NCBI RefSeq assembly: GCF_027925245.1
Contig: NZ_BSDP01000001.1
Location: 620,001-684,000 of the forward strand
From: Agromyces rhizosphaerae
GTDB lineage: Bacteria; Actinomycetota; Actinomycetes; Actinomycetales; Microbacteriaceae
Direction: 5' to 3'
Length of the DNA stretch: 64,000 nt
Part shown: one piece after another, positions 1 through 64,000 of the stretch
Layout of the letters: every line of letters starts with the position of its first letter
Numbering within the stretch: the stretch's first letter is position 1
Made by a program: the position numbers and the translations under genes
The notes under the pieces: generated by a model
The model's input: the letters and a program-made list of their open reading frames with translations, nothing else
Told to the model about the DNA's origin: nothing
Database searches by the model: none

Positions 1-213
1 CCGCGCGGCTACTCCGTCGACCACCCGCGCATCGAGCTGCTGCGGCTGAAGCACCTCGCGATCGGCCGGTCCGAGCCGCCGGCCGACTGGATGTGGACCC
101 CCGACGCGCTCGATATCGTGCGCGACCAGTGGCGCACGGTCTCGATCTGGTGCGAGTGGCTGCGCGACAACCTCGGCGCCGAGATCGCGGCCGGCGGCGG
201 CCGCGGGCGCTGA
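1..213 (+). CDS. DUF2461 family protein, C-terminal fragment
   Basis: The reading frame is open at the window edge and ends at a TGA, leaving the last 70 residues. The pattern RGYSVDHPRIELLRLKHLA followed by a short tryptophan-rich helical tail fits the C-terminal part of DUF2461 (TIGR02453) proteins, which are about 220 residues long and of unknown function. The N-terminal two thirds lie outside the window, so operon context cannot be judged. Family assignment rests on recall of the conserved C-terminal block only. Confidence 0.65.
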   Translation, partial: PRGYSVDHPRIELLRLKHLAIGRSEPPADWMWTPDALDIVRDQWRTVSIWCEWLRDNLGAEIAAGGGRGR

Positions 214-249
214 GCGGCTGTTCGTCACCAGCCGGCGGGCCGGCACGGC

Positions 250-286
250 TTGACAGGAGCGGCTCCGATCGCTGCAATATATTGCA
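250..286 (+). promoter_or_regulatory. Promoter and operator of the GntR gene
   Basis: A consensus TTGACA (250-255) is followed by an AT-rich -10 candidate CAATAT (275-280). The perfect 14-bp palindrome TGCAATATATTGCA (273-286) covers the -10 element and the A of the ATG at 286. A transcript starting about seven bases after the -10 would begin at the ATG, so the mRNA is probably leaderless. GntR/FCD regulators bind short palindromes of this kind, so autorepression is the natural reading. Confidence 0.7.
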
Positions 287-1005
287 TGCTGCTGAACACC
301 GCGCCGGCCGAGCGCCCCAGTTCGCTGCGCGACTACGCCTACCGCCAGCTGCGCGACGCCATCGTCAGCGGCGCGCTCGAACCCGGCGCGCGGCTGCGTG
401 ACCCCGAGCTCGAGGAGTGGCTCGGCGTCAGCCGCACGCCGATCCGCGAGGCGATCGCGCGGCTCGAGCTCGCCGGACTCGTGCAGACCCGCAGGGCCAA
501 GGCCACCATCGTCGCCCCGCTCGACGTGCGCACCGCGCTCGCGGCGCAGCGCATCGCCGCCGCACTGCACGAGCTCGCCGTGCGCGAGGCCGTGCCCCAG
601 CTCACCGACGCCGACCTCGACGAGATGCGCGACGCGAACGCCCGGTTCGCCGCGGCGCTCCGCGACGACGACGTCGACGCCGCCGTGCGCGCCGACGACG
701 ACTTCCACGACGTCGCGGTGCGCGCGGGCGCGAACCCGCTGCTGCCCGCGATGCTCGAGCAGGTCGCCCCGCTGCTGAGACGCCTCGAACGCGCGCGGTT
801 CGCGTCGCTCGCGGGCCGCGGTTCGGTCGCCGACCACGACCGCATCATCGCGCTCTGCGCGGCGGGCGACGCCGTGGCCGCCGGCATCGCGGCCCGCGAG
901 AACTGGGAGACATTGGGGCGGATGCTCCAGCCAGACGACCCGGCCCCCGACGACGCCGACCCGGTCGACGCGCCCACCCCGCGCGCGACGCCGACGCACG
1001 CCTGA
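286..1005 (+). CDS. GntR family regulator (FCD domain)
   Basis: 239-residue DNA-binding regulator with an N-terminal winged helix (about residues 12-75, including the GntR signature ending in [14 protein letters not shown]) and a C-terminal all-helical FCD ligand-binding domain. I prefer the ATG at 286 over an in-frame TTG at 250, because the latter lies in the -35 element and the former sits directly behind a -10 and operator palindrome. The gene precedes acdS by 85 bp on the same strand, so it probably controls ACC deaminase expression. Its effector is unknown; the FCD family usually senses small carboxylic acids. The last 20 residues are Pro/Ala/Asp-rich and unlikely to be structured. Confidence 0.9.
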
Positions 1006-1090
1006 CCGCCCCACGACCACCCAGCGCATCGCCTCGCCCGAGGCATCCGCCCCACCCCCGGCCGCCCCGCGGCCACCGACAAGGAGCACC

Positions 1091-2113
1091 ATGGCACTCG
1101 CCGACTTCCCCCGACACCGACTGACGTTCGGGCCGAGCCCGATCCACCCGGTCGACCGGCTCAGCGCCCACCTCGGTGGGGCTCGCATCTGGATGAAGCG
1201 CGAGGACGTCTCGAGCGGCCTCGCCTACGGCGGCAACAAGGTGCGCAAGCTCGAGTACCTCGTGCCCGACGCGCTCGCGCAGGGCGCTGACACGCTCGTC
1301 TCGATCGGGGGCGTGCAGTCGAACCACACCCGCCAGGTCGCCGCCGTCGCCGCGCACCTCGGCATGCAGGCCGTGCTCGTGCAGGAGCACTGGGTCGACT
1401 GGCCCGACTCGGTGAACGACCGCGTCGGCAACATCATGCTGTCGCGGCTCATGGGCGCCGACGTGCGCCTCTCCCCCGCCGGCTTCGGCATCGGCTTCAA
1501 GGACTCGTGGCGCCAGGCCATCGCCGACGTCGAGGCGGCCGGCGGCACGCCGTACGCGATCCCCGCGGGGGCATCCGATCACCGCCTCGGCGGCCTCGGC
1601 TTCGCCAACTGGGCGCACGAGGTGGCCGCGCAGGAGCAGGAGCTCGGCGTCTTCTTCGACACGATCGTCGTGTGCTCGGTGACCGGGTCGACGCACGCAG
1701 GCATGATCGCCGGGTTCGCCGACCTCGAGCACAACTTCGGTGGGCCGCGCCGGCGCGTGCTCGGCATCGACGCGTCGGCGAAGCTCGACGAGACCCGCGA
1801 CCAGGTCGGGCGCATCGCGCGCAACACGGCCGAGCTGATCGGCGTCGGCCGCGACCTGCGCGACGACGAGGTCACCGTGCTCGAGGGCTGGGCGGGCGAC
1901 TTCTACGGCATCCCGGTCGAGTCGACGGATGCCGCGATGCACCTGGTCGGCTCGCTCGAGGGCGTCATTCTCGACCCCGTCTACGAGGGCAAGTCGATGG
2001 CGGGCCTCATCGACCTGGTGCGCGACGGCGACATCCCGGCGGGGTCCAACGTGCTCTATGCGCACCTCGGCGGGCAGCCGGCGCTGAACGCGTACAGCGG
2101 CCGCTACCACTGA
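1091..2113 (+). CDS. acdS: 1-aminocyclopropane-1-carboxylate deaminase
   Basis: 340-residue PLP-dependent cytosolic enzyme that converts ACC, the plant ethylene precursor, to 2-oxobutyrate and ammonia. It aligns end to end in memory with AcdS: LTFGPSPI near the N-terminus, the PLP lysine in YGGNK (K50), SIGGVQSN, and AIPAGASDH. The residues that separate ACC deaminase from D-cysteine desulfhydrase are the ACC-type ones: glutamate in DPVYEGKSM and leucine in YAHLGG. A strong AAGGAG at 1081-1086 precedes the ATG. Together with the GntR gene upstream it forms a compact regulator-enzyme unit and suggests a plant-associated or soil life. A stem-loop terminator follows. Confidence 0.93.
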
Positions 2114-2128
2114 GCCGGCGCAGACGGG

Positions 2129-2161
2129 AGCGCCCCGGCGGACCAGGTCCACCGGGGCGCT
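2129..2161. terminator. Bidirectional stem-loop terminator
   Basis: Perfect 10-bp stem AGCGCCCCGG / CCGGGGCGCT around a 13-base loop that can itself fold (GGACC/GGTCC). It lies between the convergent ends of acdS and the rhaS-type gene and can serve both strands. Confidence 0.8.
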
Positions 2162-2180
2162 GTCGTGGTGGCGCTTCGGC

Positions 2181-3230
2181 TTAGAAGTCGAAGTCGCCGA
2201 TGTTGTCCGCGTCGAACACGTACGGGTCGCCGAGCAGCACGCTGGCGTCCGCACCGACCTCGTACGAGCCGAGCGTGCCGGCGTCGAAGGTGTCGCCCTC
2301 GGCACCGGTGATCTCACCGGAGATCAGCGCGGCGGTCGCGTACGCGGCCAGGTAGCCCAGGTCGGCCGGGTTCCACAGCGCGAACGCGGTGACCGTGCCG
2401 TCCTCGACGTACTCGCGCATCTGGTTCGGCGTGCCCAGGCCGGTCAGCGCGACCTCGCCCTTGTACTCCGAGGTCTGCAGGTACCGGGCCGCGGCCGCGA
2501 TGCCGACCGTGGTCGGCGACACGATGCCCTTCAGCTCCGGGTAGGTCTGCAGCAGCGCCGCGGTCTTGTCGAACGAGGTCTGGTCGTCGTCATCGCCGTA
2601 CGCGATCTCGACGAGCTCCACGTTCGGGTGGTTCGCGGCCAGCTCGGCCTCCATCATCTCGATCCACGCGTTCTGGTTCGTCGCGTTCGCCGACGCCGAC
2701 AGCACCGCGATCTGGCCCTCGTCACCGATCTGCTCGGTGATCAGGTCGACCTGCACCTGGGCGATGCCCTCGGCGGTCGCCTGGTTGATGAACAGGTCAC
2801 GGCACTCCGGGTTCGTGTCCGAGTCGAACGTCACGACCTTGACGCCGACGCTGCGCGCCTCGTCCAACGCGTCGCAGATCGCCTCCGGGTCGTTCGCCGA
2901 CACGATCAGGCCACCCACACCCTGCTGCGCAGCAGTCTGGATGTACTGCACCTGCGACGTCGGCGACGCCTCCGACGGGCCGACCTCCTCGAACGTCCCA
3001 CCGATCTCGGACACCGCCTCCTCGGCACCACCGGTCGAGGTGTCGAAGTACGGATTGCCCAGGTTCTTCGGCAGCATCGTGATCGACACGTCCGCCGACG
3101 AATCGCCGCCATCCGACGACCCGCCATCCGACGAGCCGTCCGACGCGCAGCCGGTGAACACCAGCGCAGTCGTCGCGGCGATCGCCGCGAGCCCCACGCC
3201 GAAGCGCTTCCTCTTCAGAGTGAACATCAT
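2181..3230 (-). CDS. rhaS: Rhamnose-type ABC transporter substrate-binding lipoprotein
   Basis: 349-residue extracytoplasmic sugar-binding protein of the periplasmic-binding-protein I fold. The signal peptide ends in a lipobox (VFTGC, lipidated Cys28), followed by a Ser/Gly/Asp linker. MLPKNLGNPYFDTS, the central TFDSDTNPECRDLFINQAT block, and GLGTPNQMREYV with ALWNPADLGY are the pattern I associate with the RhaS subgroup, as opposed to ribose or autoinducer-2 binding proteins. GGAAGGAAA lies upstream; ATG codons at 3230 and 3227 are both possible starts. It is the last gene of a four-gene operon and is followed by a strong terminator. Substrate assignment is by family resemblance only, as no rhamnose catabolic enzymes are in the window. 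Confidence 0.82.
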   Translation of the reverse strand: MMFTLKRKRFGVGLAAIAATTALVFTGCASDGSSDGGSSDGGDSSADVSITMLPKNLGNPYFDTSTGGAEEAVSEIGGTFEEVGPSEASPTSQVQYIQTAAQQGVGGLIVSANDPEAICDALDEARSVGVKVVTFDSDTNPECRDLFINQATAEGIAQVQVDLITEQIGDEGQIAVLSASANATNQNAWIEMMEAELAANHPNVELVEIAYGDDDDQTSFDKTAALLQTYPELKGIVSPTTVGIAAAARYLQTSEYKGEVALTGLGTPNQMREYVEDGTVTAFALWNPADLGYLAAYATAALISGEITGAEGDTFDAGTLGSYEVGADASVLLGDPYVFDADNIGDFDF

Positions 3231-3280
3231 TGTTTCCTTCCTTGGTGCGTTACTTTCCGGTCGGTGATGACAGGGGGCCG

Positions 3281-4339
3281 TCAGCCATCGGATGCCTCAG
3301 CCCGGCCCTTCTTCCTTCCGATCGCCGCGACGCGCTTGGTGCGCAGCCAGGCGAGGAAGCTTGCGGACACCACGGATGCCACGAGGAGCACGCCCGTGAT
3401 GACGTTGATGATGTCGCTGGTGACGCCCGCGAGCCGCAGGGCGCTCGACAGCGTGCCGATGAGCAGCACGCCGGCGATGACACCCGGCAGCGCTCCACGA
3501 CCGCCGAAGATCGAGACCCCGCCGAGGAGCACGGCGGCGATGATCTGCAGCTCGAGGCCGGTGGCGTTGTCGCCGCGGGCGTTGTTGTACAGCAGCGTGA
3601 AGTACACGCCGGCGTAGCCCGAGACCGCGCCGCTCATGACGAACAGCCAGAACTTCGTGAGCCCGACGTTGATGCCCGAGAACGCCGCCGCCTCCTTGTT
3701 CAGGCCGATCGCGTAGAGCGAGCGCCCGAACGGCGTGAAGTGCAGCAGCACCCCGAAGATGATCGCGAGCACCAGGAACGGCACGATGATCAGCGGCATC
3801 GGCGTGCCGGGGATGTTCATGCGCGTCAGGTCGGTCCAGAACTCCGGGAAGTCGCTGATCGCGGTCGTGCCGAGCAGGCCCACGGCGATGCCGCGGAACA
3901 GCGCGAGCGTGCCGATCGTGACGGCGAGCGACGGGAGGCCGACGAACGTGACGAGCGCCCCGTTGATGGACCCGGCGACCGTGCCGACGAGGATCGCGAC
4001 GACCGCCGCGAACGGCAGCGGCCAGCCGGCCTGCACGCCGAGGCCTGTGATCACGCTCGACAGGCCCACGATGCTCGCCACCGAGAGGTCGATCTCCTCG
4101 GTGATGATGATGAGCGTCATCGGCAGGGCGATCAGCAGGATCGGCGCGATCTCGCGGATCAGGAACGTCAGCGTCAGCGGGCTGTCGAAGTTCGGCACCG
4201 CGAAGGTGGCGACGATGACGACCAGGAAGAGCAGGCCGATGATGGCCGACTCGCGCGTGACGAGCAGGCGGCGCCAGAGCGGGTGGGCGTAGGCCGAATA
4301 GGTGCGTCGGCCGTGTTCGGTGTCGATGGCGGACGTCAT
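3281..4339 (-). CDS. Sugar ABC transporter permease (RhaP/RhaQ type)
   Basis: 352-residue polytopic inner-membrane permease of the BPD_transp_2 (RbsC-like) family, with about nine hydrophobic helices from residue 30 on, the EEIDLSVASIVGLSS motif after the third helix, and LQIIAAVLLGGVSIFGGRG, which contacts the ATPase. Its ATG overlaps the stop of the preceding permease as ATGA (4336-4339), so translation is coupled. It forms the membrane channel with the upstream permease. The C-terminal tail is Arg/Lys-rich and cytoplasmic. Confidence 0.9.
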   Translation of the reverse strand: MTSAIDTEHGRRTYSAYAHPLWRRLLVTRESAIIGLLFLVVIVATFAVPNFDSPLTLTFLIREIAPILLIALPMTLIIITEEIDLSVASIVGLSSVITGLGVQAGWPLPFAAVVAILVGTVAGSINGALVTFVGLPSLAVTIGTLALFRGIAVGLLGTTAISDFPEFWTDLTRMNIPGTPMPLIIVPFLVLAIIFGVLLHFTPFGRSLYAIGLNKEAAAFSGINVGLTKFWLFVMSGAVSGYAGVYFTLLYNNARGDNATGLELQIIAAVLLGGVSIFGGRGALPGVIAGVLLIGTLSSALRLAGVTSDIINVITGVLLVASVVSASFLAWLRTKRVAAIGRKKGRAEASDG

Positions 4340-5370
4340 GGCTTCTCCTCCCGCTGTTCGATGAGTCGTCGATGCTGGCGCACCGCGAGCACGCGGTCGA
4401 GCACGATCGCGCCGATGATGAGCACGCCGACCACGGCGCGCTGCCAGAAGTCCTGGATGCCGACGATCGGCAGTGCGCGGTTGATGGTCAGCAGCAGGTA
4501 GGCGCCGATCGCGGCGCCCCAGACGGAACCGACGCCGCCTGAGATCGCGACGCCGCCGATGACGGCCGCACCGATGGCCTGCAGCTCGAGGCCGAGGCCG
4601 GCGCTGGAACTCACCGTGCCGTAGCGGGCCGCATAGAGCACGCCCGCCACGCCGGCCAGCGCACCGCTCACGACGAACGCGCCGATCACGCGGCGGTTCA
4701 CCCGCAGGCCGTACAGGTGCGCGGCCGCGGGGTCGGAGCCGATGGCGTACAGCTCGCGCCCGCTGCGCAGGTTGCGCAGGTACCAGGCGGCGACGACCAG
4801 CACGACGACCGCGAAGATCGTCAGCAGCGGGATGCTGAGGAACTCGCCCGTGCCCAGGTCGCGGAAGCCGGCCGGGAGGTCGGAGGCGTTGATGCGGTCG
4901 CTGCCGGTCCACGCGACGTTGATGCCGCGGTAGATGTACAGCGTGCCGAGCGTGATCACGAGCGCGGGCACCTTCGCGAAGGCGACGAGTGCACCGTTGA
5001 TCAGGCCGAGCAGCGCACCGAGGCCGATGCCGGCGACGAACACGAGCACCGGCGGGATGCCCGGGATGTCGATGAACAGCCTGCCGGTGAGGTAGGCCGT
5101 GAGGCCCAGCACCGAGCCGACCGACAGGTCGACGTTGCGCGTGATGATCACGATCGCCTGGCCCACGGCCACGACCATGAGCAGCGAGGGCGTGAGCAGC
5201 AGGTCGCGGAACCCGTCGCTCGAGAACAGGAAGTTCGGGTTGCTCACCGTGGCGACCACGATGACGGCGATCAGCGCGATCGCGATGCCCGTCTCGCGGG
5301 CCTTCAGCACGTGGCCGATGCTGCGCAGGACCGGGTTGCCGGCGGCAGGCTTGGTGTCGACGGCGGTCAT
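4336..5370 (-). CDS. Sugar ABC transporter permease (RhaP/RhaQ type)
   Basis: 344-residue membrane permease, second half of the heteromeric channel. It shows the RbsC-family motif TRNVDLSVGSVLGLTAYL and the conserved LELQAIGAAVIGGVAISGG segment. I start it at the ATG at 5370, which overlaps the ATPase stop codon as ATGA; a much longer open frame upstream is only a shadow of the ATPase gene. Both junctions in this operon are 4-bp overlaps, suggesting fixed stoichiometry of the transporter subunits. Confidence 0.9.
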   Translation of the reverse strand: MTAVDTKPAAGNPVLRSIGHVLKARETGIAIALIAVIVVATVSNPNFLFSSDGFRDLLLTPSLLMVVAVGQAIVIITRNVDLSVGSVLGLTAYLTGRLFIDIPGIPPVLVFVAGIGLGALLGLINGALVAFAKVPALVITLGTLYIYRGINVAWTGSDRINASDLPAGFRDLGTGEFLSIPLLTIFAVVVLVVAAWYLRNLRSGRELYAIGSDPAAAHLYGLRVNRRVIGAFVVSGALAGVAGVLYAARYGTVSSSAGLGLELQAIGAAVIGGVAISGGVGSVWGAAIGAYLLLTINRALPIVGIQDFWQRAVVGVLIIGAIVLDRVLAVRQHRRLIEQREEKP

Positions 5371-6893
5371 GCTGCCGCTCCTTCCGCGGTCGCGGCGAAC
5401 ATGACGGCCTCCGGCGTGGCATCCGCTCGATCGAATTCGCCCGTGAGGCGGCCCTCGCGCATGACGAGCACGCGGTCGGCCATGCCGAGCACCTCGGGCA
5501 GTTCGGACGAGATCATGATGATCGCGAGTCCGTCCTGCGCGAGCTTCGAGATGAGGCGGTGCACCTCGGCCTTGGTACCGACATCGATGCCGCGGGTCGG
5601 CTCGTCGACGATGAGCACCTTCGGCTCGGTCGAGAGCCACTTGCCGAGCACGACCTTCTGCTGGTTGCCGCCCGAGAGGGTGCCGGCCTCGGCGTCGAGC
5701 GCGGCGGTCTTCACCTCGAGCCGGCTCGCCCAGATCTCGGCGGACGCGTTCTCGAGCCCGCCCCAGATGAGGCCCCACTTCGCGAGGCGCTTGCGGATCG
5801 CGAGCGTGACGTTGCGCGTCACGCTCTGGTCGAGCACGAGGCCCTGCTTGCGGCGGTCCTCGGGCACGAGCGCGATGCCCTGCGCCATCGACGCGGTCGG
5901 GCGGCCCTTGCGCAACGGCTGGCCGTTGACCTGCACGCTGCCCGACTCGTAGTGGTCGACACCGAAGATCGCGCGCACGACCTCGCTGCGGCCGGCGCCG
6001 ACGAGGCCCGCGAGTCCGACGATCTCGCCCGACTTCACGGTGAACGAGATGTCGTGGAACACGCCGGTGCTCGTGAGCCCGTCGACCACGAGCACGTCCT
6101 CGCCGATCTCGGCGGGCAGCTTCGGGAACATCTCGGTGACGTCGCGGCCGACCATGAGGCGCACGAGCTCGTCGATCGACGTGTCGCTGATCGGCATGGT
6201 GTCGATGTACTTGCCGTCGCGCATCACGGTGACGGTGTCGCACAGGTCGAAGACCTCGTCGAAGCGGTGCGAGATGAACAGCAGCGCGCGGCCCTCGTCG
6301 CGGAGGCTCCGCGCGACGGCGAACAGCCGCTCGACCTCGACGCCCGAGAGCGCCGCGGTCGGCTCGTCCATGATGAGCACGCGCGCGTCGAGCGAGATGG
6401 CCTTCGCGATCTCGATGATCTGCTGGTCGGCGATCGACAGGCCCTCGGTGAGGCGGTCGGGGTCGAGGCGCACGCCCAGCCGCTCGAAGATCTCGACGGC
6501 CTCGGTGCGCATGGCCTTGCGGTCGATGCGGCCGAAGCGGTTGGTGGGCTGGCGGCCCATGAAGATGTTCTCGGTGACCGACAGGTCGGGGAACAGCGTC
6601 GGCTCCTGGTAGATGACGGCGATGCCGGCGGCCTTCGACTGGGCGGTGTTCGAGAAGTCGACCTCCTCGCCGCGGAGGCGGAAGTCGCCCGAGTCGCGCC
6701 GGTAGAGGCCGGCGACGATCTTCACGAGCGTCGACTTGCCGGCGCCGTTCTCGCCGATCAGTGCGTGGATGGATCCCTGCTCGAGCGTGAGGCTGCCGGA
6801 GCTCAGTGCGACGACTGCTCCGAAGGACTTCACGACTCGCGAGAGCTCCAGCGCCGGGGGTGCGGCACTGGCTGAGGTGCTCGTCTGCACCAT
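5367..6893 (-). CDS. rhaT: Sugar ABC transporter ATP-binding protein (two ABC domains)
   Basis: 508-residue ATPase with two tandem ABC domains, as in RbsA/RhaT. The first has Walker A GENGAGKST at about residues 47-55, a Q-loop in VIYQEPTLF, and Walker B with DEPTAALS. The second has a degenerate Walker A (GLVGAGRSE) as usual in this family, signature LSGGNQQK and DEPTRGIDVG. A strong GGAGGAGC precedes the ATG. It is the promoter-proximal gene, unlike the three other complete sugar loci in this window, which carry no ATPase. It powers import by the two permeases downstream. Confidence 0.93.
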   Translation of the reverse strand: MVQTSTSASAAPPALELSRVVKSFGAVVALSSGSLTLEQGSIHALIGENGAGKSTLVKIVAGLYRRDSGDFRLRGEEVDFSNTAQSKAAGIAVIYQEPTLFPDLSVTENIFMGRQPTNRFGRIDRKAMRTEAVEIFERLGVRLDPDRLTEGLSIADQQIIEIAKAISLDARVLIMDEPTAALSGVEVERLFAVARSLRDEGRALLFISHRFDEVFDLCDTVTVMRDGKYIDTMPISDTSIDELVRLMVGRDVTEMFPKLPAEIGEDVLVVDGLTSTGVFHDISFTVKSGEIVGLAGLVGAGRSEVVRAIFGVDHYESGSVQVNGQPLRKGRPTASMAQGIALVPEDRRKQGLVLDQSVTRNVTLAIRKRLAKWGLIWGGLENASAEIWASRLEVKTAALDAEAGTLSGGNQQKVVLGKWLSTEPKVLIVDEPTRGIDVGTKAEVHRLISKLAQDGLAIIMISSELPEVLGMADRVLVMREGRLTGEFDRADATPEAVMFAATAEGAAA

Positions 6894-6939
6894 TGCTCCT
6901 CCTCGTCGAGGTGGTTGCTGTTGTACGGGTTGAAATGCT

Positions 6940-6955
6940 CCTGAATCGATTCAGG
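6940..6955. promoter_or_regulatory. LacI-type operator of the rhamnose-type transport operon
   Basis: Perfect 16-bp palindrome CCTGAATCGATTCAGG with the central CG step typical of LacI-family operators. It lies in the 156-bp divergent region between the ABC operon (start 6893) and the LacI gene (start 7050). A -10 candidate TACTCT for the LacI gene is at 6969-6974, so one bound repressor could control both directions. Confidence 0.85.
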
Positions 6956-7049
6956 TCAAGTTCAGGGCTACTCTATGGACGGCGGGTGCCGAGGTCAAGT
7001 CACCTCCTCCCCCGAGAACCACGCAGCTCATCGACGACGAGGAACCGCA

Positions 7050-8072
7050 ATGGCAGCCACGAGCATCAGGGACGTTGCTCAACACGCCGGGGTGTCGGTC
7101 GGCACGGTCTCGAACGTGCTCAACCGCCCCGGCGAGGTCTCCGCGGAGTCGATCGCGCGCGTGAACGCCGCGATCGAGGAACTCGGGTACGTGCGCAACG
7201 ACGCCGCCCGCAAGCTGCGCGCCGGCACCAGCACGACCGTCGGCTTCGTCGTGCTCGACGGCCAGAACCCGTTCTTCAACGACGTCGTGCGCGGCGCGGA
7301 GGACGAGGCGTCGAAGCACAACATCGCGATCCTCTACGGCAACACCGACGAGGACATCGCCCGCGAGCGGCTCTACCTCGACCTGTTCGAGGAGCAGCAG
7401 GTGCGCGGGGTGCTCATCTCGCCGTACGACGACGTGCACACCCGGCTCGAGCGGTTGCGGCAGCGGGGCATCCCCGCGGTGCTGGTGGATCGTTTCAGCG
7501 GCGACGGGCGCTTCAGCTCGGTCTCCGTCGACAGCGTCTCCGGCGGCCGCATGGCCGTCGAGCACCTCATCGAGACCGGTCGCCGCCGCATCGCGTTCGT
7601 CGGCGGGCCGTTCGACATCCACCAGGTGAGCGACCGCCTGGCGGGGGCCCGTGCGGCCGCCGAGAACTCCGTGACGCCAGTCGACCTCGAGGTCGTCGCG
7701 ACGACCGCGCTGACCGTCGCCGAGGGCGTCGCGGCCGGCAAGCGCATCATCGAGCGCCCGCGGGCGCAGCGCCCCGATGCGCTCTTCGCCGCCAACGACC
7801 TGGTCGCCCTCGGCCTGCTGCAGGCGTTCGTCGTGGAGGGCCGCGTGCTGGTGCCCGAGGAGATCGCGATCATCGGGTTCGACGACATCTCGTTCGCCGG
7901 CGCCGCCGCCGTGCCGCTGTCGTCGATCCGCCAGCCCAGCGGCATGCTCGGCCGCACCGCGCTGCGCACCCTGCTCGAGGAGGCGAACGACCCCGAGTCC
8001 ATCCCCCGGCAGACGGTGTTCCAGCCCGAGCTCGTGGTGCGCCGCTCGACCGATCCGGCGAAGCGACGCTGA
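7050..8072 (+). CDS. LacI family regulator of the rhamnose-type transporter
   Basis: 340-residue repressor: N-terminal helix-turn-helix (SIRDVAQHAGVSVGTVSNVLNRP, residues 5-27), a hinge helix (NDAARKLRAG), and a periplasmic-binding-protein-like effector domain ending in VVRRST. I start it at the ATG at 7050, behind GAGGA at 7039-7043; an in-frame ATG at 6975 would add 25 unconserved residues. Divergent orientation from the RhaS-type operon plus the 16-bp palindrome between them make it the local regulator. The effector is presumably the transported sugar or a derivative. Confidence 0.92.
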   Translation: MAATSIRDVAQHAGVSVGTVSNVLNRPGEVSAESIARVNAAIEELGYVRNDAARKLRAGTSTTVGFVVLDGQNPFFNDVVRGAEDEASKHNIAILYGNTDEDIARERLYLDLFEEQQVRGVLISPYDDVHTRLERLRQRGIPAVLVDRFSGDGRFSSVSVDSVSGGRMAVEHLIETGRRRIAFVGGPFDIHQVSDRLAGARAAAENSVTPVDLEVVATTALTVAEGVAAGKRIIERPRAQRPDALFAANDLVALGLLQAFVVEGRVLVPEEIAIIGFDDISFAGAAAVPLSSIRQPSGMLGRTALRTLLEEANDPESIPRQTVFQPELVVRRSTDPAKRR

Positions 8073-8290
8073 CGCACCGGGCCCGCGCAGTGCGCGCGAC
8101 CGCCCCCGGCATCCACCCCCCGTGCGCGACGCCGACACCTGGCGCATGTGCTCATCTCCCTCGACGCTTCACATGGTGCTCGCGGGGCCGACGCTACTCC
8201 TCGTGTACCGGACGGTCCATGCGTTGTCGGCCGTCGTGAGCGGATCGTTGCCGTCCCGTTGCAGGGCCGAGCGGATGCCGCGAGGGGGCG

Positions 8291-9814
8291 TCAGCCCCGC
8301 AGCAGCGCGCGCAGCGCCTGGATCGTGTCCGCCTCGTCGGCCGCCTTGTCGTCGCGGTAGCGCTTGACGCGTGCGAACCGCAGCGCGACCCCGCCCGGGT
8401 ACCGGCTCGAGCGCTGCACCCCGTCGATCGCGATCTCGACCACCATGACCGGCTCGACGAACACGGTGCGCGCCGTGCGCCGCACCTCGATCTCGGGGAA
8501 CCGCGCGGTCTGCCAGCGCAGCAGCTCGTCGGTCAGCCCCTTGAACGTCTTGCCGACCATGACGAAGCCGCCCGGTTCACCGAACTCGCCCTCGGGGTCG
8601 CGGGCACCGAGGTGCAGGTTCGACAGCCACCCCTCGCGCCTGCCCGACCCCCACTCGCAGCCGAGCACGACGAGGTCGTAGGTGTGCACGGGCTTCACCT
8701 TGATCCAGCTCGACCCGCGGCGGCCGGCCGCGTACAGCGAGTCGATGGCCTTCACGACGACGCCCTCGTGGCCGGCCTCGAGCGCCTCGGCGGCGACACG
8801 TTCGGCGGCGGCCGGGTCGGCGGTCACCTCGCCGGGCATGCGGTGCGGGCCCGTGATGCGTTCGAGCTCGGCCAGCCGCGCCGACAGCGGCTCGTCGAGC
8901 AGGTCGCGCCCGTCGACGTGCAGCACGTCGAAGAACCACGGATGCAGCGTCGCCTCCCGCGCCGCCTCGGCCCCGAAACGCGCCATCGTCTCCTGGAACG
9001 GGCGCGGGCGCCCGTCGTCGGCCAGCGCGAGCGTCTCGCCGTCGAGGATCACGTCGCGCACCGACATCCGCCGCACCACCTCGACGACCTCGGGCACGCG
9101 GTGCGTGATCTCGGCGAGCGTGCGCGTGAACACCCGCACGTCGTCGCCCGCGCGGTGCACCTGGATGCGCGCACCGTCCATCTTGAACTCGACCGACGCC
9201 TCACCGACCGACTCGATCGCGAGCGAAGCGGATGCCGCGGTGGCGGCGAGCATGGGCTGCACGGCGCGCCCCACGCGCAGGCCGACCGCCGCGACCGCGC
9301 CGGGCTCGCCGGCGAGCGCGAGACGCGCGGTCTCGCCGAGGTCGCCCGAGAGCATCGCGGCGCGGCGCACGGTCTCGCCGGGCAGGTCGGCGGCCCGCGC
9401 GATCCCGTCGGTCACGACGCCCGCGAGGGCGCCCGTGCGCACCTCGCCGAGGAGCGCACGACCGAGGAACTCCTGCTCGGCGCCGGTGGCGTGGGCGAGC
9501 AGGTCACCGAGCTCGGTCGCGCGGACGGCGGCGGAGCCCTCGCCGGCGACGGTGGCGAGCCGGTCGAGCCGGGCATCGACGTCGGCGATCGTGAGCGTCG
9601 GCTCGGTGGCCGGCGCCACGTGCTGCGCACTGAAGCCCCGCCAGCCCACGCCGAGCCGCCCCTGTCGCGGCGCGCCGAGCAGCAGGCCGATCGCGGGCGC
9701 GATCTCGCCGGCGTCCAGCTCCCCGAGCATCGCGGCGAGCGCGTCGACCTTGGCCAGCCGCGACCGCGTCGCGGCGACCGCCGCGGCCGTGGTGACGAGC
9801 GTCTCGAGCAGCAC
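8291..9814 (-). CDS. ATP-dependent DNA ligase (LigB type)
   Basis: 507-residue ATP-dependent ligase, the length typical of actinobacterial LigB. It has an N-terminal DNA-binding domain (about 1-190), an adenylation domain with the active-site lysine in FKMDGARIQ (K211), motif III (FFDVLHVDG), motif IV (EGVVVKAID) and motif V (SWIKVKP), then an OB-fold domain. I choose the GTG at 9814 because GGGAGGA precedes it at ideal spacing; the frame upstream runs into a repeat element. It has no Ku or NHEJ polymerase neighbour, so it is the stand-alone repair type rather than LigD. Confidence 0.92.
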   Translation of the reverse strand: MLLETLVTTAAAVAATRSRLAKVDALAAMLGELDAGEIAPAIGLLLGAPRQGRLGVGWRGFSAQHVAPATEPTLTIADVDARLDRLATVAGEGSAAVRATELGDLLAHATGAEQEFLGRALLGEVRTGALAGVVTDGIARAADLPGETVRRAAMLSGDLGETARLALAGEPGAVAAVGLRVGRAVQPMLAATAASASLAIESVGEASVEFKMDGARIQVHRAGDDVRVFTRTLAEITHRVPEVVEVVRRMSVRDVILDGETLALADDGRPRPFQETMARFGAEAAREATLHPWFFDVLHVDGRDLLDEPLSARLAELERITGPHRMPGEVTADPAAAERVAAEALEAGHEGVVVKAIDSLYAAGRRGSSWIKVKPVHTYDLVVLGCEWGSGRREGWLSNLHLGARDPEGEFGEPGGFVMVGKTFKGLTDELLRWQTARFPEIEVRRTARTVFVEPVMVVEIAIDGVQRSSRYPGGVALRFARVKRYRDDKAADEADTIQALRALLRG

Positions 9815-9855
9815 GCGGCCATCCTCCCACCGCCCGCCGACCCCGCTGGAAGAAC

Positions 9856-9991
9856 GGCACTTTTCAGGAGCGCCGGGCGGGCGGTGCACGGATGCGGTGC
9901 AGGGAGCAGCCGATCCGGCCGGAATCGCGCGCCGAAGCGATCGGCGCGCAACACTCCACCGGCCGTCGTTCCGGACCTCCTGAAAAGTGCC
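9856..9991. repeat. 136-bp inverted-repeat element, copy 1
   Basis: Bounded by an exact 15-bp inverted repeat, GGCACTTTTCAGGAG (9856-9870) and its complement (9977-9991). Inside is a 9-bp perfect stem GCGCGCCGA/TCGGCGCGC (9927-9949). It is the same length as the element at 29128-29263 and resembles that copy when the latter is reverse-complemented (shared ends, a CGCAAC..ACCGGCC block). It sits in the divergent region, about 42 bp from each flanking start codon. It carries no open reading frame I would call. Confidence 0.75.
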
Positions 9992-10020
9992 CGCCCCAGC
10001 ACGGGCGCAGGGTCGGCGAA

Positions 10021-10035
10021 TATCCTCGTCGGGTG
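10021..10035 (+). promoter_or_regulatory. Leaderless promoter (-10) of the 10033 gene
   Basis: TATCCT (10021-10026) stands six bases before the GTG start codon, with no Shine-Dalgarno between. This TANNNT-to-start spacing is the actinobacterial signature of leaderless transcripts and fixes the start codon. Confidence 0.65.
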
Positions 10036-10947
10036 AGCACGACCGCCATCGCCCCGACGCGCACCGCCGCCCCGGTGCGGCTCGATGCGGTCGACTGGCG
10101 CGAGCGCGAGCGCGCCCACGCGGAGCGGGCCGACGCGCTCACGGCCGAGCGCCGGGCCAGGGTCGCGGCGGGCGAGTCGCATCCGATCGACGACTTCCTG
10201 TTCACGTACTACTCGTACTCGCCGCGCGTGCTGCGGCGGTGGCATCCGGGCCCCGGCGTCGAGCTCGCGGATGCCGCGGACACGCCCCGCGCCGAGTGGC
10301 GCTGGTACGCACCGGGCGCCACGCCCGGCTCGCTCGTGGTCGACCACGAGGCGCTCGCGACCGAGAAGGCAGGCCTGCTCGGCACGGTCGAGCGGATGCT
10401 GCGCCTCACCGCCGCCCGCCCGGCATCGTTCGGCTGCTTCGGCCTGCACGAGTGGGCGATGGTCTACCGGCAGGCCGAGCACCGGCACGACGTGCCGCTG
10501 CGGCTCGGGCAGCGCGGCACCGACGAGGTCGTCGAGGCCAACGACCTGCGCTGCACGCACATCGACGCGTTCCGGTTCTTCACCGACGAGGCCGTGCCCC
10601 GAAACCGCTTCGCGCCGACCCGCGAGACGCAAGCCCTGCTCGAGCAGCCCGGCTGCCTGCACGCGAACATGGACGTCTACAAGTGGGCCGTGAAGCTCGG
10701 GCCGCTGGTGCCGGGCGAGCTGCTGCTCGACGCGTTCGACCTGGCCCGCGACATCCGCTGGCTCGACATGGCCGCGTCGCCGTACGACGTGCGCCCATGG
10801 GGCGCCGAGCCCGTCGCGATCGAGACGCCCGAGGGCAAGGCCGAGTACGTCAGGCGCCAGCGCGGGTTCGCCGAGCGGGCGAACGCGCTGCGCCATCGCA
10901 TCCTGGACGCGGCCTTCCCCGCCCCGGCCGCGGACCCGGCGGCGTGA
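10033..10947 (+). CDS. Conserved actinobacterial protein, often named 3-methyladenine DNA glycosylase
   Basis: 304 residues, probably cytosolic. The block HPIDDFLFTYYSYSPRVLRRWHPG, the GCFGLHEWAMVYR segment, and CLHANMDLYKW-like and RWLDMAASPYDV motifs define a family widespread in actinobacteria that databases commonly label 3-methyladenine DNA glycosylase. I see no helix-hairpin-helix or other glycosylase motif supporting that name, so enzymatic activity is unproven. The conserved His, Trp and Asp residues suggest an enzyme. The stop overlaps the next start as GTGA. The gene lies divergent from a DNA ligase, which is weak contextual support for a DNA repair role. Confidence 0.75.
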   Translation: MSTTAIAPTRTAAPVRLDAVDWRERERAHAERADALTAERRARVAAGESHPIDDFLFTYYSYSPRVLRRWHPGPGVELADAADTPRAEWRWYAPGATPGSLVVDHEALATEKAGLLGTVERMLRLTAARPASFGCFGLHEWAMVYRQAEHRHDVPLRLGQRGTDEVVEANDLRCTHIDAFRFFTDEAVPRNRFAPTRETQALLEQPGCLHANMDVYKWAVKLGPLVPGELLLDAFDLARDIRWLDMAASPYDVRPWGAEPVAIETPEGKAEYVRRQRGFAERANALRHRILDAAFPAPAADPAA

Positions 10948-11699
10948 TCCGTTCCCTGCTCGCGGGCGCGGGCGACCTGCTGCACGGGTTCGGATTCTGG
11001 GGCAGGCGTCCGGGCATGATGGCGCTCGGCCTCGTGCCGGCCGCGATCGTCGCGCTGGTCGTGCTCGCGGCGCTCGTCGCACTCGGTGCGACCGTCGGCG
11101 ACCTCGTCACCTGGATGACCCCGTTCGCCGACGCCTGGGACGCCGGCTGGGCGATCGCCCTGCGGGTCGCGGTCGGCGCGGCGCTCTTCGGCGCGACCAT
11201 CCTGCTCGCGGCCGTGACGTTCACCGCCGTGACCCTCACGGTCGGCGACCCGTTCTACGAGCGCATCTGGCGCGCGGTCGAGACCGAGGAGGGCGGCGAG
11301 GTGCCCGACGAGGGGCCCGGCTTCTGGAGCGCCGCCGCGTCCGGCGGGGTGCTCGTGGCGATCGGCGCCCTGAACGCGGGCCTCGTGCTGCTGGTCGGGT
11401 TCATCCCGGTCGTGGGGTCGGTGACGGCGGCGGTGCTGGGCGTCGTGCTCTCGGGGCGGCTCCTCGCACGCGAGCTCACGGGGCGGGCATTCGACGCCCG
11501 GGGCATCCCGGGTGACGAACGGCGACGGATGCTCCGGGGCCACCGCGCCCGCATGCTCGGGTTCGGCGTGGCCACGCAGCTGCTCTTCATGCTGCCCGGC
11601 GGCGCCGTGCTCACGATGCCGGCCGCGGTGGCCGGGTCGACGCTGCTCGCCCGGCGGGTGCTCGACGCCGACGAGGCATCCGCCCGCCCCTCGCCCTGA
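10944..11699 (+). CDS. EI24 (CysZ-like) membrane protein
   Basis: 251-residue integral membrane protein of the EI24/CysZ superfamily, with four to six hydrophobic segments (residues 33-55, 78-105, 137-165, 198-225) and the conserved DPFYERIWRAVE loop after the second membrane region. The GTG start overlaps the upstream stop by four bases, so it is translationally coupled. CysZ proteins conduct sulfate in proteobacteria; in actinobacteria the role of this family is not established. The only link to the upstream gene is the overlap, and it may be just genome compaction. Confidence 0.85.
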   Translation: MIRSLLAGAGDLLHGFGFWGRRPGMMALGLVPAAIVALVVLAALVALGATVGDLVTWMTPFADAWDAGWAIALRVAVGAALFGATILLAAVTFTAVTLTVGDPFYERIWRAVETEEGGEVPDEGPGFWSAAASGGVLVAIGALNAGLVLLVGFIPVVGSVTAAVLGVVLSGRLLARELTGRAFDARGIPGDERRRMLRGHRARMLGFGVATQLLFMLPGGAVLTMPAAVAGSTLLARRVLDADEASARPSP

Positions 11700-11712
11700 C
11701 GCACGTCGTCGC

Positions 11713-11728
11713 TACGCTGGCGCGCATG
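11713..11728 (+). promoter_or_regulatory. Leaderless promoter of the DUF1905 gene
   Basis: TACGCT (11713-11718) ends seven bases before the ATG at 11726, and no ribosome binding site lies between. This fits a leaderless transcript. Confidence 0.6.
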
Positions 11729-12013
11729 GAACTCCAGTTCAGCGGCGCGCTCTGGTACTGGCGCGGGCCCGCGCCGTTCCACTTCGTCACCGTGCCGCCG
11801 GAGGAGGCGGAGGCGATCCACGAGGTCGCACCGTCGGTCACGTACGGGTGGGGCATGATCCCGGTCGCGGTGCGCGTCGGCGGCAGCGAGTGGACGACAT
11901 CGCTCTGGCCGAAGGACGGCGGTTATGTCGTGCCGATCAAGAAGTGGGTGCAGGAGGCCGAGGGGCTCGACATCGACGACACCGTCGCGGTGCGGCTGCG
12001 CATCGACGTCTGA
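11726..12013 (+). CDS. DUF1905 domain protein
   Basis: 95-residue single-domain protein with the DUF1905 layout: an N-terminal FSGALWYWRGPAPFHFVTVP strand pair, a GWGMIPVAVRVGGSEWTTSLWPK core and a C-terminal DDTVAVRLRIDV. The family adopts a small beta-barrel and often occurs alone or fused to YdeI-type domains; the function is unknown. The length is that of a complete domain. It is separated from both neighbours by short gaps with its own leaderless promoter. Confidence 0.88.
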   Translation: MELQFSGALWYWRGPAPFHFVTVPPEEAEAIHEVAPSVTYGWGMIPVAVRVGGSEWTTSLWPKDGGYVVPIKKWVQEAEGLDIDDTVAVRLRIDV

Positions 12014-12118
12014 GCGCCGCGCACCGCCCGGGCGGCCGGGAGGGGTGGCCGAACGGCCGAGGCGACTCCGACCGATCGGCCGATGTGCGCCCCCGCTCCC
12101 GCGGCGGAGGATCGCCGC

Positions 12119-12874
12119 ATGGACACCTCGACCTCCGCCCCAGTGCCCGCCCCTCGCCCCGAGACCGGCCGGGCGCCCCGACGCCGCACGCCCGGTTGGC
12201 TGGTTCCGACCGGGCTGCTCCTCCTCAGCGCGGTGCCGATCATCGCGGGCGCCATGCGCGTCACCGAGCTCTCCTCGGGCGCGGACGTCACGGCCGAGAA
12301 CGCGCGCTTCTTCGACTCCCCGGTGCCGGTCGTCACGCACATCGTCACCGTCACCGTCTACAGCCTCCTCGGCGCCTTCCAGTTCGTGCCGTCGCTGCGC
12401 CGCCGCGCCTGGCACCGCCGCGCCGGCCGCGTGGTCGCGCCCGCGGGCGTCATCGCGGCGCTCTCCGGGCTCTGGATGGCGGTGTTCTACGACCTGCCCG
12501 ACATGGACGGCGTCGCGCTGATGGTGATGCGCCTCGTGGTCGGAACGGCGATGGCCGGTGGCATCGTGACCGCCGTGCTGGCGATCCTCCGCGGCGACGT
12601 CGCGAGGCACCGGGCGTGGATGATCCGCGCCTATGCGCTCGGGCTGGGCGCCGGCACCCAGGTCTTCACGAGCGCACCGGCGGCGCTCGTGTTCGGCCCG
12701 CCCGACGAGTTCTGGCGCGCGGTGCAGATGGGCGCGGGCTGGGCGATCAACCTCGCCGTCGCCGAGTGGGTGATCCGCCGCGGCGGCCCCCGCAGGGCAC
12801 CGCGCCGGGCCGGACGCGCGACGCCGGCCGGCGGCATCCGCCGCGGCGAGCCCGTCGATACCATGAGCGCATGA
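12119..12874 (+). CDS. DUF2306 family membrane protein
   Basis: 251-residue membrane protein with about six helices, matching DUF2306 (PF10067): HIVTVTVYSLLGAFQFVPSLRRRAWHRRAGRV in the middle with conserved histidines, then RHRAWMIRAYALGLGAGTQ. GGAGG at 12106-12110 marks the ATG at 12119. The stop overlaps the histidine kinase start as ATGA, so it is the first gene of a three-gene operon with a two-component system. The conserved histidines recall haem-binding membrane proteins, but this is only an impression. Confidence 0.85.
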   Translation: MDTSTSAPVPAPRPETGRAPRRRTPGWLVPTGLLLLSAVPIIAGAMRVTELSSGADVTAENARFFDSPVPVVTHIVTVTVYSLLGAFQFVPSLRRRAWHRRAGRVVAPAGVIAALSGLWMAVFYDLPDMDGVALMVMRLVVGTAMAGGIVTAVLAILRGDVARHRAWMIRAYALGLGAGTQVFTSAPAALVFGPPDEFWRAVQMGAGWAINLAVAEWVIRRGGPRRAPRRAGRATPAGGIRRGEPVDTMSA

Positions 12875-14049
12875 GCGGGCCCCTCCGAGTCATCTGGGAC
12901 GCCCCGCCCGCGCGCCCGGCACCGCCGCGCCGCGTCTGGCGCGACTGGGCCCTGCTCGGCGCGGTGGTCGTCGCGGCCGTCGTCGAGGCGTTCCTCCGCA
13001 CCGAGCTCGAGTGGCGCCTCGCGGGCGCGGTGATCCTCGTCGCACTCGCCCCCACGCTGCTCTGGCGGCGCACGCACCCGCTCGCGATGCTCCTCATCGG
13101 CCAGGTCGTGGCGGCCGTGTTCACTGTGGCGACTGGAGCGTCGACCCAGCTGTTCACGGTCGCGTACTTCCTCGTGCTGGTCTACTCGCTGCCGCGCTGG
13201 GGCTCGGGCCGCGCGATCGTCGCGGGCGTCGCCGCGCTCATCGGCTCGACCCTGCTGAGCGTCGCGACGGGCGCGATGTCGGCGACCGACCTCGTCGGCG
13301 GGCTCGCAGTCATCACGGCGGTCGTGTCGGCGGGCCTCGCGGTGCGCGCGGTCACCGGGGCCCGCGCGCGCGAGCTCGACCGCGCCCGCATCCTCGAGCG
13401 CGAGCGCCTCGCCCGCGAGCTGCACGACACCATCGCGCACCGCATGTCGGCGATCGCCGTGCAGGCGCAGGCGGGCATCGCGGTCGCCGGCGCCGAGGAC
13501 TCCCCCGCGGTCGCGACCCTCCACGTCATCGAGGACGAGGCGTCCCGCACCCTCGCCGAGATGCGCGGCATCGTCGGGGCACTGCGTCGGGCGGATGCCC
13601 CGGGCGATCCGGCTCCGCAGATCACCGCCTCGCTCGGCGACGACCTCCGTGCGCTCGCGCGCGCCGGCGCCCGAGTCGGCGAGCCCTCCGCCGCCTCGAC
13701 CGCACCCGCCACCCCCGAGATCCTGGTCCACCTCGACGGCGACGTCGACGCGCTCCCCGCCGAGCTCGCCGCGGCGACCCACCGCATCGCGCAGGAGTCG
13801 GTCACGAACGCGGTGCGCCACGCGCGGCACGCCACCCGCATCGACGTGCACGTGACCGTCACGGATGCCGCGGTCGTGATCGCCGTGCACGACGACGGCG
13901 AGCACGTGGCATCCGCCCGACCCGGCTTCGGCATCACCGGCATGCGGGAGCGTGCGCTCCTCTCGGGCGGCACCTGCGAGGCGGGGCCGGCACCGGGCGG
14001 CGGCTGGCTCGTCTCCGCGGACCTGCCTCGCGACGGGGGCGGTTCGTGA
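12871..14049 (+). CDS. NarL/DesK-type sensor histidine kinase
   Basis: 392-residue membrane sensor kinase. Residues 25-165 carry about five transmembrane helices with almost no extracytoplasmic loop, suggesting sensing at or within the membrane. The HisKA_3 dimerisation helix has RELHDTIAHR with phospho-acceptor His185; the HATPase_c domain shows an N-box (QESVTNAVRHA) and GFGITGMRER. It overlaps both neighbours (ATGA before, GTGA after). The organisation is that of DesK/LiaS-type kinases, which respond to membrane state or cell-envelope stress. The cognate regulator follows directly. Confidence 0.93.
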   Translation: MSGPLRVIWDAPPARPAPPRRVWRDWALLGAVVVAAVVEAFLRTELEWRLAGAVILVALAPTLLWRRTHPLAMLLIGQVVAAVFTVATGASTQLFTVAYFLVLVYSLPRWGSGRAIVAGVAALIGSTLLSVATGAMSATDLVGGLAVITAVVSAGLAVRAVTGARARELDRARILERERLARELHDTIAHRMSAIAVQAQAGIAVAGAEDSPAVATLHVIEDEASRTLAEMRGIVGALRRADAPGDPAPQITASLGDDLRALARAGARVGEPSAASTAPATPEILVHLDGDVDALPAELAAATHRIAQESVTNAVRHARHATRIDVHVTVTDAAVVIAVHDDGEHVASARPGFGITGMRERALLSGGTCEAGPAPGGGWLVSADLPRDGGGS

Positions 14050-14699
14050 CCGACATCCGCGTGCTCGTCGCCGACGACCAGGAACTCGTGCGCACCGGGC
14101 TGCGCACGATCCTCGACGCGCAGCCCGGCATCACCGTGGTCGCCGAGGCGGCCGACGGCGGCGCGGCCGTCGCCGAGGCGCGGCGGGTGCGGCCGGACGT
14201 CTGCCTGGTCGACATCCGCATGCCCGTGCTCGACGGCATCGGCGTCACCCGCGCGCTCGCGGGCCCGGGCGTCGACGACCCGATCCCGGTGGTGGCGATC
14301 ACGACCTTCGACCTCGACGAGCTCGTGTACGACGCGCTGCGCGCGGGCGCCCGTGGATTCCTGCTGAAGGACGCCGGGGCGGCGCTGCTCGCCGAGGCGG
14401 TGCGCGCCGCGGCGCGGGGCGACGCGCTCATCGCGCCGAACGTGACGGTACGCCTGCTCGAGGCCTTCGCCGCGCCCGCGCGCACGGCGCCCTCGCCCGC
14501 CGAACCGCTCACGGAGCGTGAGCGCGACGTGCTCGCCGCCGTCGCGCGCGGCCGCAGCAACGCCGAGATCGGCACCGAGCTGCACCTCTCGCTCAGCACC
14601 GTGAAGACGCACCTCGCGAGCCTGATGTCCAAGCTCGGCGCCCGCAACCGCGTCGAGCTCGTGATCTGGGCCTACGAGTCGGGCACGGTCGGCCGCTGA
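14046..14699 (+). CDS. NarL/LuxR-type response regulator
   Basis: 217-residue two-domain regulator: receiver domain (acidic D10/D11, phospho-acceptor D56 in LVDIRMP, the switch lysine in FLLKD) and a C-terminal LuxR helix-turn-helix (LTERERDVLAAVARGRSNAEIGTELHLSLSTVKTH). It partners the upstream kinase, with a 4-base GTGA overlap. Targets are not shown by the sequence. The palindromes in front of the DUF4097 and DUF805 genes are possible sites for such a regulator, but nothing here proves the link. Confidence 0.93.
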   Translation: MTDIRVLVADDQELVRTGLRTILDAQPGITVVAEAADGGAAVAEARRVRPDVCLVDIRMPVLDGIGVTRALAGPGVDDPIPVVAITTFDLDELVYDALRAGARGFLLKDAGAALLAEAVRAAARGDALIAPNVTVRLLEAFAAPARTAPSPAEPLTERERDVLAAVARGRSNAEIGTELHLSLSTVKTHLASLMSKLGARNRVELVIWAYESGTVGR

Positions 14700-14711
14700 G
14701 CGTCGGCGCGG

Positions 14712-14906
14712 TCAGCCTTCGATCGATCGCTCCCCGCGGTCCTTCGTCGCCCACGCGCGCAGCAGGAAGAACACGATCACCGCGACCACGGCGACGATCG
14801 CGAACTTCACGAGGAACCAGAGCACGCTGAACACGACCTCCACCAGCACCCAGGCGATGACGATGGCGGCGATGACGCCGAGGACGGTCCAGACGGTACG
14901 ACTCAT
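14712..14906 (-). CDS. Small two-helix membrane protein
   Basis: 64 residues with two hydrophobic helices (about 5-27 and 30-50) and a charged tail, WATKDRGERSIEG. I do not recognise the family; similar short proteins are common in actinobacteria. The start is supported by TAGGGT six bases upstream of the ATG on the minus strand, which fits leaderless expression. It ends 12 bp from the convergent response regulator gene. Confidence 0.65.
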   Translation of the reverse strand: MSRTVWTVLGVIAAIVIAWVLVEVVFSVLWFLVKFAIVAVVAVIVFFLLRAWATKDRGERSIEG

Positions 14907-15017
14907 CCCTCGACCCTAACCCGGCAGGGCGAGCACGGATGCCGCGGGGCGGGTGCCGCGCTAGCATCGGCGCAAGGGCCGGGCCGACGCGCCCGGCGAC
15001 CCGAGCCGGGGGTGCGC

Positions 15018-15923
15018 ATGACGTCGACGCAGACCGCGACCGCGGTGCTCGAGCGTGCAGTCGCGACGACCGACCCGGCGGCGCGGAACCGCCTGATCAC
15101 GCTCTGCTACCGCGAGATCGCATTCGCCCTCGCTGACGTGATCGGCCGCAAGAACCTCAACTGGTTCGCGTTCGGCGCCTGGGCGAGCGGCACCGCGGGC
15201 GCGGTGATCCGCGGCGAGGGCACCTCGCTCGGGCTCGGCTCCGAGGGCGTCGCGGCGGGCAACCTCGCGATCATCCGCGATGTGGCGCCGCCGCTGCTGC
15301 GCTGGCTGATCGAGGTCGAGCGCACCGGCGAGGCCACGCCCGAGGCGATGGGGCGTGCGCTCGTCGACCCGGTGTTCGACGGCCGGCCGGGGCTCGCCGC
15401 GGCGGTGCGGTGCTACCAGCGGGCGGCCATGCTCGCGCGCGAGGCCGACGCCCACGGGGCATCCGACGACCGCCGCGCCGAGCTCGAGCGCGAGATCGCC
15501 GAGCGGGTGCTGCTCGGCAACGCGCTCCTCGGCGCGCACGAGCAGGAGCTCGTCGACCGCTTCATCGACGAGGCGATGCCGCTCGGCGGCCTGTTCGGGC
15601 TGGTCACGACCCGCTTCGTGCACCTCGAGACCCCCGACGGCCCGATCGACGTGACCGAGGACGTCGCTCCCCCGCCGTACCTGGCCGGCGCGCAGTTCCC
15701 GATCAGCCTGACGGCGCTCACGTACCCCGAACTGGTGCTGCTGTTCCTCCGGTTCCACCAGTCGCCGGGCGAGGACACGACCCACTCGGATGCCCCGATC
15801 TGGGAGGACTACGACGAGCGCATGGGGTTCATCCTCACGTTCTTCCGCGCGCACCAGTGCGACCCGCGCTACTTCGAGGTGCCGTCGCGCTTCCTCCCCG
15901 AGGGGGCGCCCGAGCACCACTGA
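15018..15923 (+). CDS. Conserved hypothetical actinobacterial protein
   Basis: 301 residues, no signal peptide, mostly helical. ITLCYREIAFALADVIG and NWFAFGAWASGTAGAVIRGE form a conserved N-terminal core that I have the impression of seeing in other actinobacterial hypotheticals; no function is known to me. A coiled central helix (READAHGASDDRRAELEREIAERVLLGNALLGAHEQELVDRFID, split by a short linker) precedes a C-terminal LTYPELVLLFLRFHQS. The ATG at 15018 is preferred to an in-frame GTG at 15012, though no good ribosome binding site is visible. It ends 23 bp from the convergent GH35-like gene. Confidence 0.7.
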   Translation: MTSTQTATAVLERAVATTDPAARNRLITLCYREIAFALADVIGRKNLNWFAFGAWASGTAGAVIRGEGTSLGLGSEGVAAGNLAIIRDVAPPLLRWLIEVERTGEATPEAMGRALVDPVFDGRPGLAAAVRCYQRAAMLAREADAHGASDDRRAELEREIAERVLLGNALLGAHEQELVDRFIDEAMPLGGLFGLVTTRFVHLETPDGPIDVTEDVAPPPYLAGAQFPISLTALTYPELVLLFLRFHQSPGEDTTHSDAPIWEDYDERMGFILTFFRAHQCDPRYFEVPSRFLPEGAPEHH

Positions 15924-15946
15924 GCCGCCGCGGCGCCGGCTGACCG

Positions 15947-17461
15947 TCAGCTGGGCTGCGGGTACAGGGCGAACGAGAGGATGCCGGTGCGGCTGCCGTC
16001 GATCGGCACCGGGCCGAATCCGGGCGGGTCGTCGCGGGTGATGCGAATGTGGGTGCCGCCGCCCGTCTCGTCCCCGTTGAGCCAGCGGACCGGTTCCAGC
16101 GCATCGGGATCGAGTTCGGCACAATCGAGCACCCACCCCGCGGCACCGTCTGCATCGCGGAAGGCGTGGACCACCACCCCGTAGCCGACCGCCAGGAAGC
16201 GGCCCCCATCCGCCACGAGCAGGCAGTGGCCGTCTGGCCGGTTCCCCTCCCCCTGGGGGTCGAAGTCTCGCTCGATGCGGAACCTCCACCCATCGAGGAC
16301 GACCTCGGTGTGCGGTCGCGCGTCGTCGACGTGGACTGCTGCGCGCTCGTGCGGTGGACGCGCGACCAGGATCGGAGCGACGGCACCGAGCTGTCGGTAG
16401 GCGCGAGCGAGGTCGTCGAGTTCCACCTCGCCGGCGGAGTCAATGCCGAACGGCGCCATGCCGATCGATGACGCCGCAGCGGCAGCGCGAAAGAGCTGGG
16501 CGGCCGAGTCGCGCCGCATCTCGGGCACGAACCGCACCCCGAATCGCCTGCCGTACGCTGCCGCCCGATCGGCGACGTCACCCACGTAGACGTCCGGCGA
16601 GGCGAACGACAGCGCCGGCGCAGCAGCCGCCCAGATGCCGAGCACACGCGGCACGGGCCCACCGCTGGGGAAGTCCCCGGGATCCGTTCCGCCGGCCATC
16701 GGCGTCGCGTCCTCCCCTCCGTCGAGCCACGCGTTGACGTACATCGGAAGGTCCCACTCGCGCCGACCCGCCTCGATCACCGAGTTCACGTACCTGGCGT
16801 AGTGCCACGCCATGAACGCCTCGCCTGCGCGGGCCTGATCCGAATCGACGTTGGACCACGTGTCCACCTCGAACCGCTCGGGCGGGCGCTGCTCCCACGC
16901 CGACCGGGCGAGCGCGGAGTGATCGCGCGCCGACCCGAGGAGCCCGACCTCGTTCTCCACCTGCACCATGACGACGGTCCCGTGATCGCCGTCGACGTCG
17001 CGCAGGTGCCTCATCAGGCCCGCGAAGGCCCGCGCATCGGCAGACATGTTCGACTCAGCGAACGCCGACAGCGCCATGAGCGTTGTTCCTTCGGAGTCGC
17101 GAGCGAGCGGGAATCGTTCCGGATCGGACTTCACCCACGCCGGCGAGTAGCTCGAGACGCCGTTCTTCCAGCTGCCGAACCACAGCAGCACAAGGCGCTG
17201 TCCGCCCGCTCGCGCGCGCCGAAGCAGGTGATCCACGAGCTGCGTGGAGAACTGTCCCTCCGCCGGCTCCCACTGATCCCACGCCACCGGAGCGAGCACC
17301 GTGTTCGCACCGCAGCGCTCCACCGCCTGCCACGCCGCGTCGATCGATGCAGGCGCGGACGTACTGGAGTTGTGCAGCTCGGCCCCGAGAATCAGGAACG
17401 GCGCGTCGTCGACCATGAGCCTGCCGTCGAGCAGCGCACTGCGCGGGCCCCGAACGCTCAT
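15947..17461 (-). CDS. GH35-like beta-galactosidase (DUF5597 type)
   Basis: 504-residue cytosolic glycosidase, TIM barrel with catalytic acid in VVMVQVENEVGLLG and a probable nucleophile glutamate in RFVPEMRRDS. The C-terminal beta domain (about 370-504) looks like the DUF5597 module found in GH35-related beta-galactosidases. Its ATG overlaps the GH1 stop as ATGA, so both glycosidases are made together. As the last gene of the LacI-controlled operon it probably acts on an oligosaccharide imported by the adjacent transporter. True substrate unknown; GH42 would be the main alternative family. Confidence 0.8.
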   Translation of the reverse strand: MSVRGPRSALLDGRLMVDDAPFLILGAELHNSSTSAPASIDAAWQAVERCGANTVLAPVAWDQWEPAEGQFSTQLVDHLLRRARAGGQRLVLLWFGSWKNGVSSYSPAWVKSDPERFPLARDSEGTTLMALSAFAESNMSADARAFAGLMRHLRDVDGDHGTVVMVQVENEVGLLGSARDHSALARSAWEQRPPERFEVDTWSNVDSDQARAGEAFMAWHYARYVNSVIEAGRREWDLPMYVNAWLDGGEDATPMAGGTDPGDFPSGGPVPRVLGIWAAAAPALSFASPDVYVGDVADRAAAYGRRFGVRFVPEMRRDSAAQLFRAAAAASSIGMAPFGIDSAGEVELDDLARAYRQLGAVAPILVARPPHERAAVHVDDARPHTEVVLDGWRFRIERDFDPQGEGNRPDGHCLLVADGGRFLAVGYGVVVHAFRDADGAAGWVLDCAELDPDALEPVRWLNGDETGGGTHIRITRDDPPGFGPVPIDGSRTGILSFALYPQPS

Positions 17462-18825
17462 GCCTCCGCCACCACCGGGGACGGTACGGAACGCGAGCGG
17501 ATGACCTCGCGGTACCACTCGGCGCTTCGCTTCGGCGTGCGTTCCAACGTCTCCCAGTCGACGTGCACCATGCCGAAGCGCTGGCTGTAGCCGGCGGCCC
17601 ACTCGAAGTTGTCCATGAGGCTCCAGAGGTAGTACCCGCGGACGTCCGCGCCCTCGTCCCTGGCCCGCGCGATCCACTCGAGGAACCCGGAGACGTATCG
17701 GACCCGCTCGTCGTCGTCGATCGTGCCTCCGTCAGCGCGCTCGACCGTGTCCGACATGCCGTTCTCCGTGATGTAGATCGGGACGTCGACGCCGTACTCA
17801 TCCGTCGCGATGCGGATCGCGTCGTACACGGCACGAGGGTAGAACTCCATGCCGTTGGCCAGGTAGTTGCCACCCGGGTGTCGTTCCGTGGCGGTCCACC
17901 ACTCGTCACCCGTGTGCTCGGCTCGAGCGATCACCCGCGAGTAGACGTTGAGCCCCAGGAAGTCGACGGGCTGCGCGATCGTCGCGAGGTCGCCATCAGT
18001 GATCCTGAACCCCGACCCCTCGCAAGTGAACCGTGCGAGCATGTCCGGGTCGTAGCCGCCCCGGAATAGGGGATCGAAGAAGAACCGGAACCCGTCCTGC
18101 TCGCCCCGCAGCGCCGCGGCAGCGTCCTCCGGGCTCTCGGTTGCGGGGTGCCGCTTCCACACGTCGACCACGACGCCGATGTCGCCGGCCGCATTGCTTG
18201 CGCGGAACGCCTCGACCGCCCGGCCGTGGCCGACGAGGGCATGGTGCATCGCCTGATGCGCGGCCGCACGGTCGCTCGACCCGGGCGCGAACGCCCCCAG
18301 GCCGTATCCCACCCAGAGCGCGATCGGCTCGTTGAGCGTGCTCCACTGGGCGACCCGGTCACCGAGCGCGTCGAACATGACGGCCGCGTAGTCGGCGAAC
18401 CACTCGATGCTGTCACGGACCGGCCAGCCGCCTCGGTCCTCGAGGACCTGCGGATAGTCCCAATGGAACAGGGTTGCCGACGGCGCGATCCCGGCCGCGA
18501 GCAACTCATCGACGAGGCGGTCGTAGAAGGCGATCCCGGCGGGGTTGAGCCGGCCCGCACCCTCCGGGAGGACACGTGGCCAGCTGATCGAGAAGCGGTA
18601 GGCATCGACGCCGATGGACTCCATCAGCGCGACGTCATCGCGATAGCGGTGATAGTGGTCGCACGCGACGTCCGCGTGCTGCCCCTGCCAGATCTTCCCC
18701 GGCGTATGCGAGAACGTGTCCCAGATCGACGGCCCCTTTCCGTCCGCATCCCAGCCGCCCTCGATCTGGAAGGCGCTCGTAGCGGTACCGAAGACGAAGT
18801 CGTTCGGGAATCGAGCGGTACGCAT
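17458..18825 (-). CDS. GH1 beta-glucosidase
   Basis: 455-residue intracellular family 1 glycoside hydrolase, complete and of normal length. Acid/base Glu166 in STLNEP, nucleophile Glu354 in YITENG, and the N-terminal FVFGTATSAFQIEG signature are all present. There is no signal peptide, so it hydrolyses imported beta-glucosides or beta-galactosides. The preceding stem-loop (18849-18881) separates it from the binding-protein gene. Paired with the GH35-like enzyme, it suggests a mixed beta-linked oligosaccharide as substrate. Confidence 0.94.
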   Translation of the reverse strand: MRTARFPNDFVFGTATSAFQIEGGWDADGKGPSIWDTFSHTPGKIWQGQHADVACDHYHRYRDDVALMESIGVDAYRFSISWPRVLPEGAGRLNPAGIAFYDRLVDELLAAGIAPSATLFHWDYPQVLEDRGGWPVRDSIEWFADYAAVMFDALGDRVAQWSTLNEPIALWVGYGLGAFAPGSSDRAAAHQAMHHALVGHGRAVEAFRASNAAGDIGVVVDVWKRHPATESPEDAAAALRGEQDGFRFFFDPLFRGGYDPDMLARFTCEGSGFRITDGDLATIAQPVDFLGLNVYSRVIARAEHTGDEWWTATERHPGGNYLANGMEFYPRAVYDAIRIATDEYGVDVPIYITENGMSDTVERADGGTIDDDERVRYVSGFLEWIARARDEGADVRGYYLWSLMDNFEWAAGYSQRFGMVHVDWETLERTPKRSAEWYREVIRSRSVPSPVVAEA

Positions 18826-18848
18826 GATCCTGCTTTCTCTCGGGTACG

Positions 18849-18881
18849 GTTCGGGGCGGGGCACCGGGCCCCGCCCCGAAC
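18849..18881 (-). terminator. Intercistronic stem-loop after the binding-protein gene
   Basis: Perfect 14-bp stem GTTCGGGGCGGGGC / GCCCCGCCCCGAAC with a 5-base loop, 19 bp after the binding-protein stop. Inside an operon this usually acts as partial terminator or 3' stabiliser, raising binding-protein mRNA over the downstream enzymes. Confidence 0.75.
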
Positions 18882-18899
18882 ACGTTGCGTTCGCGAGAT

Positions 18900-20222
18900 T
18901 CACTCGCTGACGGCGAATCCCTGGTTCTCGGCGTACTCGACGATGCGGTCCTGCCAGTCGAGGAGCGCGGCTCCGATGTCGCCACCGGAGTCGATCGCAC
19001 CACCGACCGTGTCCTGGTAGACGCTGGAGATATAGACCTGGAACGGCAGCCACTCCCAGCCGGGAGCAGTCGACTCCGCGGATGCGGCGAAGATCTGTCG
19101 TGCGGGCTGGCCTCCGAGGTACGAGATCTCCTCGTCGAGGAACGACGGGTCGTCCCAGGCGGCGTTGGTCGTGGGGAGGAGCCCCTGATCAGCCTTGAGC
19201 GACTCGACAGCCACCGGGTCGCTGTTCAGCCACAGCGCGAACGTGGTGGCTGCGTCCTTCTTCTCGCTCTGCTCGAGCACGACGGTGGAGCTTCCACCGA
19301 ACTGGCTGGATGCGGGTGATCCGGCCTCCCACGAGGGCATCGGGGCGACGCGCCACAGGCCCTCGTTGTCGGGCAGGTTGCCCTGGAGCGCCTGCAGGCC
19401 CCACGCACCGACGATCCACGACGCGATCTGCCCGTCGCCCATCTGTCGGAACCACTCGTCCGATCCCATGGTCGAGTGGACCAGCAGGTCGCGCGAATTG
19501 AGATCGCCCCAGTAGTCCGCCCAGCGCTGCGATTCCGCACCGCCGAGATCGATAGAGACGGTGGTCTCGTCGACCGACCAGGGGTCAGCCTCGTTCTGCC
19601 ACAGGCCCATGTATGCGAAGTCGGGCAGGCCCCCGTCGAAGAACGTCATGTAGCTGTCCGAGCCCGACCGGACGGTCTCCGCCGCGGCCGCGTACTCGTC
19701 CCAGGTCTCCGGGACCTCCACGCCGGCGTCCGAGAACACATCCTCGCGGTAGTACATGACGCCCGGGCCGAAGTCCTGCGGGACGCCGTACGTTGCACCG
19801 GAGACGCGGACGTTCTGGAGCACCCCGGAAAGGAACAGCTCATCGAGGTCGGCGTCCGTGTACTGGGAGACGTCCGCCAGCGCACCGGTCACCGCGAAGC
19901 TCGGGACCGAGTCGTACGTGACCTGTGCGACGTCCGGCCCACCGCTGCCGGCGTCGATCGCGTTCTGCATCTTCGTGTACTGCTCTTCGCCGGCGCCGAC
20001 GTTCTCGAGGTTCACGGTGATCTCGGGATGGGCGTCCTCGAAGAGGTCGATCGTCGTCTGGATGTTGGGGAGCCACGACCAGAAGAGGATCTCGACGGGC
20101 TCGTCGCTCGTGGCTTCGTCGACGGATGCGTCCGTGGCCGAGCAACCGGCGAGGACGAGTGCCGAAGCAGCCAGGGCTGCTGCCCCCCCTCGTCTGATGG
20201 ATGAGTTGCGTCGGGTGTTCAT
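18900..20222 (-). CDS. Sugar ABC transporter substrate-binding lipoprotein
   Basis: 440-residue family-1 extracellular solute-binding protein. Signal peptide with lipobox VLAGC (Cys27), then ILFWSWLPNIQTTIDLFEDAHPEI-type N-lobe, the Gly-Gly-Pro-Asp-Val segment (GSGGPDVAQV), FVLW-like hinge and C-terminal WEWLPFQVYISSVYQDTVGGA. This last block recurs almost identically in the binding protein of the 53-57 kb locus, so the two belong to one subfamily and may bind related ligands. Followed by a strong stem-loop. No ATPase is encoded nearby, so a shared MsiK-type ATPase is likely. Confidence 0.92.
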   Translation of the reverse strand: MNTRRNSSIRRGGAAALAASALVLAGCSATDASVDEATSDEPVEILFWSWLPNIQTTIDLFEDAHPEITVNLENVGAGEEQYTKMQNAIDAGSGGPDVAQVTYDSVPSFAVTGALADVSQYTDADLDELFLSGVLQNVRVSGATYGVPQDFGPGVMYYREDVFSDAGVEVPETWDEYAAAAETVRSGSDSYMTFFDGGLPDFAYMGLWQNEADPWSVDETTVSIDLGGAESQRWADYWGDLNSRDLLVHSTMGSDEWFRQMGDGQIASWIVGAWGLQALQGNLPDNEGLWRVAPMPSWEAGSPASSQFGGSSTVVLEQSEKKDAATTFALWLNSDPVAVESLKADQGLLPTTNAAWDDPSFLDEEISYLGGQPARQIFAASAESTAPGWEWLPFQVYISSVYQDTVGGAIDSGGDIGAALLDWQDRIVEYAENQGFAVSE

Positions 20223-20292
20223 GCGATGCTCCTTTGCGTATCACTGTGCGGTGCGCCGCCTCGGTGCGGCACTGGGGTTGGGATGGTGCGCG

Positions 20293-21222
20293 TCACTGCT
20301 TGATTCCGCCTGCCGCGATTCCCGACTGCCAGTAGCGCTGCAGGAAGACGAATGCGACGCAGAGCGGCAGGATGGCGATCAGGGATCCCGTGATGACGAG
20401 CGGATAGAGCGGCTCGGCGACATTCACTCCGCCGGCGTTCGCCAGGCGGTTCCACTGGCTCAGGCCGACCGTGAGCGGGAACTTGTCCTGCTGGTTGAGC
20501 ACGATGAGCGGGAGGAAGTAGTTGTTCCAGGTCTGGACGAGCTGGAACAGGAGCACGGTCACGAAGCCGGGCGCCAGGAGCCGGAACGAGATGCTCCAGA
20601 AGGTGCGGAACTCCCCGGCACCGTCGATGCGCGCCGCCTCGAGGAGCGAGTCCGGAACGGCGTCGGCGGCGTAAATCATCATGAGGAAGAGCCCGAACGG
20701 ACTCACGAGCGATGGGATGATGACGGCCGCCTCGGTGTTGATGAGGCCCCACTGGCTGAACAGCATGTAGGTCGGAACCGCGAGCGCTGTACCCGGAACG
20801 GCTGTAGCGCCGAGCACCGTCACGATGACTGCGCGCTTCCCCGCGAACGCGTACTTCGCCAGTGCGTAGCCGCCGATCGCTGCGATCACCGCCGCGCCGC
20901 CGGCCCCCACGACGGCATACAGGACGGTGTTGGCGAACCATCGGACGAAGATTCCGTCCTGGTACGTGACGAGGTCCTGGAGGTTCTGCCACAGGTGCAG
21001 GTCCGAGGGCAGCGCGAGTCCGAACGTCGTGAACAGGTCGCCGTTGGACTTCGTGGAGTTGATGACCAGCCACGCGAGCGGAAGAAGGAAGTAGGCCAGC
21101 AGCGTCCAGTACGCGATCGTGAGGAGCACCGAACGCCGAGCCGAGCGGCTGCGGCGCCTGACCGTCGGCCGGGCGGCGCCCTCCGGAGCGACTGCGGGCG
21201 GAGCCTGCATGGTGGATGTCAT
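20293..21222 (-). CDS. Carbohydrate ABC transporter permease (MalG type)
   Basis: 309-residue permease with six predicted helices and the EAA loop LLEAARIDGAGEFRTFWSISFRLLAPG, which couples to the ATPase. The N-terminal 35 residues are Arg/Ser-rich and cytoplasmic. Its ATG overlaps the stop of the upstream permease as ATGA (21219-21222). MalG-type subunits have the EAA loop in this C-terminal position. It forms the channel with the other permease. Confidence 0.92.
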   Translation of the reverse strand: MTSTMQAPPAVAPEGAARPTVRRRSRSARRSVLLTIAYWTLLAYFLLPLAWLVINSTKSNGDLFTTFGLALPSDLHLWQNLQDLVTYQDGIFVRWFANTVLYAVVGAGGAAVIAAIGGYALAKYAFAGKRAVIVTVLGATAVPGTALAVPTYMLFSQWGLINTEAAVIIPSLVSPFGLFLMMIYAADAVPDSLLEAARIDGAGEFRTFWSISFRLLAPGFVTVLLFQLVQTWNNYFLPLIVLNQQDKFPLTVGLSQWNRLANAGGVNVAEPLYPLVITGSLIAILPLCVAFVFLQRYWQSGIAAGGIKQ

Positions 21223-22154
21223 CGGGTCTGCCTCCGAGCGCGGGCCGAGACGACTTGGACGAAGACCGCTGCGATGACGGTCACCAGTCCCATGAGGATC
21301 GCGATCGCGGCCGCGTAGTTGATCTGCCCGCCGAGGAAGGACAGCGAGTAGGCGTACAGGTTCGGGGTGTAGTTCGTGGTGATCACGCTCGGTCGGAGCG
21401 CCTGGAGGATGCTCGGCTCGTTGAACAGCTGGAGGCTGCCGATGATCGAGAAGACGAGGGCCAGCAGCATCGCAGGACGCAGGGCTGGCAACTTGATCGA
21501 CCACGCGCGTCGCCACTCACCCGCCCCGTCGATCGCCGATGCCTCGTAGATCTCCGTCGGCACGGCTCGGAGCGCGGCGTAGAAGATCAGCATGTTGTAG
21601 CCGACCATCGACCACGTCACGATGTTTCCGATCGAGGGCAGCATCAGGGCGTTGCCCAGCAGGTCGGGCGGAGCCGCACCGACGGCACCCCAGATCTGGC
21701 CTACCAGTCCGAACTGCCCGCCGAATATGTAGCCCCACATGAGCGCCGCCACGACGGACGGCACAGCGTATGGGAGGAAGAGTCCGAGGCGGACGGTCCT
21801 GCTCCCCGCCATTCGTCCGCTGTCGAGCGCCAGGGCGGCCGTCAGGGAGATGGAGAGCATGATCGGCACCTGTACGGCGATGAACAGGAGGACCCGGATG
21901 ACACCTTCGCCCAGCAGCGGGTCGGTGAGCGCACGGAGGTAGTTCTCGAGCCCGACGAACACCGTTCCGCCGACGATTCGGTTCTGGTAGACGCTGATGG
22001 CCAGCGCGTAGAGCAACGGCGCGATCACGCTCACCACGAAGACGGTGATGAACGGAGCGAGCATCAGCCATGCGGTGACCGAGAGCCGACGCCGGACGCG
22101 AGCACGCCGCACCGAGCGGGCGTACTGCGGTCGTTGTACGGCGTCGATTGCCAT
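21219..22154 (-). CDS. Sugar ABC transporter permease (MalF type)
   Basis: 311-residue permease, six helices, EAA loop EIYEASAIDGAGEWRRAWSIKLPALRPA. AAGGAG sits just upstream of the ATG. It is the first gene of the operon and lies directly downstream of the promoter and two LacI operators at 22202-22255. The order permease, permease, binding protein, glycosidases is unusual in that the binding protein is not promoter-proximal. Confidence 0.92.
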   Translation of the reverse strand: MAIDAVQRPQYARSVRRARVRRRLSVTAWLMLAPFITVFVVSVIAPLLYALAISVYQNRIVGGTVFVGLENYLRALTDPLLGEGVIRVLLFIAVQVPIMLSISLTAALALDSGRMAGSRTVRLGLFLPYAVPSVVAALMWGYIFGGQFGLVGQIWGAVGAAPPDLLGNALMLPSIGNIVTWSMVGYNMLIFYAALRAVPTEIYEASAIDGAGEWRRAWSIKLPALRPAMLLALVFSIIGSLQLFNEPSILQALRPSVITTNYTPNLYAYSLSFLGGQINYAAAIAILMGLVTVIAAVFVQVVSARARRQTR

Positions 22155-22201
22155 CGCTCACTCCTTCGTAAGTCCTCGGCCTGCAGTGCAGATGTCCGGG
22201 C

Positions 22202-22255
22202 GTTGGTTGCGCAACCAACAAAGTCCATTGTTAGCGCAACCATCCTTCCTGTCAA
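22202..22255 (-). promoter_or_regulatory. Promoter with two LacI operators
   Basis: Reading the minus strand: TTGACA (22250-22255), a 16-bp spacer, and TAACAA (22228-22233). Operator 2 (22227-22243, core TGGTTGCGCTAACA) covers the spacer and -10; operator 1 is a perfect 18-bp palindrome GTTGGTTGCGCAACCAAC (22202-22219) just past the expected start site. Both share a TTGCGC core with the site in front of the LacI gene. Double occupancy would block initiation and clearance. Confidence 0.85.
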
Positions 22256-22274
22256 GCTCTGCGCTCGCGTGAAC

Positions 22275-23279
22275 TCAGATGCGCGGCGCGGCGGTACTCG
22301 CCCTCACGACGAGGGTCGGCTCGAGCGGGTCGAACGCCGGGGCAGCCCGACCCTCGATCAGTTCGACGACCGAGGCGATGCAGCGCCGACCGAGTGCCTC
22401 GAAGTCCTGATGCACCGTCGTGAGCGGAGGGATGAAGTACTCGGCCTCGGGGGCATCGTCGAACCCGACGAGCGACACGTCCACGGGAACGCGCAGTCCT
22501 CGCTCGTGCAGCGCCAGCAGAGCACCCTGGGCCATTGCGTCGCTTGCGGCGTAGACCGCCGTCACACGACCGTCGGACAGGAGACCCGGAGCAAGCGCAT
22601 GTCCCGTTCCCGCCGTCCAATCCCCGTACGCCACCGGACCGGCGTGCAGGCCGAGCGCGGCGCACTCGTCTCGCCACCCGCGCAGGCGCGCCTCCGCGGC
22701 GGCCCAGCCCGCAGGACCGGCCAGGTGCGCGATCGTGCGATGCCCGAGCTGGGCGAGATGACGCACCGCCGCCCGCGAACCGGCGACGGAATCGAGCATG
22801 ATCGGCTGGAGCACCTCGGACGCGAAGGCGCTGAGCGTGACCACCGGGGTGCCCTCGACATCGAGGATCTCCAGGCTCGTCGCCTCGTGCTGCGGAGCGA
22901 TCATCACGATGCCGTCGACGCCCTGGGCGTTGAGCCGCCGCAGGCCCGCCAGAATCGCCTCGCGATCGTCTCCCCGCAGGCTGACCACCGTGACCGCATA
23001 CCCGGCGTCGCCGGCCGCGTCCTCGATCGCCCAGAGCGCGGCCGTCGGGCCATGCCCGAACGCATCCGCGACAAGCACGCCGAGTACGTGCGACTTGCGC
23101 GTCACGAGCGCACGTGCCGCGAGATTCGGCCGGTAGCCCGTGTGGGCGACTGCGCGGAGTACCTTCTCCCGGGTGTCCGACTTCACGAACTCGTAGTTGT
23201 TGAGCACTCGCGAGACAGTGATCGGTGACACGCCCGCTTCTCGGGCGACATCGCTCATCGTCGGCTGCCGATCCGCCAT
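22275..23279 (-). CDS. LacI family repressor of the GH1/GH35-like locus
   Basis: 334 residues: N-terminal HTH (TMSDVAREAGVSPITVSRVLNN), hinge (NLAARALVTRKS), ligand domain with VVSLRGDDREAILAGLRRL and the C-terminal GFDDAPEAEYFIPPLTTVHQD. GAGGAG lies upstream of the ATG. It precedes the transporter operon on the same strand and has its own operator copy upstream (23298-23315), so it is autoregulated and represses the operon by the two sites at 22202-22243. Confidence 0.93.
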   Translation of the reverse strand: MADRQPTMSDVAREAGVSPITVSRVLNNYEFVKSDTREKVLRAVAHTGYRPNLAARALVTRKSHVLGVLVADAFGHGPTAALWAIEDAAGDAGYAVTVVSLRGDDREAILAGLRRLNAQGVDGIVMIAPQHEATSLEILDVEGTPVVTLSAFASEVLQPIMLDSVAGSRAAVRHLAQLGHRTIAHLAGPAGWAAAEARLRGWRDECAALGLHAGPVAYGDWTAGTGHALAPGLLSDGRVTAVYAASDAMAQGALLALHERGLRVPVDVSLVGFDDAPEAEYFIPPLTTVHQDFEALGRRCIASVVELIEGRAAPAFDPLEPTLVVRASTAAPRI

Positions 23280-23297
23280 CGTCTGGATCTCCTCACG

Positions 23298-23315
23298 ATT
23301 GGTATCGCAACCAAT
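23298..23315. promoter_or_regulatory. Third LacI operator, upstream of the LacI gene
   Basis: ATTGGTATCGCAACCAAT is an imperfect palindrome sharing the GCAACCAA half-site with the perfect operator at 22202-22219. Its place 19 bp upstream of the LacI start implies autorepression. Confidence 0.75.
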
Positions 23316-23402
23316 GGTATGCGGAAGATCCCGCCGAGGCGTCAGTAGTGACCGCGGATCCGTCTCAGGTCGCTTGGGTCGGTGACTCCGACGCCGCCAC
23401 GC

Positions 23403-24497
23403 TCAGAACGCGACGACGACGCGCACGACGTTCGGGTCGTGCAGCATCCGATACCCCTCGTCGATCTGGTCGAGGCCGACCTCGGCGCTCACCAGCGCAC
23501 CCAGGTCGAGGGCGCCCGAGCGCGCCATGCGCGCGATCTCGGGGATGTCGCGGCGGGGGTCGGCCCCGCCCATGTACACGCCCTCGATGCGGCGCTGCGC
23601 CTGGATGAGGCCGAACAGCTTCGGCGAGATGCGCGCGGTCGGATCCATCACGCCGACGAGGTACAGGCCGCCGCCGGGGGCGGTCATCGCCAGGCCCTGC
23701 TGCGCCGTCTGCTCGATGCCGACGACGTCGAGCACCGCGTCGGCCCCGCCGCCGGTCGCGGCCCGCACGGCCGCCACCGGGTCGGTCGCCGACGAGTCGA
23801 CGACGTGCGTCGCGCCGAACTCGCGCGCCGCGTCGAGCTTCTCGAGCGCGAGGTCGACCGCGACGATGCGCTGGGCGCCGGCCGCCGCGGCCGCGGCGAT
23901 CGCGCTGAGTCCCACGGTGCCCGCGCCGATCACGGCGACGGCGTCGCCTGGGCGCACGCGCGCGGCGTTCCGCACCGCGCCGACCCCGGTGAGGACCCCG
24001 CACCCGAGCAGCGCCGCCTGTGCGAACGGCAGCTCCCGCGAGACGACCACGAGCTGCCGCTCGTCGACGAGCACCCGCTCGGCGAACCCGCCGATGCCGA
24101 CCATCTGGTGCACAGGCTCGCCCCCGCAGGTCAGGCGCGGAGGATCGTCGGGCCCGCGCAGCGTCGCGCCCGGATCGCGGCAGAGCGTCGCCCGGCCCGC
24201 ACGGCACCGGTCGCAGGTGCCGCAGTGCTGCACGAGGCATCCGACGACGTGGTCGCCCACGGCGACCCCCGTGGCCTCAGGACCGACCGCCGCGACGACC
24301 CCGGCGGCCTCGTGCCCGAACACGGCGGGCATCGGTATGCCGACGTCGGCATGCGCCATCGTGAGATCCGTGTGGCAGAGTCCCGCTGCCCGCACGTCGA
24401 CGAGCACCTCGCGCCCGATGGGGTCGTCGAGCTCGATCTCGCCGGGCACGAACCCGCCGCCGACCTCGTGGATCAGGGCGGCGCGAGCGGTGGGCAT
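23403..24497 (-). CDS. Zinc-dependent alcohol dehydrogenase
   Basis: 364-residue MDR-superfamily dehydrogenase of the class III/benzyl-alcohol type. Catalytic zinc ligands in GLCHTDLT and GHEAAG, structural zinc cysteines in CGTCDRCRAGRATLC, and the NAD-binding GAGTVG. It would interconvert an alcohol and aldehyde with NAD(P). I use the ATG at 24497, since TACGCT stands six bases upstream on the minus strand (leaderless); 17 further residues in frame are unconserved. Substrate cannot be told. It is divergent from clpP1, with a perfect palindrome between them. Confidence 0.9.
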   Translation of the reverse strand: MPTARAALIHEVGGGFVPGEIELDDPIGREVLVDVRAAGLCHTDLTMAHADVGIPMPAVFGHEAAGVVAAVGPEATGVAVGDHVVGCLVQHCGTCDRCRAGRATLCRDPGATLRGPDDPPRLTCGGEPVHQMVGIGGFAERVLVDERQLVVVSRELPFAQAALLGCGVLTGVGAVRNAARVRPGDAVAVIGAGTVGLSAIAAAAAAGAQRIVAVDLALEKLDAAREFGATHVVDSSATDPVAAVRAATGGGADAVLDVVGIEQTAQQGLAMTAPGGGLYLVGVMDPTARISPKLFGLIQAQRRIEGVYMGGADPRRDIPEIARMARSGALDLGALVSAEVGLDQIDEGYRMLHDPNVVRVVVAF

Positions 24498-24503
24498 GCG
24501 GGC

Positions 24504-24548
24504 AGCGTAGCGGGTCCGGGAGCCGAACGGAAGTGAATCATGATTCAC
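24504..24548 (-). promoter_or_regulatory. Promoter -10 and 16-bp palindrome upstream of adh
   Basis: On the minus strand TACGCT (24504-24509) precedes the adh ATG by six bases. A perfect palindrome GTGAATCATGATTCAC occupies 24533-24548, centred about 43 bp upstream of the expected start site, around the -35. It is a likely operator for adh, for the divergent clpP pair, or for both; no regulator in the window is tied to it. Confidence 0.6.
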
Positions 24549-24645
24549 ACATCGACGAGTACGGCGCAGACCGCTCCGCCGACGGCGGATCCGCTCGCGG
24601 CAGCATCCGCTCTACCCCGCCCGCGACCCGGTGCACGCTTGCGGC

Positions 24646-25269
24646 ATGACCGACGACACGACGACTGCACCGCTGCACCCCATCGACGCCGAACTCGCCG
24701 CGAGGCTCTTCCACGAGCGCGTGATCGTGCTCGGCGACGGCCTCGACCAGGCGATCGGCAACCGCCTCTGCGCACAGCTGGTCGCACTCTCCGCCGACGA
24801 CCCGCGCCGCGACATCACCTTCTGGATCAACTCGCCCGGCGGCTCGGTGCCGGCGATGCTCGCGATCCAGGACGTGATGCGCGCGATCCCGAACGACGTG
24901 GCGACCATCGCGATGGGCATCGCGGCGAGCGCCGGCCAGTTCCTGCTGTCGGCCGGCAGTCCCGGCAAGCGCGCGGCCCTCCCGCACGCGCGCATCCTGA
25001 TGCACCAGGGCTCGGCGGGCATCGGCGGCACCGCGACGGACATCGAGCTGCAGGCCGACGACCTGCGGTACACGCGCGACACCGTGCTCGGGCTCATCGC
25101 CGCGCACACCGGGCAGCCGCTCGAGCGCATCGAGCACGACTCGCGGCGGGACCTCTGGTTCACGGCCGACGAGGCCCGCGACTACGGCTTCATCGACCGC
25201 ATCGTGACGGATGCCGCCGAGCTGCACCCCGCCGCGACCGAGCGCGAGCTCGTGGGGATGCACGCATGA
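24646..25269 (+). CDS. clpP: ATP-dependent Clp protease proteolytic subunit (active)
   Basis: 207-residue ClpP-fold serine peptidase. The catalytic triad is complete: Ser95 in GIAASAGQ, His120 in RILMHQ, Asp169 in SRRDLWFT. NSPGGSV gives the substrate-binding strand. It lacks a long propeptide. The stop overlaps the start of a second clpP as ATGA, so the two subunits are coupled and likely form mixed rings. No clpX or tig lies nearby, so this is probably a paralogous pair distinct from the housekeeping clpP1-clpP2-clpX locus expected elsewhere. An XRE regulator follows convergently. Confidence 0.92.
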   Translation: MTDDTTTAPLHPIDAELAARLFHERVIVLGDGLDQAIGNRLCAQLVALSADDPRRDITFWINSPGGSVPAMLAIQDVMRAIPNDVATIAMGIAASAGQFLLSAGSPGKRAALPHARILMHQGSAGIGGTATDIELQADDLRYTRDTVLGLIAAHTGQPLERIEHDSRRDLWFTADEARDYGFIDRIVTDAAELHPAATERELVGMHA

Positions 25270-25874
25270 GCACGTACACGATCCCGTACGTGGTCGAGCG
25301 GCGCGGCAACGCGGAGCGAACCGTCGACGTGTACAGCCGCCTGCTCTCCGAGCGCATCGTCTACCTCGGCACCGAGATCGACGACGGGGTCGCGAACGCG
25401 GTGATCGCGCAGCTGCTGCACCTCGAGGCCGACGGCGCCGACCGGCCGGTGCAGCTCTACGTGAACTCGCCCGGCGGCTCGCCGCAGGCAGCGCTCGCGA
25501 TCTACGACACGATGCGGCACATCCGCCCCGACGTGGCGACGACCTGCGTCGGCCAGGCCGCGGGGCCGGCCGCCGTGCTGCTCGCGGGCGGCGCGTCCGG
25601 GCAGCGGGCGATCCTCGAGCACGCGCGCGTCGTGCTGCACCAGCCGTCGACGCAGGGACGCGGCACCATTCCCGACCTCATCATCCACGCCGACGAGGTG
25701 CTGCGCGTGCGCGCCGACCTCGAGGAGGTGCTCGCCGCGCACACCGGACGTGCCGTCGAGGTGATCCGCGAGGACACGGATCGCGACCGCATCATGACGG
25801 CGCGGCAGGCGGTGGAGTACGGGGTCGCCGACCACGTGGTGGCGGCTCGGCCGCGGGCGGCCCTGCCCGCGTAG
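25266..25874 (+). CDS. ClpP-like subunit lacking the catalytic serine
   Basis: 202-residue ClpP-fold protein. His125 (VVLHQP) and Asp174 (TDRDRIMT) of the triad are kept, but the nucleophile position is glycine: GQAAGPAAVLLA (Gly100) where active ClpP has GQAAS. The DNA there reads gcc gcg ggg ccg gcc, with no frame problem. The rest of the fold (NSPGGSPQAA, EYGVADHVV) is intact and of normal length, so the protein is probably expressed and structural. By analogy with cyanobacterial ClpR it may form an inactive ring partner for the upstream subunit. That role is inference. Confidence 0.9.
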   Translation: MSTYTIPYVVERRGNAERTVDVYSRLLSERIVYLGTEIDDGVANAVIAQLLHLEADGADRPVQLYVNSPGGSPQAALAIYDTMRHIRPDVATTCVGQAAGPAAVLLAGGASGQRAILEHARVVLHQPSTQGRGTIPDLIIHADEVLRVRADLEEVLAAHTGRAVEVIREDTDRDRIMTARQAVEYGVADHVVAARPRAALPA

Positions 25875-25900
25875 GAGGTGGGGTGCCGGCGCCCGGCGGC

Positions 25901-26350
25901 TCAGGCGGCGAGCAGCACGGGCTGCGCGGGGGCGGATGCGGGTGCGGTGCCGGTCCCGCCCGTGGCATCCGTCGTCGTGGTGAGGTCGATGACGCGGCGC
26001 TCGCGCACGAGTCGGGCGCCCACCCCGCGCACCACGTCGGTCAGGTCGAGGCCGAGCGCGCCGGCGACCGCCTCGAGCACCTCCGACGACGGCTCCTTGC
26101 GGCCGCGCTCGACCTCGGAGAGGTACTGCGGCGAGACGCCCGCGCGCCGCGCCACCTCGGTGAGGATGCGCTCCTGCGCCAGTCGCTCGCCGCGCAGGAA
26201 CGCCCCGACCACGTCGCGCCAGAGCGGCGGCGGGCCGGCCTGCTCGTTCGCGCGCGGCATCCGCTCGACCCGCTCGCGCACCGCCGTTCCGGTATCCGGC
26301 CGACTCACCGGCATCCGTCGCCCTGCCCTGATCTGCACCACGTCGCCCAT
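25901..26350 (-). CDS. XRE family regulator (ClgR-like)
   Basis: 149 residues with one HTH_3 domain in the middle: GAFLRGERLAQERILTEV, then ARRAGVSPQYLSEVERGRKEPSSEVLEAVAGALGLDL. The YLSEVERGRKEPSSE stretch closely resembles ClgR, the activator of clp genes in actinobacteria. It ends 26 bp from the convergent clpP pair, an arrangement supporting a link to Clp proteolysis. TAGCGT six bases before the ATG on the minus strand points to leaderless expression. The N-terminal 45 and C-terminal 30 residues are low-complexity. Confidence 0.88.
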   Translation of the reverse strand: MGDVVQIRAGRRMPVSRPDTGTAVRERVERMPRANEQAGPPPLWRDVVGAFLRGERLAQERILTEVARRAGVSPQYLSEVERGRKEPSSEVLEAVAGALGLDLTDVVRGVGARLVRERRVIDLTTTTDATGGTGTAPASAPAQPVLLAA

Positions 26351-26434
26351 GCGACGACGCTAGCCAGCCGACGCCCCGGGCGGGAGTGCGATCCGCTCAG
26401 AGCAGAACGCGCTCGCACCCGGGGCCGACCGACG

Positions 26435-27205
26435 TCAGGATTCGAAGACCTTGATCGACCCGTTCGAGGTGCGCAGGTCGAGCGTGAACTCGCCGTTCGG
26501 GTCGGTGGCGATGTCGACGTCGACGCTGCCGTTCGAGGTGTCGGTCTCGACGGCGTAGGGGCCGTCGGGGACGCGGAGTTCGATCGGACCGTTCGAGGTG
26601 CGCGCGGTGACGTCCTGCGCGGTGCCGAGCTCGAGCTCGATCGAGCCGTTCGACGTACTGGCGTCGATGCCGTTGCCGTTCAGGTCGCTGCCGATCACCC
26701 GGCCGTTCGAGGTCTCGACCTCGACCGTGCCGCTCACGTCGTCGAGCTCGATGCGCCCGTTCGACGTGGTCACGCTGACGTCGGCGACGCCGGTCAGCTC
26801 GATGGCGCCGTTCGTGGTGTCGCCCTCGACGTCGAGCCCCTCGGGCACCTCGAGCACGTAGTCGACCATGCAGTTGCGGCCGCACCCGTGGAGCACCAGC
26901 GTGCTGCCCGTGACCTCGTGCGTCTCGTCGATGTCGCGATCGATGCCCCAGTAGCGCACGGTGCGCTCGAGGGTGATCTCGGTCGCCCCCCGCACCGCGG
27001 TGACGGTGACGCCGCCCGCCGGCCGGTCGATGTCGATGGTCGTCACCTCGTCGGTGACGGTCGCGTCGTCGGAGAACGACTGCGGGGGCCCGAACTGCTC
27101 GACGAGGCCGCAGCCGGCCAGCGCGAACGCGGCCGCCCCTGCCACCACGACGGCCGCCAGCATCCGCCTCGTCCGTGTGCTCCCCGTGTGTGCCATGGTG
27201 TCCAT
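26435..27205 (-). CDS. DUF4097 beta-strand repeat lipoprotein
   Basis: 256-residue exported lipoprotein: signal peptide with lipobox FALAGC (Cys32), then a right-handed beta-repeat region. At least six short repeats of the form TSNGxIEL plus one TTNGAIEL, about every 18-22 residues from residue 125 to the end, are the hallmark of DUF4097. The start at 27205 has GAGGGG upstream. DUF4097 proteins often sit near envelope-stress or PspC systems; the function is unknown. Its promoter carries a palindrome identical in spacing to that of the DUF805 gene. Confidence 0.9.
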   Translation of the reverse strand: MDTMAHTGSTRTRRMLAAVVVAGAAAFALAGCGLVEQFGPPQSFSDDATVTDEVTTIDIDRPAGGVTVTAVRGATEITLERTVRYWGIDRDIDETHEVTGSTLVLHGCGRNCMVDYVLEVPEGLDVEGDTTNGAIELTGVADVSVTTSNGRIELDDVSGTVEVETSNGRVIGSDLNGNGIDASTSNGSIELELGTAQDVTARTSNGPIELRVPDGPYAVETDTSNGSVDVDIATDPNGEFTLDLRTSNGSIKVFES

Positions 27206-27252
27206 GATCCCCTCGTCCTCTCGACTCCTGCGGGCCCTTCGTCCCTGTTTCG

Positions 27253-27297
27253 ACGCTAACCAGCGGCGGTGCGGCGCGCCCGGGGGCTGACCCCCGG
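27253..27297 (-). promoter_or_regulatory. Promoter with CCGGGGG palindrome (DUF4097 gene)
   Basis: Minus-strand -10 TAGCGT (27253-27258). The palindrome CCGGGGG-CTGA-CCCCCGG (27280-27297) begins 21 bases upstream of it, over the -35 zone. The DUF805 promoter at 30164-30208 has the same palindrome at exactly the same distance, which argues for a shared regulator. Confidence 0.7.
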
Positions 27298-27389
27298 TTC
27301 GTCCTCGGGAGATCCGCCCGCGGGGTGGTGCGATGTCGGCCGGCCGCGGCAGGATGAGCCCGACGCGATCGACGACAGGGGTGTGTGCG

Positions 27390-27731
27390 ATGACGAAGTT
27401 CCTGATCTCGTTCCCGAGCGGCGCGATGCAGGTGTCCGCGGACGAGTTGCCGGCGGTCGCGGAAGCCGCCCATGCGGTCGTGCGGGAGGCGAAGGACGCG
27501 GGCGTCTGGGTGTTCGGCGGCGGCATCGACGAGCGCATCGCACCGGTGCGGGTGCACGGCGACGGGACCGTGACCGACGAGACCTACCCGGAGACGGCAC
27601 GGATCGAGGGCGGGTACACCGTGATCGAGGTCCCGTCGCGCGACGAGGCGGTCCACTGGGCCGCGCGGTTCGCGGTGGCATGCCGCTGCGCCCAGGAGCT
27701 GCGGGCGTTCGGTGAGGATGCCGAGAGCTGA
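27390..27731 (+). CDS. YCII-related (DGPF) domain protein
   Basis: 113-residue ferredoxin-like alpha-beta protein. MTKFLISFPSGAMQVSADELPAVAEAAHAVVREAKDAGVWVFGGGI and the later GGYTVIEVPSRDEAVHWAARFAVACRC match the YCII/DGPF family (PF03795), often found with ECF sigma factors and of unclear function. The family histidine-aspartate pair is only partly visible. AGGGG (27377-27381) supports the ATG at 27390 over an in-frame upstream start. It lies divergent from the DUF4097 gene. Confidence 0.82.
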   Translation: MTKFLISFPSGAMQVSADELPAVAEAAHAVVREAKDAGVWVFGGGIDERIAPVRVHGDGTVTDETYPETARIEGGYTVIEVPSRDEAVHWAARFAVACRCAQELRAFGEDAES

Positions 27732-27860
27732 CCGCCCGGATCCGCCGGCATTCGACTGCCGGTCACCCGGGGTCCTTCCCCTCGTCATCGGAACCGCATA
27801 GCTTGGGGCGCACGGCCGTCACGAGCGGCGACACCGCAGCACCCCGACGAAGGAGAGCGC

Positions 27861-29120
27861 ATGTCCGTCCACCGCAGGAAGTCCACCGTCGCCGCCGCGA
27901 TCGGCCTCGCCGTCGCCGGCGCCGTGGCGATCGCACCGGCAGCCGTCGCGGCCCCCGATGCCGCGGGCGACCACGGCCGCGGCGGCCCGCACGCCGAGTC
28001 GCTGCGCATCGCGACGTTCAACGCGTCGCTCAACCGGTTCAACGATGGCGACCTCGTCGCCGGGCTCGAGGCGGGCGACGCGCAGGCCGCGGTGATCGCC
28101 GAGATCATCCAGCGCGCGAACCCCGACGTCCTGCTGCTGAACGAGTTCGACTACGTCGACGGCGACGTGGCGATCGACCTGTTCCGCAGCGACTACCTCG
28201 AGGTCGGGCAGAACGGGGCCGCGCCCGTCGAGTACCCGTACGCGTTCGTCGCGCCGTCGAACACGGGTATCCCGAGCGGGTTCGACCTGAACAACGACGG
28301 GTTCGTCGGCGGTGGCGACGACGCATTCGGCTTCGGCTTCTTCCCCGGCCAGTACGGCATGGCGGTGCTCTCGAAGTACCCGATCGCGACCGACGACATC
28401 CGCACCTTCCAGTACTTCCTCTGGGCCGACATGCCGGGCGCGCTGCTTCCCGACGACCCGGCGACGGACGCCCCGGCCGACTGGTACTCGGACGAGGAGC
28501 TCGCGGTCATGCGCCTGTCGAGCAAGTCGCACTGGGACGTGCCGATCGAGATCGGCAACGAGACGGTGCACGTGCTCGCGTCGCATCCGACGCCCCCGAC
28601 CTTCGACGGCGCCGAGGACCGCAACGGCCGCCGCAACCACGACGAGATCCGGTTCTGGGCCGACTACGTGACGCCCGGCGCGAACGGCTACGTGTACGAC
28701 GACGCCGGCATGACCGGCGGCCTGAACCCGAGCGAGCCGTTCGTGATCCTGGGCGACCAGAACGCCGACCCGTTCGACGGCGACTCGACCGACGACGCGA
28801 TCGACCAGCTGCTCGACAACAACCGCATCGTCGACCCGATGCCGACGTCGGAGGGCGGCGTCGAGGCGGCGCTGCTGCAGGGCGGCGCCAACCTCGCGCA
28901 CACCGGCGACCCCGCGACCGACACGGCCGACTTCAACGACAACCCGGCCCCGGGCAACCTGCGCGCCGACTACGTGCTGCCCTCGCGCAAGCTCGTCGTC
29001 GACGACGCGGGCGTGTTCTGGCCGGTGTCGACCGACCCGCTCTCGGCGCTCACGGGCACGTTCCCGTTCCCGAGCAGCGACCACCGCCTGGTCTGGGTCG
29101 ACCTGACCGTGCGCGGCTGA
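27861..29120 (+). CDS. Secreted endonuclease/exonuclease/phosphatase-fold enzyme
   Basis: 419-residue exported metal-dependent phosphoesterase. The first 31 residues form a Sec signal peptide ending AVAAPDA. The EEP core shows IATFNASLNR, the metal ligand in LLLNEFDY, GQYGMAVLSKYP, GDQNADPFDGDS and the terminal catalytic SDHRLVWVD. A calcium-binding-like FDLNNDGFVGGGDD loop lies near residue 145. AAGGAGAG precedes the ATG. It could be a secreted nuclease, phosphatase or phosphodiesterase; the fold does not settle the substrate. A 136-bp repeat element follows 8 bp after the stop. Confidence 0.9.
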   Translation: MSVHRRKSTVAAAIGLAVAGAVAIAPAAVAAPDAAGDHGRGGPHAESLRIATFNASLNRFNDGDLVAGLEAGDAQAAVIAEIIQRANPDVLLLNEFDYVDGDVAIDLFRSDYLEVGQNGAAPVEYPYAFVAPSNTGIPSGFDLNNDGFVGGGDDAFGFGFFPGQYGMAVLSKYPIATDDIRTFQYFLWADMPGALLPDDPATDAPADWYSDEELAVMRLSSKSHWDVPIEIGNETVHVLASHPTPPTFDGAEDRNGRRNHDEIRFWADYVTPGANGYVYDDAGMTGGLNPSEPFVILGDQNADPFDGDSTDDAIDQLLDNNRIVDPMPTSEGGVEAALLQGGANLAHTGDPATDTADFNDNPAPGNLRADYVLPSRKLVVDDAGVFWPVSTDPLSALTGTFPFPSSDHRLVWVDLTVRG

Positions 29121-29127
29121 CGCCTGC

Positions 29128-29263
29128 GGCGTTTTTCAGGAAGGTCCGGCGGGGCCGGTGCGAATCGTTGCGTACCGGCCCCGCACACGGCTCGATTTGA
29201 CCAGGCCCGCGGCCGCCGGCGCACATCCGCGCTGCGAGCGAGTCGGCGCTCCTGAAAAGCGCC
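29128..29263. repeat. 136-bp inverted-repeat element, copy 2
   Basis: Ends GGCGTTTTTCAGGAA (29128-29142) and CTCCTGAAAAGCGCC (29249-29263) are inverted repeats with 13 of 15 positions matching. An 11-bp perfect stem GCGGGGCCGGT/ACCGGCCCCGC lies inside (29149-29184). Same total length as copy 1 and in opposite orientation to it. Here it separates two convergent genes. Confidence 0.72.
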
Positions 29264-29271
29264 CGGGGCCC

Positions 29272-29619
29272 TCAGCTGACGCGCAGGCGCAGCGTGTCGG
29301 GCGCCGGGAACGGCAGCTCGATGCGCGAGACCGGGCCGCCGATCGCGCCGCCGAAGTCCTCGGTGACGAGGATGCGGTCGCGGCTCGCCTCGACGATGCG
29401 CACGCGCAGCGGCTCCTCGTCGGCACGGTCGAGCAGGTACGGCTCGGCGAGGTAGCGCAGGCCCGCCTCGTCGAGCGCCTCCTCGGCGGCGCCCCAGTCG
29501 ACGACGTCGGTCATGCGCCGGCCGAGCAGGTCGATCACGACGAACCCGTCGCCCTCGGGCAGCATCCACCCGACCAGCTCGCCGTCGCCCCTGCGGTGCT
29601 CGATCCACTCCTCGGTCAT
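29272..29619 (-). CDS. Conserved hypothetical protein, 115 residues
   Basis: Small soluble protein, beta-rich with one helix (AAEEALDEAGLRYLAEPYLL). I do not recognise the family. The DNA-level start is supported by TAGCAT seven bases upstream of the ATG on the minus strand, a leaderless arrangement. Acidic composition and regular codon use indicate a real gene. It lies between the 136-bp repeat and a strong terminator, with no operon partner. Confidence 0.7.
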   Translation of the reverse strand: MTEEWIEHRRGDGELVGWMLPEGDGFVVIDLLGRRMTDVVDWGAAEEALDEAGLRYLAEPYLLDRADEEPLRVRIVEASRDRILVTEDFGGAIGGPVSRIELPFPAPDTLRLRVS

Positions 29620-29638
29620 GGCACGGATGCTACGACAC

Positions 29639-29671
29639 GGAACCGTCGCACCGCTGGGGTGCGACGGTTCC
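29639..29671 (-). terminator. Terminator after the DUF805 gene
   Basis: Perfect 14-bp stem GGAACCGTCGCACC / GGTGCGACGGTTCC with a 5-base loop, 13 bp downstream of the DUF805 stop and upstream of the next gene's promoter. Confidence 0.8.
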
Positions 29672-29684
29672 GATGGGTCTCGGG

Positions 29685-30134
29685 CTACGCGTCGTCGCGG
29701 GGCGCGGGCGTCGCGGGCGGGGCCGACGGGGCGGGAGGCGCCGGCGGGGCCGGCGGCGCGGGCGGCTCGGCGCCGGGCGCGGGCGCCTGGGCCGGGGCAT
29801 CCGACTTCGCGGGCTGTGCGCAGAGCACGGCGAGCACGATGAGGCCGGCGATCGGCAGCAGGAACCAGAAGACGTGCCCCCACGGGTAGTCGGCGTCGCG
29901 CAGGCGGCGCACGGTCACGGCGAGGCTCGGCAGGAGCGCGCCGATCGTCCAGAGCCCGGTGAGGATGCTCCCCATGCTGCCGCCGTAGTCGAAGCGGATC
30001 ACGCTGAACAGGCCCGTCGCCGCGCTCACGAGCACGTAGAACACCACCCACCACCAGAACTCGGAGCGGCTCGCGCGCCCCTCGAACTCCGCGTACTTGC
30101 GGAACACGGTCTGGATGGACTGTCCGAACGTCAT
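29685..30134 (-). CDS. DUF805 membrane protein with Pro/Ala tail
   Basis: 149-residue inner-membrane protein. Residues 1-110 are a DUF805 domain: FRKYAEFEGRASRSEFWWWVVFYVLV, a second helix, and TVRRLRDADYPWGHVFWFLLP. The last 40 residues are a repetitive Pro/Ala tail (APPAPPAPPAPSAPPA) that is probably disordered. GAGGAGA precedes the ATG. The upstream promoter carries the CCGGGGG palindrome also found before the DUF4097 gene. DUF805 function is unknown. Confidence 0.9.
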   Translation of the reverse strand: MTFGQSIQTVFRKYAEFEGRASRSEFWWWVVFYVLVSAATGLFSVIRFDYGGSMGSILTGLWTIGALLPSLAVTVRRLRDADYPWGHVFWFLLPIAGLIVLAVLCAQPAKSDAPAQAPAPGAEPPAPPAPPAPPAPSAPPATPAPRDDA

Positions 30135-30163
30135 CTGCGCGTCTCCTCTGGGTCGATACGGCC

Positions 30164-30208
30164 AGCCTAGAACCGACGATCGGCGCTGTCCCGGGGGCGA
30201 ACCCCCGG
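30164..30208 (-). promoter_or_regulatory. Promoter with CCGGGGG palindrome (DUF805 gene)
   Basis: Minus-strand -10 TAGGCT (30164-30169). The palindrome CCGGGGG-CGAA-CCCCCGG (30191-30208) begins 21 bases upstream, the same gap as at 27253-27297. The flanking GGTT is also shared. Confidence 0.7.
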
Positions 30209-30285
30209 TTTCGGGGAGGGGCGAGCGGATGCCTCGAGCCGGCACCCGTGCATGCCGGACGCGGCCCGCCGCGGCGCCCTCGCGC

Positions 30286-32451
30286 TCAGCGGCTCCGCCA
30301 GCCGACCGGGGCCTCGGCGGCCTCGCGCGCGAGCGTGGTGAGCAGCTCGTCCACCCGCTGGCGCTCCTCGGCCTCGGGCACCCAGTACACCGCTCCGGCG
30401 ACGCGGTCGACCAGCTCCGGGAGGTCGTCCTCGGACAGTGCCGAGAGCGCGATGGTCGTCATCTCCTCGGCGTCGACGAGCTGACGGGCGGCGCACAGCA
30501 CCTGCTCCTCGCTCAGGTTGAAGTCGCGCGCGAGGTCGCGCGTGCGCGCGAGCAGCACCGCCGCATCGAGCATCGACGCCCACTCGGCCTCGGTGATGCC
30601 GATCGATCCGTTCAGCCGGTCGAGGCGCTGCACGCGCACCAGGTCGGCCGGGTCGCGGATGCCCTCGGCCTGCAGCGCACGCTGCCAGTCGGCGAAGCGC
30701 CGCAGGTCCCACGCCCGCCGCGGGGTGTGCACCGTGACCGAGCGGATCTCGCGGCGCGTGCCCACCAGCCGCAGCTCGGGATCGGCCAGCGCGCGCTGCG
30801 CGTACTCGTCGACCAGGCTCGCGCTGCGGATGCGGCGGGCGATGTCGGCGAGCATCCGCTTGCGTTCCTCGTCGTCGGGCGCATCGTAGGCACGCTGGGC
30901 GAGGTAGCCGGCGTACGCGTACGACGTCTCGACGTCACTCGAGGCCTCGGCCTCGCGAAGCCACTCCCCGACCGCCCGGTGGACTTCGGGGGTGTCTTCG
31001 CTCTGATCGGGATCGGTGGCCGCGAAGAGGGCGTACGCCATCGCGGCGCCGAAGCGCAGGCGCCGCACCGCATCGGCGGCCACGTCCCACCCCTCCGGGT
31101 GCTCGGGCATCAGCTCGCGCACGAGCACCGCGAGCGTCACGCGCACGCGATCGCGGCGCTGCTCGGCCTGCTCGCGGTCGAACCCCTCGCGGGCGCGCTC
31201 GAGCGCCCACCAGTTGCGGGCGGCGCCCGCATACTCGAAGAGCAGGCGGATGAACAGGCCCGGCGGCTCGGGAATCTCGGCGCCACTCGGGGTGCCGACC
31301 CGACGAGTGCTCAGGAGGTCGGCGTCGGTGAACGGCTGCGGCCGGTCACTGAGCACCGCGGCCCGGTTGATCAGTGAACGCAGCTGGCGCAGGTAGAGGT
31401 TCGAGTAACCCGAGGTCGAGGTGCCCGCGAACCGCTCGAACAGGCTCGCGTACTCGGCGTTGATGTTCTCGGGGTCGGCCTTTCGCGCCAGCCGCAGGTA
31501 GCGGTCGCGGTCGTCGCCCGCCTGCTCGCTCTCGGCGATGGCGAGGTAGCCGACCGTCTGCCAGTTCGCGGCACCGTAGAACCCCGTGATGTCGGGGTAG
31601 CGCCCGGCCACGCGGAATGCCGCGAACGCCCCGGTGAGGGCGAGCAGCGACCGGTGGACGTCGGTGCCGCCGCACTCGTCGCAGCGGATCTCGACCTCGT
31701 CGACGACGTGGCCGTTGCGTCGCAGCGTCGCGATGACCGCACGCTCCTCGACGAAGGTGACGTGCAGGGTCCACGGGGCGATGTTCACGAAGACCTGCAG
31801 CACGGTCGCGACGAACGAGGTGAGACCCGTGCCGGTGCGGTCGGCGATGGCGATGACCTCGTTCACGTCGGACGCCGACGGTGTGCCCACGCGACCGCGC
31901 GGATCATCGCGGTTCGCGCGCCGCATCTGGTCGAGCACGTCGACAGACCAGGCGAGGTTCTCGGAGCCCTGGCGGTCGTACACCCGCGCGCTCATGTGCG
32001 GGGTGGTCGCCATGCCGTACGCGAGCGACAGCACCGCGCCCGTGAGCAGCACGAGCGCCGTGATCTCGATCAGCCAGAGCAGCGGGCTGCTGTCGAGCAG
32101 CACGAGCGGGGCGAGGACGATCGCGAGCGCGGCCACGGCGAGCGCGATGAACCCCGCGAGCTTCCCCGCGCGGCTCTGGCGCCGGGTCACGACCAGGTCG
32201 CGGAACGGTGAGCCGAGGACGAGCAGGCGGGCGATGAGCGCGCCGACCACGACGATCCCACCTGCCCAGAGAGCGACCGCGACCACCTTGGAGAGGACGT
32301 CCGAGGAGAACTCCTCCCAGCCGTCGAACGAGAAGCCCTCGCGAAGGCTTCCGTCGAGTGCCTGGCCGAGATCCTGCGTGCACGCCGTCAGGGCGAGCAC
32401 GATCACGCCGACGGCGGCGGCACCGCCGGCGCGCTTCACCGCGCGCATCAT
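30286..32451 (-). CDS. Large orphan membrane lipoprotein of unknown function
   Basis: 721 residues. The N-terminus has a lipobox (VLALTAC, Cys24), then three transmembrane helices (about 57-82, 95-118, 122-145). A long, mainly helical cytoplasmic or external region follows, containing a CDECGG knuckle around residue 250 and repeat-like helices in 300-650 that resemble TPR or ROD arrays. I do not recognise any family. TACGCT seven bases before the ATG on the minus strand supports leaderless expression and this start. It has no operon partner. A lipobox combined with later transmembrane helices is unusual, so the first segment may instead be a plain membrane anchor. Confidence 0.8.
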   Translation of the reverse strand: MMRAVKRAGGAAAVGVIVLALTACTQDLGQALDGSLREGFSFDGWEEFSSDVLSKVVAVALWAGGIVVVGALIARLLVLGSPFRDLVVTRRQSRAGKLAGFIALAVAALAIVLAPLVLLDSSPLLWLIEITALVLLTGAVLSLAYGMATTPHMSARVYDRQGSENLAWSVDVLDQMRRANRDDPRGRVGTPSASDVNEVIAIADRTGTGLTSFVATVLQVFVNIAPWTLHVTFVEERAVIATLRRNGHVVDEVEIRCDECGGTDVHRSLLALTGAFAAFRVAGRYPDITGFYGAANWQTVGYLAIAESEQAGDDRDRYLRLARKADPENINAEYASLFERFAGTSTSGYSNLYLRQLRSLINRAAVLSDRPQPFTDADLLSTRRVGTPSGAEIPEPPGLFIRLLFEYAGAARNWWALERAREGFDREQAEQRRDRVRVTLAVLVRELMPEHPEGWDVAADAVRRLRFGAAMAYALFAATDPDQSEDTPEVHRAVGEWLREAEASSDVETSYAYAGYLAQRAYDAPDDEERKRMLADIARRIRSASLVDEYAQRALADPELRLVGTRREIRSVTVHTPRRAWDLRRFADWQRALQAEGIRDPADLVRVQRLDRLNGSIGITEAEWASMLDAAVLLARTRDLARDFNLSEEQVLCAARQLVDAEEMTTIALSALSEDDLPELVDRVAGAVYWVPEAEERQRVDELLTTLAREAAEAPVGWRSR

Positions 32452-32593
32452 GCGCCCGAGCGTACTCGCGTGCCGCGGGACGCGGTTCAGTGGACGCCCC
32501 GGACGGCGCCCCGTGCTCCCCCGCGACGACGGCCCGCGGCATCCGCCCACCGCCTGGCGCTAGTGCGCACCTCGTGGCAGCCGGGCGCGATGA

Positions 32594-32685
32594 CCACGGT
32601 TCGTGCACCAGCAGCACGACGTGATCACGTCGCTGGTGCGCGAACCGTGGCGATCGCCCCGCACAGCCACGATTCGCGCACCACC
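32594..32685. repeat. Nested hairpin repeat, 361-bp gene-free stretch
   Basis: Arms CCACGGTTCGTGCACCAGC (32594-32612) and its near complement (32632-32650, 18 of 19 pairs) enclose a perfect palindrome GACGTGATCACGTC (32618-32631). A third degenerate copy of the arm (16 of 19) follows at 32667-32685 in direct orientation. Downstream, 32695-32745 is a GC-rich run of related hexamers (GGGCGC/GGACGC), then a terminator. Nothing else is seen in 32452-32812. Confidence 0.65.
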
Positions 32686-32758
32686 GGCGCGCGGGGCGGG
32701 GCGGACTCGGGCGCGGACGCGGGCGCGGGCGCGGACGCGGCGACGCACGCGGAGACGA

Positions 32759-32793
32759 CGAACGGGCCGCCCCGCGAGGGAGCGGCCCGTTCG
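32759..32793 (-). terminator. Terminator of the butanediol-dehydrogenase-like gene
   Basis: Perfect 12-bp stem CGAACGGGCCGC / GCGGCCCGTTCG with an 11-base loop, 19 bp past the stop codon. Confidence 0.8.
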
Positions 32794-32812
32794 AGAGCGG
32801 GGATGCCTGCGA

Positions 32813-33865
32813 CTACGCGGCGCTCGAGACGAGCACCTTCATGCCGCGGCCCTCGCGCAGCGCGCCGATCGCGCCGAGCACGCCGTCGAGGTCGGTCTCG
32901 TCGACCCAGCCCGTGGTGTCGTACTTGCCCTCGGCCATCGCCGCGATCACCGCGTCGAAGTCGGCCTGGGTGTAGCCGAGCGCGCCGACGACCTCGGTCT
33001 CGCCCATGACGAGCTGGGTCGGGAAGAAGTCCATCGTGCGCTCGTGCAGCGCGACGATGACCATGCGGCCGAGCGGACGCAGGTTGGCGAGCACCGACGA
33101 GACGGCCACGCCGACGCCGGCGGCGTCGAAGCCGGCCTGCACGCCGCTGCCGCCGGTCAGCTTGTCCACGGCCGCGCCGAGGTCCTCGTGCACCGGGTCG
33201 ACCACGGTCGCGCCGAGGGCGGCGATCGCCGCGCGGCGCTCGGGGCTGGGCTCGGAGACGAGCACGTCCTCGACGCCCTGCGCCTTGAGCGCGAACCAGA
33301 CGCCGATGCCGATCGGGCCGGCGCCCGCGATGAGGGCGGTCTCGCCGGCCTTGACGCCGGAGCGCTCGACGGCGTGCCACGCGACGGCCATGGGCTCGAC
33401 GAGCGCGCCGAGCTTCAGGTCGACGTTCTCGGGCAGCACGTGCAGCTTCGCGGCGTCGACGGTGGTGTACTCGGCCATGCCGCCGCCGTCGGACATGAGG
33501 CCGTGGAAGCCGATGGTGCGGCAAGCGTTCACGGCGCCCTTGGCGCACGCGGCGCAGGTGCCGCAGGAGTAGATGGGCCAGACGGCGACGCGGTCGCCGA
33601 CGCTGACGCCCTCGACGCCCTCGCCGAGCTCGACGACGGTGCCGGAGAACTCGTGGCCGAGGATCTGCGGGAGGGTCGCGCCGGTGACGGGGTGCGGGTT
33701 GTCCATGTCGAGGCCGGCGGCCTCGGGTGCGTAGTAGACGTGCAGGTCGGAGCCGCAGATACCGGCGTACGCGTTCTTGAGCTTCACCTGTCCGGGTCCG
33801 GGGGTGGGCTCGGCGACGTCCTCGATCCGGAGATCCTCCTGGGCGTGGAAGACGGCTGCTCGCAT
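32813..33865 (-). CDS. Zn-dependent dehydrogenase, (R,R)-butanediol dehydrogenase type
   Basis: 350-residue MDR dehydrogenase with catalytic zinc residues in GICGSDLH and GHEFSGTV, structural zinc loop CGTCAACAKGAVNAC, and Rossmann GAGPIG. The HVYYAPEAAGLDMDNPHPVTGATLPQILGHE insert after the first zinc ligand is typical of 2,3-butanediol dehydrogenases (and related polyol dehydrogenases). AAGGACC precedes the ATG. Divergent from a TetR gene, with a 22-bp inverted repeat between the two starts, so that TetR is the probable repressor. Confidence 0.88.
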   Translation of the reverse strand: MRAAVFHAQEDLRIEDVAEPTPGPGQVKLKNAYAGICGSDLHVYYAPEAAGLDMDNPHPVTGATLPQILGHEFSGTVVELGEGVEGVSVGDRVAVWPIYSCGTCAACAKGAVNACRTIGFHGLMSDGGGMAEYTTVDAAKLHVLPENVDLKLGALVEPMAVAWHAVERSGVKAGETALIAGAGPIGIGVWFALKAQGVEDVLVSEPSPERRAAIAALGATVVDPVHEDLGAAVDKLTGGSGVQAGFDAAGVGVAVSSVLANLRPLGRMVIVALHERTMDFFPTQLVMGETEVVGALGYTQADFDAVIAAMAEGKYDTTGWVDETDLDGVLGAIGALREGRGMKVLVSSAA

Positions 33866-33927
33866 GTTGGGGGTCCTTTCGTTCGATGTGCGCCGCGCTG
33901 GGCACACCGAGCACACATCGTACGCTA

Positions 33928-33949
33928 CTATCTGACAATTGTCCGATAG
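33928..33949. promoter_or_regulatory. TetR-type operator in a divergent promoter
   Basis: A 22-bp inverted repeat, half-sites CTATCtGACAA and TTGTCcGATAG, with one mismatched pair. It lies between the dehydrogenase start (33865) and the TetR start (33997) and includes AT-rich promoter-like sequence, unusual in this region. Confidence 0.75.
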
Positions 33950-33996
33950 AGGCTTCGCGGGCGGCCCGAAGCGGCCGACGGCGGCGCCGAGGCAGG

Positions 33997-34587
33997 ATGG
34001 ATGCGATGGACCCGAGGCAGGCGCGCACGCAGCGATCGCTGCACTCCTCGGTCGTCGAACTCATCGAGCGGATGCCCCTGGCCGACGTCTCGGTCACCGA
34101 CGCCGCGCGTGCCGCGGGCGTCAGCCGCGACACGTTCTACCGCCATGCCCCGAGCGTGGCGGACGTGCTCGCGGCCGCGCTCGGCGAGGAGCTCGACGAA
34201 GCCGCCACGGAGTTCGCCACGGCGCGCGGCACCGGTCGCGAGCGCTTCGAGACCGCCGAGCGCGCGCTGTTCGCGCACATCGCCCACCGGCGCGGCGTGT
34301 ACCTGCACGCGATGTCGCCGCGACTCGCCTCACCGGTGCGCGTGATGCTGCTCGAGCGCATCGAGGTCTCGCTGCGGGAGTACCTCGCCGAGCACCCCGA
34401 GGTCGCGCCCGAGCCTCAGGGCGCCCTCACGGGCGATGCCCTGTACGACCTCTACGCCGCCTACGGTGCGGCCGGCACCGTCGGCGCGATCGAGCACTGG
34501 CTCGTCGGCGGCGCCGAGGGCCACCCCGACGCCGTCGCCCGCGGCGTGCTCGCCGTCACCGCCCCCTGGTGGTGGCGCGGCGCCTGA
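33997..34587 (+). CDS. TetR family regulator
   Basis: 196-residue regulator; N-terminal HTH SVTDAARAAGVSRDTFYRHAPSVADV (residues 27-52), C-terminal helical ligand domain. The ATG at 33997 is used, with GAGG just upstream; the in-frame ATG at 34006 is an alternative. Divergent from a butanediol-dehydrogenase-like gene and separated by one clear operator, it probably represses both itself and that gene in response to a small alcohol or ketone. Confidence 0.88.
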   Translation: MDAMDPRQARTQRSLHSSVVELIERMPLADVSVTDAARAAGVSRDTFYRHAPSVADVLAAALGEELDEAATEFATARGTGRERFETAERALFAHIAHRRGVYLHAMSPRLASPVRVMLLERIEVSLREYLAEHPEVAPEPQGALTGDALYDLYAAYGAAGTVGAIEHWLVGGAEGHPDAVARGVLAVTAPWWWRGA

Positions 34588-34590
34588 GCG

Positions 34591-35514
34591 CTAGACGCCG
34601 ATCGTGAGCGACGCGTTGTAGCCGTCGGACACGGAGCCGGACATGTTCGCGATCTGGTGGATGCCCCCGTCGTCGCCGAACACGTTGTCCGACGCGAGCG
34701 ACACCTGCGACGCGTTGCGCACGCTCTGCTCGTAGCCGGACGTCGCGTAGACGACGTCGTTGACCTCCTCGGGCAGCGCGATCTGCGAGGTCTTCACGAT
34801 CGGGCCCGCGGCGACCGCCGTGGCGACGTCCTCGTAGACCTCGAAGTGGATGTGCGGCCAGCGCCCGGCGTAGCAGGCCGGGTAGATCGACGTGAACCGC
34901 ACGGTGCCGTTGGAGTCGGTCTCCTGCACCCCGCGCAGGTAGTTCTCGTTCGCCAGGCCCTGGCTGTACAGCGAGTAGTTGCCGTCGCGGTCGCAGTGCC
35001 AGAGGTACACGCCCGCGCCCGCCATCGCGGACCCCGTCGACGCGTCGCGCACCGTCAGCTCGATCGTGAGCGGCACGCCCTCGGCGGTCGTCGTCGACGA
35101 CCCGAAGCTCGAGCGGATGTCGCTGCGCACGATGCCCGAGTCGTCGAGCACGTTCACCCCGTTCGACCCGTCGGCCGGGTACGGTCCGCCGGTCTCGTCG
35201 GGCACCTCCACGAGGTCGCCGTCGGCTTCGGCGGACGGCGTCGCCGTCGCGGTCGAGCCCCCGCTCGAGGCATCCGTGCCGCTCGACGCAGTGCTGTCGG
35301 ATGCCCCGGAGTCGGCCGGCGCACACGCCGCGAGCAGCGTCGACAGGCCGATGCCGCCGAAGATGCCGAGCGCGAGGCGCCGGTCGACCAGCGTGCGGAT
35401 GTCGTAGACCAGGCCGCGGTGGTCCTCGTCGATGACGTTGCCGTCCTCGTCGATCCAGCGAGGGTCGACCTCCCCCGTCGCATCCGATCGCGTCTCGTTC
35501 CCCTGTGCACCCAT
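34591..35514 (-). CDS. Intradiol ring-cleavage dioxygenase-like exported lipoprotein
   Basis: 307 residues. The hydrophobic segment comes only after 44 residues and reads DRRLALGIFGGIGLSTLLAAC, with twin arginines (45-46) and a lipobox (Cys64), suggesting Tat export as a lipoprotein. A Ser/Thr/Ala linker follows, then a protocatechuate-dioxygenase-like beta domain. Possible iron ligands are present: Tyr180 (DGNYSLYS), Tyr215 and His221/His223 (PACYAGRWPHIHF). GGGAGG supports the ATG at 35514. The domain may cleave catechols outside the cell, though many exported homologues have no known substrate. It ends 3 bp from the convergent tetR gene. Confidence 0.85.
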   Translation of the reverse strand: MGAQGNETRSDATGEVDPRWIDEDGNVIDEDHRGLVYDIRTLVDRRLALGIFGGIGLSTLLAACAPADSGASDSTASSGTDASSGGSTATATPSAEADGDLVEVPDETGGPYPADGSNGVNVLDDSGIVRSDIRSSFGSSTTTAEGVPLTIELTVRDASTGSAMAGAGVYLWHCDRDGNYSLYSQGLANENYLRGVQETDSNGTVRFTSIYPACYAGRWPHIHFEVYEDVATAVAAGPIVKTSQIALPEEVNDVVYATSGYEQSVRNASQVSLASDNVFGDDGGIHQIANMSGSVSDGYNASLTIGV

Positions 35515-35696
35515 GTGGTCCTCCCGTGTCATGGCCCCACCCTCGCAAGCCCGCGTGGGCGGGCGCTATGCCGCGCCTATGCGTTCCCGATGGATGCCGA
35601 CCTGTGGAGAACACGAGCGCGACTCAGCACCGGGGTGCTCCAATGGTGCCGATCCGCACCACCGACCTCGCAACACCGACAGCTCAGGAACTGCCG

Positions 35697-36095
35697 ATGC
35701 TCATCGCGTACTGGATCCTCGCGACGCCGCTCGCACTCGTCTACGTGCTCGCCGGCATCAGCCAGCTGGCGATATCGAAGGCCGACCTCGTCGCCGCGGG
35801 CGTGGCCGCCGCCGAGGCGCTGCCCGACGTCGTGCTCACGGCGATCGGCATGCTCGAGCTCGCCGGCGCGGTCGGCCTCATCCTGCCGATGCTCACGGGC
35901 GTCGCCGTCATCCTCGGCCCGGTCTCGGCCGCGCTGCTCGCGGTCGTGCAGCTCGCCGCCGCGACGCTGCACCTCGTGCGCCTCGAGCCCGAGTTCCTGG
36001 TGCTGAACGCGCCGCTGCTGCTGCTCGCCGCCGCGACCGCGACCGTCGGGTTCCTGGGGCTCAGGCGGCGCGCGGAGCCAGTTCCCGCGTCATGA
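35697..36095 (+). CDS. DoxX family membrane protein
   Basis: 132-residue membrane protein with four helices and the DoxX/DoxD-like pattern (VYVLAGISQLAISKADL, IGMLELAGAVGLILPML). AGGA seven bases before the ATG at 35697 decides the start; a 54-bp longer frame begins at 35643. The final 35 bp overlap the convergent GNAT gene. DoxX-like proteins are linked to quinone or redox homeostasis, but the family is broad. Confidence 0.85.
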   Translation: MLIAYWILATPLALVYVLAGISQLAISKADLVAAGVAAAEALPDVVLTAIGMLELAGAVGLILPMLTGVAVILGPVSAALLAVVQLAAATLHLVRLEPEFLVLNAPLLLLAAATATVGFLGLRRRAEPVPAS

Positions 36096-36537
36096 ACACG
36101 CTGTTCGGGTCGGGCCGGTAGGCCGCGAACGGTCCGCATTCGGCGAACCCGTAGCGGGCGTAGAGGGTGCGGGCGGGCGCGAAGAAGTCCTCGACGCCGG
36201 TCTCGAGGCTGAGTCGCCGGTAGCCGCGGCGCTCGGCCTCGGCGATGACGTGCTCCAGCAGCATCCGCCCCAGCCCCCGACCGCGGGCCGCGGCGTCGGT
36301 GCGCATCGACTTCAGCTCGCCGTGCGCGGGGTCGAGCTCCTTCAGCGCGACGCAGCCGAGCATCGCGTCGCCCTCGCTGAGCGCCCAGAATGTCATGCCC
36401 GGCGACTGCAGGCCCGACACGTCGAGCGCGTGCACGCTCTCGGCGGGCGAGGTCGCGAACATGTCGGCGAGGTGGTCGTCGAGCAGGCGCAGCACGCGAG
36501 GGTCGGCGAGGTCGCCGGGGGCGATCGAGAGGGTCAC
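36061..36537 (-). CDS. GNAT family N-acetyltransferase
   Basis: 158-residue acetyltransferase with the acetyl-CoA binding motif RGRGLGRMLLEHVIAEAERRG and a C-terminal TLYARYGFAECGPFAAYRPD, the layout of PapG/YafP-like enzymes. It starts at a GTG; an AGAATT hexamer six bases upstream suggests leaderless expression. The last 35 bp are shared with the end of doxX on the other strand. Substrate unknown. Confidence 0.88.
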   Translation of the reverse strand: MTLSIAPGDLADPRVLRLLDDHLADMFATSPAESVHALDVSGLQSPGMTFWALSEGDAMLGCVALKELDPAHGELKSMRTDAAARGRGLGRMLLEHVIAEAERRGYRRLSLETGVEDFFAPARTLYARYGFAECGPFAAYRPDPNSVFMTRELAPRAA

Positions 36538-36584
36538 CCGTCAATTCTGCGCCGGTCGGATGCCTCCTGCCGACCACGCAGCCC

Positions 36585-37556
36585 TCAGCCCGCGACCGCC
36601 CGTTCGTGCCACGCCCGCGCCGTCTCGGGCAGCACGTCGGCCCACGGCGTCGGCTCGATGCCGAACCGCGCCGTGGTCTCCGACCCGTCGGACACGAACG
36701 GGGCATCGAACTGGTAGGCGACGCCGCGCAGTTCGCGCACGACCGGCACAATGGCACCGAGCGCCGCGAGCTGCCAGCGCGGCACGCGCCGCAGGCGCGG
36801 CTCGCCTGCGTCGACGACCGCGCCGAGCTCGCGCAGCAGCTCCCGCATCGAGATCGGCGGGTTCGTCGGCACGATCCACGCCGAGCCCCACGCGCGCTCG
36901 TCGTCGGCGACCGCCGCGAGCGTGCGGACGATGTCACCGTCGTACGCCCAGGAGTGCGGCTGGTCGACGTCGGTGAACACGCTCGCCGGGCGCCCGCGCA
37001 GGGTGTCGTTCGCGTAGCGCGGCAGCATGCCGTTCGTGGTCGGCTCGGTCGGACCGAGGTAGTCGGAGGCGCGCACCTCGGTGACGCGCACGCGCCCCGT
37101 CTCCTGCGCCGCGCGCGCGTCCTCCCACATGCGCGCCCGCAGCGCGCCCTTGTGGTCGTTCGGCCGCAGCGGCGTGTGCCGCGTCATCGGCCCGTCGGGG
37201 GCGCCGTACCCGTAGAGGTTGCCGAACGTCACGAGCACGGCGCCGGATGCCTCGGCGGCGGCCAGGATCGCCGCGGCGAGCGGCGGCCACTCCCGCTCCC
37301 AGTGCTCGTACGAACCGGGGTTGGCGCAGTTGAAGATGGTCGCGGCGCCCGTCGCCGCCTCGGTGAGTGCGGCCACATCGGTCGCGTCGGCGGCCACGCG
37401 GTCAATCGACGGATGCTCGGGGCCGCGACCCGACCGGCTGAGCAGCCGCACGCGGTCACCCGCCTCGGCGAGGTGCAGGGCGAGGCCCGACCCGATGGGG
37501 CCGGCGCCGATCACGAGTCGGGTGGTCTGGGGGATGTCACGGTTCTGGTGCTCCAC
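36585..37556 (-). CDS. NAD-dependent epimerase/dehydratase family protein
   Basis: 323-residue extended SDR protein. The N-terminal dinucleotide motif is GAGPIGSGLA (atypical for SDRs but common in this NmrA/epimerase subgroup), then NCANPGSYEHWEREWPPLAAAI and a YGYGAPDG segment standing in for the YxxxK active site; the lysine is not evident, so catalysis is doubtful. GGGAGGC seven bases upstream supports the GTG start at 37556. No operon partner is obvious. Confidence 0.82.
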   Translation of the reverse strand: MEHQNRDIPQTTRLVIGAGPIGSGLALHLAEAGDRVRLLSRSGRGPEHPSIDRVAADATDVAALTEAATGAATIFNCANPGSYEHWEREWPPLAAAILAAAEASGAVLVTFGNLYGYGAPDGPMTRHTPLRPNDHKGALRARMWEDARAAQETGRVRVTEVRASDYLGPTEPTTNGMLPRYANDTLRGRPASVFTDVDQPHSWAYDGDIVRTLAAVADDERAWGSAWIVPTNPPISMRELLRELGAVVDAGEPRLRRVPRWQLAALGAIVPVVRELRGVAYQFDAPFVSDGSETTARFGIEPTPWADVLPETARAWHERAVAG

Positions 37557-37646
37557 GGCGCCAGCCTCCCAGCCGCATCCGTGGGCCGGCAATCGGGTCA
37601 ACCCCCGGAGCCGGTTCGGGCGCGCCGCCGCCGCCCGTCGTGCGAC

Positions 37647-38336
37647 TCAGCGGCCGAGGTCGTCGCGCTCCACGATGCGACGCGCGTCCCACGGCTCCGA
37701 CCAGCCGAGCTCGTCGAACATCGACGCGAGCACGAACGCGGTGAACCCCCAGACGACGTTGCCGCCGACCGTGAAGGCGGGCGCCCGGTAGCTGCCGCCG
37801 GCGATGGCGTGCTCGGTGCTCCCCCGGTTCGACGGATGCAGCAGGTCGGCCACCGGCACCCGGAACACGTCGACCGACTCGGCGTGGTCGACCGCGACGA
37901 CCTCCGACGGGCGGGTCCACCACGCGGGCACGGGCGTCACGACGTGGTTGCTCGCCGGCATCGGGATCGGCGGCAGCGTGCCCAGCGGCGCGACGCCCGA
38001 CGGGTCGAGCCCGGTCTCCTCGACGGCCTCGCGCACGGCGCAGTCGACAGCTCCGGCATCGGATGCCTCGAGCCGGCCGCCGGGGAACGCGACCTGCCCC
38101 GCGTGGCTGCCGAGGGTGGCCGCGCGGCGCAGCAGCAGCACGTCGAGGTCGCGCGCGACGCGCGAGGCGCCGGCCCGCGCGGGCGCGTCGTCGAGCTCCC
38201 CGAACAGCACCAGCACCGCGGCCGGGCGCGGCTCCGAGGCATCCGTCGCCCTCGGCGAGACGAGCGGGTTCCACGCGATGCCGCGTTCGCACAGCGCGGC
38301 GAGCTCGGCCCGGGCGTCGGCGGTCTGGTGGTGCAC
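37647..38336 (-). CDS. NUDIX hydrolase, CoA pyrophosphatase-like
   Basis: 229-residue NUDIX protein; complete Nudix box GGRLEASDAGAVDCAVREAVEETGLDP. Upstream LLRRAATLGSHAGQVAFPGG is the CoA pyrophosphatase (NudL/YeaB) signature. It would hydrolyse CoA or related nucleoside diphosphate conjugates. The GTG start at 38336 is chosen from the N-terminal length; CAGGAT six bases upstream hints at a leaderless transcript, since the nearby GGAGGG is too close to be a good ribosome binding site. Confidence 0.85.
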   Translation of the reverse strand: MHHQTADARAELAALCERGIAWNPLVSPRATDASEPRPAAVLVLFGELDDAPARAGASRVARDLDVLLLRRAATLGSHAGQVAFPGGRLEASDAGAVDCAVREAVEETGLDPSGVAPLGTLPPIPMPASNHVVTPVPAWWTRPSEVVAVDHAESVDVFRVPVADLLHPSNRGSTEHAIAGGSYRAPAFTVGGNVVWGFTAFVLASMFDELGWSEPWDARRIVERDDLGR

Positions 38337-38397
38337 CCCTCCATCCTGCCGTGAGTGACGGCACACAGCGTCCGGCAACGGTCGACGACGGCGCGCG

Positions 38398-39426
38398 CTA
38401 GCTCCGGCCGCGGCCCGCGGGAGGCGGCCCGCTGCTCTCGCGCACGACCAGTTCGGGCAGCTCGGAGGAGAACCGCTTCGCGTCCTCTCCCCGCATCGCA
38501 TGCCGCAGCAGCTCGAACGCCCGCCCGCCGAGGCCGCCGAAGTCCTGCCGCACCGTCGTCAGGGCGGGCGACCACATCGCCGCGAGCGGGTGGTCGTCGA
38601 AGCCGACGACGCTGACGTCCTCGGGCACTCGGCGCCCCTCGTCGCTCAGCCCCTTGATCACGCCCATCGCGATCTCGTCGTTGCCGCAGAACACCGCGGT
38701 GACCTCCGGATCGCCGGCGATCTCGCGGCCGATGGCCCGGCCGGACTCGGGCGACCAGGTCGCCTCGAACACCTTGGGCGACTGGACGCCGGCACGCTTC
38801 AGCGCACGTCGCCAGCCGGTCGTGCGGCCGTCCTCGCGTCGCGACGGGGGGATGCGCACGTGGTGCACCGTGCGATGTCCGAGCTCGAGCAGGTGATCGG
38901 TCAGCGCCTCGGCGGCGCGCGTCTCGTCGAGCACCGCCTGCGGCACGTCGCGCACGCGCACGCCCGAGACGGCGACGAGCGGCACGTCGTGCGGGAGGTG
39001 GTTCAGGGTCGCGACGCCGGGCGGATCGAACTTCAGCACGACCACGCCGGCCGGGCTCTGGTCGCGCACCAGGTCCACGGCCCGCGACACGACCTCGTCG
39101 TCGACGCTCTCGACGACGGTGATGGTGACCGTGTAGCCGTCGGCCCTGGCCTCCTCCTCGATGCCGCGGATCGTCTCCGCGTACCCGTACTGCGAGGTGT
39201 TGCCGGCGACGATCGCGATGGTGCGCGACTGGCGCGACACGAGGGCACGGGCCGTGGCGCTCGGCCGGTAGTTGAGCTTCGCGATCGCGTCGAGGACGAG
39301 CTGCTCCTTCTCGGGGCGCACGCGGGCCGCGCCCGTGAGCACCCGCGAGACCGTCGGCACGGAGACCCCGGCGAGCCGCGCCACGTCGGCGATCACCGGC
39401 GGCTTGGGCGCCCCGTTCGCTGACAT
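38398..39426 (-). CDS. LacI family regulator of the alpha-galactosidase locus
   Basis: 342 residues; HTH VIADVARLAGVSVPTVSRVLTGAARV, hinge SATARALVSRQS, C-terminal GFDDHPLAAMWSPALTTVRQDFGGLG. AGGAGGAACC precedes the ATG. It is the last gene of the alpha-galactosidase operon rather than being divergent, so it is produced together with the genes it represses. Probable operators are the two TGAAATCG-type sites at 45033-45080, upstream of the operon. Confidence 0.9.
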   Translation of the reverse strand: MSANGAPKPPVIADVARLAGVSVPTVSRVLTGAARVRPEKEQLVLDAIAKLNYRPSATARALVSRQSRTIAIVAGNTSQYGYAETIRGIEEEARADGYTVTITVVESVDDEVVSRAVDLVRDQSPAGVVVLKFDPPGVATLNHLPHDVPLVAVSGVRVRDVPQAVLDETRAAEALTDHLLELGHRTVHHVRIPPSRREDGRTTGWRRALKRAGVQSPKVFEATWSPESGRAIGREIAGDPEVTAVFCGNDEIAMGVIKGLSDEGRRVPEDVSVVGFDDHPLAAMWSPALTTVRQDFGGLGGRAFELLRHAMRGEDAKRFSSELPELVVRESSGPPPAGRGRS

Positions 39427-39524
39427 CCGGTTCCTCCTGGTGCGGGCATCGGCCGCGTGCCGCTCGCCCGCACCCAATTCTGGCCGCGAACCGCCAGAGC
39501 CCGCGACAGGAGGCAGCGCGCCGT

Positions 39525-40424
39525 CTATTTCACCGCTCCGCTCGTGATGCCCGAGATGATCTTCCGCTGGGCGAACACGAAGACGAGCAGCAGCGGCAGG
39601 CTCATCAGGATGATGTAGGCGAAGATCAGGTGCCAGTTCTGCAGGTACAGTCCGGCGCTCGCCACCTGGAACAGGTTCAGCGGCAGGGTGTCGAGCCGGC
39701 CGCCCACCACGAACAGCGCGTAGAACACGTCGTTCCAGATGTAGAGGCAGATCAGGATCGTCGCCGTCGCGAGCACGGGCATGAGCAGCGGCAGGATGAT
39801 CCGCACGAACACCTTCACCGGTCCGGCGCCGTCCACGCGGGCGGCCTCCTCGAGCTCGTGCGGGATGGTGCGCACGAACCCGGTCACGAAGAAGATCACC
39901 GTCGACAGGTACATGCCCATGTACACGCCGATCATGCCGACCGGCGTGCCCGCGAGGCCGAGCTGGCGGAGGAGCAGCACGATCGTGACCACCGCGGGCG
40001 GGAGCACGATGCCGCTGATCGCGAGCGCGTAGATCACGGCGAGCATCCGGCTGCTCCGGCGTCCGAGGATCCAGGCCGCCATCGAGCCGAGGATCAGCAC
40101 GCCGAGCACCGACGGCACCATTACCAGCAGGCTGCCGAGGAAGGCGAGCACCATGCGGCCGTCGGTGAACACCTCGGCGAAGTTCTGGAACAGCTGCCAC
40201 TCGGTCGGCGGAGCCAGGTTCGGGTTCAGCGCCTCGGCCTGGTTCTTGCCCGCCGTGCTGATGACGAGCCAGAACGGCACGCCCAGCAGCAGCACGACCG
40301 CGAGGATCGTGGCGATGGGCTGCGCGATGCGCGCGAATGATCGGTGGCGGCGCGGGCCGGCGGGCCGAGCGGACGCCTGGGCCTCCCTGGACTCGGCGGT
40401 GGTGATCGCCCTGGTCGCGCTCAC
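39525..40424 (-). CDS. Carbohydrate ABC transporter permease (MalG type)
   Basis: 299-residue permease with six helices and the EAA loop ELEEAARVDGAGPVKVFVRIILPLLMP. A cytoplasmic N-terminal tail of about 35 residues precedes helix one. Its GTG start overlaps the upstream permease stop as GTGA (40421-40424). Forms the channel for the galactoside transporter; the ATPase is not encoded here. Confidence 0.92.
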   Translation of the reverse strand: MSATRAITTAESREAQASARPAGPRRHRSFARIAQPIATILAVVLLLGVPFWLVISTAGKNQAEALNPNLAPPTEWQLFQNFAEVFTDGRMVLAFLGSLLVMVPSVLGVLILGSMAAWILGRRSSRMLAVIYALAISGIVLPPAVVTIVLLLRQLGLAGTPVGMIGVYMGMYLSTVIFFVTGFVRTIPHELEEAARVDGAGPVKVFVRIILPLLMPVLATATILICLYIWNDVFYALFVVGGRLDTLPLNLFQVASAGLYLQNWHLIFAYIILMSLPLLLVFVFAQRKIISGITSGAVK

Positions 40425-41383
40425 AGCACGTCCTCCCTCTTGCGCAGCACCCGGATGACCGGGAATGCCAGGATCGTCACCATCAGGAACAGGACCAGGC
40501 TCATCGTGGTCGCCTGGGCGAAGAGCCCCTGCCCGAAGGTGCGGAAGATGAAGATGTTCAGCAGCTCGGTCGTGCCGCCGGGGCCGCCCTCGGTGGTGGC
40601 CTGCACGATGTCGAATCCGTTCATCGACCCGAGCAGCGCGGTCGCGACGTTGAACGTGACCGCCGGCGCGAGGAGCGGGAAGCGGATGTGGGTGAACGTC
40701 TGCCACCAGCCGGCTCCGTCGAGGCGCGCGGCCTCCAGCACGTCGGCGCTGATCGTCTTGAGCCCCGCGAGGTAGATGAGCATCGACAGGCCCATCCACT
40801 TCCAGGCGTGCACGAGGGCCACGACCACGATGGTCCAGGTCGTGTCGCCGAGCCAGGCGATCGTCACGTCGGTGCCGGTGAGGAAGCTCAGGATCTCGTT
40901 GAGCGCACCCTCGGGCTTCAGCAGCGCCTGGAAGATGTAGCCGACCGCGAGGGCCGACATGATCACCGGCACGAAGAACGCCACGCGTGCTGCGCGGTTC
41001 AGCCGGGTGTCGCGCTCGAGCAGGAGCGCCAGCGCGAGCCCGAAGACGTTCTGGAAGATCGCGACGAGCACGGCGTAGACGAGCGTGACCCGGAGCGACG
41101 TGAGCAGCGTGCCGCTCGTGAACAGCGAGACGAAGTTGTCGAAGCCGACGAACCCGATCTCCGACTTGAAGCTCGACCAGTCGGTGAACGCGTAGACGAA
41201 GTTGAAGATCGTCGGCACGAAGAAGAAGATCACGAGCACTGCGAGCGCCGGGATCAGGAACCACAGCGGGTGGTCGACGCGGCGGCCGCGCTGCGCGCGC
41301 TGCTTCGGCGCGGGCGGGAACACCGCTGCCCGTTCGGACGTCGGATCGTCCTCGGAGACGACGATCGCTCTGGTGGCGGACAC
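40421..41383 (-). CDS. Sugar ABC transporter permease (MalF type)
   Basis: 320-residue permease; N-terminal cytoplasmic tail of 35 residues, six helices, EAA loop DVLEAARLDGAGWWQTFTHIRFPLLAPA. It follows the binding-protein gene by a 68-bp gap that contains a strong stem-loop. Interestingly its first residues (MSATRAI) repeat in the next permease, perhaps a trace of duplication or of shared translation signals. Confidence 0.92.
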   Translation of the reverse strand: MSATRAIVVSEDDPTSERAAVFPPAPKQRAQRGRRVDHPLWFLIPALAVLVIFFFVPTIFNFVYAFTDWSSFKSEIGFVGFDNFVSLFTSGTLLTSLRVTLVYAVLVAIFQNVFGLALALLLERDTRLNRAARVAFFVPVIMSALAVGYIFQALLKPEGALNEILSFLTGTDVTIAWLGDTTWTIVVVALVHAWKWMGLSMLIYLAGLKTISADVLEAARLDGAGWWQTFTHIRFPLLAPAVTFNVATALLGSMNGFDIVQATTEGGPGGTTELLNIFIFRTFGQGLFAQATTMSLVLFLMVTILAFPVIRVLRKREDVL

Positions 41384-41409
41384 TGGTGCCCCTTTCGTGT
41401 GCGGTGCGG

Positions 41410-41445
41410 CCCTGCGCCGGGCGGGGCGGTCCGCCCGGCGCAGGG
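41410..41445 (-). terminator. Intercistronic stem-loop after the binding-protein gene
   Basis: Perfect 15-bp stem CCCTGCGCCGGGCGG / CCGCCCGGCGCAGGG with a 6-base loop, 6 bp past the binding-protein stop and upstream of the permeases. Probably a partial terminator or 3' stabiliser. Confidence 0.78.
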
Positions 41446-41451
41446 AGTGTG

Positions 41452-42774
41452 TCAGAAGCCCTCGGCGCCCTGCGCCTTGGCGAGCTCCGCGAACTGGTCC
41501 TGCGTCGACTGCGCGACCTGCTCCGGGGTCTTGGTGCCCTGGATCATGTCGGCGAGGAAGATGTACAGGTCCGGGTTGGCGATCGCGAGGGCCTGCATGG
41601 AGCCCACGGATGCCCCGAGCGAGTCGCTCACCTCGAGCAGCGCGCTCGGCACGGTCGACGGGGTCGACACCGCGTCCTGCAGCGAGACCGTGTCCTGCGC
41701 CTCGACGAAGTCGGCGTAGCCGTCGCCGAGCCAGAACGACATGAGCTGGCGTGCGGCGGCCTCGCGGGTCTCGTCACCGGTCTTGAAGGCGACCAGCGCG
41801 TTGCTCTGGTCGGGGATGAAGGTGCCCACGTTGCCCGACGGCGAGATCGGGAAGAAGCCGATCTTCTCGTCGAGCTCCTCGGTCGTCGCCTTGCTCTGCA
41901 GCTGGTTGAAGAACGAGTTCACCTGGATCACCATGGCCGCCTCGCCGGCGAGCAGGGCGTCGCCCTGGTCCTCGAAGGTCGCGGTCTTGATGTCGTCGTT
42001 GAACAGGCCCTCCTCGATGAGCGACTGGTACTCCTCGATCGCTCCGAGGATCGTCGGGTCGGTGAACGACTCCTCGTTGGCGTTCACGCGGTCCCAGAGG
42101 CCGTCGGCAGCGGCATCCGCCAGCTGCACCTGCACCCACCACTGGGTGGCCCAGCGGTCGCCGGCCATCTCGTAGAACGGCGTGACGCCCTGGTCCTTCA
42201 GCTCACGGCCGAGCTCGATGAACGAGTCCCAGTCGGTCGGCAGGTCGGTCACGCCGGCGTCGGCGAGCACCTCCTTGTTGTAGTAGACGCCCTCGACCGC
42301 GGGGGTCGTGATGAGCGTCGCGTACCGGGTGCCGTCGAGGATGCCGGTGATGTCCTGGAGGTCGGGCGCCATCGAGTCGATCCAGGGGGCGCCGTCGAGC
42401 GACTGCAGGTTCGTCGTCGCGTTCAGCGCGGTCAGCTGCGACGCGGTCGGCTGCCAGAACGCGATGTCCGGCTTGTCGCCGGTCGCGACCTTGGTCTGGA
42501 TGCCCTGCTCGTACGGGTCCGGGATGGTCACGACGTCGACCGAGGCGCCAGTGAGCTCCTCGAAGCTCGCGACCACCGACTCGGGCACGGTGTTGGAGTT
42601 CTGGGCGGCCCAGATGGTCAGCTCGACGCCCGAGAGGTCGGTGTCCTGCGCGGGCCACTCGGCGGGCGTGCTGTCACCCGAGCCGCTGTCGGATGCGGTG
42701 GGGTCGCTGCAGCCCGAGAGCAGCAGCGCGGCGGATGCGGCGGCGGCCGCGATGCCGACGAGAGTCTTCTTCAT
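41452..42774 (-). CDS. Galactoside ABC transporter substrate-binding lipoprotein
   Basis: 440-residue family-1 solute-binding protein. Lipobox LLLSGC (Cys22) after a short signal peptide, then ELTIWAAQNSNTVPESVVASFEELTGASVDVVTI, DIAFWQP, and a C-lobe with NALVAFKTGDETREAAARQLMSFW. Sequence differs from the two other family-1 binding proteins in the window, consistent with a different ligand. Placed between the alpha-galactosidase gene and the permeases, it most likely binds raffinose-family or melibiose-type alpha-galactosides. This is inferred from context. Confidence 0.92.
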   Translation of the reverse strand: MKKTLVGIAAAAASAALLLSGCSDPTASDSGSGDSTPAEWPAQDTDLSGVELTIWAAQNSNTVPESVVASFEELTGASVDVVTIPDPYEQGIQTKVATGDKPDIAFWQPTASQLTALNATTNLQSLDGAPWIDSMAPDLQDITGILDGTRYATLITTPAVEGVYYNKEVLADAGVTDLPTDWDSFIELGRELKDQGVTPFYEMAGDRWATQWWVQVQLADAAADGLWDRVNANEESFTDPTILGAIEEYQSLIEEGLFNDDIKTATFEDQGDALLAGEAAMVIQVNSFFNQLQSKATTEELDEKIGFFPISPSGNVGTFIPDQSNALVAFKTGDETREAAARQLMSFWLGDGYADFVEAQDTVSLQDAVSTPSTVPSALLEVSDSLGASVGSMQALAIANPDLYIFLADMIQGTKTPEQVAQSTQDQFAELAKAQGAEGF

Positions 42775-42849
42775 TGAACTTCTCTTTCTGTGTGAGGGTA
42801 TCCCGTCGCCGGAAGGCGCCGGTGGTGGTGGTGGAAATGGGCAGGATCG

Positions 42850-44964
42850 TCACTCGGTGCGCGGTACGACCCGGAAGGTCCGTGCCGTCGTGCCTGCTCT
42901 GGCCGGCCGGACCGTGAGTCTCCCCTCCTCTCGGTTCCAGTCGGTCGTCCACGGCTCCAGCCCCGCGGGGAAGAGCGTCTCGACGACCAGGTCGCGGTCG
43001 CGGTAGTGAGGGAGTTCGAGGTCGATCGGGTCGCCGCCGTCACGGCTCCACACCGAGACGAGTGCGCCGCCGTCGTCCGCGAGCCCGAGGGCGACCGGCG
43101 CCTCGGACGCGGGGATGCCCGCGGGCCAGAACGGCGCCGACCTGCGGATCGTGTCGCGCAGCCGCTTGGCCGTGTCGACGGCCTCGCCGACGAGGTCGCG
43201 CTGGGCCGGCGACATCCGGTTCAGGTACCCGGAGAGGTAGAAGCGGCCGAGCAGGCCGGTGACGAGGCAGAAGGCGACCTCCTCGTCGTCCATCTCGGGC
43301 TGCGGGTACGCCCAGTTCGCGGCCTGCTCGGGGAGCATCGAGACCGGCGCGGCCGAGGCGATCGGCGGGTACAGGCGGTAGTCCTGCTGGTCGGAGGTCG
43401 ACTGCATCTGCAGGCGGGAGAGCATCGCGAAGTCCATGCGCATGGCACCCGACGAGCAGTTCTCGATGATGAGGTCGGGGTGCCGCTCGTGCATCGCGTC
43501 GAGCCACGCGAGATGCGCCCGGTTGTGCAGCAGGAGGCCGTGGCCCGCGCTGTCGGCGTGCAGGTCGGTGCCCGCGCCCGGATTGACGTTGTAGTCGAAC
43601 TTGAAGAACCCGATCCCGAACTCGGCGACCAGGCGGTCGACCACGGCGTCCAGGTGCGCCACGACCGCGGGGTGCCGCAGGTCGAGGTGGTAGCGCTCGT
43701 GCTCCTCGACCCGCTCGCCGGCGCGCTGCAGGAACGCATCCGCGGGCAGCCGGGCGGCGAGCGGGCTGCGCACGCCGACCACCTCGGGCTCGAGCCAGAG
43801 GCCGGGCACCATGCCGCGGGAGCGGATGTGCTCGATCACCTCGCCGAGCCCGCCCGGGAAGCGCACCGTCGACGGCTCCCACGCGCCGACGCTCCCCCAC
43901 CAGGAGCCGCTGTCGTCGTACCAGCCCGCGTCGATGCAGAAGACCTCCGCGCCGACCGCGGCTGCGGCATCGATGAGCGGCAGCAGCCGCTCGGTGGTGG
44001 GGTCGCCGTTGAGCGTGTTCATGTAGTCGTTGAAGACCACCGGCATGCGCTCGTTGTCGACGTGCGCGCGTCGCGTGCGCCGGCGGAAGTCGGTCAGCTG
44101 CGCGATCGCGGCGGTGAGGTCGGTCGCGAGCGAGATCGTGACGGGCACGGTGGTGAAGCGCTCGCCCGGGGCCAGCCGCTGCAGGAACGCGTGGTCGCGA
44201 TCGGTCGGCCCCGACAGTGCGAAGACGCCGCCGCTGCGGTTCTCGCCGACCTCCCAGCGCCACCCGCCGTTGTGCTCGACCTGCCAGATCCAGGCGGCCC
44301 CGTGCTCGGTCGACTCGACTCCGGCCACGGGGAGCGATCCCCCGGTGGACCAGGTGCCGTACGAGGCGGCGCCGAGGCTCGTGCGTCGGTCGTGGCCGGT
44401 CAGGTCCTCGCGGATGCCCGGCAGGCCGGCCTCGCGCAGCGAGCGCAGGGTCCAGCGGCTCTCGCCGAGCCACTCGCCGGTGCCGCTCAGGAGGTCCCAC
44501 GACTCGAAGCCGGTTCCCGCGTCCTCCTCGCCGGCGGGGGCGTCGCCCATGGCCGAGCTCCAGCTCGCCACCGAGCGGAGGAGCACCGGCGAGTCGCCGA
44601 CGTTCTCGAGCTCGACGTGCGCCCGCACGCTGCCGACGCCGATCGGCGACTCCAGCACGATCGTCGCCTCGAGCGCGTGCACGTCGTCGCGCTGGGTGAT
44701 GCGGAGGCGGCGGAGGCCTCCGTCAGACTCCTCGGAGTGGCCGGCGTACCGCATCGAGCGGCCCACCTGCGTGTGGTCGAGCCGGTCGGAGGCCGGCTCG
44801 TGGCCTGCACCGACGGTGAGCACCTCGACGAACGGCACCGGCTCGGCGATCGTGACGCTCGCCCCGCCCGCGGCGGCGACGTGGAGGCCGACCGGCCGCG
44901 AGTCGTCCCAGGCGAACCCGAGTGCGAACCCGAGCGGGTCGTGGCCCCAGTGCAGCGTCTTCAT
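42850..44964 (-). CDS. GH36 alpha-galactosidase
   Basis: 704-residue intracellular alpha-galactosidase, complete. N-terminal beta-supersandwich (1-300), TIM barrel with nucleophile Asp457 (FFKFDYN) and acid/base Asp525 (STSDQQDYR), plus CIDAGWYDD and NCSSGAMRMD substrate loops, then a C-terminal beta domain. It hydrolyses terminal alpha-1,6-galactose, for example from melibiose or raffinose. First gene of the operon, under a TTGCGT/CATACT promoter and LacI operators. GGGGAAG lies upstream of the ATG. No signal peptide, matching import before hydrolysis. Confidence 0.94.
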   Translation of the reverse strand: MKTLHWGHDPLGFALGFAWDDSRPVGLHVAAAGGASVTIAEPVPFVEVLTVGAGHEPASDRLDHTQVGRSMRYAGHSEESDGGLRRLRITQRDDVHALEATIVLESPIGVGSVRAHVELENVGDSPVLLRSVASWSSAMGDAPAGEEDAGTGFESWDLLSGTGEWLGESRWTLRSLREAGLPGIREDLTGHDRRTSLGAASYGTWSTGGSLPVAGVESTEHGAAWIWQVEHNGGWRWEVGENRSGGVFALSGPTDRDHAFLQRLAPGERFTTVPVTISLATDLTAAIAQLTDFRRRTRRAHVDNERMPVVFNDYMNTLNGDPTTERLLPLIDAAAAVGAEVFCIDAGWYDDSGSWWGSVGAWEPSTVRFPGGLGEVIEHIRSRGMVPGLWLEPEVVGVRSPLAARLPADAFLQRAGERVEEHERYHLDLRHPAVVAHLDAVVDRLVAEFGIGFFKFDYNVNPGAGTDLHADSAGHGLLLHNRAHLAWLDAMHERHPDLIIENCSSGAMRMDFAMLSRLQMQSTSDQQDYRLYPPIASAAPVSMLPEQAANWAYPQPEMDDEEVAFCLVTGLLGRFYLSGYLNRMSPAQRDLVGEAVDTAKRLRDTIRRSAPFWPAGIPASEAPVALGLADDGGALVSVWSRDGGDPIDLELPHYRDRDLVVETLFPAGLEPWTTDWNREEGRLTVRPARAGTTARTFRVVPRTE

Positions 44965-45028
44965 CGAGCGGCTTCCCCATCATCGCGGAGGTGGTCATCG
45001 GTCCGTGCCGAGCGATCGGCACCGCCTC

Positions 45029-45080
45029 AGTATGATATCGATTTCAGAATGACGCAACCCCAGATCTGAAATCGGTATCA
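45029..45080 (-). promoter_or_regulatory. Promoter and LacI operators of the alpha-galactosidase operon
   Basis: Minus-strand -35 TTGCGT (45052-45057), 17-bp spacer, -10 CATACT (45029-45034). Operator 1 TGATATCGATTTCAGA (45033-45048) fills the spacer and touches the -10; operator 2 TCTGAAATCGGTATCA (45065-45080) lies upstream of the -35 and is the complement of operator 1 with one mismatch. A degenerate third copy (12 of 16) is at 45154-45169. The remaining gene-free sequence to 45200 shows nothing further. Confidence 0.85.
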
Positions 45081-45200
45081 AACACCGTCGTCCGCAGCAG
45101 AGTGCTGCATCGATCGTGACGCGACCCGGCGCGCGCGGGCGCGATCAGGAGCGGCTGAAATCGTTACCGGCCTTCGGGTCCGGTCCTCCGGCGGACGCGA

Positions 45201-47819
45201 CTAGCGCGTGCCGTAGCGCGCCCGCACGTCCTCGAGGTTCGTGCAGAAGGACTCGTGGTTCCAGCCGTCGGTCCAGAAGGTCGAGCGCCAGAGGCTGCAC
45301 TGGTACGGCCACCCGTCGAGTCCCGCCATCACCTCGTACGGCTCGGCCCCGAGATTGCACGTGGTCGCGTCCCAGCCCGAGACGCACCCGGGCGTGGGGT
45401 CCTCGAAGAGTTGCTTCAGCAACGACTCCGGCACCTTCGGGGCGACCGTGATCTCGAGCACGAAGCCCTCGTCGGCGTAGTCGCACTGCTGCGCGCTCTC
45501 GCAGGAGGTCACCCAGAGGCTGTAGTCGTTGCCGTCGTGCGAGTACGGGCAGTAGTCCGACTCGCACTCGGCGATGACCCAGCCGGTGCAGATCTCGAGC
45601 ACGCCGCACGGGTGCGGCAGCGTCGGGGTGAGGGTCTGCCAGATCCAGGTCGAGTAGGCCCGTTCGTTGGCGTTCACCACGGAGGCCCACCCGGGGTCAC
45701 CGCTGGTGAACTGCGTCCACGTGCCGTTGCCGTAGAGCGTGCCGACGGTGCTGAGCAGCCCGTAGTCGGCGACGATCTGCGCCTTCGCCTGCTCGTTCGC
45801 CGTCTCGGCGGTGCCCCACCAGGCGCCGATCGCCCCCTCGAGCTCGAGGTAGGTGCCCTCGAACGCGGAGTTCGCATTCTGTCCCTGCGAGGCCCCGAAC
45901 GACGCGGCGGCGTCGAGCGCGCCGAGCGCGAACTGCAGGCCGGGTTCGCCGAGGTTCGACGCGGCGTCGGCGAAGCCCGCGAGCATCACGAGCAGGTTCG
46001 CGAGGATCGACGATGCGTTCGACTGCGTGGTCTCGTACTCGAGGTGCTGTGCCGTCGTGTCGGAGTCCTTCAGCAACGTCACCGTGTCGATCAGCACCGT
46101 CAGGTTCGACGACGCGGTGGCCGCGGCCTTCGCCCAGGTCAGCTCGCTCACGATCTGCGTCTGCACCTGGTTCCACGTGGCATCCGGCATGCCATCGGGC
46201 TGCGTGACCTTCGGCACGGCCTTGATCCAGTTGTCGAGGTCCGAAGCGGAGGCGTCGTACTTGCTGCGGATGTCGTCGGTCGTAACGTCGATGCCGTGGC
46301 TGATGATCTCGTACGCCGTGAGCGCGGCGCCGGTGAAGGTCGGGAACGCGGCCGACGGGGAGGTCCAGCTGCCGGCTCTGGCGTCGAAGCGGTAGGTCTG
46401 GATGCCGTTCGGGCCGCGCCCGATGAGGTCGGCGCGGGCCGCGTTCGCCGAGCCGGGCTGGCCGTTCGCGGTCACCCCGTCGACATCGACCGCCTGGATC
46501 GTCTCGTAGTAGCGCGGCAGGTCCCAGCCGAGGGTGTCGGTGAAGCCGGGGCCGTCGACGTGCTGCTCGTTCGCCCACCTCTTGCTCGACGCCGTGAAGC
46601 CCCACGCGACCATGGTCAGGTTGTCGCGCGCGATGATCTCGTCGCGGCCGTCGCCGTCGATGTCGGCGCCCTGGATGGTCGCGTACCGGTTCGCACCGGC
46701 CCACCCGTTGCCGTTGCTGAACGCAGTGAGCTCGGGCAGCTCCGTCCAGGTGCCGGCGTTCTTCCTGCCGGTCGCGTCGGCGAACTCGTACGCGTGCAGG
46801 CCGCTGGTGCCGCGGCCGATGATCTCGTGGTCGCCGTCGCCGTCGAGGTCGGCGGTCTGGATGGTCGAGTAGAACTCCTCCTGGTTCCAGTGCCCGGAGT
46901 CGGTGAAGGGGCCGGATGCCGCGAGCTCGGTCCAGGTGCCGCCCTCGAGGCCCCACACCTGGATGCCGGCACCGCTGCGGCCGAAGATCTCCGCCTCGCC
47001 GTCGCCGTCGAGGTCGGCCGCCTGGATGGTCGAGTAGTACGCGGGGCCGCCCCACCCGCTCGCGTCGGTGAACTCGGGGAACGACGTCACCGACCACCCC
47101 GTGCCGTCGAACGAGCTGACGATGACGGCAGCCGCGGCGCGGCCGAAGAGCTCGTCGCGCCCGTCGCCGTCGAGGTCGGCCGCCTGCAGCGTGGCGTAGT
47201 ACTGCGGCACGTCCCAGCCCGACGAGGTGGCGTACTCGTGCAGCTGCGGGAGGTCCTGCCAGGACGCGTCCTCGAGCGAGTTCGCCGGCGGCACGAGGCG
47301 CACGGCCGTCACGCCCTCGTAGTTGCGCGAGTAGATCTCGTCGCGGCCGTCGCCGTCGAGGTCGGCCGTGCCGATCGTCTCGTAGTACTCCTTCTGGTTC
47401 CACCCGGCGTCGTCGGACCACTCGATCTCGTTCGACGTGACGATCGGCGTCCACTGCCCGGCCGTCTGGTCGAAGTCCCACGCCTCGATGCCCCGCACCG
47501 AGCGCCCGATGAGTTCCGCGTCGCCGTCGCCGTCGAGGTCGCCGGTCTGGATCGTCTCGTAGTTCTCCGACGAGCCCCACTGGCCGTCGCCCCACGACGG
47601 CAGGGCGTAGGCGGGCTCGGTGTCGGGGGTGGCGACGGTCGGCGCGGGCGTCGCGCCCAGTGCGTTGCCTCCGCCCGTGCCCGTGCCCGACTGCTGCCCG
47701 ACCGCCTTGCCCTTCGCCCCGGGGTCGTCGGAGGACCCGCCCGGCGCAGCCGTCGCGGGCGCGGCTGCGGAGACCAGCAGCCCCGCGATGACGACGGTCG
47801 AGACTGCGATGCGATGCAT
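45201..47819 (-). CDS. Secreted FG-GAP/VCBS seven-bladed propeller protein
   Basis: 872-residue exported protein: Sec signal peptide (1-27, ending ATAAP), a Gly/Ser linker, then six blades each with a calcium-binding DxDGDGxxE loop (for example ADLDGDGRDELFGR) and a seventh degenerate blade (VDVDGVTANG...ADLIGRG), together residues 75-460. Residues 460-700 are helical, and the last 150 are Cys- and Trp-rich, with about ten cysteines probably forming disulfides. FG-GAP propellers mediate adhesion or precede enzymatic domains; no catalytic motif is seen. AGGGGGAACC precedes the ATG at 47819. The C-terminal region matches nothing I recognise. Confidence 0.85.
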   Translation of the reverse strand: MHRIAVSTVVIAGLLVSAAAPATAAPGGSSDDPGAKGKAVGQQSGTGTGGGNALGATPAPTVATPDTEPAYALPSWGDGQWGSSENYETIQTGDLDGDGDAELIGRSVRGIEAWDFDQTAGQWTPIVTSNEIEWSDDAGWNQKEYYETIGTADLDGDGRDEIYSRNYEGVTAVRLVPPANSLEDASWQDLPQLHEYATSSGWDVPQYYATLQAADLDGDGRDELFGRAAAAVIVSSFDGTGWSVTSFPEFTDASGWGGPAYYSTIQAADLDGDGEAEIFGRSGAGIQVWGLEGGTWTELAASGPFTDSGHWNQEEFYSTIQTADLDGDGDHEIIGRGTSGLHAYEFADATGRKNAGTWTELPELTAFSNGNGWAGANRYATIQGADIDGDGRDEIIARDNLTMVAWGFTASSKRWANEQHVDGPGFTDTLGWDLPRYYETIQAVDVDGVTANGQPGSANAARADLIGRGPNGIQTYRFDARAGSWTSPSAAFPTFTGAALTAYEIISHGIDVTTDDIRSKYDASASDLDNWIKAVPKVTQPDGMPDATWNQVQTQIVSELTWAKAAATASSNLTVLIDTVTLLKDSDTTAQHLEYETTQSNASSILANLLVMLAGFADAASNLGEPGLQFALGALDAAASFGASQGQNANSAFEGTYLELEGAIGAWWGTAETANEQAKAQIVADYGLLSTVGTLYGNGTWTQFTSGDPGWASVVNANERAYSTWIWQTLTPTLPHPCGVLEICTGWVIAECESDYCPYSHDGNDYSLWVTSCESAQQCDYADEGFVLEITVAPKVPESLLKQLFEDPTPGCVSGWDATTCNLGAEPYEVMAGLDGWPYQCSLWRSTFWTDGWNHESFCTNLEDVRARYGTR

Positions 47820-47916
47820 GGTTCCCCCTGAGCGCACGGGCCCCCGCCCGCGGTTCACCCAGTGTGGCCGAGTCCGGCGGTGCACGACAAGTGTCGACGG
47901 AGCGTCCGGATCCGGG

Positions 47917-48354
47917 TCACGCGTCGAGCAGGTCGCGGATCCACCGCGGCCCGACCGTGCGCACCTCGTCATCGAGTCGCGCGCGCAGCCCGCGATCGGC
48001 CGTCACGACGACGGTGAGGGCAGCGGATGCCACGAGCCCGCCCGCGACCTCGACGATCGCGCCGTCCCCGTCAGCGGGGGCGCGCACCACGTCGATGCCC
48101 TCGACGTCGGCGACCGCCTTCGCCTGCCCCTCGACGACCGCGACGATGCGCGCGATGCGCGCGGTTCCGGGCTGCGTCGGCTCAGGGGCATCCGTACCGT
48201 GCACCTCGACGACGTCGCCGACGAGCCCCGGCATGCCCGCGAGCAGCCGCGCCGCCGCCCCGGCCCGGTCGCGCCACCACCCGTCGGGCCGCGCGCCCAT
48301 CACGTTCGCGACGTCGACCACGACGACCGCGTCCGGCGCGACCTCCGCGCTCAC
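47917..48354 (-). CDS. NYN/PIN-like domain protein
   Basis: 145-residue protein resembling the NYN (PIN-like) nuclease fold: VVVVDVANVMGARPDG with an acidic start, a central VVEGQAK...VRAPADGDGAIVE segment, and VVVTADRGLRARL near the C-terminus, the acidic positions expected for metal-dependent RNase activity. Databases sometimes call this family NTP pyrophosphohydrolase. The GTG start overlaps the stop of the metallo-beta-lactamase gene as GTGA, so the two are coupled. Confidence 0.75.
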   Translation of the reverse strand: MSAEVAPDAVVVVDVANVMGARPDGWWRDRAGAAARLLAGMPGLVGDVVEVHGTDAPEPTQPGTARIARIVAVVEGQAKAVADVEGIDVVRAPADGDGAIVEVAGGLVASAALTVVVTADRGLRARLDDEVRTVGPRWIRDLLDA

Positions 48355-49151
48355 CAGGCGGCACCGGCGGCGAGGGCGGCGTCGACCGCGGCCGACGCCG
48401 GGCCGATCCACGCCTCGCCGTGGCCGGGCACGAGCGTGCGTGCGTGCGAGTCGCGCAGCAGGTCGAGCGACTCGCGCGCCCACTCCACGTCGTGCTGGTA
48501 GATCGAGGGCGGCAGCTGCGGCCCCGGCTCCGGCGAGGTCGGATGCCGCGTGACGAGGGCATCGCCCGCGGCGAGCACCCCCTCGTCGCTGAACTCGTAG
48601 GCGACGTGGCCCGACGTGTGCCCCGCGACGCGCAGCACCCGCGGCCGGCCCGGCACCGCGACTCCGACGCCGTTCTCGGGGAGCACCGTCGCGACCGGCA
48701 CCCCGAGGTCGGCGCGACCGCGCAGCAGCGGCGCGATGCCGAGCGCCCACGACAGCACTCCCGGGCGCAGGGCGTTGGCCACGACGTCGCCCGCCCCGGC
48801 CTGCTCGAGCACGTCACGATGGAGGTTCGGCAGCTCCGCGGCATCCGCGTGCACCGGCGTGCCGTACGTCTCGGCCAGCCAGGCCGCGCCGCCCAGGTGG
48901 TCGGCGTGCGCGTGCGTGAGGAGCACCGCGTCGACGTCGTCGGGGCGGCACCCGACCGCCGCGAGCGAGGCGACGAGCAGCTTGCGCTGCCCCAGGTACC
49001 CGGAGTCGACGAGCGTCACCCCGTCGGGCCCGGCGTAGATCAGCCAGTTCACGTGCTCGGTGTGCGCGAGGTGCACGTGCTCGCCGATGCGATCGACGCG
49101 GATGCCCCTCGGCAACAGCCCGTTCGACTCCCCCACCGCGCCCCCTCGCAT
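48351..49151 (-). CDS. Metallo-beta-lactamase fold hydrolase
   Basis: 266-residue MBL-fold enzyme with the metal motif THAHADHLGG, VAGHTSGH, a GDALVTRHPTS aspartate and the C-terminal LVPGHGEAW histidine: all five metal-ligand segments of a di-zinc hydrolase. No signal peptide. It could be a lactonase, glyoxalase II-like enzyme or other thioesterase; sequence does not decide. Followed by a coupled NYN-domain gene. Confidence 0.88.
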   Translation of the reverse strand: MRGGAVGESNGLLPRGIRVDRIGEHVHLAHTEHVNWLIYAGPDGVTLVDSGYLGQRKLLVASLAAVGCRPDDVDAVLLTHAHADHLGGAAWLAETYGTPVHADAAELPNLHRDVLEQAGAGDVVANALRPGVLSWALGIAPLLRGRADLGVPVATVLPENGVGVAVPGRPRVLRVAGHTSGHVAYEFSDEGVLAAGDALVTRHPTSPEPGPQLPPSIYQHDVEWARESLDLLRDSHARTLVPGHGEAWIGPASAAVDAALAAGAAW

Positions 49152-49199
49152 GTGTGCCGCGGCATCCCTGCCACTGCCCCCGCCTCGACGCTAGTCCCC

Positions 49200-49276
49200 A
49201 TTCGTGCACGAATCGCGCCGAGCCTGCAGGTTTCGCTGTTCTGGGGGCGCAGAACGACGAAACGTGCAGGCTCGGC
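49200..49276. repeat. Palindrome plus long intergenic hairpin
   Basis: The perfect palindrome ATTCGTGCACGAAT (49200-49213) adjoins a long hairpin. Its arms are GAGCCTGCAGGTTTCG... (from 49220) and its imperfect complement (49250-49273, 21 of 24 pairs), with a short GGGGG loop. It lies just after the Fpg gene and ahead of the metallo-beta-lactamase gene, so it may act as the Fpg terminator. The size and sequence suggest a dispersed intergenic repeat. Confidence 0.65.
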
Positions 49277-49301
49277 GGCGGGAGGCGGCGGGCGGAGGCC
49301 G

Positions 49302-50219
49302 TCAGTCGGCGGATGCCTCGCGCAACGGGAGCACCTCGCCGCCGGTCTGGCACGTGGGGCAGTACTGCGCCGTCGTGCTCGCGAACGTGAAGTCGCGGAT
49401 CGTGTCGCCGCACCGGGGGCACGGCTCGCCCGCGCGGCCGTGCACGCGCATGGCGGCGACCTTGGCGGCCTTGAGGGCGGCGATGCGGATGCCCCGGCGG
49501 GCCGCGATCGCGTCGCGGATCACCTCGACGGTCGCGGCGAAGAGCCCGTCGCGCTCGGCGTCGGCGAGCGCCGCGGCGTGCACGACCGGCGACACGCGAG
49601 CCGCGTGCAGGATCTCGTCGGAGTACGCGTTGCCGATGCCGGCGATCGACTCCTGCTCCTGCAGCACGGCCTTCACCTGCTTGCGGCGGGCGCCGAACGC
49701 GCGGTCGAAGTCCTCGCGGGTGAACGCCGGGTCGGCCGGGTCGGGCCCGAGCTTCGCCACGGCGGGCACCTCGCGGGGATCGTCGACCACCCAGCATCCG
49801 AGTGAGATCCAGCCGCCGGCGTCGGTCAGTTCGAGGGTCGCGCCGTCGTCGAACGCGAGGGCGGCGAGGGCGGGCGGCGGCGGCTCGGCGGGGCCGGTCG
49901 GCCCAGCAGCATCCGTCGCATTGCTCGCACCCGTCGCCTCACCCGCATCCGTCACCTCACCGGCATCCGCCCCGCCCCACCGGGCCCAGCCGTGCCGTCC
50001 GAGCGAGACGACCAGGTGCGCCCCGCTCGCGAACGCGAGGTCGAGCAGCTTGCCGTGCCGCGTCACCGCGGCGACCCGGTCGCCGACCAGCGTCTGCAGC
50101 GGCCGCGCCCGCGTCTTCTGCACGCGGAACTCGAGCACGTCCGCGTCGGCGAGCGCGCGCCCGGCCAGCCGCGCGCCGACCTCCTCGGCGAGCGCCTGCA
50201 CCTCCGGCGACTCCGGCAT
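49302..50219 (-). CDS. Fpg/Nei family DNA glycosylase
   Basis: 305-residue base-excision repair glycosylase/AP lyase. Met is followed by the catalytic Pro2-Glu3 (MPESPEVQ); the conserved lysine is in TRHGKLLDL; the helix-two-turn-helix has QEQESIAGIGNAYSDEIL; and a C-terminal zinc finger CPRCG...YCPTCQ is intact. An Ala/Gly/Thr/Asp-rich insertion of about 35 residues (from about 90) interrupts the N-terminal domain and is likely a loop. The ATG at 50219 is fixed by Pro2; 36 upstream in-frame residues are spurious. Substrate is oxidised purines or pyrimidines. Confidence 0.92.
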   Translation of the reverse strand: MPESPEVQALAEEVGARLAGRALADADVLEFRVQKTRARPLQTLVGDRVAAVTRHGKLLDLAFASGAHLVVSLGRHGWARWGGADAGEVTDAGEATGASNATDAAGPTGPAEPPPPALAALAFDDGATLELTDAGGWISLGCWVVDDPREVPAVAKLGPDPADPAFTREDFDRAFGARRKQVKAVLQEQESIAGIGNAYSDEILHAARVSPVVHAAALADAERDGLFAATVEVIRDAIAARRGIRIAALKAAKVAAMRVHGRAGEPCPRCGDTIRDFTFASTTAQYCPTCQTGGEVLPLREASAD

Positions 50220-50288
50220 GCCGCCAGCCTCGCACACCCCGCCGACCCCGGCCTCGCCGAATCCCGGCCCGCCCCCTCCCATCCCGCC

Positions 50289-50342
50289 GCAGGTGCGAAT
50301 ACTGTGGAACTGGACGATGGTGACCACGCATTGCGCACCTGC
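50289..50342. promoter_or_regulatory. Inverted repeat in the divergent fpg/flavoprotein region
   Basis: GCAGGTGCG (50289-50297) and CGCACCTGC (50334-50342) form a perfect 9-bp inverted repeat 36 bp apart, between fpg (start 50219) and the flavoprotein gene (start 50388). It may bind a regulator of one or both genes. Confidence 0.45.
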
Positions 50343-50387
50343 GAGATCCCGGCCGATTCCACCGACCGGACACGAAGGAGGGGACTC

Positions 50388-51350
50388 GTGACGGATGCCT
50401 CAGCGCCCCAGCGCCACGACTGGGACGTCATCGTGGTCGGCGGCGGTGCCGCCGGCCTCAGCGCCGCGCTCATCCTCGGGCGGGCGCGCCGCCGCACGCT
50501 CGTGATCGACGCCGGCACGCCGCGCAACCAGACGGCCGAGCACATGCACGGCGTGCTCGGGCGCGACCAGACCCCGCCCGGCGACCTGCTCGCCGCCGGC
50601 CGCGCCGAGCTCACGCGCTACGACGTGTCGGTCGCCTCGGGCAGCGTGACGACCGCCAGCTCGTTCGCCGACGAGGTGCCCGGCTTCGAGGTGCTCCTCG
50701 CCTCCGGGCACCGGTACACCGCGCGGCGCCTGCTCGTCGCGACCGGCCTCGTCGACGCGCTCCCCGAGATCCCCGGCCTGCCCGAGCAGTGGGGGCGCGG
50801 GGTGTTCATGTGCCCGTACTGCGACGGCTGGGAGCAGCGCGGCCGCCGCGTCGCCGTGCTCGGCACGGTACGGCCCGACCCGTTCCAGGCGCAGCTCATG
50901 CGCCAGGTCGCCGACGATGTCGCATTCCTCGCGAACGGCGCCACGGTCTCCGAGCGCGTGCGCACCGAGCTCGACGCGCGCGACATCGCGCTCGAGGAGG
51001 CCGTGGTCGAGCGTGTGCTGGCCGACGAGAGCGGGCAGCTCACGGGCATCCGCTTCGCCGACGGCCACGAGCGCGCCGTGGACGTGCTCTTCGTCGCGCC
51101 GAGGTCGGTGCCGAGCGATGCGGTGCTGCGACACCTCTCGGCGCGCACCATGCGCGAGCAGGGCGTGAGCTGGACCCTCGTCGACGACCAGGGACAGACC
51201 ACCGTGCGCGGCCTCTACGCCGCCGGCAACGTGATCGCGTCGAAGGCGTCGGTGCCGTGGTCGATGGCGTCGGGCTCGATGGCGGGCACCGCGATCAACG
51301 CCGACCTCGTGGGCGAGGACGTGCGCCGCGCGGTCGCCGGCGCCGAGTGA
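50388..51350 (+). CDS. Thioredoxin-reductase-like FAD/NAD(P) oxidoreductase
   Basis: 320-residue flavoprotein with an FAD Rossmann motif (VVGGGAAGLSAAL), a redox-active CPYCDG pair (Cys142/Cys145) at the position of thioredoxin reductase CATCDG, and a C-terminal GLYAAGNV. The NADPH-binding GxGxxA is degenerate (VLGTVRPDP), so the reductant or partner differs from a normal TrxB. AAGGAGGGG precedes the GTG start. Many actinobacterial homologues serve in redox steps with an unknown partner. Confidence 0.88.
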   Translation: MTDASAPQRHDWDVIVVGGGAAGLSAALILGRARRRTLVIDAGTPRNQTAEHMHGVLGRDQTPPGDLLAAGRAELTRYDVSVASGSVTTASSFADEVPGFEVLLASGHRYTARRLLVATGLVDALPEIPGLPEQWGRGVFMCPYCDGWEQRGRRVAVLGTVRPDPFQAQLMRQVADDVAFLANGATVSERVRTELDARDIALEEAVVERVLADESGQLTGIRFADGHERAVDVLFVAPRSVPSDAVLRHLSARTMREQGVSWTLVDDQGQTTVRGLYAAGNVIASKASVPWSMASGSMAGTAINADLVGEDVRRAVAGAE

Positions 51351-51369
51351 CGCCGGCCTCGGTCGGGGG

Positions 51370-53130
51370 TCAGACCTCGGTGTGGCCGAGGTCGGGCTGC
51401 GCGGCGAATCTCGCGGATGCGTCGGCCATGGCCTCGAACTCGAGCACGACCAGCTCGTTCGAGCCGGCGCGCGTCACCGGTCCCGGCACGACGAGCGTGC
51501 GCTGAGGGCCGCGCCGCCAGTAGCGTCCGAGCAGGAATCCGTTGACCCAGACGACGCCCTTGCCCCAACCGGTGGTGTCGAGGTAGAGGTCGGCGGGCGC
51601 CTCGAGCGTGAACCCGGCCGTGGCGAATCGTGGTCCGGATACCGACGTCGCACCCGACTCCTCCGTGCGCACCAGTTCGAGCCCCGGCACCCGGTCGAGG
51701 TCGAGCGGCCGCACGGTCCACCCGCGTACCGGCTCGCCGTCGACGGCGATCCCGCCGATGAGGCCCTTGTGCTCGCCGATCCGCGTGCCGTAGTTCACGC
51801 GCCCCTGGTCCTCGACTACCAGGGTGAGGTCGCCGGACGCCCGCGGCAGCGCGATCGCGCGCTCGTGCGCGTCGCGCGCGAGCACGCCGACGGGTTCGCC
51901 GTCGAGCAGTACCCAGGCGCGATCGCGCACCTCGTCGCCGACGACGAGCGTGCCGGGCCGCGAGCCGTCGAGGCGTGCGTCGAACACTGCGAACCCCCGG
52001 TCGTGCCCGAGGTCGTCGAAGGTCGGCAGGTCAAGGTGAGCGGATGCCTCGCCCAGCCCGTCGAGCACGTCGAGCAGGCTCGGACCCGGCCGGAGCGCCA
52101 CGGTCAGCTCCGGGGCATCCGGCCGCCCCTCGGGCACCTCGGCGGGCACCTCGGCGTAGCGTGCGATCACCTCACGGAACGCGAAGTACTTCTCGGTCGG
52201 GTATCCGCTCTCGTCGAGCGGGGCGTCGTAGTCGTAGCTCGTCGTGATCGGCGCGTAGCGGCCCTTGTCGTTGGCGCCGTTGGTCAGGCCGAAGTTCGTG
52301 CCGCCGTGGAACATGTAGACGTTGACGGACCCGCCGGCGGCGAGCAGCGCGTCGAGCTCGGCGGCCGAGGCGGACGCATCCGTCGTGTGGTGGTGGGAGC
52401 CCCAGTCGTCGAACCAACCGCACCAGAACTCCATGCACATCAGCGGCCCGGTGGGCTGGAACTCGCGCAGCGTCGCGAGGCGCTCGGTGGTCCGCGACCC
52501 GAACGAGCCGGTCAGGTGCAGGCCCGGCAGGCTGCCGTCCGCGAGCATCTGCGGGGTGGGCTGATCGATGGTGTTGAGGGGCACGGTGATGCCGGACGCG
52601 CGGGTGGTCTCGACGAGCGCCCGCAGGTAGTCCTTGTCGGACCCGTACGCGCCGTACTCGTTCTCGATCTGCACGAGGATCACCGGGCCGCCGCGGTCGA
52701 CCTGGCGCGGCGCGACGATCTCGTAGACGCGACGCAGGTACGACGTCACCGCCGCGAGGTAGTGCGGCTCGCTGCGGCGCACGCCCACCTCGGGGTCGCG
52801 GAACAGCCATGCGGGGAGGCCGCCGTTGTCGAACTCGGCGCAGATGTACGGACCGGGGCGCACGATCGCCTGCATGCCCGCGGCCGCGACGAGGTCGAGG
52901 AAGCGTCCGAGGTCGAGGCCGCCGTCGGCCACCCACTCGCCGCGGCGCGGCTCGTGGAGGTTCCACGGCACGTAGGTCTCGATGGTATTGAGTCCCATCA
53001 GCCGCGCACTGCGGATGCGGTCGGCCCAGAGCTCGGGGTGCACGCGGAAGTAGTGCAGCGCGCCCGCGAGGATGCGGAACGGATGCCCGTCGAGCTCGAA
53101 GTCGGTGGGGCCGATGACGAAGCGGCTCAT
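51370..53130 (-). CDS. GH35 beta-galactosidase
   Basis: 586-residue intracellular beta-galactosidase. TIM barrel with acid/base Glu158 (VQIENEYGAYG), nucleophile Glu234 (MEFWCGWFDDWG) and the RPGPYICAEFDNGGLPAWL signature, followed by beta-jelly-roll domains ending in WVNGFLLGRYWRRGPQ. GGAGC precedes the ATG. It is the last gene of the operon beginning at 56523. Distinct from the GH35-like/DUF5597 enzyme at 15947-17461, this one is a canonical GH35 with ligand-binding jelly-rolls. Confidence 0.94.
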   Translation of the reverse strand: MSRFVIGPTDFELDGHPFRILAGALHYFRVHPELWADRIRSARLMGLNTIETYVPWNLHEPRRGEWVADGGLDLGRFLDLVAAAGMQAIVRPGPYICAEFDNGGLPAWLFRDPEVGVRRSEPHYLAAVTSYLRRVYEIVAPRQVDRGGPVILVQIENEYGAYGSDKDYLRALVETTRASGITVPLNTIDQPTPQMLADGSLPGLHLTGSFGSRTTERLATLREFQPTGPLMCMEFWCGWFDDWGSHHHTTDASASAAELDALLAAGGSVNVYMFHGGTNFGLTNGANDKGRYAPITTSYDYDAPLDESGYPTEKYFAFREVIARYAEVPAEVPEGRPDAPELTVALRPGPSLLDVLDGLGEASAHLDLPTFDDLGHDRGFAVFDARLDGSRPGTLVVGDEVRDRAWVLLDGEPVGVLARDAHERAIALPRASGDLTLVVEDQGRVNYGTRIGEHKGLIGGIAVDGEPVRGWTVRPLDLDRVPGLELVRTEESGATSVSGPRFATAGFTLEAPADLYLDTTGWGKGVVWVNGFLLGRYWRRGPQRTLVVPGPVTRAGSNELVVLEFEAMADASARFAAQPDLGHTEV

Positions 53131-53155
53131 GTTGCTCCAGTGGTGGGGACGGGAT

Positions 53156-53182
53156 GGGCCGGCCGGATGTCCCGGCCGGCCC
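53156..53182 (-). terminator. Intercistronic stem-loop after the binding-protein gene
   Basis: Perfect 11-bp stem GGGCCGGCCGG / CCGGCCGGCCC with a 5-base loop, 20 bp past the binding-protein stop. Third such stem-loop at this position in the window. Confidence 0.75.
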
Positions 53183-53201
53183 ACGCCCGATCGGTGTGCT
53201 G

Positions 53202-54548
53202 CTACTCGCTGACCGTGAAGCCCTGCGAGTTCCCGTACTCGACGAGCTGCGACTGCCATGCGGCGAGTCCCTCCTCGAGCGGCGCGGTGTTCAGGTAGGA
53301 CTGGCCCACGGTGTCGCCGAAGATGCTGTTCGCGTAGACCTGGAACGGCAGGTACTGCCACCCCGCGGAGACGTCCTTCGACGCCTGCGTGAGCACCTCG
53401 TTGATCTGCTGGCCGCCGAAGTAGTCCGACTCGAAGGCGAGGAACTCGGGGTCCTCCAGCTCGCCGGTGGTCGACGGGAAGCCGCCCGCCTCCAGGAAGA
53501 TCGCGATGCTCGCCGGGTCGCTGTTCAGCCAGCGCAGGAACGCGGCGGCCAGCGCCGGGTTCTCGCTCTGCTGCGTGACCGACTGGCCGCCGCCGCCGTT
53601 CTCGGCCGAGACCGGGCTGCCGTCGTAGGTCGGCATGGGTGCGACGCGCCAGTCACCGGCCGCGTCGGCGACGCTCGACTCGAGCACGCCGGGCATCCAG
53701 GCGCCGGTCACGAGGGTCGCGATCGAGCCGTCGGCCAGACCCTGGTACCACTCGTCGGTCCAGCCGGGCGTGTCGGAGAGCAGTCCCTCCTCGACCAGCT
53801 GGTCCCACACACCGGTCCACTGCTGGGTGCCCTCGTCGGCCAGGTCGATCGTCACGTCGGTGCCGGAGACCTGGAACGGACGGCCGCCGGCCTGCCAGAT
53901 CATGCTGGTGGTGAAGCCGGCGTCACCCGTGTCGGAGGTGATGAACTTCGACGGGTCGGCCTCGTTCAGGGCGCGTGCGGCGTCGAGGTACTCGTCCCAC
54001 GTGGTGGGCACCTCGATGCCGTACTCGTCGAACACGCTCGCGTTGTAGAAGAGCGCCATGGGGCCGGAGTCCTGCGGCAGGCCGACGAGCTTGCCGTCGA
54101 CGTTCACGGCACCCCAGGTGGAGGCGCTGTACTGGTCCTCGAGCGAGTCGAGGCCGTACTCCGAGAGGTCGAGCAGCGAGTCCGTCAGCGCGAACTGCGG
54201 GATGGCGTAGTACTCGATCTGCACGACGTCGGGGGCGCCCGAGCCCGCCTTGATCGCGTTCTGGAGCTTGGTGTACTCCTCGGTGTTCGTCCCCGCGTTG
54301 ACGAGTTCGACGTCGACGTTGGGGTAGGCCTCCTCGAACGCGGCGACCTGCGCCTCGGCGCTGGGGGTCCAGCTCCAGTACGTGATGCTGCCGCCGGCCT
54401 CGAGCGCGGCGTCGAGATCGTCGACGCTGCCGCCCGACGATGTGGCGGAGTCGCCGCCCGTCGAGCACGCGGCGAGCGCGCCGACCGCGAGCAACGCCGT
54501 GGCGGCGATGGTGACCCGGCGCCCGAGAGCGCTGCGGAAGATGGTCAT
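53202..54548 (-). CDS. Sugar ABC transporter substrate-binding lipoprotein
   Basis: 448-residue family-1 solute-binding protein; lipobox GALAAC (Cys28), ITYWSWTPSAEAQVAAFEEAYPNVDVELVNAG, GSGAPDVVQIEYYAIPQF, and C-terminal WQYLPFQVYANSIFGDTVGQSY. It is clearly paralogous to the binding protein at 18900-20222, consistent with beta-galactoside ligands for both. Followed by a stem-loop. The upstream gap to the permease is 104 bp, so it could have a secondary promoter. Confidence 0.92.
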   Translation of the reverse strand: MTIFRSALGRRVTIAATALLAVGALAACSTGGDSATSSGGSVDDLDAALEAGGSITYWSWTPSAEAQVAAFEEAYPNVDVELVNAGTNTEEYTKLQNAIKAGSGAPDVVQIEYYAIPQFALTDSLLDLSEYGLDSLEDQYSASTWGAVNVDGKLVGLPQDSGPMALFYNASVFDEYGIEVPTTWDEYLDAARALNEADPSKFITSDTGDAGFTTSMIWQAGGRPFQVSGTDVTIDLADEGTQQWTGVWDQLVEEGLLSDTPGWTDEWYQGLADGSIATLVTGAWMPGVLESSVADAAGDWRVAPMPTYDGSPVSAENGGGGQSVTQQSENPALAAAFLRWLNSDPASIAIFLEAGGFPSTTGELEDPEFLAFESDYFGGQQINEVLTQASKDVSAGWQYLPFQVYANSIFGDTVGQSYLNTAPLEEGLAAWQSQLVEYGNSQGFTVSE

Positions 54549-54652
54549 GTGAGTTCCCTTCACTTCGTTGTGCCGTCTTGCGGTGTGGTGGTTCCGGGGC
54601 CAGGACGCTCCGGTCGGGCGGTCGATCGTGCCGTCGATGCAGTGCCGCCCGG

Positions 54653-55576
54653 TCACTGCTTGACGCTCCCGGCGCTGAGCCCCGACTGCCAGAACCGCTG
54701 GAGGCCGAGGAACGCGACGACGATGGGGATGATCGTGAGGAGGGACCCCGTGATCACCAGGTTGTAGATGGGCTGCGCGCTGACGCCCGTCGCCTGCGCG
54801 TTCCACTGGTTGAGGCCCACGGTGAGCGGGTACCAGGTCGGGTCGCTCAGCATGATGAGCGGCAGGAAGTAGTTGTTCCAGGTCGCGACGACCGTGAACA
54901 GCAGTACCGTGACGATGCCCGGTGCGAGCAGGCGGATCGAGATCGTGAAGAAGGTGCGGAACTCGCCGGCTCCGTCCATCCGCGCCGCCTCGAGCAGTTC
55001 CTTCGGCACCGAGTCGACCGCGTACACCCAGATCAGGTAGAGCCCGAAGGGACTGATGAGCGACGGGATGATGATCGCCCACGGGGTGTTGGTGAGCCCG
55101 AGCTGGCTGAACATGAGGAAGGTCGGCACCGCGAGCGCCGTGCCGGGAACGGCGATGGCACCCAGCACGACGGCGAAGATCGCGCGTCGGCCGCTGAAGC
55201 GGAACTTCGCGAGCCCGTACCCGGCGAGGGTCGCGAGCAGGGTCGCTCCGCCCGCCCCGACCACGACGTACAGCAGCGTGTTGCCGAACCAGCGCAGGAA
55301 GATGCCGTCGTCGTAGGTCAGCGTCTCCCAGATGTTCGAGAACAGGGCGAAGTCGTCGCCGAACCAGAGGCCGAAGGTCGAGAACAGGTCGGCCTGGGTC
55401 TTGGTCGCGTTGATGACGAGCCAGGCCAGGGGCACGAGGCTGTACAGCGCGAACACGACCATGAGGAGCGTGAAGGCGATCGACTTGCGGGGGCGCAGCG
55501 GCGAGGACTCGCGCCGTTGCGATGCACGGGCGGCGGGGCGCCCGGTCCCGGGGCGCTTCGCGGTGGCGATCGTCAT
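54653..55576 (-). CDS. Carbohydrate ABC transporter permease (MalG type)
   Basis: 307-residue permease, six helices, EAA loop ELLEAARMDGAGEFRTFFTISIRLLAPG. Strongly similar to the permease at 20293-21222, down to LDGAGEFRTF and the C-terminal FLGLQRFWQSGLSAGSVKQ. Its ATG overlaps the previous stop as ATGA. Confidence 0.92.
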   Translation of the reverse strand: MTIATAKRPGTGRPAARASQRRESSPLRPRKSIAFTLLMVVFALYSLVPLAWLVINATKTQADLFSTFGLWFGDDFALFSNIWETLTYDDGIFLRWFGNTLLYVVVGAGGATLLATLAGYGLAKFRFSGRRAIFAVVLGAIAVPGTALAVPTFLMFSQLGLTNTPWAIIIPSLISPFGLYLIWVYAVDSVPKELLEAARMDGAGEFRTFFTISIRLLAPGIVTVLLFTVVATWNNYFLPLIMLSDPTWYPLTVGLNQWNAQATGVSAQPIYNLVITGSLLTIIPIVVAFLGLQRFWQSGLSAGSVKQ

Positions 55577-56523
55577 CGGTCCTCCTTCCGCGAGCCGCGG
55601 AGTTGCACGACGTAGGCGATCACCGCGGTGATCACGCCCATGACGATGGCGACGGTGGCCGAGTAGTTGTACTGCTGGCCCGCGAACGAGAGGTTGTAGG
55701 CGTACATGTTGGGTGTGAAGTAGGTCGTGATGACGTTCGGCGCGAGCGTGCGCAGGATGTTCGGCTCGTTGAACAACTGGAAGCTGCCGATGATCGAGAA
55801 GATCGTGGCGATCACGATCGCGCCGCGGAGTGCCGGCAGCTTGATCGCGCGGACGACGCGGAACTGACCCGCGCCGTCGATCGCGGCCGCCTCGTAGAGG
55901 TCGGTGGGGATCACGCGGAGCGCCGAGTAGAAGATCAGCATGTTGTAGCCGACGAACTCCCAGGTGACGATGTTGCCGATCGACACGAGGATCCAGGAGC
56001 CCGCGAACGGGGTGACGACGTCGCCGCCGAGCGCGTCGTTGACGTTCGCGACGAGACCGAACTTGTCACCGAAGATGAAGCCCCACATGAGCACGGCCAC
56101 GACGGCCGGCACCGCGTACGGCAGGAAGACCACGATGCGGAAGAAGTTCGACGCGTGCAGTCGTGCGCTGTCGATCGCCAGCGCGGCGACCAGCGCGAGC
56201 GCGAGCATGACGGGCACCTGCACGAGCAGGAACAGCACGACCCGGGCGAAGCCCTCCCAGAACTGGCCGTCCTGCAGCAGCTGCACGTAGTTGTCGAACC
56301 CGACGAACGCGTTGCCTCCGACGATCTGCTCGCGGAAGAGGCTGAGGAACAGCGAATAGACCACCGGTGCGATGAACACCAGCAGGAAGACGACGAGGAA
56401 CGGCGCCGTGAAGGCCAGCCCCTTCCATTCGCTGCGATTGCCGCGCAGCGGTCGTCGAGCGGATGCCGCAGGGGTGCGTTCCGTCGGCGGCGGTGTCGTC
56501 GTGCGTTCCGACGTCATTGTCAT
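55573..56523 (-). CDS. Sugar ABC transporter permease (MalF type)
   Basis: 316-residue permease, first gene of the operon, six helices and EAA loop DLYEAAAIDGAGQFRVVRAIKLPALRGA. Paralogue of the permease at 21219-22154. It begins 21 bp downstream of the nearest LacI operator (56544-56559), so its expression is controlled by the divergent LacI. Confidence 0.92.
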   Translation of the reverse strand: MTMTSERTTTPPPTERTPAASARRPLRGNRSEWKGLAFTAPFLVVFLLVFIAPVVYSLFLSLFREQIVGGNAFVGFDNYVQLLQDGQFWEGFARVVLFLLVQVPVMLALALVAALAIDSARLHASNFFRIVVFLPYAVPAVVAVLMWGFIFGDKFGLVANVNDALGGDVVTPFAGSWILVSIGNIVTWEFVGYNMLIFYSALRVIPTDLYEAAAIDGAGQFRVVRAIKLPALRGAIVIATIFSIIGSFQLFNEPNILRTLAPNVITTYFTPNMYAYNLSFAGQQYNYSATVAIVMGVITAVIAYVVQLRGSRKEDR

Positions 56524-56543
56524 CGGTGTTTCCCATCTCCTCC

Positions 56544-56593
56544 ATGTTTACGTCAACATGGCTGTCGGAACCGTAGCATGTTTACGTCAACAT
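56544..56593. promoter_or_regulatory. Tandem LacI operators and promoter, beta-galactoside locus
   Basis: Two copies of ATGTTTACGTCAACAT (56544-56559 and 56578-56593), each a near-palindrome, spaced 34 bp start to start. On the minus strand the -10 is TACGGT (56570-56575), so the upstream copy fills the -35/-10 spacer and the other sits just after the start site. Spacing of about three helical turns would allow cooperative binding. Confidence 0.85.
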
Positions 56594-56636
56594 CGGAAAC
56601 ACTACGATGAACACGGGGCCGGAGAAGGAGGCGACG

Positions 56637-57665
56637 ATGTCTGCATCGACTCCAGCCGCCACGCGCAGACGGGGCGTCTCGATGGCCGACGTCGCACGCG
56701 AGGCGAACGTGTCGGGCCAGACGGTCTCGCGGGTCGCCAACGGCCGCGAGAACGTCGACCCCGAGACCCGCGCCCGAGTGCTCGCGGCGATGCACCGGCT
56801 CGGCTACCGGCCCAACAGCGCGGCCCGCGCGCTCCGCTCCGGCCGCTTCCACAGCATCGGCGTGATCATGTTCACGCTCTCCAGCTTCGGCAACATGCGC
56901 ACGCTCGACGCCGTCGCCAGCGCCGCGGCCGACGCCGGGTACTCCATCACGCTCATCCCCGTCTCGCACCGCACCGGCGGCGAAGTCTCCGAGGCGGTCG
57001 ACCGCCTGAGCGAGGAAGCCGTCGACGGCGTGATCATGGTCGTCGAGGCGCACCTGCTCGACGAGCGCGAGATCGATCTGCCCGCCGGGCTGCCGGTCGT
57101 GGTGGTCGACTCCAACGCCCGGGACCGATTCCCGGTCGTCGACACCGACCAGGCCCACGGTGCCCGACTCGCGACGCGCCACCTGCTCGACCTCGGGCAT
57201 CGCACCGTGCACCACGTCGCGGGACCCGAGTCCTCGTTCTCGGCGATGCACCGCCGCGAGGCGTGGGAGCGTGAGCTCCGCATGGCGGGCGCCCCCGTCC
57301 CTCCGGTGCACGTCGGCGACTGGACGAGCGAATCGGGTCATGAGATCGGCCGCGCGCTGGCATCCGACCCCGACGTGACCGCGGTGTTCGCGGCAAACGA
57401 CCAGATGGCCCTCGGAGTGCTCCGAGCGATGCACGAGGCCGGACGAGCAGTTCCCGCCGAGGTCAGCGTCGTCGGCTTCGACGACATGGAGGAGGCGCGA
57501 AGCTTCTGGCCGCCGCTGACCACCGTGCGCCAGTTCTTCGGCGAGGTCGGCCGACGCTCGGTCGAGGCCCTCATCCGCGAGGTCGAGGAGGGCGAGCTGC
57601 ACGGCGTGGAACTCGTGCCCACCGAGCTCGTCGTGCGCGAGAGCACCGCCCCTCCCCCGTCCTGA
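56637..57665 (+). CDS. LacI family regulator of the beta-galactoside locus
   Basis: 342-residue repressor; HTH SMADVAREANVSGQTVSRVANGRENV, hinge NSAARALRSGRF, C-terminal GFDDMEEARSFWPPLTTVRQFFGEVG. AAGGAGG upstream decides for the ATG at 56637 over that at 56607. Divergent from the transporter operon with two operators between, so it controls both. The ligand is probably a beta-galactoside or its product. Confidence 0.93.
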   Translation: MSASTPAATRRRGVSMADVAREANVSGQTVSRVANGRENVDPETRARVLAAMHRLGYRPNSAARALRSGRFHSIGVIMFTLSSFGNMRTLDAVASAAADAGYSITLIPVSHRTGGEVSEAVDRLSEEAVDGVIMVVEAHLLDEREIDLPAGLPVVVVDSNARDRFPVVDTDQAHGARLATRHLLDLGHRTVHHVAGPESSFSAMHRREAWERELRMAGAPVPPVHVGDWTSESGHEIGRALASDPDVTAVFAANDQMALGVLRAMHEAGRAVPAEVSVVGFDDMEEARSFWPPLTTVRQFFGEVGRRSVEALIREVEEGELHGVELVPTELVVRESTAPPPS

Positions 57666-57719
57666 CCACGGCCCGCGCGCCCGGTTGTGCCCGCGCGCCC
57701 ACGGGAGGATGCTGAGGGC

Positions 57720-58115
57720 ATGAGCGATCACCAGGATTTCCTCGCGTGGGTGCACCACGATCTGGTCGCGGCGGAGCGGGCGTTGTTCAACGGCGACGAC
57801 GCCCCCCGCAAGGCGATCTGGTCGTCGAACGAACCGGTGAGCGTGCTCGGCGCCTGGCGCAACGGCGTCGGCCGCGCCGAGCTCGTGGGTGCGTTCGACG
57901 AGCTCACGATGACCTTCTCGAACTGCACGAGCTACTCGCTCGACCTCATCTCGTCGGACGTCGTCGGCGACATGGCGTTCACCGCCGGCTACGAGCGCAT
58001 CTCGTGCGACGTCGACGGCAAACCGCGCACGATGACGGTGCGCGCGACCCAGGTCTACCGCCGTGAGGAGGGCGCCTGGCGCGTGGTGCACCGCCACGCC
58101 GACCCGATCGGCTGA
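57720..58115 (+). CDS. SnoaL/NTF2-like protein (DUF4440 type)
   Basis: 131-residue alpha-beta barrel protein: helix FLAWVHHDLVAAERALFNGDD, then GAWRNGVGRAELVGAFDEL and a C-terminal VRATQVYRREEGAWRVVHRHAD, the ending typical of SnoaL-like and ketosteroid-isomerase-like folds. Function unknown; most such proteins bind small ligands. Ends before a hairpin that separates it from the convergent SIS-domain gene. GGGAGGA lies 10 bases before the ATG. Confidence 0.85.
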   Translation: MSDHQDFLAWVHHDLVAAERALFNGDDAPRKAIWSSNEPVSVLGAWRNGVGRAELVGAFDELTMTFSNCTSYSLDLISSDVVGDMAFTAGYERISCDVDGKPRTMTVRATQVYRREEGAWRVVHRHADPIG

Positions 58116-58140
58116 CGCGTCGGGCGCTCGGGTCGCCACG

Positions 58141-58191
58141 GAGTACGCGAAGTGCGGGAACGCATCGGTGATTCCCGCACTCTGCGTACTC
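58141..58191. terminator. Bidirectional hairpin between convergent genes
   Basis: 20-base arms, GAGTACGCGAAGTGCGGGAA (58141-58160) and its near complement (58172-58191), 18 of 20 positions paired, 11-base loop. It lies between the SnoaL-like and SIS-domain genes and can terminate both. Confidence 0.7.
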
Positions 58192-58197
58192 TCTCGC

Positions 58198-59292
58198 TCA
58201 GCGCGTCAGCGTCACCTTGCTCAGCCCGAGCGGGCGGTCGGGGTCGAGCCCGCGCCGCACCGACAGGTCGGCGGCGAGCAGCTGCAGCGGGAGGATCTCG
58301 AGCATCGGCACGAGCTCGGGGTGCGCAGCGGATGCGGCGTCGAGCGACCAGGTCGCTCCGGCGACCGTGCCCGGGCCGATCTCCAGCACGCGCGCGCCGC
58401 GGGCGAGTGCGGCCTCGGAGAAGTCCCCGACCGACTCGCGGCCACCCGGTGAGGCGGTCAGCGCGACGACCAGGGTCCCGGCGTCGACCTGGCCGAGCGG
58501 GCCGTGCGTGGCATCCGCGGCGCTCCAGCCGGACGCGGCGACGCCGCTCGTCTCCATGAGCTTCAGCGCCCCCTCCTTCGCGGTGGCCATCGAGTACCCG
58601 CGGCCGACCAGCACGATGCGCTGGACGTCGAGCACGTCCGCGACGATCGAGCCGACGAAGCTCGGCAGTCGATCGAGCAGGGCTCGCGCGGCCCTCGCCG
58701 CATCCGCCGTCTCGGCCGCGAGCGCGTCGAGCGATGCACCGGCGACCGCACGCGCGAGGGTGCGCACCGCCAGCAGCTCCGCGGTGTAGCTCTTCGTCGC
58801 CGCGACCGAGCGCTCGGGGCCGGCCGCGAGGTCGAGGTGCAGGTCCGCCGCGTCCGCGAGCCCGCTGGCCGCGTCGTTCGTCGCAGCGACGAGCGGCAGA
58901 CCGGCCTCGCGCAGCGCCGCAGCGGTCGCGATCAGGTCGGGCGACCGCCCCGACTGGGAGAGCGCGAGCTGGACGCCGCGCGGATACGCCTGCGTCGTGC
59001 CGAACACGCTGTGCGTGCTGGGCGTGGTGAGCATCGCCGGAATGCCGAGCACGTTCTGCACCAGATACTGCCCGTAGATCGCCGCGTGGTCGCTCGACCC
59101 CCGTGCGACGAATGCGAACAGTTCGGGCCGCGCTTCCCGAACGAGTGCGACGGCCCGCTCCCAGGCGTCGCGCTGCGAGGGAATAAGCCCGGCCCAGCGC
59201 TCCGGCTGCTCGTCGATCTCGGCGCGCATGAGCGCTCCGCCCAGCGGGGCATCCGTCTCGCCCTCCATCACCGGCCGGGCACCCCCGCTCAC
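58198..59292 (-). CDS. SIS-domain aminosugar isomerase/deaminase (GlmS/NagB-II-like)
   Basis: 364 residues with two SIS domains resembling the isomerase half of GlmS: RGSSDHAAIYGQYLVQN, SQSGRSPDLI (sugar-phosphate loop), AGPERSVAATKSYTAEL, and in domain two GRGYSMATAKEGALKLMET and HGPLGQVD. There is no glutaminase domain, so it should deaminate or deglycosylate rather than synthesise (NagB-II, AgaS or FrlB-like). Last gene of the operon; its GTG overlaps the ATPase stop. With a ROK kinase upstream in the operon, an aminosugar 6-phosphate is the likely substrate. Confidence 0.88.
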   Translation of the reverse strand: MSGGARPVMEGETDAPLGGALMRAEIDEQPERWAGLIPSQRDAWERAVALVREARPELFAFVARGSSDHAAIYGQYLVQNVLGIPAMLTTPSTHSVFGTTQAYPRGVQLALSQSGRSPDLIATAAALREAGLPLVAATNDAASGLADAADLHLDLAAGPERSVAATKSYTAELLAVRTLARAVAGASLDALAAETADAARAARALLDRLPSFVGSIVADVLDVQRIVLVGRGYSMATAKEGALKLMETSGVAASGWSAADATHGPLGQVDAGTLVVALTASPGGRESVGDFSEAALARGARVLEIGPGTVAGATWSLDAASAAHPELVPMLEILPLQLLAADLSVRRGLDPDRPLGLSKVTLTR

Positions 59293-60052
59293 GAACTCAG
59301 CCCCGTGATCATCGACACCAGCTCGTTGTGCGAGGTCTCGACGACCCGCCGGGTGCCGACCTGCCGGCCGCGCCGCAGCACGGTGACCCGGTCTGCGATG
59401 CGGAACACCTGCTCCATGTTGTGGCTCACGACGAGCACCGCCGCGCCGCGCTCCTTGAGCTTCAGGATGAGCTCCTCGACCTTCGCGGTCTCGGCGACGC
59501 CGAGCGCGGCGGTCGGCTCGTCCATGAGCACGAGCCTGCTGGCCCAGTGCGTGGCGCGCGCGATGGCGATCGCCTGGCGCTGCCCGCCCGACAGGTCGCC
59601 GAGCGGCGACTTCGCCGAGGGGATGCGCACGTCGAGGTCGTCCACCAGCTGCTGCGTCTGCCGGGCCATCTCGGCGCGGTCGAGCAGCCCGAGCGGCGCC
59701 TTCCGCAGCTCGCGCCCGAGGAACAGGTTCATGTAGACGGGCTGCAGGTCGACCAGCGCGAGGTCCTGGTAGACGACCTCGACGCCGTTGGCACGCGCGT
59801 CGGACGCGTCGCGGAACGCCACCTTCTCGCCACCGAGGCGGATCTCTCCGTCGGTCGGCTGGTGCACGCCCGAGATCATCTTCACGAGCGTGGACTTGCC
59901 CGCGCGCCGTTGTCGCCGACGAGGGCGACGACCTCCCCCGCCTCGACCTCCAGGTCGAACCGCTCGATGGCGACGATGGCGCCGAAGTGCTTGCTGATGC
60001 CCGAGAGGCTGAGCGGATGCTCCGCGGTCGCCGTCTGCTCGTGTTCGCTCAT
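59289..60052 (-). pseudogene. Sugar ABC transporter ATPase, frameshifted in Walker A
   Basis: A single-domain sugar ABC ATPase of about 254 codons in two frames. The first frame reads from the ATG at 60052 to VALVGDNGA and then leaves frame; the second begins with the KMISGVHQP that should follow. Around 59900-59907 the sequence has gccGCGCGCcg-like repetition: removing one CG (or GC) pair restores GDNGAGKSTLVKM. Everything after is intact (Q-loop YQDLAL, signature LSGGQRQ, DEPTAAL, VSHNME). So either a recent 2-base duplication or a sequencing error in a GC tract. Both flanking gene overlaps (ATGA, GTGA) are normal, suggesting that the gene is otherwise under selection. Confidence 0.88.
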
Positions 60053-61275
60053 CGTGCTCGCTCCATTCCGTCGATCGCGTCGGCGACGCCGAGCGGTCGT
60101 GATCCGTCGGCCGACCAGATGCCCTCGAGCCTCGGGGCGCCGCTCGCCAGTCCGCTGATGCCCGCGGTCAGCGCCCGGGTGACGAACACCTGCGGGCGGA
60201 ACCCGAACACCACGGTGTCGCCGGGCTGTGCGGCCCCGGCGGGCACGGCCACGGTCGCGTAGTAGTCGATCGCCTCGGCTGCGGGCATCTCCACCGGGCG
60301 AGGGGTGACGGATGCCGCGTCCTCATCGGCCCGGACGATGAGTGCCTCGGTAGCGAGGTCTCCCAGCACCGGGTCGACGTAGAGCCCGCCGCCGAACACG
60401 TAGGCCCGGTCGTTCCAGAGGTGCGAGACCTCCGACACGTAGGCGATGGCGGGCTCCTCGACGAGGTCGCGGGCAGCGTGCAGCGGAGTCGTGCCGGTGA
60501 GCCCGTGCCCCGGCTCGACCTGGGTCGCGCCGGCCTCGGCGAGGCGCTCGAGCGCAGCGACCGACGTGGTGCCCGGCGCGTTCAGCTCGACGTCTGCGAA
60601 GCCGGCCGCCTCGAGCTCGCGCTTCGCGCGGGTGAGCGTGGTGAGGTTCGGCGTCGAGACGACGTCGCCGGTGCCCGCATCGAACAGCGTTGCGGGGAAG
60701 CTCGTGACGCCCGCGAACCGCAGGCCGGGGATCGCGTCGACGCGGCGCGCGGCGTCGACGACCTGCTCGGCCGGGAACCCGCCCTCGTGCCCGGTGTAGA
60801 ACCGGTCGCCCTCGCCGACGATGCGCAGCAGCACGTCCTGCGTGCGACCGGCGGCGACCGACGCGGCGCCGGCCTCCTCTGCCTTCTGCTCGTCGAACAC
60901 GGTCCAGTACAGGGGCGCGAGCGCGGCGGCCTCGGCGGCGCGGTAGCGCGGGATCTGCACGAGGTGGCCGACGTGCCCGGCGGCGAGCCCGCCCGTCGCG
61001 GCGGCGATGGCGCACTCGAGGTCGACACCGACGGCGTGCCTGATGCCGCCGGCGCGGATCGCCCTCGAGGCATCCGGATTGCGGCCGATCTGCTTGGTCA
61101 TGGCGAATGCGGTGAGGCCCAGCCGGTCGGCCTCGGCGCTGACGGCGGCGGCGTTGCGCTCGACGGCGTCGAGGTCGATCACGTAGGTGTTCGGCGGCAG
61201 CGCGCCGGAACGGTGGAAGGCGACGGCGGCGTCGATGAGCTTCGGGTTGCGGCGTCGGAGCAGCGGCAGGAACAC
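60049..61275 (-). CDS. YhfX-type PLP-dependent enzyme (amino acid racemase fold)
   Basis: 408-residue fold-type III PLP protein. N-terminal MFLPLLRRRNPKLIDAAVAF, the PLP lysine in AMTKQIGRNP (Lys61), QIPRYRAAEAAAL, GVTSFPATLFD, EPGHGLTGT and FGFRPQVFVTR reproduce the pattern of E. coli YhfX. Such enzymes share the alanine-racemase barrel and may racemise or deaminate an amino acid; the YhfX reaction is not something I can state. GTG start at 61275, 3 bp past the permease stop. In E. coli yhfX neighbours php, a phosphotriesterase homologue, and this operon also carries one. Confidence 0.85.
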   Translation of the reverse strand: MFLPLLRRRNPKLIDAAVAFHRSGALPPNTYVIDLDAVERNAAAVSAEADRLGLTAFAMTKQIGRNPDASRAIRAGGIRHAVGVDLECAIAAATGGLAAGHVGHLVQIPRYRAAEAAALAPLYWTVFDEQKAEEAGAASVAAGRTQDVLLRIVGEGDRFYTGHEGGFPAEQVVDAARRVDAIPGLRFAGVTSFPATLFDAGTGDVVSTPNLTTLTRAKRELEAAGFADVELNAPGTTSVAALERLAEAGATQVEPGHGLTGTTPLHAARDLVEEPAIAYVSEVSHLWNDRAYVFGGGLYVDPVLGDLATEALIVRADEDAASVTPRPVEMPAAEAIDYYATVAVPAGAAQPGDTVVFGFRPQVFVTRALTAGISGLASGAPRLEGIWSADGSRPLGVADAIDGMERAR

Positions 61276-61278
61276 GGG

Positions 61279-62259
61279 TCAGCTCCCCTTCTTGCCGCGG
61301 AGCGACAGTGAGACGGCGATGAGGATGATGACGCCGCGCACGATCTCCTGCTGCGCCACGGTGAGACCGGCCAGGAGCAGGCCGTAGTTGATCATGCTCA
61401 TGAAGAGGCTGCCGACGACCGCGCCGATCATCGACGCCCTGCCGCCGGTGAGGGCGGTGCCGCCGACGATGACCGCGGCGAGCACGCTCATGAGGTCGGT
61501 GGTGCCGAGCGTGTAGGTGGCGCCGGCGAGTCGCCCCGCGTAGAGCAGACCGGCGAGGGCGGCGGTCGCACCGCTCAGCATGAACACGGCGATGCGGATG
61601 CGGGTGACCTTGATGCCGCTGACGCGCGCCGCCGAGGCGTGGTTGCCGACCGCGAGCACGTGGGCGCCGAACCGGCGCTGGCGCAGCACGTGCCAGCCGA
61701 TGGCGGCGACGACCACCGACCACCAGATGTAGATCGGGATGCCGAGGAGCGCCCCGCCGCCGAAGGTCCAGACGAAGGTCGGGTCGGTCACGGGCACCGA
61801 CTGCAGGTTGGTGATCTGCTGGGCGAGGCCGGCGACGAGGCCCATCGTGGCGAGCGTGACGAGGAAGGACGGCAGTCGCACGAGGGTGATGAACAGGCCG
61901 TTGACCAGACCGATCGTGGCACCGACGGCGAGCCCGGCGAGTGCCGCGACCCACCACATGCCGGTCGCCTGCAGCGTCACCGCTGCCGACAGGGCCGCGA
62001 GTGCGACGGTCGAGCCGATGGAGAGGTCGATCTCGCCGAGGCTCAGCACGAAGACGGTGCCGACGGCCATGATCGTGATGGGCGTCGCCTGCGTGATGAT
62101 GTTCACCAGCGTCGTGCCGTTGAGGAACGTCGAACCCTGGGTCGCGGCGAAGTAGGCGAACACGACGACGAAGCCGATGTAGACGACGGAGTTCCGCCAG
62201 TTCCACGAGCGGGGCACCACCCCCTTCGCGGTGGGGGTCGTGGCGGGTGCGGTGGTCAT
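61279..62259 (-). CDS. Sugar ABC transporter permease (RbsC/FrcC type)
   Basis: 326-residue permease of BPD_transp_2, about ten hydrophobic segments, SLGEIDLSIGSTVALAALSA motif and LMSVLAAVIVGGTALTGGRAS. The ATG overlaps the ROK stop as ATGA. With a single-domain ATPase downstream it resembles the fructose/ribose FrcABC arrangement, which uses one permease gene as a homodimer. The binding protein is missing from the window and should lie beyond the edge. Confidence 0.9.
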   Translation of the reverse strand: MTTAPATTPTAKGVVPRSWNWRNSVVYIGFVVVFAYFAATQGSTFLNGTTLVNIITQATPITIMAVGTVFVLSLGEIDLSIGSTVALAALSAAVTLQATGMWWVAALAGLAVGATIGLVNGLFITLVRLPSFLVTLATMGLVAGLAQQITNLQSVPVTDPTFVWTFGGGALLGIPIYIWWSVVVAAIGWHVLRQRRFGAHVLAVGNHASAARVSGIKVTRIRIAVFMLSGATAALAGLLYAGRLAGATYTLGTTDLMSVLAAVIVGGTALTGGRASMIGAVVGSLFMSMINYGLLLAGLTVAQQEIVRGVIILIAVSLSLRGKKGS

Positions 62260-63185
62260 GCGGGGACTCCTTCGTGGGTGCGGTCCGTGGCGGCGTCGCT
62301 CGCGAGCCGCAGCGCGCCGAGCACGGGCGCCGCGCTGCCGAGCGCGCTGATGGTGACGGGGAGCCGGCCGCGACCGAGTCGGTCGAGCCAGCCGAGGATC
62401 GCCTCGAGCAGTTCGGGTCGCGAGCCGATGCCGCCTCCGAGCACGACTCGGCCCGGGTCGACGATGGCGTCGACGGCGGCGATCGCGTGCGCGATCCAGC
62501 GGGCCTCCTCGTCGAGCGCAGAGACGGCGCGCGGGTCGCCGTCGGCGGCGCGGGCGAAGACCTCGCGGGCCGTTGCGCCCGGCGCGTACCGCGCGGCGAG
62601 CGCGTCGCCCGCGACGACCTCCTCGAGCGCGCCGCGCCGGTGCGCGGCCGGGTCGAGCGGGTCGGCGCCGAACGGCAGGTAGCCGATCTCGCCCGCGGCG
62701 TTGCCCGCGCCGTGCACGAGCTCGCGGCCGAGCACGAGGCCCATGCCGATGCCGGTGCCGATCGACACGAACGCGAAGTCGTCGTGCTCGCGACCGATGC
62801 CGGCGGCGAGTTCGCCGAGCGCGGCGACGTTCACGTCGTTGTCGAGCACCACGGGGCATCCGACCGCGAGCCGGAGTTCGTCGACCAGGCTCACCGAGCT
62901 CACGTCACCGAGGTTCGGCGCCTGGTCGAACCCGCCCTGGCCGGCGTCGGGCACGCCCGCGCCGCCGATGCCGATGGCGGCGAGGTGATCGAGTGGCACG
63001 GATGCCTCGCGGCACAGGTCGCGCACGAGCTCGGCGAGCTGCGTGACGAGCGCACGCCCGCCCTCGCTCGCGGTGGGGCGCTCGAGTTCCGCGAGCGCGC
63101 CGGGCGCGTCCGGCACCGCAATGCCGGCGCGCACCTTGGTGCCGCCGAGGTCGATGCCCACCATGACGCGGTCGGGCGCGCTCAT
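62256..63185 (-). CDS. ROK family sugar kinase lacking the zinc motif
   Basis: 309-residue ROK-fold protein: phosphate-binding GIDLGGTKVRAG, GIGGAGVPD, catalytic-loop NDVNVAALGE and GTGIGMGLVL. The typical zinc site (GH followed by CxCG..C) is absent: the segment reads GNAAGEIGYLPFGADPLDPAAHRRGALEE, with GY instead of GH and no cysteines. The catalytic Asp of DNDVN is kept, so kinase activity is plausible, though some zinc-less ROK proteins are regulators; there is no HTH here. ATGA overlaps link it to both neighbours. Confidence 0.88.
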   Translation of the reverse strand: MSAPDRVMVGIDLGGTKVRAGIAVPDAPGALAELERPTASEGGRALVTQLAELVRDLCREASVPLDHLAAIGIGGAGVPDAGQGGFDQAPNLGDVSSVSLVDELRLAVGCPVVLDNDVNVAALGELAAGIGREHDDFAFVSIGTGIGMGLVLGRELVHGAGNAAGEIGYLPFGADPLDPAAHRRGALEEVVAGDALAARYAPGATAREVFARAADGDPRAVSALDEEARWIAHAIAAVDAIVDPGRVVLGGGIGSRPELLEAILGWLDRLGRGRLPVTISALGSAAPVLGALRLASDAATDRTHEGVPA

Positions 63186-64000
63186 GCGGCGACCTCCAGC
63201 AGACGGGCCGGCGTGCGGGCGGTCATCTGCTCGATCGCGTCGTCGGACACGCCGCGGGCCGTCAGCTCCGGCAGGAAGCGGTCGGCGAGGTAGGCGTAGC
63301 CGAGCTGCCCGTGGGTGCCGGCGTTCATCCAGACCTCGGCGCCGGTGAGGTCCTGCGCGAGCAGGATGCGGTCGGCGTAGCCGTCGGCGACCAGCTCGGC
63401 GACGAGGTCTGCACGCCCGGCGTCGGAACGCGCGAACGCGCGCTTGCCGAACTCGCCGTCGGCGCGGTCGGGCACCGGGCCGAGGAAGAAGTCCCAGACC
63501 TCCTTGCCGATCGTGTCGATCGCGATGCGCACGCCGCGATCGATCACGCTGCGTGCGGCATCGACGCTCAACTGCGTGTCGAGATGACCGATGACCACGC
63601 GGTCGAGGTCGGCGCCCTCCGACGCGAGCAGGTCGACCTGCTCGTGCGCCATGGTGCCGTGCGTGGTGTGGGTCATGATCGTCAGGCCCGTCTCGCGGTG
63701 GGCGCGGGCGACCGCGCGGAGCACGCGGTCCTCGAACGGGGTGATCTCGTCGAGGCTGGTCGCCTGCTCGCCGTAGACCCCGGCGCGGACGCCACTGTCG
63801 CCGATGCCCGTCGTCGCGTCGGCCACGAAACGGCGGGTGAGGTCGTCGAGCGACGCCTCGCGCGCCCAGGCCGGTGCGTACGACTCGAGGTAGAGCGCGG
63901 TGCCGCTGACGATGTGCAGGCCCGAGCGCTCGGAGATCTCGGCCAGCAGGGCGGCATCCGCCCCGTCCGCATCGCGCCCGACGACACCGTACGGAGAGAG
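63182..64000 (-). CDS. Phosphotriesterase-family (Php-like) metallohydrolase, partial
   Basis: C-terminal 272 residues; the frame stays open to the window edge, so the N-terminal part including the first HxH metal pair lies outside. Remaining features are TIMTHTTHGTMAHEQ, VVIGHLDTQ, the RILLAQDLTG metal Asp and VEQMTARTPARLLEVAA, the closing signature of the phosphotriesterase-related family (E. coli Php, lactonases, parathion hydrolases). Promoter-proximal gene in the visible operon. Natural substrates of Php-type members are mostly unknown. ATGA overlap with the ROK gene. Confidence 0.88.
   Translation of the reverse strand, partial: LSPYGVVGRDADGADAALLAEISERSGLHIVSGTALYLESYAPAWAREASLDDLTRRFVADATTGIGDSGVRAGVYGEQATSLDEITPFEDRVLRAVARAHRETGLTIMTHTTHGTMAHEQVDLLASEGADLDRVVIGHLDTQLSVDAARSVIDRGVRIAIDTIGKEVWDFFLGPVPDRADGEFGKRAFARSDAGRADLVAELVADGYADRILLAQDLTGAEVWMNAGTHGQLGYAYLADRFLPELTARGVSDDAIEQMTARTPARLLEVAA

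Follow-up and report, generated by a model that had tools for sequence, protein, structure and literature searches.

Organization of the operon

The window, a 64,000-nucleotide stretch of the Agromyces rhizosphaerae genome, ends in a tightly packed run of six minus-strand genes coding, in order, for a PTE-family hydrolase, a ROK kinase, a permease, a YhfX-family protein, an ATPase and an SIS protein (Table 1). Four of the five gene junctions are 4-nt overlaps, and the permease and YhfX genes are separated by a 3-nt gap. A first-pass annotation made from the window had described six overlapping genes; all six are present on one strand, but this gap and the broken frame of the ATPase gene qualify the description. 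In the present assembly the ATPase gene comprises more than one open frame, the break falling inside the Walker A codons, whereas Walker A is intact and in frame in all 25 other loci examined (27 rows).

Table 1. Genes of the operon and its upstream flank (window positions unless marked as genome positions)
Feature	Position	Strand	Supporting match or remark
Divergent ROK regulator	genome C1 685600-686760		
Sugar-type binding lipoprotein	genome C1 684268-685401		Peripla_BP_4
PTE-family (Php/PTER-like) metal hydrolase, 335 aa	63182..64189 (63182..64000 inside the window; start beyond its edge)	-	Pfam PTE, E 2.3e-52
ROK-family sugar kinase, 309 aa	62256..63185	-	Pfam ROK, E 3.3e-43
CUT2-type ABC permease	61279..62259	-	Pfam BPD_transp_2, E 4.5e-38
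YhfX-family PLP enzyme, 408 aa	60049..61275	-	Pfam YhfX-like_C, E 6e-23; Ala_racemase_N, E 3.8e-18
Gene for a single-domain ABC ATPase of the CUT2 type, with a broken frame	59289..60052	-	Walker A break about 59889-59917
Double-SIS, NagB-II/GlmS-isomerase-like protein, 364 aa from first GTG	58198..59292	-	

The operon starts beyond window position 64000 with the gene for a sugar-type binding lipoprotein, followed by a divergently oriented gene for a ROK regulator. The earlier view of a coherent, dedicated catabolic operon is borne out by this extension, which supplies its own binding protein and regulator rather than genes of an unrelated pathway. A 23-bp palindrome lies over the promoter and occurs in one copy per genome in all six operon-bearing Agromyces genomes searched, which points to a regulon of a single operon. 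The divergent ROK protein would act as the repressor, binding this palindrome to control the operon. Elsewhere in the window, between 51370 and 57665, are genes that resemble a separate sugar unit.

Conserved core and gene replacements

Gene content, linkage, conservation, gene replacements, catalytic residues and palindrome copy number were all computed directly. The gene set is conserved far beyond close strains, contrary to one of the outcomes that would have refuted the first-pass annotation: it was found in many actinobacterial genera, and alphaproteobacterial plasmids carry a shorter version. Among 38 importer-type loci sampled from actinobacteria and alphaproteobacterial plasmids, the permease gene immediately precedes, and the ATPase gene immediately follows, that for YhfX in 37, the exception in each case being a contig end. 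The invariant core is formed by YhfX together with the permease and the ATPase on either side of it, rather than by the kinase and SIS. An earlier scheme, in which the hydrolase opens an imported conjugate before the kinase and the SIS protein act, fits the gene content, with the change that the kinase and SIS genes lie outside this core.

The hydrolase gene is subject to replacement: 22 of the 38 loci code for a PTE-family protein, 10 for an ArgE/DapE-like M20 protein and none for both, leaving six with neither (five short contigs and L119, the upstream genes there not being found). The importer is also replaced. Three loci (L049, L069 and L122) have no ABC importer and instead code for APC permeases of 49-66% mutual identity; neither PTE nor M20 is present in them. 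The mutual exclusivity of PTE and M20, together with the APC loci devoid of either hydrolase, suggests that the substrate is an N-acylated conjugate of a sugar and an amino acid, which would be de-acylated inside the cell, although the APC argument comes from four loci, and in one of them, L104, ABC, PTE and APC genes occur together in a single gene run.

We tentatively favor the reading that the operon specifies the self-contained catabolism of an N-acylated sugar-amine conjugate, most likely one of a sugar with an amino-acid-like amine. The sugar part of this reading would accord with the sugar-type binding protein, the ROK kinase, the ROK regulator and the GlmS/NagB-II-like SIS protein, as judged from their sequences. 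Counting against it, the kinase is absent from all eight alphaproteobacterial loci and the SIS gene from six of these, while SIS is absent from 15 of the 38 importer-type loci overall, some of them on short contigs.

Enzyme families of the operon

The YhfX protein of the window combines Ala_racemase_N and YhfX-like_C domains and matches E. coli YhfX over its full length; the structure of the latter (4kbx, E 7.8e-72) is its sole PDB match at E <= 0.01. A putative PLP-binding lysine, K61, is invariant in 24 of 24 rows as well as in the E. coli protein, and E254 is invariant among the operon rows. In a phylogenetic tree, the YhfX proteins of importer/APC loci (41 rows) and those of yhf-type loci (15 rows) lie on opposite sides of a branch whose SH-aLRT support is 98. 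RefSeq labels the plasmid relatives of YhfX as alanine racemase, but the arginine of the RPG motif seen in the alanine racemases Alr and DadX is absent; YhfX has EPG in its place, as does the decarboxylase LysA. A comparison of the YhfX alignment with single Alr and LysA sequences by hhalign gave no significant match, and in a multiple alignment the catalytic lysines of Alr and LysA fall out of register with K61, such that this alignment was used solely for the EPG/RPG motif.

The ROK kinase finds its top PDB match in glucokinase (2qm1, E 1.9e-32), and its D117 is invariant in all 17 rows. The families closest to the window SIS protein are NagB-II and GlmS: it matches the NCBIfam model NagB_SO3506 (E 8.2e-54), and in the PDB it retrieves 3hba (E 4.3e-43) and the glucosamine-6-phosphate deaminase 8eol (E 4.4e-43). 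The operon SIS proteins possess the catalytic Glu, His and C-terminal Lys typical of GlmS (E239, H255 and K351, conserved in 18 of 18 operon rows). Against the favored reading, the window protein scores 183 bits where the NagB-II equivalog cut-off is 430 (a Rhizobium copy reaches 275). All 10 Agromyces genomes tested contain a match to NagB itself, which exceeds the cut-off in 7 of them, whether or not they carry the operon, hence the presence of NagB does not discriminate the operon-bearing genomes, which likewise counts against that reading.

These affinities bear on two alternatives, both of which we consider unlikely. One is a linear route for a single unusual N-acetylated amino sugar, which would be imported, N-deacetylated by the PTE or M20 enzyme, epimerized at its amine-bearing carbon to glucosamine by YhfX as a PLP-dependent enzyme, phosphorylated by the ROK kinase and deaminated by SIS to fructose-6-phosphate. 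All the genes fit such a chain, the importer is of the sugar type with a ROK regulator, the nearest relative of SIS is glucosamine-6-phosphate deaminase, and two Agromyces without the SIS gene do have NagB; yet an amino-acid permease takes the place of the sugar importer in three loci, and we know of no amino-sugar epimerase with the PLP-dependent fold III. The other is the catabolism of Amadori compounds (fructosamines) as in frl, with a kinase, an SIS deglycase and YhfX racemizing the released amino acid, a version that comes near to that of the first-pass annotation. The pairing of kinase and SIS, the proximity of frl to yhf in E. coli, and the placement of FrlA within APC-type amino-acid transporter models, given the APC permeases of some loci here, are in its favor. 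However, the APC permeases do not resemble FrlA, as only one of the three gives a match, with 21% identity over 146 aa (E 4e-4), and YhfX has Glu where alanine racemase has Arg. The SIS protein argues in the same direction. Its alignment with E. coli FrlB is confined to short segments (25% identity over 114 aa, E 5e-9), and FrlB, the sole deglycase aligned, has Glu at the position of the C-terminal Lys. In a control search, none of the eight best PDB matches of FrlB, one of which is named fructose-amino-acid-6-phosphate deglycase, was among the 30 matches of the window SIS. The glucosamine-6-phosphate deaminase likeness, along with a lysine missing from FrlB, disfavors a deglycase of the frl type, and the initial likening of this protein to FrlB is not supported.

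The PTE-family protein has predicted metal ligands of the Php/PTER type, six in number and including a Glu; the positions H18, H20, E137, H170, H198 and D276 (counted from the second start codon) do not vary across all 19 rows, among which is E. coli Php. It scores 136 bits against PRK09875, the NCBIfam equivalog for E. coli Php, below the cut-off of 486. The accessible parts of two papers (PMC11374699, PMC13311154) report that PTER, a mammalian PTE-family enzyme, hydrolyzes N-acetyltaurine and N-acetyl-beta-alanine and has the modelled ligands H26, H28, E169, H201, H230 and D298, which, compared by kind and order and not by alignment, are the same as those of the operon protein. N-acetyl-alpha-alanine is not a PTER substrate, and PTER is not known to act on sugar conjugates. 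Other characterized relatives in the PTE family are lactonases, which would also suit a lactone; this and the N-acetyl-alpha-alanine result count against the favored reading. The hydrolase could be a lactonase opening an imported sugar or amino-sugar lactone, an idea with which the several lactonases of the family and a weak match to the NCBIfam phospho-furanose lactonase model (60 bits, the cut-off being 630) would agree. We regard this as improbable, given the Glu at the ligand position, as in PTER, and the replacement of PTE by M20 proteins that resemble the deacylases ArgE and DapE: the three that were scanned match these deacylases best (157-171 bits, below the cut-off of 217.6), and their PDB matches are DapE.

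Candidate pathway and relation to known systems

In the pathway that we infer for the favored conjugate, uptake would proceed via the CUT2-type ABC importer and its lipoprotein receptor, following which the cytosolic PTE-family hydrolase, or in other genomes the ArgE/DapE-like M20 protein, would remove the N-acyl cap by amide hydrolysis. YhfX might then bind the freed amine as a PLP aldimine and decarboxylate or epimerize the adjoining carbon through a carbanion, the ROK kinase would phosphorylate the sugar, and SIS, as an isomerase-deaminase of the GlmS/NagB-II type, would split the sugar C-N bond to yield fructose-6-phosphate and the amine, the last three steps perhaps occurring in this order. 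The substrate of YhfX is probably the amine freed by de-acylation, perhaps ahead of sugar removal. More specifically, though doubtfully, YhfX may act as a decarboxylase-type enzyme on the amine of a conjugate between a sugar and an amino acid, imported in N-acylated form and unmasked by the PTE-family amidase. The NagB-II-like enzyme would afterwards split the sugar phosphate from an amino acid or an amine instead of releasing ammonia. That there is no joint pathway, and that a sugar importer merely carries unrelated enzyme genes by chance, would agree with gene loss or replacement in some lineages but is highly improbable in light of the central gene order shared by two phyla, the overlapping genes and the single dedicated palindrome.

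The E. coli yhf operon (yhfSTU-php-yhfWXYZ) likewise unites YhfX, a Php-type PTE hydrolase and a putative transporter. It differs in lacking the ABC importer, the kinase and the SIS protein, in its YhfX lying across the well-supported branch from the importer-type proteins, and in coding for YhfT, YhfU, YhfS and YhfW, which are present in yhf-type loci but had no match at the window locus or the importer-type loci. The first-pass annotation had noted that yhf lies beside frl; frlABCDR does adjoin yhfS-yhfZ, but on the opposite, converging strand, indicating that they are separate units. With the Frl, Fra and Gfr systems the operon shares a transporter, kinase and SIS for a sugar-amine conjugate, and the frl permease is of the APC type as in some loci here; it differs in its NagB-II/GlmS-like SIS with the C-terminal Lys, its ROK kinase and the added YhfX and PTE/M20. 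For this comparison E. coli frl was examined directly. The nag pathway is similar in having NagB-II as the nearest relative of SIS, a ROK kinase and ROK regulator, and an N-deacylation logic, but differs in that the operon SIS falls short of the NagB-II equivalog; to our knowledge, neither YhfX nor PTE has a role in nag.

Searches of the literature on YhfX, the yhf genes, ROK/SIS deglycases, Heyns compounds and the gene combination, to which preprints and most subscription journals were external, recovered no account of the operon. The gene set is not named in the accessible part of a paper on tobacco Arthrobacter and santhopine (PMC8262997), and the accessible parts of PMC9609667 (FraB) and PMC12632257 (FrlP) hold nothing further that bears on it.

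YhfX and Php are both annotated as "putative" in the RefSeq record of E. coli. The operon places a YhfX subfamily among genes that restrict its possible substrates, and the PTE/M20 and ABC/APC replacements point to substrate classes that can be tested. The gene set thereby gives a handle on both E. coli families. If true, the more specific reading of YhfX as a decarboxylase-type enzyme would offer a first function for YhfX and, by extension, a lead on the E. coli yhf operon. A confirmed function would also put right the naming of YhfX relatives as alanine racemases and reveal a further way for bacteria of soil and plants to exploit sugar-amine conjugates.

Architecture and regulation of the operon

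The source genome is a single contig of 3,607,789 bases, of which the window covers bases 620001-684000, and sequence beyond the window edge was also analyzed. The six genes that the first-pass annotation had assigned to a putative sugar-amine operon at the end of the window are all present as described, and the binding protein and regulator sought beyond position 64000 were both found (Table). A ROK-family regulator on the opposite strand is followed by genes for the binding protein, the Php-like hydrolase PTE, a ROK kinase, the permease, YhfX, the importer ATPase and SIS. The genes had been described as overlapping, which holds for four of the five junctions within the window (4 nt each), but not for the permease and YhfX, which are separated by a 3-nt gap. 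The N-terminus of the binding protein carries LLLTGC, read by eye as a lipobox.

Upstream of the binding-protein gene TTGACTTTG is invariant in eight aligned loci, and the palindrome TTTGNTT-N9-AANCAAA, overlapping a promoter-like hexamer pair, is common to the same eight; in the window's genome these hexamers were also detected by a promoter scan. The palindrome is found in 13 of 37 loci, with one site each, and is absent from the other 24, including all eight alphaproteobacterial ones; no site turned up in a single simulated set of 669,259 bases. Across six operon-bearing Agromyces genomes (the seventh, G011, being left out) it occurs exactly once per genome, before this operon. We infer that it is bound by the ROK regulator.

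The hairpin beyond the end of the SIS gene has approximately 17 other matches in the genome (77-84% identity), many on both strands; it is a palindromic repeat scattered over the genome and may serve as a terminator.

Features in and around the operon and its relatives
Feature	Coordinates	Remarks
Peripla_BP_4 binding protein	genome 684268-685401	first gene of operon; domain match
ROK-family regulator	genome 685600-686760	divergent from binding-protein gene
Frame break in importer ATPase gene	window 59889-59917	within Walker A codons
Strong hairpin	window 58134-58191	-39.8 kcal/mol, z -5.07; between convergent ends of SIS gene and small plus-strand ORF
Separate sugar unit	window 51370-57665	GH35-type beta-galactosidase, CUT1-type ABC importer, LacI-type regulator (translations, by eye)
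'Amidase family protein'	L099 3994-5025	Cetobacterium yhf operon; adjoins PTE gene
Second YhfX	L041 2754-3941	47-48% identity to window's YhfX (both loci); adjoins importer-type operon with M20
Second YhfX	L043 11028-12221	as for L041

Phyletic distribution and gene content

With the window's genome always counted, YhfX relatives were detected in 7 of 60 genomes within the genus (E <= 1e-30), in 13 of 398 within the family (from 11 of 85 genera), in 20 of 394 within the class and in 5 of 396 within the phylum, the last with scoring limited to four candidates per genome. A single scan of named genomes yielded 20 loci, from Agromyces, Mycetocola, Microbacterium, Herbiconiux, Homoserinimonas, Arthrobacter, Planosporangium and other actinobacteria. 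Gene contexts were typed by profile searches of 59 loci as importer-type (with a CUT2-type ABC importer), APC-type (with an amino-acid permease instead) or yhf-type (resembling the E. coli yhf operon). The family-level matches comprise 12 importer-type and one APC-type locus (L069), seven of these contexts being taken from the named-genome locus with an equally long contig; the class-level ones comprise five importer-type loci, 13 classical yhf operons and two yhf-like clusters that have a SIS gene in the vicinity (L102 and L103). These two mixed clusters encode Php, YhfU, YhfW, YhfX and then a YhfS-like protein, with SIS and ABC ATPase matches further along; identified in L102 are a GlmS/NagB-II-like SIS, a PEP-utilizing enzyme and a class-III aminotransferase. 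Among 19 plasmid records with YhfX relatives, contexts were examined in 11 (five Aminobacter and three Escherichia records were left out): those of Nitratireductor (two), Aminobacter, Rhizobium (three), Ruegeria and Sinorhizobium are importer-type, that of Embleya is APC-type, and those of Cetobacterium and Vibrio are yhf-type.

In the 38 importer-type loci, several of which are near-duplicates (e.g. L034/L037 and L094/L095), the permease gene directly precedes YhfX in 37 (L044 begins inside YhfX) and the ATPase gene directly follows it in 37 (L040 ends there). PTE is encoded in 22 and an M20 hydrolase in 10, never both; the six with neither are five short contigs (L022, L027, L040, L044 and L045) and L119, whose upstream genes could not be located. 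The M20 proteins that were scanned most resemble ArgE/DapE deacylases, with scores under that model's cut-off. On a quick YhfX tree, the distribution of PTE and M20 requires a minimum of two switches. Of the remaining components, the binding protein is present in 34, the ROK regulator in 32, the ROK kinase in 28 (that of L028 being a weak match in two pieces) and SIS in 23. None of the eight alphaproteobacterial importer-type loci has the kinase. In a Rhizobium plasmid copy (L121), M20, one SBP, YhfX and the ATPase are each broken up into several pieces; a MAG (L046) has a split ROK kinase.

Predicted activities of YhfX, SIS and PTE

K61 and E254 of YhfX are invariant in all 24 aligned rows and also in E. 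coli. E254 lies within an EPG motif that aligns with EPG of LysA and with RPG of Alr and DadX, at the position that presumably meets the PLP pyridine nitrogen. Fold-III decarboxylases have Glu here and alanine racemases have Arg, which makes a classical racemase reaction less likely for YhfX. As the alignments with Alr and LysA did not place their catalytic Lys on K61, this is a motif argument rather than a structural one. The YhfX relatives on nine plasmid records (H1, H2, H4-H9 and H13) are labeled 'alanine racemase', whereas the motif read in other YhfX rows is EPG rather than RPG. A quick maximum-likelihood tree of 56 YhfX rows separates 41 importer- and APC-type rows from 15 yhf-type rows (SH-aLRT 98); the program flagged long branches (L122, L099, L028 and others) and, in some yhf-type rows, unusual composition, so the placement of those rows is uncertain.

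The best families of SIS are NagB-II and GlmS. Its E239, H255 and K351, which we take to be the GlmS isomerase set, are kept in all 18 operon rows; the E. coli fructosamine deglycase FrlB retains the first two but has Glu in place of K351. As a control, FrlB was searched against PDB: none of its eight best matches, one named fructose-amino-acid-6-phosphate deglycase, is among the 30 obtained with the window's SIS, and GlmS and NagB-II chains are matched by both, more or less strongly. In the SIS-less Agromyces genomes G032 and G017 the only full-length relatives found are distant (29% and 25% identity) and lie in reading frames as long as GlmS; NagB is present.

PTE has six metal ligands, one of them Glu, invariant in all 19 rows. 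Those modeled for PTER agree in kind and order, and PTER is an amidase acting on N-acetyltaurine and N-acetyl-beta-alanine (PMC11374699, PMC13311154). The 'amidase family protein' of L099, which has no NCBIfam match at E 1e-5, is a further hint of amide chemistry around YhfX.

Transport and the proposed pathway

Three loci (L049, L069 and L122), in which no ABC importer component was found, each encode an APC-family amino-acid permease beside YhfX and SIS. A kinase was found in L069 and L122 and not in L049, and PTE, Php and M20 profiles gave no match in the three even at E 10. Their permeases share 49-66% identity; one of them matched 6 of 384 class genomes (E <= 1e-70, up to four candidates per genome scored), five at 36-39% and only one above 60%, in L104, whose operon combines the APC permease with an ABC importer, PTE, kinase, SIS and YhfX. 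These four loci suggest that the APC permease takes a conjugate whose amino-acid head is free and the ABC importer takes an N-acyl-capped form, which would then need a deacylase. Walker A of the importer ATPase is intact in a single frame in each of the 25 further loci examined (27 rows); the break in the window's copy indicates either that the importer is disabled in this strain or that the assembly is in error at that place.

This is a real, conserved operon with regulation of its own, and the literature searched yielded no description of it. A sugar-amine pathway, as first proposed, remains the best broad reading, but its frl-deglycase version is disfavored, given that SIS is NagB-II/GlmS-like and keeps the Lys. 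To that scheme we would add an N-deacylation step: with the substrate and all reactions predicted from sequence, an imported N-acylated sugar-amine conjugate would be deacylated by PTE or M20 and then processed by YhfX, the ROK kinase and SIS.
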